Assembly: GCA_021787555.1 (NCBI GenBank)
Contig: JAJYLS010000008.1
Location: 1-39,496 of the forward strand
DNA length: 39,496 nucleotides
Source of the DNA: Acidobacteriota bacterium
Lineage (GTDB): Bacteria > Acidobacteriota > Terriglobia > Bryobacterales > Bryobacteraceae
Reading direction: 5' to 3'
The notes under the pieces were generated by a model. The model saw only the letters and a list, made by a program, of their open reading frames with translations, searched no databases and was not told the origin of the DNA. Positions 1-39,496 of this stretch are shown here, one piece after another; within the stretch, counting starts at the first letter, position 1; each line of letters opens with the position of its first letter. The position numbers and the translations under genes were made by a program.

Positions 1-1334
1 GTTTGCAGCTTGGCCTCGCGCCAACTCGCGAACCGCCGGATGCGCCCGAACGTCACGTCCTCGCACCGGCACACCACCGTGTCGTCGCGCGGCAGTTTCT
101 TCAACTCCGGCCGCGGCGTGAAGGCCTCCTCCGCCGCCCCCGCGAAGCGCCGGTAAGATTCCCGCTCTGCGAATCGCCGCCGCGCTCGGCCTTCCGCGCC
201 CGATGCCGCATACCCCGCGATCTCGCCCTCGGCAATCGAAAGCTCCAGCCCGCCGATGCCGGTCGCCTCGCCAGCGCAGTAAATCCCCGCCGTGCGCGTC
301 TGCTGGAACTCGTCCACAGCCGTGCCGCAGCTCAGCAGCCTGGGCAACTCGGTATTGGGCACCAGCCCGAAGCCGCAGGCCAGGTAATCGCAGCGCTCGC
401 TCCAGGTGCGCGTGCCGCGCCGCAGCGTCACCGCGCCCGGTTCCGCCGCCACCGGCCAGCATCCCGTCAGATACCGCACCCCCGCGCGCAGCCGCATCGC
501 CTGCGCCAGTTTCCCCGGATACCGCGCCAGCCCGAAGCCGAACCGCATGACAGCGCCGCTCTCTGCCTGCTCCGCCACCAGCGGCACCGGGGCGCCGTGC
601 TCGCGGAGATAATTGGCGGCCGCCAGCAGCAGCGGGCCGCTCCCCGCCACCACCACGCGCTTGCCCGCGATCGGCAGCCCCGATTTCACCAGTGCCTGAA
701 GCCCGCCCGCGCCGGTGACGTGCGGCAATGTCCAGCCGGGGAAGGGAAGAAACCGCTCGCGCGCCCCAGTCGCGAGAATCAGCGCGCGATAGCCGAGATC
801 GAACCGCGCATCGCTCGTTTCCAGCAGCAACCGCCCCGCCTCCGGTGCTGCAATCACCCGCGCCCCGGAAAAAATTTTTGCCTTCGGCAGGGCAGGGGAT
901 TCGCCGCGCCAGATCTGCCCGCCCGGCGCGGGATTATCGTCCACAACAGCCACCGCCTTCCCCGACTCGCCCGCCGCGCGCGCCGCCGCCAGCCCCGCCG
1001 GTCCCGCGCCCACCACCACAATCTCAAAATTTCCACCCCCCAACCCCCAGCCCCCAACCCCCAGCCCCTGGCTCCCGGCCCCCGGCCCCCAGCTCCTAAC
1101 CCCTGTTGTGCCGATCTCCATCCCTGGGACGCACCGTGTCTGGCAGCTTCGCACGTGCGCCCGCCCATCCACCGTCACCCGGCACTCGAAGCAGATCCCC
1201 ATCCCGCATAGCGGCCCGCGTCCTTCGCCGCTCACCGACCGCCGGAACTCCACGCCCCCCGCGCGCGCCACCGCCGCCGACACCATCGCCCCTTCGGGCA
1301 CCTCCACCGGCTTACCATCCACCGTGACTCTCAA
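1..1334 (-). CDS. fused [2Fe-2S]/FAD dehydrogenase subunit (LhpF-LhpE-like), 3' end outside window
   Basis: The start is a TTG at 1334-1332 whose last two bases overlap the TGA of the upstream gene; at least 443 codons follow before the window edge. Residues 1-70 form a small HcnA/LhpF-type [2Fe-2S] domain with Cys43, Cys48, Cys51 and Cys64. A Gly/Trp-rich linker (about 75-102) leads to an FAD/NAD(P) disulfide-oxidoreductase fold that opens with VVVGAGPAGLAAARAA (106-121) and has a second Rossmann motif, VVVAGSGPLLLAAA. Near the edge VVCRCEDVTFGRI marks a BFD-like C-terminal iron-sulfur domain. In Pseudomonas D-hydroxyproline dehydrogenase the FAD and 2Fe-2S subunits are separate (LhpE, LhpF); here one chain carries both. 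Position directly after an LhpB-like gene supports that role. HcnAB-type or opine-oxidase subunits are alternatives. An in-frame ATG at codon 17 is less likely because it would cut into the ferredoxin fold. Confidence 0.85.
   Translation of the reverse strand, partial: MRVTVDGKPVEVPEGAMVSAAVARAGGVEFRRSVSGEGRGPLCGMGICFECRVTVDGRAHVRSCQTRCVPGMEIGTTGVRSWGPGAGSQGLGVGGWGLGGGNFEIVVVGAGPAGLAAARAAGESGKAVAVVDDNPAPGGQIWRGESPALPKAKIFSGARVIAAPEAGRLLLETSDARFDLGYRALILATGARERFLPFPGWTLPHVTGAGGLQALVKSGLPIAGKRVVVAGSGPLLLAAANYLREHGAPVPLVAEQAESGAVMRFGFGLARYPGKLAQAMRLRAGVRYLTGCWPVAAEPGAVTLRRGTRTWSERCDYLACGFGLVPNTELPRLLSCGTAVDEFQQTRTAGIYCAGEATGIGGLELSIAEGEIAGYAASGAEGRARRRFAERESYRRFAGAAEEAFTPRPELKKLPRDDTVVCRCEDVTFGRIRRFASWREAKLQ
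1033..1104 (-). repeat. G-rich low-complexity tract inside the fused dehydrogenase gene
   Basis: The coding (minus) strand carries runs of five or six G separated by CT, TT or CC, including two consecutive copies of a 14-base unit of the form CTGGGGGTTGGGGG. It encodes the Gly/Trp/Leu-rich linker (about residues 80-101) between the [2Fe-2S] and FAD domains and keeps the frame open. G-run spacing would allow G-quadruplex formation on the coding strand; that is inference. Confidence 0.85.
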
Positions 1335-2485
1335 CGGGCCTCCTCACCTGCGGAGATCCGGTCCGAGGCGCGACCGTAAGGGAGCGGTCCTGGGCTGCGC
1401 CCCGGCGAATACGGCTCGCGCGGAATCGCCGATGCCCGCCCCAGAATCGCATCCGCTACCAGCGCGCCTGTGGCCAGCGAAGTCGTGATCCCCAGCCCTT
1501 CGTGCCCCGTCGCCAGGTACAGCTTCGGGTCCTCCGGGCACGGCCCGATCAGCGGCAGTTTGTCCGGCGTGGCCGCGCGAAACCCGGTCCAGCAGCGGAT
1601 CACCGTCAGCTCCCCGATCCGCGGCATGTACTCCCGCGCGCGCTTCACCATCCGCGAGAGTATAGGCAACTCGACCTCCCCACCCTCCGCTCCGAACTGC
1701 CGCGTCGAGCCCAGCAGCACCTGCCCCGTGTGCCGCGGCTGCGCGTTGAACGCCACCGAATCCGCCGAGGTCGAATGCGCGCTCTTGAGGTACCCCAGTT
1801 CCACCAGCGCGTGCGACACGAACCCCGGATACCGGTCCGTGATCGCCAGGTGCCCCTTCCGCTTCCGCACCGCAATTCCCGGCGTCAGCTCCGGCGCCCA
1901 GCAGCCGGTGGCATTCACCGTCACGCCCGCCGCAATACGCCCGCCGCCGCGCAACTCGATCCCGCCCCCGCCGATCCCCGCCGCTTTCTCGCGCACTAGG
2001 TCCGCGCCGGATTTCTCGATCAGCCACCGCGCCGCGCACGGCGGATACAGCACCGCATCGTCCGGCACCAGCAGCGCTCCCGCCAGCCCCGGCCGCAGGT
2101 TCGGCTCGGCCTCCGCCAGCGCGCGCCCGTCCACCACCTCCGCCCTCAGCCCCGCCGCATCGTACACGCCCTTCTTCCGCCGGACCTCCGCCATCTCCTC
2201 CGCGTCCGCCGCCACCCACAGCGTCCCGCACGCCAGGTAGTCCACATCCGCCGGAAGCTCCGCCGCCAGCTCGATCCACCGCTCCCTGGAATCCCGCGTC
2301 AGCGCCATCTGCGCGGGCGAATCGTCCATTACGACGATGTGCCCCATCCCCGCCGCCGTCGCGCCTCCGCCAATCGGCCCCGGTTCGACTACCACCGCCG
2401 TCAGCCCCGCCGCCGCGCACGCCGCCGCGCACGCCGCGCCCACGATCCCGCCGCCCGCTATGGCTACGTCGTAGCTTGCGCGCAT
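1331..2485 (-). CDS. FAD-dependent D-amino-acid dehydrogenase, LhpB-like (D-hydroxyproline dehydrogenase candidate)
   Basis: A 384-residue DAO-family flavoenzyme. The ADP-binding motif is at the N-terminus (VAIAGGGIVGAACAAA, about 7-22) and the family's C-terminal flavin loop is visible (GFRAATPDKLPLIGP, then GHEGLGITTSLATG). The ATG at 2485 lies inside the end of the epimerase gene (22-bp overlap), and its own stop overlaps the next start, so all four genes appear co-transcribed and translationally coupled. In the hydroxyproline pathway LhpB oxidises cis-4-hydroxy-D-proline to a pyrroline carboxylate. With a fused LhpF/LhpE-like partner directly downstream, an oxygen-independent membrane- or acceptor-linked dehydrogenase is more likely than a true oxidase. 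The last ~28 residues (from EPYSPGRS on) look unlike the family and are encoded by a repeat-like palindrome. Substrate is inferred from context; sarcosine or other D-amino acids cannot be excluded. Confidence 0.85.
   Translation of the reverse strand: MRASYDVAIAGGGIVGAACAAACAAAGLTAVVVEPGPIGGGATAAGMGHIVVMDDSPAQMALTRDSRERWIELAAELPADVDYLACGTLWVAADAEEMAEVRRKKGVYDAAGLRAEVVDGRALAEAEPNLRPGLAGALLVPDDAVLYPPCAARWLIEKSGADLVREKAAGIGGGGIELRGGGRIAAGVTVNATGCWAPELTPGIAVRKRKGHLAITDRYPGFVSHALVELGYLKSAHSTSADSVAFNAQPRHTGQVLLGSTRQFGAEGGEVELPILSRMVKRAREYMPRIGELTVIRCWTGFRAATPDKLPLIGPCPEDPKLYLATGHEGLGITTSLATGALVADAILGRASAIPREPYSPGRSPGPLPYGRASDRISAGEEAR
1369..1390 (-). repeat. short interrupted palindrome in the 3' end of the LhpB-like gene
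   Basis: GACCG and CGGTC arms flank an 8-base spacer within this 22-bp stretch, which encodes part of the low-complexity C-terminal tail (PLPYGRASDR). From memory, similar CGCTCCCT/TACGGTCG motifs recur in Solibacter-type genomes; only one copy is present in this window, so repeat status is inferred. Confidence 0.4.
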
Positions 2486-3408
2486 GATGGCTGGATCCCG
2501 TAGCAGAACGGGTCGCGCTCGTCCAGGATGAGGTCCGCTTCCGCGTTCACGTGCGCGAACCCGGTGATGTGCGGGTAGATCTTGCCGTCCTCCACCTCGA
2601 CCAAGCCGTCGAACACACTCCCCACAATGCTCTCCTGCCGCCACACCTCGCCCGCCCGCAGCTTGCCGTCGGCATACAGGCAGGCCATCTTGGCGCTGGT
2701 GCCCGTGCCGCATGGCGAGCGGTCGTAGGCCTTGCCGGGGCACAGCACGAAGTTGCGGCTGTGCGCGCCCGCCGCCGCGGCCCGTCCGAAAAGCTCGATG
2801 TGGTCCACCTCGGGGTGCTCTACGTTCACCGCCTGCCGGATCCGCCACGCGTAATCCGTCAGCTCCTCCAGCCGCTCGAATGCCAGTTCCTGCCCGTGGT
2901 CGCTCACCAGGAAAAACCAGTTTCCGCCCCAGGCCACGTCTCCGTGCACCGTCCCGGCGCCCGGCACCGCGACCGCCACGCCCGCCGCTTTGCGGTAGCT
3001 CGCCACGTTCCTGATCGTCACGCTGCCGTTGGCATTCAGCCGCGCCTCCACCGGCCCCGCCACCGTATCGATGCGGCAAGTCCCGCCTGCAATTCTGCCC
3101 ATGTGCCGCAGCGTCGTCGCCAGTCCGATCGTCCCGTGCCCGCACATCTTCAGGAACCCGACGTTGTTGAAATAGATCACCCCCGCCTGGCATGACCGGT
3201 CGAACGGCTCGCACAGCAGCGCGCCGACAATCGCGTCGTTCCCCCGCGGTTCGTTCACCACCGCCGACCGGATATGGTCGAACTCGCTCCGGAACCGCTC
3301 CAGCCGTTCCGTCATGGGGCCGTTCCCGAGGTCCGGCGCGCCGGCCACGATCACCCGCGTCGGCTCCCCCGCCGTGTGCGAATCGATCACTCTAATCCGC
3401 ATGCTCAT
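2464..3408 (-). CDS. lhpA: 4-hydroxyproline 2-epimerase (proline racemase family)
   Basis: A 314-residue cytosolic enzyme of the proline racemase family, full length. Both catalytic cysteines of the racemase/epimerase branch are present: Cys89 in MCGHGTIG and Cys233 in SPCGTGTSAKMA. The dehydratase branch (trans-3-hydroxy-L-proline dehydratase) has Thr at the second site, so this should be an epimerase acting on trans-4-hydroxy-L-proline to give cis-4-hydroxy-D-proline, or less likely proline racemase. The N-terminal IDSHTAGEPTRV motif is typical. The ATG at 3408 overlaps the upstream deaminase stop by 4 bp (ATGA); an ATG two codons in (3402) is an alternative. Flanking LhpC- and LhpB-like genes strongly favour the hydroxyproline assignment. 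Confidence 0.9.
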   Translation of the reverse strand: MSMRIRVIDSHTAGEPTRVIVAGAPDLGNGPMTERLERFRSEFDHIRSAVVNEPRGNDAIVGALLCEPFDRSCQAGVIYFNNVGFLKMCGHGTIGLATTLRHMGRIAGGTCRIDTVAGPVEARLNANGSVTIRNVASYRKAAGVAVAVPGAGTVHGDVAWGGNWFFLVSDHGQELAFERLEELTDYAWRIRQAVNVEHPEVDHIELFGRAAAAGAHSRNFVLCPGKAYDRSPCGTGTSAKMACLYADGKLRAGEVWRQESIVGSVFDGLVEVEDGKIYPHITGFAHVNAEADLILDERDPFCYGIQPSCAQATT

Positions 3409-4319
3409 CGCGCCGCCGCCTTAGGAAGCGCCGGCCGCGTGGCAATCGCCTCCCGAATGATCTTCAGCACCTCCTCGCGCTCCGCGCCCGCAATCGGCAG
3501 CCGCGGCCGCCGCACCCACTCGCTTCCCAGCCCCGTCTCCGCCATCGCCAGCTTGATGTATTGCACCAGCTTGATCTTGGTATCCAGGTGCAGCAGCGGT
3601 GTGTACCAGCGATACAGCGCGCGCGCCGGGTCCCACCGCCCAGCCGTCGCCAACTCCCACAGCACGCGGTTCTCGTGCGGAAACGCGTTCACCAGCCCGG
3701 AAATCCATCCCTGCACGCCCAGCATGATGCTCTCCAGCACCAAATCGTCCACGCCCGCGAACAGAATGTACCGGTTCCCCACCACGTTGACCAAGTCGGT
3801 CACGCGCCGCACGTTCTCCGAGGATTCCTTGATCGCCACCACGCTCGGCTCATCGGCCAACTCGGCGAACATCTCCGGCGTCACGTCCACGGGGTATGCC
3901 ACTGGGTTGTTGTAGATCATCACCGGCAGCGACGACGCGCGCGCCACCGCGCGAAAATGTGCCAGCGCTTCCCGCCCGTCCGCCTTGTACACCATGGCCG
4001 GCAGCACCATCAGTCCGTCTACCCCGATCTTCTCCGCCTCCCGCGCATACCGGCAGGCCAGCGCCGTGGTGTATTCGGCCACGCCGGTCAGCACCGGAAC
4101 CCGCCCCGCCGCGGCCTGCTTCATCGCCCGCAGCACTTCCAGCTTTTCGCCGGATTCGAGCGCCGTATTCTCCCCGACCGTCCCCAGCAGAACCACTCCG
4201 TGGATGCCCGCCTCGATCATCAGCTCGAGATGCTTCGCCGTGGCCGCCAGGTCGAGCGATTCGTCGGAGCGAAATTGCGTGGTGATGGCCGGAAAAACGC
4301 CCTTCCAGTTGACTTGCAT
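3405..4319 (-). CDS. DapA/NanA-family aldolase, LhpC-like 1-pyrroline-4-hydroxy-2-carboxylate deaminase
   Basis: A 304-residue class I aldolase-fold (TIM barrel) protein of the dihydrodipicolinate synthase family. The Schiff-base lysine is Lys164 (VVAIKESS), the catalytic tyrosine is Tyr136 (VMIYNNPVAYP), and the substrate loop GTVGEN sits at 46-51. In hydroxyproline degradation LhpC removes water and ammonia from the dehydrogenase product to give 2-oxoglutarate semialdehyde. It is the first gene of the minus-strand run, and the next start overlaps its stop. The final step enzyme (2-oxoglutarate-semialdehyde dehydrogenase) is not in the window and could lie left of position 1. The family alone cannot separate this from other DapA-like lyases; the operon does. 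No strong Shine-Dalgarno is seen before the ATG. Confidence 0.85.
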   Translation of the reverse strand: MQVNWKGVFPAITTQFRSDESLDLAATAKHLELMIEAGIHGVVLLGTVGENTALESGEKLEVLRAMKQAAAGRVPVLTGVAEYTTALACRYAREAEKIGVDGLMVLPAMVYKADGREALAHFRAVARASSLPVMIYNNPVAYPVDVTPEMFAELADEPSVVAIKESSENVRRVTDLVNVVGNRYILFAGVDDLVLESIMLGVQGWISGLVNAFPHENRVLWELATAGRWDPARALYRWYTPLLHLDTKIKLVQYIKLAMAETGLGSEWVRRPRLPIAGAEREEVLKIIREAIATRPALPKAAAR

Positions 4320-4391
4320 ATTCCCCGATCATAACAACACGCCCTAATGAAGGCATGAGCGTTCCGCTGCGGGGTCGCCAAATCAGTTATA

Positions 4392-4544
4392 AGTTTTCAG
4401 CCAGCCGAGGTGGGACACGCGATTCGCCTGTCGGCGCTCAGGAAGCACCGCCCGCACTCGACGCCCTCCGTGCCCGGTCGGGGCCACTCGCGGAACGCCC
4501 GGTCAGCCAGAGTTCGCAAGCCGACAGCCGGCTGGCTGAAAACT
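4392..4544. repeat. 153-bp element bounded by a 16-bp perfect inverted repeat
   Basis: AGTTTTCAGCCAGCCG at 4392-4407 is repeated exactly inverted at 4529-4544. Inside, 4408-4432 is one of two copies in this window of a 25-base palindrome-containing motif (the other is at 23244-23268). The element fills most of the 248-bp gap 4320-4567 between the SDR stop and the first hydroxyproline gene, so the operon promoter must be within or beside it. No ORF of note. A non-autonomous MITE-like insertion is the simplest reading; no target duplication was recognised. Confidence 0.7.
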
Positions 4545-4567
4545 GACAGCCAACAGCCAAGAACTCT

Positions 4568-5335
4568 CTACAGCATCAACTGCCCGCCGTTCACTTCCAC
4601 CGTCTCGCCCAAAACATACGACGCCGCCGGCGAAGCCAAAAACGCGATCACCGTGGCGCATTCCATCGAGGTCCCCGTGCGCCCCATCGGAATGCCCTTC
4701 ACGAAATTCTGGATCATCTCCGGCGTGGAAAAAACCTCGTGGAAGGGCGTCGCGATCACCCCCGGCGACACGGCATTCACCCGCACTCCGTACGGCGCCA
4801 GTTCCTTGGCCAGCGCTTTGGTATACGTGATCAGCGCGCCTTTGGCCGTGGAGTAAATGCCCGCGCCCGGCCCGCCGCCGTTGCGCCCCGCGATCGAGAC
4901 GATATTGACGATCGCTCCCTTGCCGCGCCCGATCATCCCCGGCGCCGCCGCCTGCGAGCAGATCATCGCGCTCTTCAGGTTGAGATCCATCACCTCGTCC
5001 CAGAGTTTTTCCGCGGCCTCGCGCAGCGGCACGCGCTTCACCAGCGAGCCCGCGTTGTTGACCAAAATATCGATCGCGCCCAGCTCCCGCTCTGCCTCCG
5101 CCACCATGCCGCGCAGTTCGTCCGAACGCAGTGCGTCCGCGCGGATGGCCACCGCCTTCCCTCCCGCCGCGGTTATCTGCCGCACGACCTCCTTGGCCCC
5201 TTCTTCATTGTGTTGATATCCGATCGCCACACGCGCGCCCAGATCGGCAAGCACGCTGGCCGTAGCCGCGCCGATCCCCGACGATCCGCCGGTGATCAGC
5301 GCCCCCTGCCCCGTCAAATCCATGTAGTTGCGCAT
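4568..5335 (-). CDS. SDR-family NAD(P)-dependent oxidoreductase (FabG-like)
   Basis: A 255-residue classical short-chain dehydrogenase. It shows the cofactor motif TGGSSGIG (15-22), NNAG (93-96), and the catalytic Ser147, Tyr161 and Lys165 (YSTAK). The C-terminal PGVIATPFHE and the final VNGGQLML are typical of FabG-like or sugar/polyol dehydrogenases. Length is normal. The substrate cannot be told. It is on the same strand as the hydroxyproline operon but is separated from it by an inverted-repeat element, so it may be a separate unit. The codon-5 ATG is an alternative start; neither has a clear Shine-Dalgarno. Confidence 0.9.
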   Translation of the reverse strand: MRNYMDLTGQGALITGGSSGIGAATASVLADLGARVAIGYQHNEEGAKEVVRQITAAGGKAVAIRADALRSDELRGMVAEAERELGAIDILVNNAGSLVKRVPLREAAEKLWDEVMDLNLKSAMICSQAAAPGMIGRGKGAIVNIVSIAGRNGGGPGAGIYSTAKGALITYTKALAKELAPYGVRVNAVSPGVIATPFHEVFSTPEMIQNFVKGIPMGRTGTSMECATVIAFLASPAASYVLGETVEVNGGQLML

Positions 5336-5650
5336 AGAAAAACCTATTTCATCACACTTGCGGCTTTATTTCCCCGCCCTTCAGCAAGTTGCAATTTTGA
5401 ATTTCGGAGTCCGGCCCCCTTGCGTGCTCTCCTGGGAAGTGGGAGACCTATGCTCGAACGCCGCCCCTCATCCCGCCATTATCCGCCGGTCGGCGCTCAC
5501 GCCGTCCCCGCTTTCCGGGCCGAGCCCACCGCCGTTCTCCAACCCGTTTTTTTTCAGCGGCTCACGGCTAAATTGGCTTCGTTTTTCAAAATTGCACTGC
5601 CGGCGCTGGTATCCGGGAATTGGGTTCGTTTTTTCAAACGGCCGCGGAGC
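5336..5650. other. 315-bp non-coding gap with a near-perfect direct repeat
   Basis: No convincing gene is seen between the SDR start and the mannosidase stop. On the plus strand AATTGGCTTCGTTTTTCAAA (5571-5590) recurs as a 21-base copy at 5618-5638 with one substitution and one extra T. T-rich runs also occur at 5547-5554. The SDR promoter should lie at the left end of this gap, but I could not fix it. No strong rho-independent terminator was found. Confidence 0.6.
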
Positions 5651-8600
5651 CTACCGCAGCGTGTCGTACAGCGGTTCCGCGGGCTGCACCGCCGGTTCCT
5701 CATTCGCCACCGAAACCGCCATCACGCGCACGTGGTTGTTATTCGGCAGCGTCAGCGTTTTGGCTCCCTTCGGCACCTCCAGGCTGTAGACGAACAGGTA
5801 CGAATACGCGTACGGATCGTTCTTGCCCTCGGCCGTGTGGTGATGCGAGCAGTACCACCCGATATCCGCGCGCTTGATGAACCCCGGCTTCACCCCAACG
5901 AAATCCTCGGGATAGTGCGGCTGGTGCTCCCGCACCGTCGGGATCTCCGCCGGGTTCGCCGAAATCGACCAGTCCGGCTGCGGCTCTTCCTTCCACTGCG
6001 ATTGGTCCCACTGCCCCACAGACCCGCCCCAGTTCTCGATGCTCACATTCGCCGTCGTGTTGCCCGCGCGCAGCGTCGCCTGTTGGTCGCCGCCCTCCGC
6101 CGCCGCCAGCACGTATACGCGGTTGAACTCGCCCGCCGGCAGCGCAATGTTCTGCCCGTGCGCCACCAGCGCATTCGCCGCGCCCGTCCTGGCCGCCGCC
6201 AGCTTGAATTTCACGCCGCCGAAAGCCACTTCGCCCGGCAGCATCTCCGCCGGCAGCGCATCGCCCTTGCCATCGAACCCGGGCGTCGTCTTGGCGTCGT
6301 CGTTGCTCGCCGCCGCCAGGTCGTACGTCAGTTCCACGGGCTGCGAAACCACCGGCGCCAGTTTCGTCGTCGCCGCCGCCAATTGGACCGCGAACGTCCG
6401 CGGCTGATACGGCGCGAAGTTGGTAACCAGGTCGCCGGTAGCCACCGTCGCGTTCCCCAGCGGCTGCTCCTGCGCGTTCATCTCCCGAGCCGCCGTAACC
6501 GCCGCCGGGAAGCTCACGTGCACGCCGTTCGCCGCCTTGCCGTCCATTTCCACCATCCGCACCACGATTTCGTCGCTGGCTTCCGCTTTCTTCAGCGCCA
6601 GCACGCGAATGCTGGGGTTGTTGACCCGCAGAATCGAGAACTCCTTGCCCAGCGCTCCCGCGTGTTTCGCCGTCGCGAAGGCGATCAGCGGCTGGTCCAG
6701 CCGAAACGCCTGCCACACCGCGCCGCCCTGCCGCCAGTCGCCATTGTGTGCCGCGAGGCCGAAGGCGATCTCGTGATGCCCCCAATCCTGCGCCGCCTGG
6801 TAGGTGTACGAGTTGCGCACGCCCGGCGACCGCACCAGCGTCAGCCGGATCGTATCGTCGTTAGGTTTATCCGAGGCGTTCTTGCAATCCGTCAGGATCG
6901 TGACGCCATAGCCGCCCGAGGCATCCGTCAGATCGATCCACTGGTGCGACGGCACCTCGAATTTCTTCGCCTCCGCCGTGGGCCGCTCGATGGTGCCGAC
7001 ATCCCAGTTGTACGTGGCCATGCGGTTCTTGGCGGTCAGCGGGAATGCGGCTTTGAGATTCGCTTCCTTCGTGTGCCAGTCGATCGAATCGCCGAATTCC
7101 ACGCGGTTCCCCGCGTCGCCTGCCGAGAGGCTCACCGTCTGCACGAATTTGGAGTCCTCGGTCCCGCGCGTCACCTGAATCGCCACCCGCACCGGCCCGT
7201 GCTCCACGATTGCAATCTTCGCCTTTCCGCCCACGTACGCCCGCGGCGCCGCCTGCTCCTGGTCGAAGTCCATGTTCCAGGCGGGCCACTGCTGCGGTTT
7301 ATCCGTCGAAATGGCCAGCCGGATGGGCGCCGAGAGCAGTTCCTTATTGAGCGATTTATCGAAGATGCTGGCGACGTCGCCGTTGGCATCCACCTTCACC
7401 CTGTACCGCGCGTTCTCGAGCTCGGTTGCCGAGGCCTTCAGCCCGGTGGCTGCCTCCGCCGGCTTCCCCGGCTGCACATCATACACCGCATATCCCACCG
7501 AGGGCGCCTTCGCCACGAACAGCACCTTGCCGTTCTCCACCTGGCTGGGCACCGCCTGGCCGTCCGGCCCGATTACCCGCACTGCGCTACCGCCGCGCGG
7601 CAGCGCCGCTTCCACCACGTCCTCGCGCGCGATGTTCAGCGGGTTGTAGACCACCACCGGCGTGCCCTGCGCCTGCGTGTCCATTCCGGAAGCGATCGCT
7701 TCGGTCGCCGACTGCAACACGCCCGCGAACTGGTTCATGGCAATCACCAGGTCGTTCCACGCGTACCGGTAAGCGCCCGGCGTGCCGGTGCCCGCCGCCA
7801 GATCGTGGAAGTGCGCGCCCAGTTCCAGCGTCCAGGCGTCGTTCAGCCGCTCCATCGGATACGCCCGGCCGCCCATCCACGCTGCGGCCACCGACGCTTT
7901 CTCCGCCGCGTCCGCCAGCAGTTCGTTCTTGCGGATCCAGCGCTTAATATAAGCTTCCGAAGTGAGCGAGCCGGCCGAATGGTTGGTCAGCTCCATCTCG
8001 CCCGTATACCGCGGCAGCTTGCCAGTTTCCTTTGGCGTCAGGTCGCGGAACATCTGGTCGGCCGTTGCCGAAATCACCTGCACCGGCCCTTTCCCTACCG
8101 TTACCGGCGGTCCCGGAGGCGGCGGCTGGATTTCCCCGTTCTTCCGCCCGCGCATGTGCGGCGGCGGCAGCACCGTCGTGCTCTTGGTGACGATGGCTTC
8201 CATCAGCTTTACCGAATTTTCGCGCGGCCCGCCGCCGATATCGCCCGTCCCGTAGTAGTGGTAATCCTTGTAGACGCCGGTCGCTTCCCCGTCCAGGTTC
8301 AGCCGGTTCACCCAATCCACGCGGTTCTGCATCATCGCGTGGAAGCGCCGCTGCGCCTGCTCCGGCCAGGCGGGATTCGGCTGCGGCGGCGGTCCCGGGT
8401 GGCTGCTCAGGTCGGTCGAGACATCGCCGCTATAGGTCAGCGGATTCAGCGCCGCCACCACGCTCTCGCCGTCCGGCCCGACCCAGACGCCCACGTTGAA
8501 TGGCGTGCCTTCCGGCGTCTTCTCCGGCGAATTCGGCCCGCCCGCCCGCGCCGACGATCCCCACGTCAGCTTCTGCGTCGAGAAGCCCTTCACCCCCGCG

Positions 8601-9079
8601 TGCGCCAGGATGGTCGGCAGCGAGGCCGGGAACCCGAAGCAGTCCGGCAGCATGTATTCCTCGCTGGCCTTCCCCAGCTCTTTCCGGAACCATTCGTTGC
8701 CGTAAAGGACCTGCCGGAAAATGCCTTCCGCGCTGGGCGCGTTCACGTCGCCTTCTTCCACCGACGATCCCGCCGGGAACCACCGCCCCTGCGCTACGTA
8801 CTGCTTCACCTTGGCGTAATCGCTCGGGAAATACTCCTTCATGAAGCGGTAGCGGTTCGAGCCGCTGAAGTTGAAAACGTAGTGCGGGTACTTCGGAAAA
8901 TAAGCGAAATTCGTCCGCATGGTGTTCAGCACGTACTGGCTGATGCTCTGCGGATACTCCCAGTTCCACTCGGTGTCGAGATGCGCGTAGCCGACCACGT
9001 ACAGCTTTGGGGTCTGCCTGCATCCCGCCGCAACCAGGGCCGCGGCAATCAGGAAAAGCACAGCAGGAATGCGTCTCAT
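5651..9079 (-). CDS. exported GH38-type alpha-mannosidase-like lipoprotein
   Basis: An 1142-residue protein. The N-terminus is a lipoprotein signal with lipobox VAAGC (Cys20), so it should be membrane anchored after export. The glycoside hydrolase 38 start motif GYAHLDTEWNWEYP gives the zinc ligands His33 and Asp35. LPDCFGFPASLP (Asp146) matches the nucleophile segment of the family. Central and C-terminal halves fit the beta-rich GH38 domains, and the length is in the range of class II mannosidases. It probably trims mannose from imported or surface glycans; the exact linkage is unknown. It is the last gene of a three-gene minus-strand run (start 42 bp after the previous stop). A P/G-rich insert (residues about 225-330) follows the catalytic region. 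The plus strand opposite is open for kilobases but not coding. Confidence 0.85.
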   Translation of the reverse strand: MRRIPAVLFLIAAALVAAGCRQTPKLYVVGYAHLDTEWNWEYPQSISQYVLNTMRTNFAYFPKYPHYVFNFSGSNRYRFMKEYFPSDYAKVKQYVAQGRWFPAGSSVEEGDVNAPSAEGIFRQVLYGNEWFRKELGKASEEYMLPDCFGFPASLPTILAHAGVKGFSTQKLTWGSSARAGGPNSPEKTPEGTPFNVGVWVGPDGESVVAALNPLTYSGDVSTDLSSHPGPPPQPNPAWPEQAQRRFHAMMQNRVDWVNRLNLDGEATGVYKDYHYYGTGDIGGGPRENSVKLMEAIVTKSTTVLPPPHMRGRKNGEIQPPPPGPPVTVGKGPVQVISATADQMFRDLTPKETGKLPRYTGEMELTNHSAGSLTSEAYIKRWIRKNELLADAAEKASVAAAWMGGRAYPMERLNDAWTLELGAHFHDLAAGTGTPGAYRYAWNDLVIAMNQFAGVLQSATEAIASGMDTQAQGTPVVVYNPLNIAREDVVEAALPRGGSAVRVIGPDGQAVPSQVENGKVLFVAKAPSVGYAVYDVQPGKPAEAATGLKASATELENARYRVKVDANGDVASIFDKSLNKELLSAPIRLAISTDKPQQWPAWNMDFDQEQAAPRAYVGGKAKIAIVEHGPVRVAIQVTRGTEDSKFVQTVSLSAGDAGNRVEFGDSIDWHTKEANLKAAFPLTAKNRMATYNWDVGTIERPTAEAKKFEVPSHQWIDLTDASGGYGVTILTDCKNASDKPNDDTIRLTLVRSPGVRNSYTYQAAQDWGHHEIAFGLAAHNGDWRQGGAVWQAFRLDQPLIAFATAKHAGALGKEFSILRVNNPSIRVLALKKAEASDEIVVRMVEMDGKAANGVHVSFPAAVTAAREMNAQEQPLGNATVATGDLVTNFAPYQPRTFAVQLAAATTKLAPVVSQPVELTYDLAAASNDDAKTTPGFDGKGDALPAEMLPGEVAFGGVKFKLAAARTGAANALVAHGQNIALPAGEFNRVYVLAAAEGGDQQATLRAGNTTANVSIENWGGSVGQWDQSQWKEEPQPDWSISANPAEIPTVREHQPHYPEDFVGVKPGFIKRADIGWYCSHHHTAEGKNDPYAYSYLFVYSLEVPKGAKTLTLPNNNHVRVMAVSVANEEPAVQPAEPLYDTLR

Positions 9080-9121
9080 GGCCCACAGACTAACATCCCG
9101 CGCGGCTGGCTGGGTAGCCTG

Positions 9122-9937
9122 CTACGGCCGCGCCGCGCCGGCCGATTGGAAAACGGTCACCGCCTGCTCATACAGATCGCGCGGAATCTCGATGCCGCCT
9201 TCCCATGTGCCCAGCCGTTGGTACCGCCCGATGGCGTCCGCCAGAACCGCGGGCGAAATTCCGGGAAAGAATCCGGCCTCCTTGGCCGCGATCTCCTCCG
9301 GCCGCGCCGTCCGGCTCCATTCCTTCGCGCGCTCGAACGCATCCACAAACCCGCGATATTCGCCCGTCTGCTGATAATCGCGCGCGCAGCACAGGCTGCT
9401 GAACGCCACCGGCGGCATCGAAGCTCCCACCGAGGCGGCAATCTCGCCCGCTCCCACCGGCCCCTGTGCGTGCAGGTAATCCCCCGCGCCCCCGCGGAAT
9501 GCCGCCGCCATTTCTTCCGGCGTGCCCGCATCCACCGCGTGGATTCTTCCCCAATCCACGCCGTTATACTTCACCGCGAATTTCAGCATGGCCAGCGGCT
9601 GCCCGCCATGATCCGCCAGCAGCGTTTTGCCTTCCAGTTCCTTCCACTGGAATTCCGCCTGCGGCCGCCGCGCGGCAATGAAAAATCCGTCGCGCCGGTT
9701 GATCTGCGCGAAGTGCACCGGCAGCGGTTCGATGCCTTCTTCCATCAGCGGCCAGTTCGACGAGACCGCGGACTGTATGACATCGGCCTCGCCGTCGCGC
9801 AGCAGTTCATAAGTGCGCTGCCCCTTGGCGAGCACGCCGTAATCCGCCTCGTGCCCCTCCTCGCGCAGGAACACCACCGTGGTCAGCAGCGGCGTATAGA
9901 ACGCCGAATGCCGCGATGCCATGATTCGGAATCTCAT
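9122..9937 (-). CDS. NMT1/THI5-like ABC transporter substrate-binding-type protein
   Basis: A 271-residue periplasmic-binding-protein-like fold. The pattern resembles NMT1/SsuA-type proteins: an early HSAFYTPLLTTVVFLREEG helix, LLRDGEADVIQSAVSS, then a second lobe with a DYLHAQGP segment. No signal peptide is visible from the first ATG, so it is either cytosolic or wrongly started; no better upstream start fits because the previous gene ends 6 bp before. No permease or ATPase gene is adjacent. Ligand unknown. Co-transcription with the propeller protein upstream and the mannosidase downstream is likely from the 6- and 42-bp gaps. Confidence 0.65.
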   Translation of the reverse strand: MRFRIMASRHSAFYTPLLTTVVFLREEGHEADYGVLAKGQRTYELLRDGEADVIQSAVSSNWPLMEEGIEPLPVHFAQINRRDGFFIAARRPQAEFQWKELEGKTLLADHGGQPLAMLKFAVKYNGVDWGRIHAVDAGTPEEMAAAFRGGAGDYLHAQGPVGAGEIAASVGASMPPVAFSSLCCARDYQQTGEYRGFVDAFERAKEWSRTARPEEIAAKEAGFFPGISPAVLADAIGRYQRLGTWEGGIEIPRDLYEQAVTVFQSAGAARP

Positions 9938-9943
9938 AGGTCC

Positions 9944-11461
9944 TCAGCGCCGCCGCCCCGGCGGAGGCCGCCTTCGCACCGGGAACAGCCCGAAAACGCC
10001 CACTCCGTCCGTCGTCCCGACGTACACTCTTCCATTCGCAATCGTCGGCACGATGAATTTGTTGCCCGTGCCGAAATGGTCCCGGCCGCCCGGCGCCTGG
10101 TTGCTATTGTACAGCTCGTTGGTGAGGTCGCCCGCGTCGTACGCGTGCAGCACCGCGGTGCCCCCGTTTTCCGCCGCCCACACGATTCCGTTCGCCGTTC
10201 CATCCGCCGAAATCGCGGGCGTCGTTCCGGGGTAGGGAAATGTGTTCGTCGTATGCTCCGCCGGCGAGAACTGCCCGCCGCTGAAGGTGAACGCCCTCAG
10301 GAAATCGCCCACGCCGCCATAGTACAGCCGCCCGTCGAACCACGCCGGGCTCGACCACGCCCCGCTTGGCAAAGCGCCGGACATCTGCTGGTAGATCGCA
10401 TCCGCCGTCGGACTGAATTTTCCCATGTTGCTGCGGTCCACGACGTAGATGTTCGTGTCCTTGCCCGCTCCCACCGCCAGCGACGTGCCCGGCACCAGCA
10501 TCAGCCCGCCCGATCCGAGGTCCACGTCGCGATCCGATTCCGCCACGGTATTGTGCATCGTGAAGTAGTCCTGCACGGCCAGCGCGCCGGAGGTCGAGAT
10601 CTTCACGAAGGCGTTTCCGAAATCGCCTCTCGAAGGAAAACCCGATCCATCCAGCGCCGTGTCGAACGTGCCGTTCCCGGTGAGCAGATAGATATTCCCG
10701 TCCGCGTCCGCCGCCGGCCCCGAACCCGAACTCCAGATCCCTCCGTCCCTGCCGTTGGGAATCAGGTTGAGCACGCCCTTCTGCGCCAGCGCCTTTTCGT
10801 CGTAGCTCAGCAGCCATCCGGCATAGGACCCGCCGTCGCAATGCGATCCCCAGCTCGCATACACCGTTCCATTCGCGATCAGCAGCCCCGGTCGCTCCAC
10901 GTGCACCCCGGGGTCGAAAACGTTCTCCGCGCCGCCTCCCGGAAAGCTCGCCTGGATCTCCACCGGCCCGCCAAACTCCTCGCCGAGCGTCGCCAGATCG
11001 AGCGCGCGCAGCCGGTGGTGATATTGCCCTGCCGCATCCTTCGACATGGCAATCGCGTACATCGTGCCATGCGGCCCGACGTTCAGGTCGATCGCCGGCG
11101 TGGCCGTAATTCCGATCTCCGGCGTGATCTGCCCGCAGTGGTGATCGTCCGACGGAACCTCGTTCGCGCCGAGCAGCGAAACCTGCCGCAACGCCGCGAA
11201 CGTGTTCGCGTCGAAGGCGTACAGGCTGCCGTGCTCGGTGGCCACGTACACAACCCCGCGAGCGTAGAGCGGCTGCGCGTCCACCTTCCCATCCACGTGC
11301 AGCACCGCCAGCCGTCCGAACGTTTGCCAGTTCACATTCGCCGGCTTGAGGAGCCCCTCCTCAAGATTCTGTCCCGTGCGCGCGTTGTCGTTGTGCCAGG
11401 TGAGAACGTTCACTTGCGCACACAAAACCGGCGCAATCAGCAGCACTACCGCCCCTCTCAT
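9944..11461 (-). CDS. secreted PQQ-type beta-propeller protein
   Basis: Start is set at the ATG at 11461 (MRGAVVLLIAPVLCAQ), which gives a clean signal peptide and 505 residues; a TTG two codons upstream is possible. The mature part has repeated propeller blades of the PQQ/outer-membrane type: VVYVATEHGSLYAFDA, GNIYLLTGNGTFD, TNIYVVDRSN, LYYGGVGDFLRAF, GIVWAAENGGTAVLHAYDA and RVYVGTTDGVGVFG. It ends in an Arg/Pro-rich tail. No enzymatic motif is seen; binding or scaffold function outside the cytoplasm is the best guess. The gene is divergent from the EamA exporter with a 60-bp shared promoter gap and heads the run with the NMT1-like and GH38 genes. Confidence 0.8.
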   Translation of the reverse strand: MRGAVVLLIAPVLCAQVNVLTWHNDNARTGQNLEEGLLKPANVNWQTFGRLAVLHVDGKVDAQPLYARGVVYVATEHGSLYAFDANTFAALRQVSLLGANEVPSDDHHCGQITPEIGITATPAIDLNVGPHGTMYAIAMSKDAAGQYHHRLRALDLATLGEEFGGPVEIQASFPGGGAENVFDPGVHVERPGLLIANGTVYASWGSHCDGGSYAGWLLSYDEKALAQKGVLNLIPNGRDGGIWSSGSGPAADADGNIYLLTGNGTFDTALDGSGFPSRGDFGNAFVKISTSGALAVQDYFTMHNTVAESDRDVDLGSGGLMLVPGTSLAVGAGKDTNIYVVDRSNMGKFSPTADAIYQQMSGALPSGAWSSPAWFDGRLYYGGVGDFLRAFTFSGGQFSPAEHTTNTFPYPGTTPAISADGTANGIVWAAENGGTAVLHAYDAGDLTNELYNSNQAPGGRDHFGTGNKFIVPTIANGRVYVGTTDGVGVFGLFPVRRRPPPGRRR

Positions 11462-11505
11462 ATTCAAAGCTTACGCTACTATTCGCCCTGCGCCGCGAAT
11501 CCAAT

Positions 11506-11511
11506 TACAAT
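11506..11511 (+). promoter_or_regulatory. candidate -10 hexamer for the EamA exporter
   Basis: TACAAT lies 10 nt before the ATG at 11522. A weak -35 (TTCGCC, 11482-11487) is 18 bp upstream. No Shine-Dalgarno is present between them, so a very short leader is implied. Confidence 0.4.
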
Positions 11512-11521
11512 TCGGTTTTCC

Positions 11522-12424
11522 ATGGGTAAATCCGTTCCGGAATCCGGCAGGGCCATCCTCTACTTCCTCATTGGCCTGATGATTACCGGCTGGAGCGGGA
11601 ACTACGTCGCCGGCAAGATTGCTCTTCGCACCTTTCCTCCCGTGGTGCTATTCACCCTGCGCATGCCCATGGCCGGCACACTCATGCTGCTGGTCTATTG
11701 GTGGAAGCGGCGCCAGGGTGCCCCGCCTTCATGGACGCTCCGCGACGTGCCGCAGCTCATCAGGCTCGGCGTTTTCGGTGTGGCCCTCAACCAGTGCCTG
11801 TTCATCTTCGGCCTGAGCCGCACCAGCGTGGCGCATTCCTCCATTTTCGGCAACACCACGCCGATTCTGGTTCTGCTGCTCGCCAGCATGCGTGGCATGG
11901 AGCGGCTCACCAGTTGGAAAATCGCCGGCGTCATGACCGCCATGATTGGCGTCGTGCTGCTGCGCCTGCTCGATTCGAGTGGCGGGCCGGAAGCCACCCT
12001 GGCGGGCGATCTCCTCATTTTCTGCGGCGCCATGGCGTTCTCCATCTTCACCGTCTTCGGCAAGCCCGATGCCAGGCGCTTTGGACCCGTCACGCTGAAC
12101 ACCTTCGCCTACGTGGGCGCCGCGCTGCTGGTATCGCCGGTCACCCTGTGGGAAGCCGCCCACTACCCTTACCGCGCGGTTCCGCTTTCCGCCTGGGCTG
12201 CCGCGTTCTACATGTCGGCCATCCCGTCGGTCACCTGCTACCTGATCTATTACTACGCGCTGGCCCGCATGGATGCCTCGCGGCTGGCGGCCTTCGCCTA
12301 TTTGCAGCCGCTGCTGGCCATCGTCTTCGGCAGCCTCCTCCTGCACGAACGCGTCACGCCGTGGCTGGTCGTCTGCGGCGTCATCGTCTTTACGGGCGTG
12401 TATATTACCGAGCGGGCGCGGTGA
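11522..12424 (+). CDS. EamA/DMT-family transporter
   Basis: A 300-residue inner-membrane protein with about ten hydrophobic helices arranged as two EamA halves. The first half contains GWSGNYVAGKIAL and the NTTPILVLLLA segment; the second has SVTCYLIYYYALARMDASRLAAF followed by the typical PLLAIVFGSLLLHERVT end. Drug/metabolite-superfamily members export amino acids, nucleosides or other small molecules; the substrate is unknown. The start is the ATG at 11522 because the hydrophobic N-terminus begins there; the same frame is open for kilobases upstream, but that part is antisense to other genes. Its 3' end overlaps the convergent MFS gene by 20 bp. Confidence 0.9.
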   Translation: MGKSVPESGRAILYFLIGLMITGWSGNYVAGKIALRTFPPVVLFTLRMPMAGTLMLLVYWWKRRQGAPPSWTLRDVPQLIRLGVFGVALNQCLFIFGLSRTSVAHSSIFGNTTPILVLLLASMRGMERLTSWKIAGVMTAMIGVVLLRLLDSSGGPEATLAGDLLIFCGAMAFSIFTVFGKPDARRFGPVTLNTFAYVGAALLVSPVTLWEAAHYPYRAVPLSAWAAAFYMSAIPSVTCYLIYYYALARMDASRLAAFAYLQPLLAIVFGSLLLHERVTPWLVVCGVIVFTGVYITERAR

Positions 12425-13802
12425 ACGCGGCTTGTGCGATCTCCTCCAGCGTCCGCCCCTTGGTCTCCGGCACCCGCAGCCGCACGAAGAAGAACCCGCC
12501 CGCGCAGATCGCCGCGTACAGCCAGAACGTGCCCGCCGCCCCCAGTGCCGCGTTGAGCATGGGGAAGGTGTACGTCAGGACGAAGCAGGCAATCCACAGC
12601 GCCGATACCGCGATCGACATGGCCGTTCCGCGCACCCGATTGGGAAAGATCTCGCTGATCAGTACCCAGCAGACCGGCCCCAGCGTCATGGCGAAGCACG
12701 CGATGGTCGAAAGCGTCAACACCAGCACCGGCAGCCCTTTCAGCCCGAAATGATACGCCAGTCCGAGCAGCCCGTGAGAAAGCCCGATCCCCGCGCAGCC
12801 CGCCAGCATCAGCACGCGCCGCCCCAGCCGGTCGACGAACCAGAACGCCACCAGCGTAAACACCAGGTTGATGGTGCCCGTGATCACGATGTTGAACAGC
12901 ACACCGCTCACGCTGTACCCCGCGCCGCGATAGATCTCTTCCGCGTAGTTGAAGATCACGTTGATCCCCACCCACTGTTGCAGCACCGCCAGCACGATCC
13001 CCAGCCACAACACTTTCCGCAGGCCCGGCGCCAGCAACTCCGACGCCCGCGCGCGGCCCTCCGCGCCGAGGCTGTCCCGGATCTGCGCCAGCGCGCCATC
13101 CGCATAACCCGCTCCGCCGATGCGCGCCAGCACCCGCCGCGCGGCTTCCGCGCGCTTCATCTTCGCCAGCCAGCGCGGGCTCTCCGGGACGAAGAAAGCG
13201 CTCGCGAAAAAGACCGCCGAAGGCACCGCGACCGCCGTGAACATCCAGCGCCATCCGAACTGCCCGTTCCACGACTGCCGGATCATTTCCGCCGTGGCGC
13301 CTTCGGGCACCGGCCGGGCGATCAGCCAGTTGACGATCTGCGCCGCCAGAATGCCCACCACGATGGTGAGTTGGTTGAGCGTCACCAGCCGCCCGCGCCA
13401 CTGCTCCGGGCTGATCTCCGCGATGTACATCGGCGACACGTTGGACGCCATGCCGATGGCGATCCCACCCGCGATGCGCCACGCGATGAACCACCGAAAC
13501 GCCGGCGCCCACCCCGTGAGAATGGAGGAAACCGCGAACAGCAAGGCCGCCCCGATCAGCAGTTTCTTGCGGCCCAGCCGCTCGCTCAGCGTGCCGCTCG
13601 CGCCCGCGCCCACCAGGCAGCCGAGCAGCGCGCAACTGTTGGCCCACCCGATCTGCTGTTCCGTGTGCAGCCGGAAGAAGCTCTCATAGAACGGCTTCGC
13701 GCCGCCGATCACCACGAAGTCGTATCCGAACAGCAGCCCGCCCAGCGCGGCTACGGCGGAAATGGTCAGAATGTAGGCAGTGTTATAAGCGGGTTTGGTC
13801 AT
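12405..13802 (-). CDS. MFS sugar porter (XylE/GLUT-type)
   Basis: A 465-residue twelve-helix transporter with the sugar-porter signatures: LFGYDFVVIGGA in helix 1, the loop motif LGRKK, VPESPRWLAKMKR after helix 6, QQWVGINVIFNYAEEI in helix 7, VDRLGRRVLM, and PETKGRTLEE at the C-terminus. It is probably a proton-coupled monosaccharide importer of the inner membrane. The ATG at 13802 is 12 bp after the stop of the large propeller gene, so the two are likely one transcript. Sugar specificity cannot be read from sequence here. Confidence 0.9.
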   Translation of the reverse strand: MTKPAYNTAYILTISAVAALGGLLFGYDFVVIGGAKPFYESFFRLHTEQQIGWANSCALLGCLVGAGASGTLSERLGRKKLLIGAALLFAVSSILTGWAPAFRWFIAWRIAGGIAIGMASNVSPMYIAEISPEQWRGRLVTLNQLTIVVGILAAQIVNWLIARPVPEGATAEMIRQSWNGQFGWRWMFTAVAVPSAVFFASAFFVPESPRWLAKMKRAEAARRVLARIGGAGYADGALAQIRDSLGAEGRARASELLAPGLRKVLWLGIVLAVLQQWVGINVIFNYAEEIYRGAGYSVSGVLFNIVITGTINLVFTLVAFWFVDRLGRRVLMLAGCAGIGLSHGLLGLAYHFGLKGLPVLVLTLSTIACFAMTLGPVCWVLISEIFPNRVRGTAMSIAVSALWIACFVLTYTFPMLNAALGAAGTFWLYAAICAGGFFFVRLRVPETKGRTLEEIAQAAFTAPAR

Positions 13803-13814
13803 CCCAAGCCCATC

Positions 13815-16800
13815 TTAATGGACGTACACCACGGCCGCGGTCGGGCCGGTCGTGGGGCTGCTCACGCCGCCGATCTTGAGCGTCACCGGCAGCCCGTCGC
13901 CGTTGATGTGGTTGCCCGGGATCCGGCAGTTGATCTGGTACACCCCGATCATGCCCGGCGCCAGCCCGCTCCAGTCCACGATGATGCCCGCCTGGCTCCA
14001 ACTTGGGTCGCCGAAGTATAGGTTCACCGCGCCGGTCACCGCCAGCGGGCTCGATGGCGAGGGCATGCCCGAGTTCACCCTCCCGCCCGTGGTCGCGCCC
14101 AGGCCGGTGGCGTATATCGTCAGCGGCTCGTCCCGGGTGGCCGGATGGTTCTTGTCCACGCGCTGGCCGTTGGCATGGTAGATGGCCGCTCCGTTGGAGT
14201 CCACGAAGATCGCCGGAGCATAGTGCGACACCGCGACGTTAACCCCTCCGGACGCCACGTGGTTGGCGATCGAATGCACCACCAGCGACTGCCGCGTCGC
14301 CGCGGTGCCGGGCGGTATTTGCGCGTTGATCTGGCCGGCCGAAGTGGCCAGCAGCGGCAGCGGCGTCGTGTTCAACGTCACGCAGGTGCCCCCCAGAATG
14401 GTCGGCAGCGGTGTGGCCGAAGCCGACGCGGTGTCCGCCAGGTTTGTGCCGAAAATCGAAACCAGCCCGTCCGGTGCCACGCCCGGAGTGAAGCTGGCCG
14501 CGTTCACTAAGCCGCCGCCCGGCACCGACGGCGCGTTTTGCGTGTTCGCCGGCGCCAGCGGAACGATGCTCAGACCCGAAGCCGTCAGTACGTACGCCCG
14601 CGCGCCGGTGGGGCCGATCACCATCGTCCGCCCCATGATGTTTGCACGCCCCGTCCCCGAAAGCACTGTGAGCGGCCCTTCGAGCGCATTGGCCGATGCC
14701 TTCACCTGCCCCGTCTTGGCGTCGAGGGTCTGCACGATCCCCGCGTCCGTCACCGCCGCGGTGGCGCTCGAGCGCACCGGCATCGAAAACTGCGCGTAGG
14801 TGTTGGCGTCCACCGCCGCCACCGCGGTAACCGGCCGCGAGGTCGTTGCCGTCGTGCCGCCCACCTGGGTCAAAGCGTTGTTCAGCACCTGCCCGTTCAC
14901 CAGGTAGTATTCTCCGCTCGGACCCGCGGCGACCGGGCCGTAATAGCCTCGGATGGGTGTCGGAACCAACTGCCGGCCGCTCACGAAGTCGTCTTGGGCC
15001 GCACTATACAAATATGCCCATCCGTTCCCCGCCAGCACCAGCACATAGTTCCCGTCTCCGGTGGAAACCATGGTTTGCGGGCCGGGGATCGAAGTGGCCG
15101 TCCCGAAAATGCTGGGGTTCAGGGTTCGCGGAATCACCGTGTTGCCCACGATCCGCCACATTGTCCCGTTCGACATGATTACCTGCGGCCCTTGCTGGCT
15201 GGAGGCGATCATCATCGGCGTGATCACCGCCAGGGACGAGTTGAAGGGCAGGGGCGGAAAACTGACGCGCCCCGTACGCACCATCTTCGTCAAGTCGACG
15301 ATGCCGATCGTTTCGCCGCCCGATTCCGCCACGTACAGCGTGTTCCCGTCCGCCCCGAAAGCCAAAGACCGCGGCAATTGCCCGGTGCTGATCGGGTCCA
15401 CGAACTTCTGCTGCTGGATATCGAAAACTTCGATCCGGTTCAGCCCGGGATTGGCGATATAGATAAGCTGCCGCGGCGCGTCCAGCAGCATGTCCGTGAG
15501 CCCCGTGCTGCTCGCTCCTATATCCACTGGAATGATGCTCCTCGCCGCTTCGGGGCTGCGATAGTTCTGGAAGACCCACACGTTGGGCGGGATGTTCACT
15601 GCCTCCGGCGACTGGATCAGCACCTGGTCCGGCGGCACCGTGCCGGGCGAAGCGGTCGCCCTTGGGTTGAACGTTGCCACCACTTTGCCTCCCGGCGTCG
15701 TCCGCAACGCCGGAGAGGTGGTGCTCTGTCGTCCAGTGTTGTTCGCCGCCGCTGCGATCGCTGCCGCCACCAGCGACGCGTTCACTGTAATCCGCCCCCG
15801 GCCCGTGTTCCGCACCGCAATCGCCGCCGAACTCTGCGCCGCCGTTACGCCGCAGTTGTCGAACGCCAGCAGCGCCACTTTGGAATCCGGCATGGCAATG
15901 GGCGAGTTCCTCAGCGCGCTGAGCGAGAGCACCGTGAACCCGGATTGCGACAGCGCGTAGATGGTCGAGCCGTCCGAGGTGATCACCATCTTTCCGGAAA
16001 AAGTCTCCGGAAGCTGGATGCCCTGCGTGGTCAGCAGGTTGCCCGGCCGGTTGACGAGCAACTGGCTGATGTTCGGCCGGCTCACGGGGTTCGCCAGCGG
16101 CGCAATGTTGTACGCCGCCAGCAGCTCCGAGCCGTCCGGCAGATATACCGCGCCGCCCTGGTTCGCCTGCGTGGCGGTGTTGTTCAGGTTGGCGCCGGTG
16201 GGAAAAGTGTAGGGCGAATTGGTGGTGTTCTGCTGCGCCAGCACGAACAGCGTCGAGGTCTCGAACAGCATCGGTCCCGAGAGGAACTGCGAGCCGTCCG
16301 GCGACACCGCCAGCACCGGCGAACGCTGCGGGACAGTGCGGCTGGCCAGCACCACCGAGGAGGCCGCGTCGTAAACAAACACGGTGCGGTTGTTGCTCGC
16401 CAGCTCATTCACTCCGACGATGATGGTGCCGTCCTGCGAAGCCTGAAGCCGGCTGTTGCTCGCCAGGAACATCACTCCGTTGGGCGGCGGCAGCGTCGGC
16501 GTGTTCGGCGCCGACGGCACCACCGGCACCGAACTAAGCGCCTTGGATGCGGCTACCGTGGGATCGTAGGTGATCAGGACGTCCCGCCCGTTGCCCGTCC
16601 CGATCGTGCTGATCAGGACCTTTTCGTTGAACCCCACCGCCACGCCCTCGGGCCTGGCCGCCAGCGTGATCGATTGCGTGGCGTACGCCGGTGAAGACAA
16701 GTCGATCACATCCAGCGCCGAAGCGTTATAGCACGTGACGTACAGGTACTGGCCCGACCGCGACATGGCGATCGAGAGCGGCGTGGCTTCCGTTTGGATC

Positions 16801-17015
16801 GAGGCGGTTTGCTTCGGCGGTTTCGTCCGCGTGGAATAGACTTCGATCTCGTTGGCCGCCGTGTTCACCACGTAAAGCTGCTGGCGCGCCTCGTCCAGCG
16901 CGATGTCCGCGAACGTCACCGGGTTCGCCGGATCCGTTACCGGCGTCCCGAACGTGGCGCTCACGGAGGGGATGGCGCTCAAGACGAGGACGAGCAGGGG
17001 CCGCAATGCTTGCAT
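13815..17015 (-). CDS. secreted YVTN-type beta-propeller protein with TIGR03437-type C-terminal domain
   Basis: Start set at the ATG at 17015 (MQALRPLLVLVLSAIPSVSA), which gives a signal peptide; 94 codons are open upstream but look non-coding. The 1066-residue product begins its mature part with ATFGTPVTDP and DIALDEARQQLYVVNTAANEIEVY, a YVTN/lactonase-like propeller blade, and a second propeller follows (DMLLDAPRQLIYIANPGLNRIEVF). The last ~230 residues match the Solibacter C-terminal domain: GGGLVNAASFTPGVAPDG, SIFGTNLAD, SAGQINAQIPPGTA and IYATGLGATTGG. No lactonase active site was identified. A paralogue with the same layout is at 35120-38269. The MFS gene follows after 12 bp. Confidence 0.85.
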   Translation of the reverse strand: MQALRPLLVLVLSAIPSVSATFGTPVTDPANPVTFADIALDEARQQLYVVNTAANEIEVYSTRTKPPKQTASIQTEATPLSIAMSRSGQYLYVTCYNASALDVIDLSSPAYATQSITLAARPEGVAVGFNEKVLISTIGTGNGRDVLITYDPTVAASKALSSVPVVPSAPNTPTLPPPNGVMFLASNSRLQASQDGTIIVGVNELASNNRTVFVYDAASSVVLASRTVPQRSPVLAVSPDGSQFLSGPMLFETSTLFVLAQQNTTNSPYTFPTGANLNNTATQANQGGAVYLPDGSELLAAYNIAPLANPVSRPNISQLLVNRPGNLLTTQGIQLPETFSGKMVITSDGSTIYALSQSGFTVLSLSALRNSPIAMPDSKVALLAFDNCGVTAAQSSAAIAVRNTGRGRITVNASLVAAAIAAAANNTGRQSTTSPALRTTPGGKVVATFNPRATASPGTVPPDQVLIQSPEAVNIPPNVWVFQNYRSPEAARSIIPVDIGASSTGLTDMLLDAPRQLIYIANPGLNRIEVFDIQQQKFVDPISTGQLPRSLAFGADGNTLYVAESGGETIGIVDLTKMVRTGRVSFPPLPFNSSLAVITPMMIASSQQGPQVIMSNGTMWRIVGNTVIPRTLNPSIFGTATSIPGPQTMVSTGDGNYVLVLAGNGWAYLYSAAQDDFVSGRQLVPTPIRGYYGPVAAGPSGEYYLVNGQVLNNALTQVGGTTATTSRPVTAVAAVDANTYAQFSMPVRSSATAAVTDAGIVQTLDAKTGQVKASANALEGPLTVLSGTGRANIMGRTMVIGPTGARAYVLTASGLSIVPLAPANTQNAPSVPGGGLVNAASFTPGVAPDGLVSIFGTNLADTASASATPLPTILGGTCVTLNTTPLPLLATSAGQINAQIPPGTAATRQSLVVHSIANHVASGGVNVAVSHYAPAIFVDSNGAAIYHANGQRVDKNHPATRDEPLTIYATGLGATTGGRVNSGMPSPSSPLAVTGAVNLYFGDPSWSQAGIIVDWSGLAPGMIGVYQINCRIPGNHINGDGLPVTLKIGGVSSPTTGPTAAVVYVH

Positions 17016-17027
17016 TGATGTGTAAAC

Positions 17028-17033
17028 ACTATA
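17028..17033 (-). promoter_or_regulatory. candidate -10 hexamer for the large propeller gene
   Basis: TATAGT (minus strand) sits 12 nt before the ATG at 17015 with a weak -35. The implied leader is about 6 nt with no room for a Shine-Dalgarno. Confidence 0.4.
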
Positions 17034-17109
17034 ACCCACGGCATGCGACCGAGTTGCGCCTGACCCGGCGCTCCGCTGCGCGCCAGCCATGCCCCGCGGC
17101 GCGCCGTGA

Positions 17110-17115
17110 TAAACT
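17110..17115 (+). promoter_or_regulatory. candidate extended -10 for the PPIase gene
   Basis: TGATAAACT contains TAAACT plus a TG extension, 24 nt before the ATG at 17140. No clear -35. Confidence 0.4.
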
Positions 17116-17139
17116 GGAGCATCGCCAGAGTTTCCAGTC

Positions 17140-18048
17140 ATGAAATCCCTTAGTGTCTTTGTATTAGCCTGTGTGAGCGTATTGCGGGCGCAGACTCCGC
17201 CCGCTGATCCGCCGCCCGCCCTTCCCGACCTGCCGGATGAAACCGTGGTCGCCGTCCTCGACGATGGCACCAAGTTCACCATGGGCGAGTTCCGCAAGAT
17301 CTACGCCGTGCTCCCTCCCCAGCAGCAGCAGATGGTCGTCCGTAACCGCGAGGTCTTCCTCAAACAGTGGGCCCTCATGCTCAAGCTCTCCAAGATGGCC
17401 GAAGACAAGAAACTGGATCAGCAGAGCCCGACCAAAGAGCAGCTCGAATACGCGCGCCTCCAGGTGCTCAGCTCGGCCGAACTGAACGCCGCCATGACCG
17501 ACATCGAGGTCCAGCCCGCCCAGATCATCGAGTATTACGACGCCCACAAGGAAGACTACAAGCAGGTGAAAGTCAAGGCCATCTATATCGCCTTCGGCGC
17601 TTCCTCCAGCGACAACCGCACCGAGGAAGCGGCCAAAGCCAAGGCCGAGAAGCTGGTTGCCGCGATCCGCGGCGGCGCCGATTTCGTGAAACTGGTGAAG
17701 GAAGACTCCGACGATGAAACGTCCCGCGCCAAGGACGGCGACTTTGTCACCCTGCTCCGCAAAGACAACATTCCGGAAGCGGTCCGCAACGCGGTTTTTG
17801 CATTGAAGCAGGGCGCGATCAGCGACCCCGTCCGCCAGCCCAACGGCTTTTACATCCTGCGCGCCGACGAAGTGACTTACCGGCCGCTCTCGCAGGTCCG
17901 CGACGAAATCTTCACGGCCTTGAAGCAGCAGCAATACAAAACCTGGCTCGAGCAGACCAATAACTCCGTCAAGGTGCAGTTCACCAGCCGCGCCTTCATC
18001 GGCGCCATACCTCTGAAGCTCACGCCGAAGAAGGTCACGCCGAAGTAG
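17140..18048 (+). CDS. exported parvulin-type peptidyl-prolyl isomerase (SurA/PrsA-like)
   Basis: A 302-residue protein with a signal peptide (MKSLSVFVLACVSVLRAQ). A helical N-terminal region (about 45-130, MGEFRKIYAVLPPQQQQMVV onward) resembles the SurA/PrsA chaperone part. The PpiC domain covers about 145-245, with the characteristic order KVKAIYIAF, GADFVKLVKEDSDDETSRAKDGDF, AVFALKQGAISDPVRQPNGFYILR. It should help fold exported or outer-membrane proteins, which suits the many secreted and TonB-type proteins around it. The C-terminus is Lys-rich (LKLTPKKVTPK). It is divergent from the propeller gene and convergent with the VWA gene. Confidence 0.85.
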   Translation: MKSLSVFVLACVSVLRAQTPPADPPPALPDLPDETVVAVLDDGTKFTMGEFRKIYAVLPPQQQQMVVRNREVFLKQWALMLKLSKMAEDKKLDQQSPTKEQLEYARLQVLSSAELNAAMTDIEVQPAQIIEYYDAHKEDYKQVKVKAIYIAFGASSSDNRTEEAAKAKAEKLVAAIRGGADFVKLVKEDSDDETSRAKDGDFVTLLRKDNIPEAVRNAVFALKQGAISDPVRQPNGFYILRADEVTYRPLSQVRDEIFTALKQQQYKTWLEQTNNSVKVQFTSRAFIGAIPLKLTPKKVTPK

Positions 18049-18078
18049 GGCGTGCGGCGCGCCGCGGGTGCGAGCGTG

Positions 18079-18112
18079 CCGGTAGGCAAGCCGGCCGTGC
18101 CGCTCCTACCGG
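18079..18112. terminator. inverted repeat between convergent PPIase and VWA genes
   Basis: CCGGTAGG (18079-18086) pairs exactly with CCTACCGG (18105-18112) around an 18-base GC-rich loop that can fold further. It overlaps the VWA stop codon. No U-tract follows, so it may be a bidirectional but weak or rho-assisted terminator. Confidence 0.4.
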
Positions 18113-20202
18113 ATCACCATGGTCGTCCGCGGGAACGCGAATTTCCGCCCGATCACGTCGAGCACGTTGATCTGGCAGGTGTAGCGTCCCGGCGCCAGCC
18201 CTTTCAGCGGAACCTGCAATTGTACCGGCACCGCCTCCGGCCGCGTGGGCGCCAGTTCACTCGCGCGCACAGGTCCGGCCTGGAAGGCCTTCAGCCCCTT
18301 CGCATTGAACAGGCTCAGGCTCACCTCGACATCGCGCGCGCGCGGCTCTGCCGGATCCGAAGCCGCGTCGTACACATCGAACGAGACGTAGAGACTCTGG
18401 CTCCGCCGGAAAACCTTGGTCACGCTGGGCACCACCTTCTCCTGTCCGGTCACCAGCGGATTGGCGGCCACGATTTTCTTCGCGGCTTTCTCCGCCGCGC
18501 CCACCGCTGCCTTGAGCGGCTCGCGCTGGCTGCTCCAGATCACCGAACTGGTCTTCAGCGCCATGGAATCGGCCACCAGGTCGGGAACCACGAACCGCGT
18601 GTCGAACGTGCCCATTTTCCCGCTCAGGTTCTCGCGCACCAGGAACTTCATGCGGTACCGCCCGGGCGCGAGGGTGAAGCCGGCGTCGTAGTGGAAGCTG
18701 CGCGCCGCCAGGGTCTTGGCATCGGTGGTGTCCAGCTTCACCTTGATGGAGTCGCGCACCGCGCCCACCACGCTGCGCCGCTCGTCCAGCACCTGACCGA
18801 TGAAATCGAACTGCGTCTCGCCTCCGCTGTTCTTTTCCGCCAGCGCGATCACCGACCCCGGGATCTTCAGCGAGACCGGCACGAAGTAAGCCAGGGGCGA
18901 GATGCGGAAGTAATCCACCTCCAGCGCCAGCGGCAGGTCCGTCTCCGGATTGGCGGCCGAGAGCGCCTCTTCCAACTGCTGCTCCTTGTCCTGCCCGGTG
19001 AGCTTCCCCCAGACTCTTTCGGCATAGTAACCCTGGCGGTGCTCCAGCTTCGCCGTCAGATGGTTGTTGAGCTTGACCGATATCTTGCGGTATTTGCCGT
19101 CGGGATTCGTGTTAGTGGTGTAGTAACCCAGGATATAGTAACTGCGCATTTCCTTCTGCGCCTGTACGATTCCCAGCGAGAGGTCGTTGCTGTCGAGAAA
19201 CGCCTTGCCGCCGGTGTCCGAGGCCAGCGTGGAAAGCGTCTCCTGCGAGTCGTTGATCTTCAGCCGCTGCTTGTTCTGTACGCTGCCGCTGAAAACGCCG
19301 GCGCCGCGCGTGGCGCCCCGGCGCGCGGAACCGCCCGGCGGGGCGGCGATCAACCCCCGCGCATCGACCGGATAAATCGCCAGGTTCGCCTTGACCGCCG
19401 CGTTGATGGACGCTTCCAGTTGCGCCTGGTTTTCGATGCCCGTCTTGCCCACGCCGCTCGAAAAATAGATCAGCGCCTTCTTCTCCGGCAGCGCGGAAAG
19501 CTTGCGGGTGGCGTCTTCGATGGCCGCCAGTTTGCGGTCGGTATTGAAGATGTTGAACTCGCTCTCGTCGGCCACGAACGCCGAGCCGGTGTCCTCTTCA
19601 TCTTCGTCGCCGGTATCCGCCATGTCCGCCAGTTCGGCCATCTCGCCGATCGGCAGCGCGTTGATCACGTCCCGCAGCACGTCGCGGTCCGAGGTGAAAT
19701 CCGTCTTCACCTGGATGTCGGCGGTATACAGCATCACGGCTACCAGGTCCGACGGCGTGATCTGGGTGTCCAGGAATTTGAGCGCCGCCTCCTGCGCGCG
19801 AAGCTGCTCGGGCATCTCCATCGACGAGAAATCGAAGAAGAGCACCAGCAGCCGCTTGTCGTGATACTGCACCTTCCCCGGGTCTTCCGCCGAAATCGTG
19901 GTCACCGGATCTTCCGGCAGCACGTCCTTATCCTGAATCGAGGGTGGCGGCGCCGGCGGCGCCGGCTCCTCGCTGAGCTTCTGGAACTCGAAAACCGAGA
20001 TCTTCTGCGGTTTCCCGTCCTCCAGGACAGTGAAATCCTTCGCCTTGAGATTGTCGATCGGGCTGCCGGCCTTGTCCTTCACCGTGACGTCCACGATCAC
20101 CAGGTTCGAGGTGGCGGTGAACTTGATGTTCGGCAGGTTCTGCGTCGGGGTCTGCGCGCCGGCGATCAGCGCGATCAACGCCAAAATGGCTGTCTTTCGC
20201 AT
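18106..20202 (-). CDS. secreted VWFA-related acidobacterial protein (TIGR03436 type)
   Basis: A 698-residue protein with a short signal peptide (MRKTAILALIALIAGAQ). Residues about 25-340 form the VWFA-related domain: VIVDVTVKDKAGSPIDNL, FTVLEDGKPQ, LLVLFFDFSSMEM, LIYFSSGVGKTG and IYPVDARGLIA. The metal site is DFSSM (Asp124, Ser126, Met128), so the last position of the usual DxSxS is not Ser. An acidic insert (about 198-210) and a YYILGYYTTN segment typical of the family follow. The ATG comes 2 bp after the TonB-receptor stop with no Shine-Dalgarno, which suggests translational coupling and a shared role at the cell surface. Function of the family is unknown. Confidence 0.85.
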   Translation of the reverse strand: MRKTAILALIALIAGAQTPTQNLPNIKFTATSNLVIVDVTVKDKAGSPIDNLKAKDFTVLEDGKPQKISVFEFQKLSEEPAPPAPPPSIQDKDVLPEDPVTTISAEDPGKVQYHDKRLLVLFFDFSSMEMPEQLRAQEAALKFLDTQITPSDLVAVMLYTADIQVKTDFTSDRDVLRDVINALPIGEMAELADMADTGDEDEEDTGSAFVADESEFNIFNTDRKLAAIEDATRKLSALPEKKALIYFSSGVGKTGIENQAQLEASINAAVKANLAIYPVDARGLIAAPPGGSARRGATRGAGVFSGSVQNKQRLKINDSQETLSTLASDTGGKAFLDSNDLSLGIVQAQKEMRSYYILGYYTTNTNPDGKYRKISVKLNNHLTAKLEHRQGYYAERVWGKLTGQDKEQQLEEALSAANPETDLPLALEVDYFRISPLAYFVPVSLKIPGSVIALAEKNSGGETQFDFIGQVLDERRSVVGAVRDSIKVKLDTTDAKTLAARSFHYDAGFTLAPGRYRMKFLVRENLSGKMGTFDTRFVVPDLVADSMALKTSSVIWSSQREPLKAAVGAAEKAAKKIVAANPLVTGQEKVVPSVTKVFRRSQSLYVSFDVYDAASDPAEPRARDVEVSLSLFNAKGLKAFQAGPVRASELAPTRPEAVPVQLQVPLKGLAPGRYTCQINVLDVIGRKFAFPRTTMVIR

Positions 20203-20204
20203 GT

Positions 20205-23200
20205 CTAGAAGTTAAACCGCAGGGTCAAGGTGACGATCCGTGTGCCCAAGGCCGCGATCGGCAGGCCGTAAGTGGCCGAGTTAATCACCGTCCCAACGTT
20301 AGTAATTACGACGTGGTTCAACGCATTATTCGCCGACAGGCGAAGCTGAAACTGGCGCTTGGTCTCGCCGAAGCGCCACACGCGGTTGATGGCCGCGTTC
20401 AGCGAGGTCCGGAAGAGGCCCGGAATGGTGTTGCGTCCGGCGTCGCCGTATTCCCCGGCGGGCGGCAGCGTGAAGGCGTTCAGGTTGAAGTACGGAAAGT
20501 CGCCGTCGTTGATGTCCGCTCCGGTGGCCTCCGCCCGCCCGCTGCCGAATGCCGCCGTGCCCCCGGTGTTGGCCAGGTTTCCGGAAACGCGCGCGGTCAG
20601 CGGCAGGCCGGAAATGGCGGTGAATCCTCCGGTGAGCATCCACCCGGTGAACGCCTTGGTTTTCCAGCCGCCGTTGCGCCACAGGCCATGAACGCCCACC
20701 GGCGAGGAAAGTACCCACTGCACGGAAAGCCGGTGCCGGGTGTCGAACGTGGAAAGGCCCCGCTCGAGCCGCAGGTTATCGGGGTTCTGCGCCACCACGC
20801 CGCCGCCTCCGCCGAAGCTCGAGGCATTATCGATGGATTTCGAGAACGTATACAGCGCCACCGCCGAGATGCCCCGCTGGAAGCGCCGCGTCAGCCGCAC
20901 CTGCCCGGCATGGAAGATCGAATTGCCCTGCGAGGTCTCGTAGGTGAAGCCGGTGGCATTGCCGATCTGCAACCGCTGCTGCGCGGTCAACGGCGAGCCC
21001 GGCGGCGCGCGGTTGGGCTGCTCCGTGATGTCCAGCCCGGTGCCCTTCGTGCCCAGGTATTCCACCTCCACCAACAGCGCCTGCGGCAGCGTCTGTTGCA
21101 GCGCCAGCGTCCACGTCTGGGCGTAAGCCGGCTGCCAATTGCGGTCGATGGCATAGGTGTTGGTGACGGTCTGCTTCGGCGCCGCGGGGAATCCGTTCTG
21201 GAGAGTCAGGAGGTTCGTGGAACTCGTGCTCAGCGATGCGGTCGTCGCAAACGGCGGCTGCACCGCCATCCGCGCCGCGAACTGCCCATACGCCGACCCG
21301 CTGTAGAAAATCCCATAGCCGCCGCGAATCACCGTGCTGTGGCTCGAAGACGGGCGGTAGGAAAATCCGAACCGCGGCGAAAAATCGAGCGGCGCCGAAT
21401 TGATCATGCTGGACGGAAACTTTCCCGAATACGGCCCCACGGGATGTCCCGGCGTCACTACCGCTACGCCGTTCATCGCCGGGCTGATGTCCATATTGGC
21501 GAGGTGCCCTTGCAATTCCGTATACGGTGCGAAGAATTCATACCGGATCCCGAAATTCAGCGACAAGTTGTGCCGTACGCGCCAATCGTCCTGCGCGTAC
21601 CCGTTGGTCGACCAGCTTCGGAAATAATTGTTGGCACTGCCGATCCGCAGCGAGCTGGTCTGCGGCATCCCCAGCAGAAAATCGGCGAAATCGAAACCCG
21701 TGCCCGGGAGCGGCTGCCCGTTGGCGTCGAAGCCGCTGGTCAATAGGCCGCTGAAGCTGAACGTCCCGCGCGAGTTCGCGTATGACAGGCTATTCTGCTG
21801 CAACCGGCGGTAGCCGTACCCGAACGTGAGGTTGTGCTTGCCCTTCACCACGTACGTCAGGCTGTCGCTGAGGTTCGCCGTCTGGTTCCGGTACACCGAG
21901 GCCGAACCGTCCGACAGCGCGCCGAAATTGGTGAACGAGAGGTTCGGCGGGCCGTAATTGATGGGGTCCTGCGACGGCCCCACGATGCCCAACTCCGCGG
22001 CGACGTTGTCGCCGTATGCGAAGTACGGCGCCATCGTACCGATGCTGCGGCTGAGGGCAAAGTTCAGGCTGTTGTACACCCGCGGTTTGAAGCTATGGCT
22101 CCAGCCCGCCGCCGCGCTCATCCCGTATCCGCCCGACGTGTCGCGGAAGCCGAAAACGTGCTGGGTGGTGGCATCGTGCCGGCTGTACTGCCCGCTGAAG
22201 CTCAGCCGGTCCTTGGTGGAGATCGGCGCGATCAGCCGCGCGCTCATGCTGTCGCTCGTGCTCGGCACCGCGGTGACAAGCTGATAGTTCTGAACGATAC
22301 CGCTATAGGCGGGCAGCGGGAAATATCTCAGCAGCCCCTGCGCCGCGGGATTGATCCGGCTGGCGGGGATCACGTTTCCGGGAAATGGATTGTGGTTCGT
22401 GGGATCGAAGATCTGGACGGGCGCGTTGGTATACGCCTGCGAAAAATCGCCCGCGCGCTCCAGTGCCGTGGGCAGCGACGACGCCGCAGTGTACGGGCTG
22501 CGCGCGCGCCGTCCCGTGTAGTTAAAATAGACGAAAAAGCGATCCGAGCTGTACAGCTTCGGGATGGCGAGGGGCCCTCCCACGTTGATTCCGAAGCGCG
22601 CGTTGGCCGACGCGGGCTTGATCACCGTCTGCCCGTTCAGCGAATACGGCGCGGCGTTCAGCACCGAGTTGTTCAGGTCGAAGTAAGCCGACCCGCGATA
22701 TTTGGGCTGCGTCCGCTTGTTCCCGAACGCGATGAACTGGCCGTTATACGGCGCGCGCCGCGACTGCTTCCGGCTGGAACTCTTTCCCGCCTTGCGGAGG
22801 GACTTGGCGCTCGCCTGCACGCTCGGCCGTCCGCCGGCGGGCGACGCGTTGTACGAATCCAGGCCGAAGCCGCCGGACGCTCCCGCGGCGCCAAATCCGC
22901 CCATGCCCAGCGGATCGACTCCTTTGCCGCTGAAGCCGATGTCCTTGGCGGCGCTCGGCATGCCGCTCGGCGCCGCCGGGCCGGCCGAAGCGCCGCCATG
23001 CGAGTGCGCGTGCCGCACTTCGCTGGCCGCCGCCGCGAGGCCGCCGCTGGTGCTGCCGGTCATCAGCAGCGAATCTTCGGACGCCGGTTCCGGTTCCGCC
23101 GGAGGAGGCAGTTTCGCCTCGGCAGCAAGTTGCTGCTGCCCCGCCGCGGTGGGCGAAACGTCCACGCTCTGGAAGCCTGGGGTTGGTGCTGGCGAAGGGC

Positions 23201-23573
23201 TTGTGGCGCCCGGTGCGTGAACGGGCGCAGAGGGCGCCCCAAGGACAGGCGAATCGCCTGTCCCACCTTTCTCGCCCGGCCGCGGCATCTCGATTGTCCA
23301 ATCGCGATACGCCGGCTCCATCTCCACCGTGACCTCCGCGCGGGCCGGTAAGAATCCCGGCATGGTGACCTCGATCTCCCACACGCCGGGCGTGAGATCG
23401 AGTGAATACCTACCGTTCTCGTCGGTGAAGGCGACCACGGTCGCTCCGCCCTGCCGGGCGGTCACCGTGGCCCCGGGGATGAATTGATCGGCGGCTCGCA
23501 CCGAGCCGGTCTGCTGAGCAACAGCCACTAACGCGCTGCCCAGCAAGAGGACACTAATGGCAATAGGTCGCAC
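20205..23573 (-). CDS. Oar-like TonB-dependent receptor with N-terminal carboxypeptidase-regulatory domain
   Basis: A 1122-residue outer-membrane protein read from a GTG at 23571-23573. Signal peptide 1-20 (MRPIAISVLLLGSALVAVAQ). A carboxypeptidase-regulatory-like domain spans about 22-96 (ATVTARQGGATVVAFTDENGRYSLDLTPGVWEI). A long Pro/Ala/Gly-rich linker (97-285) replaces a recognisable plug. The barrel covers 290-1122, with SAYFDLNNSVLNA, FGINVGGPLAIPKLY, YAQDDWRVRHNLSLNFGIRYEFF and the aromatic terminus TLTLRFNF. Family members take up polymers or export proteases; the ligand here is unknown. Residues 102-110 (GGTGDSPV) come from a repeat element. The start codon lies inside a hairpin. It follows gapA on the same strand after 68 bp and precedes the VWA gene by 2 bp. 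Confidence 0.85.
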   Translation of the reverse strand: MRPIAISVLLLGSALVAVAQQTGSVRAADQFIPGATVTARQGGATVVAFTDENGRYSLDLTPGVWEIEVTMPGFLPARAEVTVEMEPAYRDWTIEMPRPGEKGGTGDSPVLGAPSAPVHAPGATSPSPAPTPGFQSVDVSPTAAGQQQLAAEAKLPPPAEPEPASEDSLLMTGSTSGGLAAAASEVRHAHSHGGASAGPAAPSGMPSAAKDIGFSGKGVDPLGMGGFGAAGASGGFGLDSYNASPAGGRPSVQASAKSLRKAGKSSSRKQSRRAPYNGQFIAFGNKRTQPKYRGSAYFDLNNSVLNAAPYSLNGQTVIKPASANARFGINVGGPLAIPKLYSSDRFFVYFNYTGRRARSPYTAASSLPTALERAGDFSQAYTNAPVQIFDPTNHNPFPGNVIPASRINPAAQGLLRYFPLPAYSGIVQNYQLVTAVPSTSDSMSARLIAPISTKDRLSFSGQYSRHDATTQHVFGFRDTSGGYGMSAAAGWSHSFKPRVYNSLNFALSRSIGTMAPYFAYGDNVAAELGIVGPSQDPINYGPPNLSFTNFGALSDGSASVYRNQTANLSDSLTYVVKGKHNLTFGYGYRRLQQNSLSYANSRGTFSFSGLLTSGFDANGQPLPGTGFDFADFLLGMPQTSSLRIGSANNYFRSWSTNGYAQDDWRVRHNLSLNFGIRYEFFAPYTELQGHLANMDISPAMNGVAVVTPGHPVGPYSGKFPSSMINSAPLDFSPRFGFSYRPSSSHSTVIRGGYGIFYSGSAYGQFAARMAVQPPFATTASLSTSSTNLLTLQNGFPAAPKQTVTNTYAIDRNWQPAYAQTWTLALQQTLPQALLVEVEYLGTKGTGLDITEQPNRAPPGSPLTAQQRLQIGNATGFTYETSQGNSIFHAGQVRLTRRFQRGISAVALYTFSKSIDNASSFGGGGGVVAQNPDNLRLERGLSTFDTRHRLSVQWVLSSPVGVHGLWRNGGWKTKAFTGWMLTGGFTAISGLPLTARVSGNLANTGGTAAFGSGRAEATGADINDGDFPYFNLNAFTLPPAGEYGDAGRNTIPGLFRTSLNAAINRVWRFGETKRQFQLRLSANNALNHVVITNVGTVINSATYGLPIAALGTRIVTLTLRFNF
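23244..23268 (-). repeat. 25-base palindromic repeat inside the TonB receptor gene
   Basis: The minus strand here matches 4408-4432 (plus) at 24 of 25 bases. The core GACAGGCGA-T-TCGCCTGTC is a perfect 9-bp inverted repeat with a one-base centre. It is in frame and encodes GGTGDSPV within the disordered linker. Confidence 0.85.
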
Positions 23574-23603
23574 GCGGTCTTAACCCTATTTCACCCGCGT
23601 GCG
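23569..23603 (-). promoter_or_regulatory. hairpin enclosing the GTG start of the TonB receptor
   Basis: CGCACGCGG (minus strand, 23603-23595) pairs perfectly over 9 bp with CCGCGTGCG (23577-23569) around a 17-nt loop. The GTG start (23573-23571) is inside the 3' arm and the only Shine-Dalgarno-like AGGG is in the loop. The stem would hide the start codon. Confidence 0.55.
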
Positions 23604-23641
23604 AGCCTAAAGTTGCGTTTTTTTAAAGAGTATCTTTCGGA

Positions 23642-24760
<1,119 letters not shown>

Positions 24761-24825
24761 CTACTGTTAATTGACCCTTCTTTGTACACACCGTTACAAT
24801 CGGGTGTGCGCATGGCGCGCTTCGG

Positions 24826-26535
24826 TTAATCGCTCGCCCGCGAGTACATCACCTTGCCGCCCACGATGGTGTACACCACCTTTGTCGCCGGAATCTCATC
24901 CTCGGGAATCGTCAAGATGTCGCTCGACAGCACCGTAATATCCGCCAGCTTGCCCACCTCCAGCGACCCCTTCCGCTTCTCCTCGAAGGCCATGTAGGCG
25001 TTGTTCCACGTGTACGAGCGCAGCGCTTCCTCGCGGCTCATGCGCTGGTCCGGATAGAAGCGCGTCCCGTCCTTCAGCTTCCGGCTCACCGAGGCGTAGT
25101 AGCACGCGATGGGGCTCACGTCCTCCACCGGCGTATCCGTTCCGTTGCCCACGATGGCGCCGCTCTGCATGAGCTTCTGCCAGACATACGCGCCCTCTTC
25201 CGCGCGCTTCGCTCCCAGCCGCGCGATCACGTACGGCCCATCCGACGTGCAATGGATTCCCTGCATGGCGGCGATCACCCCAAGCTGCGCGAACCGCGGC
25301 ATGTCCGCCGCGCTCAGGTGCTGCGCATGCTCGATGCGCCACCGCAGGTCCCTCTTCTCCGGATGCGCCTTGAACGTGTCCTCGAAAATATTCAGCGTCT
25401 CGCGGTTCGCGCGGTCGCCGATGGCGTGCACGCAAAGCTGGTACCCGTGCTGAATCGCCAGTTCCGCCGTCTTCCGGATATCCGCCGGCGGCTCTTCGTT
25501 GAACCCCGTGCTGTCCGGTTTATCGCTGTACGGTTCGAGCAGCCACGCCCCGCGCGAGCCCAGCGCGCCATCCATGAATTTCTTGATTGCGCGGACGGTG
25601 AAGAAATTCCCGCCCACCCCGATCATGCGGTATTGGTCCAGCTTCGGCGCGAGTTCCGCGTTCGGCTCGCGCAGCATCATCCAGATGCGCAGCCGCAGCT
25701 CATGATTTTCCGCCATGCGCTTCATGGTGTCCACCGTGGAAAACGGCGAGCCCGCGTCCTCGAAGCTGGTAATCCCTTTCGCTAGGCATTCATCGCTCGC
25801 CAGTTCGATCACCCGCCGCAGGTGCGCCGCGCGCTCCGCCGGTGTTTGCCGCGCCTCCGCTGCCGCGCGAGCCCGGCTCACCAGCCCTTGCGCCGCCTCC
25901 CGCAGCAGGCCCGTCGGATTGCCCTGCGCGTCGTGCAGTACTTCGCCGCCGGGGGGATTCTTCGTTGCCCGCGTGATGCCCGCTTCCTCCATCGCCTTGG
26001 CGTTCACAAAGGCCGCGTGCCCGCTGGCGTGCTCCAGCAGCACCGGATTGTTCGGTGAAACCGCGTCCAGCGACGCGTGCAGCGGAAACCCCTCGACGTT
26101 CGGCTGCGGTGGCCGCACCCATTTCGATTGGTGCCAGCCGCGCCCGACGATCCACTCGCCCGGCGGTGCCTGCTTCGCCGCGCGCCCGACCTGCGCCACG
26201 ATGTCGTCCCACGTGCGCGCCTGGCGCAGGTCCAGCCCCAGACGAAATTCTCCGAGCCCGGTGAAATGTCCGTGCCCCTCGATGAACCCCGGGATGGCGA
26301 GCATGCCGTGCAGATCGATCACCCGGGTCTTCGGCCCGATCCACTTCCGCGCCTCCGCATCGCTTCCCAGCGCCACGATGCGGTCGCCGCGCGCCGCCAG
26401 CGCCTGCACCACGGGCGCCGCGGCGTTCTCCGTCACGATCTTTCCGTTGCGCAACACCAGATCGGCCGGTTGCGCCAACGCGACCGCCGCCAGCGCCGCC
26501 GGCGCAGCGAGCAGGGACATTCGCATAGCCATCAT
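24826..26535 (-). CDS. exported YtcJ-like amidohydrolase (amidohydrolase family 3)
   Basis: About 569 residues from the ATG at 26535; ATGs at 26532, 26526 and 26520 are alternatives and all leave a signal peptide (MRMSLLAAPAALAAVALAQ). Motifs of the YtcJ/N-substituted formamide deformylase-like group are present: LVLRNGKIVTE, the metal motif IPGFIEGHGHF, FMDGALGSRGAWLLEPY, CVHAIGDRANRETLNIFE, RIEHAQHL and GNGTDTPVEDVSP. The C-terminal GKLADITVLSSD closes the composite beta-sandwich. It should hydrolyse an amide or cyclic amide outside the cytoplasm with a mono- or binuclear metal site; substrate unknown. Open codons upstream of 26535 lie in a repeat element and are unlikely to be translated. 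Confidence 0.88.
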   Translation of the reverse strand: MMAMRMSLLAAPAALAAVALAQPADLVLRNGKIVTENAAAPVVQALAARGDRIVALGSDAEARKWIGPKTRVIDLHGMLAIPGFIEGHGHFTGLGEFRLGLDLRQARTWDDIVAQVGRAAKQAPPGEWIVGRGWHQSKWVRPPQPNVEGFPLHASLDAVSPNNPVLLEHASGHAAFVNAKAMEEAGITRATKNPPGGEVLHDAQGNPTGLLREAAQGLVSRARAAAEARQTPAERAAHLRRVIELASDECLAKGITSFEDAGSPFSTVDTMKRMAENHELRLRIWMMLREPNAELAPKLDQYRMIGVGGNFFTVRAIKKFMDGALGSRGAWLLEPYSDKPDSTGFNEEPPADIRKTAELAIQHGYQLCVHAIGDRANRETLNIFEDTFKAHPEKRDLRWRIEHAQHLSAADMPRFAQLGVIAAMQGIHCTSDGPYVIARLGAKRAEEGAYVWQKLMQSGAIVGNGTDTPVEDVSPIACYYASVSRKLKDGTRFYPDQRMSREEALRSYTWNNAYMAFEEKRKGSLEVGKLADITVLSSDILTIPEDEIPATKVVYTIVGGKVMYSRASD

Positions 26536-26595
26536 TTCACCACGGAGACACAGTTCTCCGTGTCGGGGCGCCCTCTGGGCCAGCCTCCGTGGTGA
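26536..26595. repeat. 60-bp inverted-repeat element between divergent start codons
   Basis: TTCACCACGGAG (26536-26547) is repeated exactly inverted at 26584-26595; inner arms CACGGAGA and TCTCCGTG add structure. It sits directly against the amidohydrolase start and 22 bp before the PHP-protein start, so it must overlap at least one promoter. From memory, CACCACGGAGACAC-type repeats are widespread in several bacterial phyla. Confidence 0.7.
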
Positions 26596-26617
26596 ATTCT
26601 TGATATATATAACGAAC

Positions 26618-29473
26618 ATGCCTCAGAAAAAATACGCACTCCTCTTCCTTGGCGCGTGCGCCGCTGTCGTGTTAGCGCTCGCCGCCGCTCGCCCGCAGGT
26701 CCGCGCGGCGCGCGCCGCTGCCGCACCCCCGCCCGCGGATGATACCATCGCGTTCCGCGTCGTTTTCGGCTACCGGCGCGTCGCCGCCAAGCCCTACGAC
26801 GGCAGCGTCTCCGTCACCGGCGGCACCCTGCGCTCGCTGGAGCCCTGGCGCTTCACGCAAACCGACGCCATTCAGCCGCCCAATTCCTGGAAGCTCGAAA
26901 TCCACCGCCTGGTCTTCGAGAACCAACCCGATAATCCCACCTCCGTCGCCGCCAGCGGCATCCCGACGCGCAATCTTGTCCCCGCCGGCCTGTTCGTGAC
27001 CGTCGATAGCGGGGCCTCCTCCGCCAACTTCCAAACCGCGCAGGGCAATTTCTCCGTCCCCATCCGCGATCTCGCGTGGGGCCGCGTCCTCTGGTTTCTC
27101 GACGGCGACGTCCGGGTCGAGCGCATTCCCGGCCCGCAAAAGATCTCGCCGACGAACGCCGAGCAGCACGATTATCCTTCCATCGCCGTCACCCGCTCCG
27201 GCGATGTCTGGCTCGCCTGGCAGGCCTACCAGGACCGCGGCGATCACGTCTACGTCCAGCGGCGCGGCAGCGCGCCCACGCGCCTCACCACGGAAAAGGG
27301 CGACATTTACCGCACCTCCGTTGCCGAGGATCCCGACGGCCGCATTCACGTGGCTTGGTCCGAGCGCCACGGCACCGATTGGAACCTCTACGAACGCATC
27401 TTCGACGGCCGCAACTGGTCGCCGCGCGCGCAGATCACCCGCGGCAACGTGCCCAACATCTTTCATAAGTTCGCCGCCGGCCCGCGCGCCCTCAACCTGG
27501 TCTGGGTCGGATTTGAGAACGGCGAATCCTACCTCTACGCCGCTTCCTACACCCGCTCCAGCGGCTGGTCGCAGCCGCAGCGCGTCGGCGGTCCGAGCGT
27601 CTGGGCACCCGACGCCGCCTGCGACCGCGACGGCAACTTGCACGTCGCCTGGGACAGCTACATCAACGGCAACTACGATATCTATTACCGCCGTATCGCC
27701 GCCGATGGCACGCCCGCTGCCGTCGAGCAGATCACCAAATCGCCCGGCTTCAACGCCCATCCCTCGCTCGCGATCGATGGGCAGGGTCGCCCCTGGCTCG
27801 CGTGGGATATGTCAGGCGCCAATTGGGGCAAGGATTGGAACCACCAGGACCAGAACCGCTCCACCGTGCTTTACAAGGACCGCTCCATCAAGGCGATCGT
27901 GAAAGATGCCGGCGTCTGGAAGGACGCTCCCGATTTTTCCACCGCCGTCCCCGAGCGCATCGACCGCTACTGGGAGTTGCCCCATCTCGCCTCGGATTCC
28001 ACCGGCCGCATCTGGGCGCTCTTCCAGGTCCGCACCAGCGTTTCCGTCAACCGCATCGATTACTGGGCCTCGGGCGCGCTCTGGGACCTCTATCTCACCA
28101 CGCTCGATCACGGCGCCTGGCAGCCCGCGGCCTTCATTCCCCATTCGAGCGGCCGCAATGAAGTGCCGTTCCAGATCGCCGGCGGCGGGTCCTCCGCCCC
28201 CGGCATCTGGATGACCTGGGCCACCGACGGCCGCACGCTCAAGGTCGCCAACACCGGCAACTACCAGGCGCCCAGCATGGTCCATTACGACATCTATGCC
28301 GCCAGCGCGGCCGCTCCGCCGGCCTCCGGCACGACGCCGTTGACCGCCTTCACCGAGTTCCAAGGCCGCCCGCAGGTGATGCATCCCAACGAGCGTGAGG
28401 ATGTGCGCCGCATCCGCACCTACCGCGCCACCGCCGATGGCGCCGAACTCCGCATCCTGCGCGGCGATTTTCACCGCCATTCCGACATTTCCAACGACGG
28501 CGCCGGCGACGGCTCGCTCGAAGATTTCTACCGCTACATGATGGACGCCGCTTCCATGGACACCGGCATCATCACCGATCACAACGACGGAGGCGACGTC
28601 GAGTACAACTGGTGGCGCATCGAAAAATCGGAAGATCTCTTCCACATCCCCGGCGGCTACACCCCGTTATTCGGATACGAGCGCAGCGTGAATTATCCCA
28701 ACGGCCACCGCAACGTAGTCTTCGATCACCGCGGCGTCAAAACGCTCCCCGTGCTCCCCGGCGAGATGCGCGGCACGATCAACAGCGGCCCTCTGGTTTA
28801 CCCCTACCTCCGCCAGAACCGCGGTATTGCCATGGAGCACTCCCTCGCCACCGGCCAGGGCACCGACTGGCGCGACAACGATCCCGACCTCGAGCCCCTG
28901 GTCGAAATCTACCAGGGCTACCACGCCGCCTACGAATATGAGGGCGGACCGCGCGCCGAGAGCGACAACGACCACATCCTCATCCACGGCGGCTACGAGC
29001 CCAAAGGCTTCTTCTGGAACGCGCTCGAAAAAGGTTACAAGCTCGGCATGCAGGCCAGCTCCGACCACATCTCGACGCATTGCAGCTACACCCTGATCTG
29101 GTCGCCCTCGACCGACCGCGCGGCCATCGTCGAGAGCATGCGCCACCGCCACGCCTACGGCGCCACCGACAACATCGTCCTCGATTTTGAAGCCGTGGAC
29201 GGCAACACCACCCACATGATGGGCGACATCGTCACCGCCCCGCGCGGCCTGCGCCTGCACATTAAGGTGCTCGGCACGGATACCATTACGCACGTCGACC
29301 TGATCCGCAACAGCGCCATCGTTTACACGCTCTCGAACCCCGGCAAGAAGGACGTGGACTTCAACTACGTCGACTCCGCCCCGATTTCCGGCACCAACTG
29401 GTACTACGCCCGCGTCACCCAGATCGACAAGAACCTCGCCTGGAGCTCGCCGATTTGGGTGACGTACCGGTAG
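26618..29473 (+). CDS. exported BNR-like propeller protein with C-terminal PHP-like metallo-domain
   Basis: A 951-residue protein with an N-terminal signal or anchor (about 7-24, LLFLGACAAVVLALAAA). Residues about 170-560 contain repeated sialidase/BNR-like blades (YPSIAVTRSGDVWLAWQAY, DPDGRIHVAWSERHG, DRDGNLHVAWDSYINGNYDIYYR, HPSLAIDGQGRPWLAWD). From about 612 the sequence RGDFHRHSDISNDG (His619, His621) and IITDHNDGGD match the first metal motifs of PHP phosphoesterase-like domains; GIAMEHSL and MQASSDHISTHCSY provide more candidate ligands. PHP domains usually hydrolyse phosphoester bonds, but activity here is unproven. No Shine-Dalgarno; an AT-rich TATATATA lies 8-13 nt before the ATG. 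It is divergent from the amidohydrolase. Confidence 0.8.
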   Translation: MPQKKYALLFLGACAAVVLALAAARPQVRAARAAAAPPPADDTIAFRVVFGYRRVAAKPYDGSVSVTGGTLRSLEPWRFTQTDAIQPPNSWKLEIHRLVFENQPDNPTSVAASGIPTRNLVPAGLFVTVDSGASSANFQTAQGNFSVPIRDLAWGRVLWFLDGDVRVERIPGPQKISPTNAEQHDYPSIAVTRSGDVWLAWQAYQDRGDHVYVQRRGSAPTRLTTEKGDIYRTSVAEDPDGRIHVAWSERHGTDWNLYERIFDGRNWSPRAQITRGNVPNIFHKFAAGPRALNLVWVGFENGESYLYAASYTRSSGWSQPQRVGGPSVWAPDAACDRDGNLHVAWDSYINGNYDIYYRRIAADGTPAAVEQITKSPGFNAHPSLAIDGQGRPWLAWDMSGANWGKDWNHQDQNRSTVLYKDRSIKAIVKDAGVWKDAPDFSTAVPERIDRYWELPHLASDSTGRIWALFQVRTSVSVNRIDYWASGALWDLYLTTLDHGAWQPAAFIPHSSGRNEVPFQIAGGGSSAPGIWMTWATDGRTLKVANTGNYQAPSMVHYDIYAASAAAPPASGTTPLTAFTEFQGRPQVMHPNEREDVRRIRTYRATADGAELRILRGDFHRHSDISNDGAGDGSLEDFYRYMMDAASMDTGIITDHNDGGDVEYNWWRIEKSEDLFHIPGGYTPLFGYERSVNYPNGHRNVVFDHRGVKTLPVLPGEMRGTINSGPLVYPYLRQNRGIAMEHSLATGQGTDWRDNDPDLEPLVEIYQGYHAAYEYEGGPRAESDNDHILIHGGYEPKGFFWNALEKGYKLGMQASSDHISTHCSYTLIWSPSTDRAAIVESMRHRHAYGATDNIVLDFEAVDGNTTHMMGDIVTAPRGLRLHIKVLGTDTITHVDLIRNSAIVYTLSNPGKKDVDFNYVDSAPISGTNWYYARVTQIDKNLAWSSPIWVTYR

Positions 29474-29474
29474 C

Positions 29475-30786
29475 TCAGAACTCGTATCTCAGACGCGCGT
29501 CTACGCTGCGCGGCGGCGCGATCGCCGTTCTGCAAAGCTTCGGTCACCGGAGCGTAATGGGCATCGCCGCCGAACTTCAGATCGTGATGGTGTTTGGTGG
29601 CCGACAGGCTTGCTCGGAGATAGCTGCGCCGGAATCCGCGCTGCTGCGCGGCAATAATAGGAACCGATAAGTTGTTCGACCAGAGGTTCGCTGACAGGTC
29701 TTCGACCGCCGCGCGTACCTCAAACAGGAGGTCGGACGAAATCAGGTGATCCCAGCCGGCCTGCCCGAAGTCCTCGATCGAATTGCGGTTCTGAACCTGT
29801 CCGGCCGCCTGTTGCAGATTTTCATTGGGAACCTCGAACTGCGCCTGCTCGCGATGCACGGAAACGTGGATGCGGTCCGCCGCGGAAAAATCCTGATCGT
29901 AGATTGCCGTGGCGCCGTCGAGCGTCTCGCTATTGGTGAAATTGCCGAGGACCGGCGGGTCGAGGTAACGGCCGGTGGTGTTGGCAAAGGCGCTGAGCGT
30001 AAGTTGGCTTCGGTTCCATCCATAGGACCCGCTGAAAAAGCCGCCTCCGGTGTCGAAACTGCCCCCATCGGCCTCCGCGGCGCCATGAAATCCCTTGTGG
30101 ATGTCCTTATCCGTCGTCAACTCCACCACGCCGCCGAGCTTTCGTCCATACTCCGCGGGATAGTCCGCGGTCAGAACGCTCATGGATTGAACATCGTTGT
30201 GATTGAACTCCGGCGCAAACCCGGGGGAGCGGTTCTCATCCATGGGGATGCCGTCCACGACAAACAGCGTCTGGTATTCGGAGCCGCGCGGATGCAGGAC
30301 GCCGTTGGCTTCGAAGATCCAGCCCGGCTGCGGCGACTGTTCCTCGTGGATCAGTTGCGAGCCCGCCGAGTAGACCACCCCGGTGCGATGCGCATCGAGC
30401 AGCGTGGCTTTGTCGGAAACGTTCACCGCGGCTGAGACCGGCTGGATCGCCATTTTCACCGTCACTTCGCGTGAAATGGCCGATCGCACATCGACGAGCT
30501 CCGCGTACTTCTGAAAACCGCTGTGCTCGACGGTCAGACGGTAAACGCCGAAGGGAAGATGGGCGAAAGTGAAGCGGCCGTGGTCGTCGGTAGTGTAGGT
30601 TCTTTGCGTGTTAGAGGCTTCGCTCAAAACTCCAACGGTGGATGAGGGCAAAGGCAGACCGCTCGGGTCGGTGACCAAAACACGGATCTCACCCGTCTCC
30701 AGTTGGGTCCAAGCCGGCGAGCAGGCGGCAAGGCCAAGAGCGAACACGGCAATCCAATGGACACCATGTCTCTGAGTCCGATTCAC
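29475..30786 (-). pseudogene. truncated, frameshifted TonB-dependent receptor
   Basis: From a GTG at 30786 the frame gives a signal peptide (WIAVFALGLAACSPAWTQ), a carboxypeptidase-regulatory domain (VLVTDPSGLPLPSSTVGV, TTDDHGRFTFAHLPFGVYRL), a plug-like region (FVVDGIPMDENRSP, YPAEYGRKLGGVVELTTDK) and about 200 residues of barrel up to KFGGDAHYAPVTEALQ. After that the frame loses family character. In a second frame the 3' end reads IAPPRSVDARLRYEF then TGA at 29477-29475, a normal receptor terminus. So the 3' half of the barrel is missing and the true end is out of frame across about 29526-29535. At roughly 430 residues it is about half the usual length. A short functional receptor is unlikely. 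Confidence 0.75.
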
Positions 30787-30938
30787 AATGCCCCGTGGCT
30801 TCAATGGTCCAATTGTATATGCAACCCTCCACTCGCCACATCCCTTATTCCCTTGACGCCCCGGCATGATCTCGCGGCGGACTGGCTCTCCGCCTATAAG
30901 AAGTATTTCTACATGGACCGGCCGCGGCCGTCAGATCG

Positions 30939-31163
30939 CTACCGCCGGCCCGCGCGGCGTCCGAGTCCCGTTCCGCCGCCGGTTCCCGGCTGGTGGATCG
31001 GACCGCTGCCGTCCTGCGGCCCCAGTTTCTTGCCGTGGTGCTGCCCGGATTGCTGCCCTGCGCCGGAGTTAGGGCCAGGCGTTGTTTGCCTTCTGTTCTG
31101 TGCGAGCCCAGTGCCCGCCATCAGGGTGAAAATCGTTGCGATTGCCAGAATGCTTCTTTTCAT
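30939..31163 (-). CDS. small secreted Gly/Gln-rich protein (74 aa)
   Basis: The ATG at 31163 has a strong GGAAGGAG seven bases upstream and is followed by a textbook signal peptide (MKRSILAIATIFTLMAGTGLAQ). The mature part is about 52 residues, rich in Gly, Gln, Arg and His, with the phrase GKKLGPQDGSGPIHQPGTGG and a basic end (GRRAGRR). No domain is recognised; similar GPQDGSGPIH-type peptides are, as far as I recall, found in acidobacterial genomes. An upstream in-frame ATG (31193) would spoil the signal peptide. The gene stands between two broken genes, but its signals look intact. Confidence 0.75.
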   Translation of the reverse strand: MKRSILAIATIFTLMAGTGLAQNRRQTTPGPNSGAGQQSGQHHGKKLGPQDGSGPIHQPGTGGGTGLGRRAGRR

Positions 31164-31320
31164 TTGGGGTCTCCTTCCGACTCCGGTTTCCAAAGAGGCA
31201 CACTGCCGGCCACGGCGGTTTCACTGTTCTATCAAAGAGTTGCGCTTGTCGAATGCGCAAATGCTGCGCGTCGCCGTTTGCGCGCCGCGCAGGGCTTTCG
31301 CGGCGTACTCCGCGCGCGCA

Positions 31321-32586
31321 TCAACCGGCTGTCGTTCTACCCTGCCACAACCGGCGGCTTTCCACCTTCGCCTCGTCCAGTTCGATCCCATATCCGGGAG
31401 CGTCCCGCAGCCGCAGGTGAGCCCTTTCCACTACCGGCGGATCTTTTTAGAAGTGATAGTAATTCTGCATTTTGAGGACCAGGTACTCCCCCAGCGGGCA
31501 CACCCCCGGCGACTCGCTCGCAATCACATGCTGCGCCGCGTGAATGCTGTGCCCGTGCGGAATCACCGGAACGTCGAAGATGGATGCCAGCGAGCAAATT
31601 CTCACCAGCTCGGTTGTACCGCCGCACCACTCCGGATCGCACTGCACCACGCTCAGCGCCCCTTCTTTCAGGTAGTCGTACACCTCCCATCGCCCCTGGA
31701 TGTGCTCGCCCGAAGCGATAGGGATCGAGGTGGACCTCCGAAGCTGCGCGAAGCTGCCGATCTTCTCCGCCTGGGTGGCTTCTTCGATCCATCTCGGCCG
31801 GTATTGCTCCACCTGTTTGGCCCACTCCAGCACATACGTCAGGTCCCACCCGCTGAACGCGTCGAACATCAGCTCCGTATCGTCGCCCAGCGTTTCACGC
31901 AGAATTCGCACCAGCTCCACGTTCTTCCGCATGCCCTCGGGGCCGTCGCCCGGTCCATAGGCCATAAACCACTTCTGATAGCGGTAGCCCTCTTTTTTGA
32001 TCGCCAGCGCCCGCACCCGCAGCTTTTCCGGCTCGAGCGAATATCCCAGGCAACTCGCGTAGACCTCCACGCTCGGCCGCGTGGGTCCGCCCAGCAGGCG
32101 GTACACGGGTGTTCCGAAGTGGCGCCCGCGCAAATCCCAGAGGGCGTTATCCACCGCGCTGATGGCCATCAGAAAATGGCCGCGCCGCGAGTGCCGGTTC
32201 GAGCGGTACATCTGGTCCCACAGCTTCTCGCCGGCCAGCGCGTCCTTCCCCAGCAGAAACGGGCGTAGTTGATTCTGCACCACGATAGCGGCTTCTCGAT
32301 CGATCGGCCCATAGAGGCCCTCCGCGCCGCCGGTCCGGATCTTGAGATAAAGCGCGGTCACCGGCAGACTTGCCGGCACACCTTCCGCTGCGTCGTGGTA
32401 CGGTTTGTGCCGCTGGTCGTCGTAAATGTTGAGCGGGTTCACTTGCGGCTGCGCGTTAATGCCGCGCACCTTCTCGACATGCCCGTGCAACTCCCAGATC
32501 TCCAGCGCCGCGATAGGAAGGGGCTTGGTCTGCGCAAATGCGGCGAGCGGCGCGGCGGCCAGAAGTTGGCGTCGGGTCAGTGGCAT
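31321..32586 (-). pseudogene. Tat-exported enolase-superfamily dehydratase (rhamnonate dehydratase-like) with in-frame TAA
   Basis: The ATG at 32586 has GGAG five bases upstream and starts a twin-arginine signal (MPLTRRQLLAAAPLAAFAQ). The enolase-superfamily barrel shows KWFMAYGPGDGPEGM, metal ligands in LMFDAF, WIEEAT and IASGEHIQ, and the acid/base segment VIPHGHSIHAA, closest by eye to L-rhamnonate/mandelate-racemase-group dehydratases. The frame stops at TAA (31449-31447) after MQNYYHF, giving 379 residues. Without a frame change it continues for 41 codons with KDPPVVERAHLRLRDAPGYG and IELDEAKVE, the conserved family C-terminus, to a TGA at 31321. One base change (for example from GAA or TTA) explains the stop. 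The truncated product could keep some activity. All residues before the TAA look intact. Confidence 0.8.
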
Positions 32587-32711
32587 GTGGGCTCCGCAAT
32601 TCAGTGTAGCCGGATTGCTCACGCACGGTGCGGTCTCTCCCGCGCGGCCCTCCCGCCCTGCCATCGCAACCCAGGCCCCCGGGGGAAACCGGTAGATGAG
32701 CCTGCCCCCAC

Positions 32712-34988
32712 TTACTGGCACGCGAGTAAGACGCTATTGCTGCTCTGCCCGTTCACCGCGATCGTGAGCTGCGCGTTCATCCCGGTCGGCGCGTTGCCGT
32801 CCAGCCGGAACTGCACCGCGTCCATCCCCACGCTCCCTGGCGCGGCGAAGGCGTTCTCGGGTGTAATCGTGTCGCTGCCCACCTGCACCGTCACGGGGTC
32901 CACCAGCACCATCGGTGGCGACGCCGGCACCGCCAGCCCAAATGGCCGCGGCGGATTCGTGGCGCCGAACCCCGTGCCGTAAACCGTGATCAGCTCGCCC
33001 TGCGACGCCGGCGCGTCCGGCGTCACCAGCGACCCGTCCGCGTGCAGCGCCAGGGCGAACGCCTGCCCGTTGATCGTCTGCGAGAAAATTCCCGGTGCGT
33101 CCTGTGCCACCGTGAAGCTCGCGATCACATCCGGCTGCCCCGTTCCGCTCACCGTCAGGGTCTGCGCCCCCGGTGCCGCGTCCGGCGGCAACTGGGCGTT
33201 GATTTGCATCGGCGAAACGAAATACAGCGGCAGCAGCGCATCGCCCATCCGCACCGTCACGCCACCCAGCGTCTGCGCCAGCGGACCCGCCGGTCCGGTT
33301 GCCGTCGCCGCCGCGAGGCTTGCACCGAAAATTGAAATAATCGATCCCGGCGCCACGCCCGCCTGCGGGTTCGCTCCGCCCGCCGCGTTGGCCACGCCCG
33401 CCGGAGCGATGTACGGCACGCGGTCCAGCAGCGCCACCACCGAGCGCGGCGAACTCATCGCCACCGTCCCGCCCGGCGAGCTCCCGCTCAAATCGCCGCT
33501 CCACGCGCGGAACCGGTATCCCGCCTTTGCCGTGGCGCGCACCGCCACGCTCGTTTGCGCATCGTAGAATCCGTCCGCCGAGGCCGGCTGGAAACTCCAG
33601 GTCGCATCGCCTGCCGGGTCCGACGCCGCCGTCAGCCGGTTCATCGTGTGGTAATTCGCACTGATCGTCACCGGATCGTTGCCCAGCGTCGATACCCAAT
33701 CTCCGGTCATCCCCGGCCAGCCCAGAAAATCCGCGCGCGAGCCGTCCGCAATCGGCACCGACGCCGGCGCGTTCACGTCCACTTGCGTTCCCACCGGCTT
33801 CTCGACCGTGCACGGCGTCGCGCAGCTCACCCCGTTTACCGTCACCGCCAGCCCCGCCTGCGAACTGTTCACGGTCAGTTGCGCCATCGGATGATACGTC
33901 GCCGTGAACCGCATCCCGTTGGTATCGGCGCCCTCCGGCACGGTGATCGTCTGCGCCGCCGCTCCGCCGTTCGACCACGAGCTGAACTCCCATAGCCGCC
34001 CCTGCGCGTCCTTCTGCTGCGCCGGCGCCACAAACTGATGCGTCTCCCCGATCCCCCACGCGAAGAAATAAGATGGCCAGTTGCTTCGGCCGTCGATCTG
34101 CAACTGCAATCCCGGCGGCGAGGTCAGGAACGTCACTGACGCCCCTGGAACATAAGTGGCCGTCAATGTATCGGCCTGGATCGTCTCCGGCACCTGGTAC
34201 GTATGGTTCGCCGCACCGCCGTCGCTCCACGACGCAAAAATCCAGACCTTGCCGCTGATGTCCTGCTGTGGTGAAACCGGCCCCACCGTGTGGGTGCTGT
34301 CCCATCCCCACTGCAACGTCGTCGGTGCGGTCACTATGGAATGGTCCGCCAGCACCTGCAATCCCTGCGGCACGGTCGCGATGTTGATGCTGCGCGCTAC
34401 CTGGAAAATCACGTGCACATTCTGCGGCTGGCTCATGGTCACCGTGTCCATGAATCCCTGGATCTCCTGCCCGTACGCCGGCACGAAGCCGCCGAACACG
34501 TACCCGGAGTTTGGAACCGCGGTGATTACCGCGCTCGAGCCCGCATCCAGATACATGGTCTGGCTCGACGTGTACGGCGTCCCGTTCACATAGACCGTTC
34601 CCGAACTCGCACAGTGCGCCGGGTCGGAGCATTCGAAAAACGAGAGCGTCAGCGCGTACTGCGCCTTGAACACCGCGTGAAACGCCGGAAACGCCGGGCT
34701 CGCCGTGACGGTCACCGGGTTGCCCGGCAGAGTCCCGCCGGTATATTCCCAATCCTTAAATAGGTATTGAATCCCGTTCCCGGCGATTTGCACCGTCGGA
34801 TCCACCGCCAGCACGTGCGCGCTGCCCACGGGCCACACAGCGGCGGTCGGGTTCCGGTAGATCTGCCCGTCCACCTGGTACAAGGCGCCGTCTGGAACGC
34901 TGTCCACCGTCACCTGAACACCGCCGCTCTGCGCCTCCAGCAACCAGACCGTCGCAAACGCCAGCGCGAGCTTTCTTTGGGTACGCAT
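32712..34988 (-). CDS. secreted InlB-repeat-like protein with TIGR03437-type C-terminal domain
   Basis: Start set at the ATG at 34988 (MRTQRKLALAFATVWLLEAQ), giving a signal peptide and 758 residues; 13 open codons upstream are ignored. The middle holds several divergent beta repeats of the type found in bacterial surface proteins: FKDWEYTGG, FASWSDGGAANHTYQVPETI, FSSWSNGGAAAQTITVPEGA and FRAWSGDLSGSSPGG, each followed by an (L)TATY- or ANYH-like strand. The C-terminal ~220 residues form the Solibacter domain: GVANAAGGANPQAGVAPGS, ISIFGASL, VSPMQINAQLPPDA, VYGTGFGATNP. Probably extracellular adhesion or a structural role; no enzyme motif. It is divergent from the propeller gene at 35120. Confidence 0.82.
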   Translation of the reverse strand: MRTQRKLALAFATVWLLEAQSGGVQVTVDSVPDGALYQVDGQIYRNPTAAVWPVGSAHVLAVDPTVQIAGNGIQYLFKDWEYTGGTLPGNPVTVTASPAFPAFHAVFKAQYALTLSFFECSDPAHCASSGTVYVNGTPYTSSQTMYLDAGSSAVITAVPNSGYVFGGFVPAYGQEIQGFMDTVTMSQPQNVHVIFQVARSINIATVPQGLQVLADHSIVTAPTTLQWGWDSTHTVGPVSPQQDISGKVWIFASWSDGGAANHTYQVPETIQADTLTATYVPGASVTFLTSPPGLQLQIDGRSNWPSYFFAWGIGETHQFVAPAQQKDAQGRLWEFSSWSNGGAAAQTITVPEGADTNGMRFTATYHPMAQLTVNSSQAGLAVTVNGVSCATPCTVEKPVGTQVDVNAPASVPIADGSRADFLGWPGMTGDWVSTLGNDPVTISANYHTMNRLTAASDPAGDATWSFQPASADGFYDAQTSVAVRATAKAGYRFRAWSGDLSGSSPGGTVAMSSPRSVVALLDRVPYIAPAGVANAAGGANPQAGVAPGSIISIFGASLAAATATGPAGPLAQTLGGVTVRMGDALLPLYFVSPMQINAQLPPDAAPGAQTLTVSGTGQPDVIASFTVAQDAPGIFSQTINGQAFALALHADGSLVTPDAPASQGELITVYGTGFGATNPPRPFGLAVPASPPMVLVDPVTVQVGSDTITPENAFAAPGSVGMDAVQFRLDGNAPTGMNAQLTIAVNGQSSNSVLLACQ

Positions 34989-34998
34989 TCCAGCCCGC

Positions 34999-35004
34999 AG
35001 TATA
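34999..35004 (-). promoter_or_regulatory. candidate -10 hexamer for the InlB-repeat-like gene
   Basis: TATACT (minus strand) lies only 10 nt before the ATG at 34988; -35 unclear. The implied leader is a few nucleotides. Confidence 0.4.
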
Positions 35005-35069
35005 TGCGTAAACCCCTGCAAATACACGGCTAACTTTGGTAATGCGCCACTTACTAGCCTTTTCGATCA

Positions 35070-35098
35070 TTGATTCCGGCCCTCTGCGGGCATCTAAT
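35070..35098 (+). promoter_or_regulatory. candidate sigma70-type promoter of the second propeller gene
   Basis: TTGATT (35070-35075) and TCTAAT (35093-35098) are separated by exactly 17 bp, and the -10 ends 21 nt before the ATG at 35120. Confidence 0.55.
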
Positions 35099-35119
35099 CG
35101 GAACGTCGAAGATTTCGCC

Positions 35120-38100
35120 ATGGCCGATAAACGATTGCAGATTTCTCTAGCGGCCGCTTGCCTGCTGGCCGCTCTCCCCGTGGCCGCCGCCACGTTCGGG
35201 AACGTGGTTACCACCGTGGGCGGCCACCCCGCCGATATCGCGCTCGATGAATCGCGCGGCAAGCTCTACATCGCCAACTTCACCGCGCTCGAAATCGATG
35301 TGATGTCCACCGCCGATAACCGGATCCATTCCTCCATACCGCTGCCCTCCCATCCCAGTGCCCTGGCAATCTCGCCGGATTCCAATTACCTGGTGGTCAC
35401 CGAGTACCAGAACGGCACTTCCACCCCGCAGGGCTTCGACGGAGTTACGGTGATCAATCTCACCAGCAACGCCCAGCAGAATTTCACCACCGGCAATCCC
35501 GCGCTGGGCGTGGCCTTCGTAAATGCAGGGACCAATGGCGGCCAGGCGCTCATTGCCACCAGCACCGGTTTCTATCTCCTCGACCCTGTCACCGGATACA
35601 TGCAGTGGCTCACCAGCTACCAGAATCTTGCCGTAGCGCTTCCGGTCCCCCAAGCGACTTTTCCGCCCCAGATCATCCAGGCGGAACTGACCGCTTCCGC
35701 CGACGGAAAATGGATATGGGGAATCACCAGCGCCGCTACCCAGCAGCAACTGATTTTCCGATACAGCGGATCGAGCGACGGCTTCAATCCACAGGCCAAC
35801 AACTTCACCGCGGAAGTGTGGATAACAACCCCTCCGCTGCTGCCGCGCGTCAGCGTTGCCCCCGATGGATCGTGGGCCATGATCGGCTGGACCAAATTCG
35901 CGCCCGCGCTGTGCGGCAGCGGCTTCATGATACCGGCACGCTATCCGGGAGCGGTCGCGTCCCCCAATGTAACGGGTCATGCCGTGCCTGTCCAAGGCGG
36001 CCCCTACGGCACCATCTACGCGCAGATCTTCGATGCAACCCAGCCAGTAGGACCACCTTACTATCCCGCCCAGCCGGCAGCGTCGGCGTCCCCCGCCAAA
36101 CTGCCGGCTCTCTCCATCATGGACACGGATAATCTGACGGTGCGCGACAAAATCTATCTCCCCGAAAACCTCGTCGGGCGCGGGCTCATCGATTCCGCCG
36201 GCCGGAATATGTACGCCATCTCCGATAGCGGCGTCACCGTCCTTCCCATCGGCTCCCTCAATCGCTATCCGCGCCTCGCCGCCTCGCAGGAGGACGTCCT
36301 GGTGCAGACCAACTTCTGCAACCGCGATCCTCTCAAAGCCACCTTCACCGTTTCCGATCCCGGCGGCAATTCCACCGATTTCTCCATCTCCGGCGCGCAG
36401 AGCGGCGTCCTGGTTTCGCCCTCTTCCGGTAAGACGCCCGCTACCGTCACCGTTACGGTGCAGCCCGGCGCCATTCCCAACCCCGGCGGCACTCTCGCCG
36501 TGCCTCTCACCATCAACTCCGCTTCCGCCGTCAATCTCCCGCCCATCGTCCGCCTCCTCATTAGCAACCCCGACCAGGACCAGCGCGGCACTATTGTCGA
36601 CATCCCCGGCCAGCTCGTCGACATCCTCCCCGATACCGCCCGCAACCATTTCTACGTGCTCCGCCAGGATAAGAACCAACTGCTGGTTTTCGATGGATCG
36701 AGCTATCAGCAGACCGCCGTCCTCCGCACAGCCACTACGCCCACCGGCATCTCGTTTACCAATGACGGGAAAGCCCTGATCGTCGCCGCCCAGGATTCCC
36801 AGCTTCTCCAGGTCTTCGATCTCGATTCGCTTCAACCGCAGGTACCCATCCAGTTGCCTGCCTCCCACTACGGCCGCTCCGTCGCGCAGTCCAACGCCGG
36901 CACCTTCGCTTTGATCGAAAACGACACCAAGGGCGATTGCCAGGGCACCGCCTGCGCCATCGACCGCCTCGATCTCTATTCGCGCTGCGCCTTCAGCCCG
37001 CCCACTCTCGGCGTTTTCAAGAACGACAACTCCGCTCTCCCCGCCACCAGCGTGCTCGCGCCCTCGCCCGATCAGAATTCCATCCTCGTGGCCGCGCCCA
37101 ATGGCAACGTCATGCTCTATGACGCTACCCACGACACCTTCATCCTTTCGCGCAATGACCTCTCGGCCCTCTCGGGAGCCTATGCCGTCGGCGCCGCCGC
37201 ATCCTCTTCCACCACCGGCCCGAATTTCGCCGCGCGCTATGTGATCGGCGACAACGTTTTCGATGCTTCGCTCGTGCCGCAGGGCACGCTCGACACCTCC
37301 GTAGGCCACACCGACGGCTTCGCCTTCACCGGCCCCGGCGGATATCGCCTCACCGGCAGCAAAGCTTCCGCCCCCGGCGTTATCGAGACCATGAAGGACG
37401 TGCTCCAGGCCTTTAACGCCAGCCCCGTCCGCACCGTCGAAGCGCCGGTCCTCGGCAACGCCACTACCGAGCCGTTCACCCGCACTGTGGCGCCCATGCC
37501 CACCAGTATCGTTCTGCTCACCACTTCGGGTGTCACCGTGCTCGCGCCGAACTATAGCGCCGCCGTCGCTCCGCCCACCATCAGCAGCGTTGCCAGTGCC
37601 GCGAATGGCTCCCAATCCGTGGCCCCCGGCGGTCTCATCAGCGTCTACGGCAGCCAGATGAGCCCCATGAACATGGCCACCGTGCAAATCCCCCTGCCGA
37701 CCGCACTCGCCGGCTCGTGCCTCAGCGTCAACGGTGTGCCCGTCCCGCTGCTCTTCGTTTCCGGCCAGCAGATCAACGCGCAGTTGCCTTACAACATCTC
37801 CGGCAGCGTCAATCTCACCATCCACACACCCGGTGGGGTCAGCCCCAGCTATAACCTCGACCTGTCCGATGCCGCGCCCAGCGTCTTCATGAGCGGCTCC
37901 GCCGGTCCCCAGACCGGCCTCGCCACCATCGTCCGCGCGGATAACGGCCAGCTAGTCACCCCTACCAATCCGGTGCACCCGAACGACACCATCATCATCT
38001 ATCTCACCGGTATGGGCGCCACCTCTCCGCAGGTCAATGCCGGCATGCCCGCGCCTTCCTCGCCGCTCGCCTACGTGAGCAGCATGCCGAACGTCACCCT

Positions 38101-38269
38101 GGGAAGCTATCCGCTGGCCGTTTCCTTTGCCGGCCTCGCTCCCGGCTTCGCCGGCGTCTACCAGATCAACGCATCCGTTCCGTTCGGTGTCCCCGGCGGA
38201 ATCGCGGTCCCGCTCACCATCAGCCAGGGAGGCAACTCCACCACGCTGAATCTGCGGGTGGTGAATTAG
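35120..38269 (+). CDS. secreted YVTN-type propeller protein with TIGR03437-type C-terminal domain (paralogue of 13815-17015)
   Basis: Start set at the ATG at 35120 (MADKRLQISLAAACLLAALPVAAA), giving a signal peptide and 1049 residues; 28 open codons upstream lack coding character and cover the likely promoter. The mature protein begins ATFGNVVTTVGGHPADIALDES and KLYIANFTALEIDVMST, closely parallel to the start of the paralogue. Two propeller-like halves flank a middle beta region (FTVSDPGGNSTDFSISGA, VTVTVQPGAIPNPGGT) that resembles an Ig-like insert. The last ~200 residues are the Solibacter domain (SVASAANGSQSVAPGGLISVYGS, VSGQQINAQLPYN, IYLTGMGATSPQ). Role unknown; probably cell-surface or extracellular. 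The barrel gene follows after 25 bp. Confidence 0.85.
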   Translation: MADKRLQISLAAACLLAALPVAAATFGNVVTTVGGHPADIALDESRGKLYIANFTALEIDVMSTADNRIHSSIPLPSHPSALAISPDSNYLVVTEYQNGTSTPQGFDGVTVINLTSNAQQNFTTGNPALGVAFVNAGTNGGQALIATSTGFYLLDPVTGYMQWLTSYQNLAVALPVPQATFPPQIIQAELTASADGKWIWGITSAATQQQLIFRYSGSSDGFNPQANNFTAEVWITTPPLLPRVSVAPDGSWAMIGWTKFAPALCGSGFMIPARYPGAVASPNVTGHAVPVQGGPYGTIYAQIFDATQPVGPPYYPAQPAASASPAKLPALSIMDTDNLTVRDKIYLPENLVGRGLIDSAGRNMYAISDSGVTVLPIGSLNRYPRLAASQEDVLVQTNFCNRDPLKATFTVSDPGGNSTDFSISGAQSGVLVSPSSGKTPATVTVTVQPGAIPNPGGTLAVPLTINSASAVNLPPIVRLLISNPDQDQRGTIVDIPGQLVDILPDTARNHFYVLRQDKNQLLVFDGSSYQQTAVLRTATTPTGISFTNDGKALIVAAQDSQLLQVFDLDSLQPQVPIQLPASHYGRSVAQSNAGTFALIENDTKGDCQGTACAIDRLDLYSRCAFSPPTLGVFKNDNSALPATSVLAPSPDQNSILVAAPNGNVMLYDATHDTFILSRNDLSALSGAYAVGAAASSSTTGPNFAARYVIGDNVFDASLVPQGTLDTSVGHTDGFAFTGPGGYRLTGSKASAPGVIETMKDVLQAFNASPVRTVEAPVLGNATTEPFTRTVAPMPTSIVLLTTSGVTVLAPNYSAAVAPPTISSVASAANGSQSVAPGGLISVYGSQMSPMNMATVQIPLPTALAGSCLSVNGVPVPLLFVSGQQINAQLPYNISGSVNLTIHTPGGVSPSYNLDLSDAAPSVFMSGSAGPQTGLATIVRADNGQLVTPTNPVHPNDTIIIYLTGMGATSPQVNAGMPAPSSPLAYVSSMPNVTLGSYPLAVSFAGLAPGFAGVYQINASVPFGVPGGIAVPLTISQGGNSTTLNLRVVN

Positions 38270-38294
38270 GCCGCCACCCCACAGGAGAACTCGC

Positions 38295-38981
38295 ATGAAA
38301 GCACTCACCCTCTCGGCTCTGCTGCTGGCCGCCGCCGGCACCTGCGCCGCGCAGCAATGGGAATTCGGCGCCGGCGCCGGCGCGGGCTTCCTTAACCACG
38401 TCGGAGTCTCGGGGGCCCCCGGCTCCGGCAACGGCGGCTTTCAGTCCGGTCCCGCTGTCACCGCCTACTTCGGCCAGAACCTCTATTCCCACCTGAGCGG
38501 CGAGCTGCACTACTCTTTCATGCAAAGCAATCTCAACCTGTCCGGCGGCGGCGCCTCCGCCAGTTTCGCCGGCAGCGCCCACGCGCTCGATTACGAGCTG
38601 ATCGTCCACACCAACCGCCGCGCCTCCCGCGTGCAATATTTCGCGGCCTTCGGCGGCGGTATGAAGATCTTCCGCGGCACGGGTAAAGAGGAGGCCTACC
38701 AGCCGCTCAGCCAGTTCGGTTATTTCACCAAGACGCAGGCCATCAAGCCCATGGCGGCCGTCGGCGGCGGCATTCGTTTCACCCTGTCGCCGCACGTCAT
38801 CCTGCGCACCGAGTTCCGCGACTACATCACTCCGTTCCCCACCGAAATCATCACGCCCGCTCCCGGTGCGAAGTTCGGCTCGCTGCTCCACGACATCGTT
38901 CCCATGGTGGAAATTAGCTATGTCTGGACGCACGGCGAGGAATCCCCCACGGCGAACACGCCCTCCAGGTCAGGCAACTGA
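38295..38981 (+). CDS. small outer-membrane beta-barrel protein
   Basis: A 228-residue protein with a signal peptide (MKALTLSALLLAAAGTCAAQ) and a good AGGAG about 7 nt before the ATG. The mature part alternates short amphipathic strands and Gly-rich turns (WEFGAGAGAGFLNHV, SGELHYSFMQSNLNL, VQYFAAFGGGMKIF, MAAVGGGIRFTLSPHVILRTEFRDY, MVEISYVWTHG), as in eight-strand OmpA/OmpX-like barrels. The last strand is followed by a polar tail rather than a terminal aromatic residue. Likely co-transcribed with the propeller gene 25 bp upstream. Specific function unknown. Confidence 0.8.
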   Translation: MKALTLSALLLAAAGTCAAQQWEFGAGAGAGFLNHVGVSGAPGSGNGGFQSGPAVTAYFGQNLYSHLSGELHYSFMQSNLNLSGGGASASFAGSAHALDYELIVHTNRRASRVQYFAAFGGGMKIFRGTGKEEAYQPLSQFGYFTKTQAIKPMAAVGGGIRFTLSPHVILRTEFRDYITPFPTEIITPAPGAKFGSLLHDIVPMVEISYVWTHGEESPTANTPSRSGN

Positions 38982-39006
38982 ATCCGCTCAGGTGCTTCTC
39001 CTCCGT

Positions 39007-39035
39007 CCGGCCGCGGCGTAACATGCCGCGGCCGG
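39007..39035. terminator. strong hairpin between convergent genes
   Basis: CCGGCCGCGGC (39007-39017) and GCCGCGGCCGG (39025-39035) form a perfect 11-bp stem with a 7-nt loop (GTAACAT). It lies between the barrel gene stop (38981) and the convergent hydrolase-like stop (39047) and can work in both directions. No long U-tract. Confidence 0.7.
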
Positions 39036-39046
39036 GTCTCTTGAAC

Positions 39047-39496
39047 TTACCGCACCAGCCCCCGCGCCGCTTCCAACCCCCCCGCGCGGTCGATATCCGG
39101 CACGAAAAAGTCATCGGTGTAGTCGCGGTCGGTGGCGTTGGCGTCCAGGTCCACGCGCTCCGGCGCCACCGCCGCCGCGAACGTGCACCACACCGCGGCC
39201 TTCCCCAGGCCCACCAGCCGCGTCCCCGGCGTCTTCAGCCACGCCAGCGCCGTCAGGATGTCTTGCACGCGGTTGGCGTCGTCGGATTTGTTGAACGTGA
39301 GGAACATCTTCACCGAGCGGTCGCGCGGCGCCACCGCGCTGCCGGTCTGGAATGCATCGATCAGCAGCACCGAGCGCCCCGGCCGGATCAGCGCCGCTAC
39401 CGCCGGATCCCTGCGTGCAACGTCCGCGCCTTCGGGCCCCACGACCAGCGCCGGCGGATTGCTGCCCTTGATCCAGATCCCCGGAATGCGGTCACC
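39047..39496 (-). CDS. alpha/beta-hydrolase-like protein, C-terminal part (5' end outside window)
   Basis: The frame is open from the right window edge (GDRIPGIWIKGS) to a TGA at 39047, about 149 residues. LVVGPEGADVARR and VLLIDAFQTGSAVAPRDRSV look like the early strands and oxyanion region of acetyl-xylan-esterase or dienelactone-hydrolase-like folds, and ANRVQDILTALAWLKTPG is the helix before the nucleophile elbow. At the elbow the sequence is VGLGKAAVWCTFAAA, which has no serine, so a catalytic GxSxG is absent. It may be a non-catalytic member or the domain of a larger protein. Identification is tentative. Confidence 0.55.
   Translation of the reverse strand, partial: GDRIPGIWIKGSNPPALVVGPEGADVARRDPAVAALIRPGRSVLLIDAFQTGSAVAPRDRSVKMFLTFNKSDDANRVQDILTALAWLKTPGTRLVGLGKAAVWCTFAAAVAPERVDLDANATDRDYTDDFFVPDIDRAGGLEAARGLVR

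Follow-up and report, generated by a model that had tools for sequence, protein, structure and literature searches.

A probable recent nonsense mutation in a sugar-acid-dehydratase-like gene of an uncultured Acidobacteria genome

Results

The window, a stretch of 39,496 nucleotides from a Bryobacteraceae-related Acidobacteria genome assembled from metagenome, carries on its minus strand an enolase-superfamily gene (31447..32586) that begins with an ATG at 32586 and ends after 379 codons at a TAA in the same frame (codon 380, positions 31449-31447). Beyond this stop, 41 further codons remain open (31446..31324) before a TGA at 31323-31321, and this orphaned tail, which reads KDPPVVERAHLRLRDAPGYGIELDEAKVESRRLWQGRTTAG, is conserved through VES. 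The truncation removes the last tenth of the protein. An earlier, sequence-only reading had proposed that the TAA cuts a conserved C-terminus from the gene; the reading frame and the in-frame tails of relatives described below bear this out.

Both domains that define the MR subgroup of the enolase superfamily are present in the gene, with matches above the curated Pfam cut-offs for MR_MLE_N (PF02746, 49.2 bits, cut-off 22) and MR_MLE_C (PF13378, 140.1 bits, cut-off 29.4). The subgroup is also characterized by a C-terminal segment that completes the fold; the TAA removes this segment from the product, while the DNA after the stop still encodes it. The gene is thus a member of the MR subgroup by descent, and its encoded product is incomplete. 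Among solved structures it resembles the branch of the mandelate racemase subgroup comprising RhamD and putative galactonate dehydratases (PDB 3sqs, 3stp and 2oz3), with which it shares both domains, the fold (Z 45-46) and about 30% sequence identity. Unlike the members of that branch, the window copy is truncated and scores below every NCBIfam equivalog cut-off, including that for L-rhamnonate dehydratase (NF011968, 177.5 bits versus 393, with the truncated protein as query). The N-terminal TRRQLL had been taken for a Tat signal, a plausible reading in that the two arginines are kept in 28 of the 34 relatives aligned there; export as such is a prediction.

What do related genes carry at the position of the stop? 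We compared 104 loci, some of them duplicates of one gene. A public scan contributed 80 loci, mostly from Bryobacteraceae-type Acidobacteria, many of which are identical to genes from a family search of 237 genomes. All 104 have a sense codon at this site, mostly Glu: 99 encode Glu or Asp and 5 encode Gln, and the stop occurs in the window only (GAG 59, GAA 29, GAC 6, GAT 5, CAA 3, CAG 2, TAA 1 for relatives and window together). After removal of duplicates, relatives with at least 60% identity give Glu 48 and Asp 7, with the window as the single stop. None of these relatives ends at the same point, and a single base change, GAA to TAA, suffices to explain the stop. The tail is in frame in every relative whose contig extends far enough (e.g., EKNPPAVKDAHLALPEAPGFGIELDDAKVE); for the 16 relatives nearest by body, identity across 30 tail residues amounts to 50-77%. 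Residues after VES are not conserved. The tail closes with RRLWQGRTTAG where relatives read RELMKWG, which might reflect another frameshift, but as these residues vary in the family we claim nothing from it. A codon-usage scan for coding continuation past stops ranked long stretches of open frame highest and scored the tail as neutral (-0.4 bits); it was not used, and the case for the tail consequently builds on homology, not codon bias.

The nearest relative found in the family search is 78% identical over nearly its full length, and in a phylogenetic tree the window gene adjoins the Bryobacteraceae-type copies. Relatives at E ≤ 1e-80 are present in 90 of the 237 family genomes, indicating that the gene is dispensable within the group; the 237 genomes include no second member of the same genus. 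One relative, found twice in our set (L056, 5001-6146, equal to L030, 1498-2643; genome G026, a bog metagenome assembly), has a different internal stop, a TAG at alignment position 237 in mid-gene. Two further candidates for broken relatives were rejected: an apparent N-terminal truncation (L060/L032) coincides with a run of N, and in L129 a TAG precedes the homologous start, leaving that gene unbroken.

If the lesion is real, it is likely to be recent, since conservation of the tail matches what body divergence would lead one to expect and no invariant upstream column has been lost. At 75-80% body identity, the mean identity of relatives' tails to that of the window is 0.64, versus 0.62 (standard deviation 0.09) between relatives. 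In comparison with the nearest relatives, the body (dN 0.13-0.15, dS 0.96-1.10) shows purifying selection, and the tail has a dN of 0.22-0.25 and a dS of 0.78-1.30, while tail dN among the relatives themselves is 0.12-0.19. Upstream of the stop, every invariant family column is retained, including the presumed metal and acid–base residues, in agreement with the initial view that the catalytic residues are intact and the loss very recent. Given the long terminal branches, however, the stop can be called young only by comparison with the divergence from the closest relative known. A roughly twofold excess of amino-acid change on the window branch over that of L045, counted by hand, might point to relaxed constraint but was not used, as no conserved column is lost.

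To place the tail in the fold, we rely on a structure predicted for the read-through frame, with the TAA taken as Glu. The model has a mean pLDDT of 94 (about 95-98 for most tail residues), and solved relatives align to its residues 23..415, i.e., through the tail, with a Z score of 46 to 3sqs. The tail is thus predicted to sit inside the fold, as it does in the solved relatives. For a segment built into the fold in this way, loss would most likely deprive the 379-residue product of its stability or activity.

The large gene that follows on this strand (29475..30867, minus strand) encodes a TonB-receptor-like protein with CarboxypepD_reg and plug domains, and it is broken as well. Its homology to relatives, whose open frames mostly span 770-1,030 residues, ends at about 29530. 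The ancestral receptor C-terminus, TAIAPPRSVDARLRYEF with its stop, survives at 29528-29475 but is no longer in frame; directly beyond it, at 29473, a convergent gene ends. Some 330 codons between the end of homology and this remnant are gone through an internal deletion. A receptor gene beside the enolase-superfamily gene was not found in relatives, and we therefore claim no functional link between the two. Between the broken genes lies a small open frame (30939-31160, minus strand) with a signal-like start and a Gly/Gln-rich body. The 5.9 Mb genome contains 133 CarboxypepD_reg matches, many of them in frames of more than 1,000 residues, an expansion of TonB-receptor-like genes.

Discussion

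Our analyses revealed a stop codon unique to the window copy of the gene, a conserved reading frame beyond it, and a broken neighboring gene. We consider it probable that a recent, real nonsense mutation made a pseudogene of a sugar-acid-dehydratase-like enzyme, and we propose the following course of events. A Glu codon would have changed to TAA by point mutation, so that translation ends there and yields a product devoid of its fold-completing C-terminus. Before its loss, the enzyme was probably exported and sugar-acid-dehydratase-like. With a separate, larger lesion in the adjoining gene, this stretch of the genome seems to be in the process of losing genes. The model presumes that the base is real and the protein inactive, and that both lesions may stem from one episode of decay; nevertheless, the two need not be linked, and the broken neighbor could itself be a mis-assembly.

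The main rival to a nonsense pseudogene is an artefact of base or strain. An error in the consensus or the assembly of this metagenome-derived genome, or an allele carried by a minority strain, would look identical, with the living population retaining an intact gene. The assembly, in 516 contigs (5.9 Mb) of which the window is contig 85, is 92% complete and 3.7% contaminated, and neither tail nor body shows decay, as would be the case for an intact gene. Speaking against an error, about 200 domain matches in the genome (24 enolase-family, 47 ABC and 133 CarboxypepD_reg matches) contain one internal stop only, a TGA in a sub-threshold match, suggesting that the consensus is not generally poor. 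In addition, the large lesion of the adjoining gene is beyond the reach of a base error. Because that gene is broken too, by a large deletion, we favor true local decay and, among the options first raised for the TAA (point mutation, sequencing error or read-through), a real point mutation; an artefact strikes us as distinctly less probable, though deserving of serious weight.

Could the shortened protein be functional, its tail dispensable and lost neutrally or by selection? The retention of all invariant upstream columns, presumed metal and acid–base residues included, speaks for such a protein, but the tail is kept wherever a relative's contig reaches it, and both the model and the solved structures place it in the fold. 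We regard a functional short form as very improbable.

Under programmed read-through, orthologues would be expected to share the stop; with none of the relatives carrying one at this site, there is no conserved read-through signal. No stop anticodon was detected among 30 tRNA matches in the genome, an absence that is not proof in an assembly of this completeness, and no TAA lies inside the other domain matches named above. A reporter study that covered three bacteria measured little read-through (0.01% for UAG and 0.08% for UGA in one of them), with UGA in E. coli, at 12%, as the exception; the codons studied were UAG and UGA, not UAA (PMC9481147). Despite the frame and tail conserved past the stop, it is thus highly unlikely that programmed or leaky read-through yields a full-length enzyme beside the short one, and we give equally little credence to useful levels of read-through in this species producing two C-terminal forms.

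What is the relevance of the proposed nonsense mutation? As in other recent bacterial nonsense pseudogenes, one base change would have produced a stop while the remainder of the gene is still orthologue-like; compared to these, the window case adds nothing beyond the lost gene. It looks like ordinary recent gene loss, not a new mechanism, and bears on no open question. It serves as a reminder that automatic annotation would label the short form a normal gene, and it offers a clean case of a loss seen at an early stage, in an enzyme that is patchily distributed among uncultured Acidobacteria.
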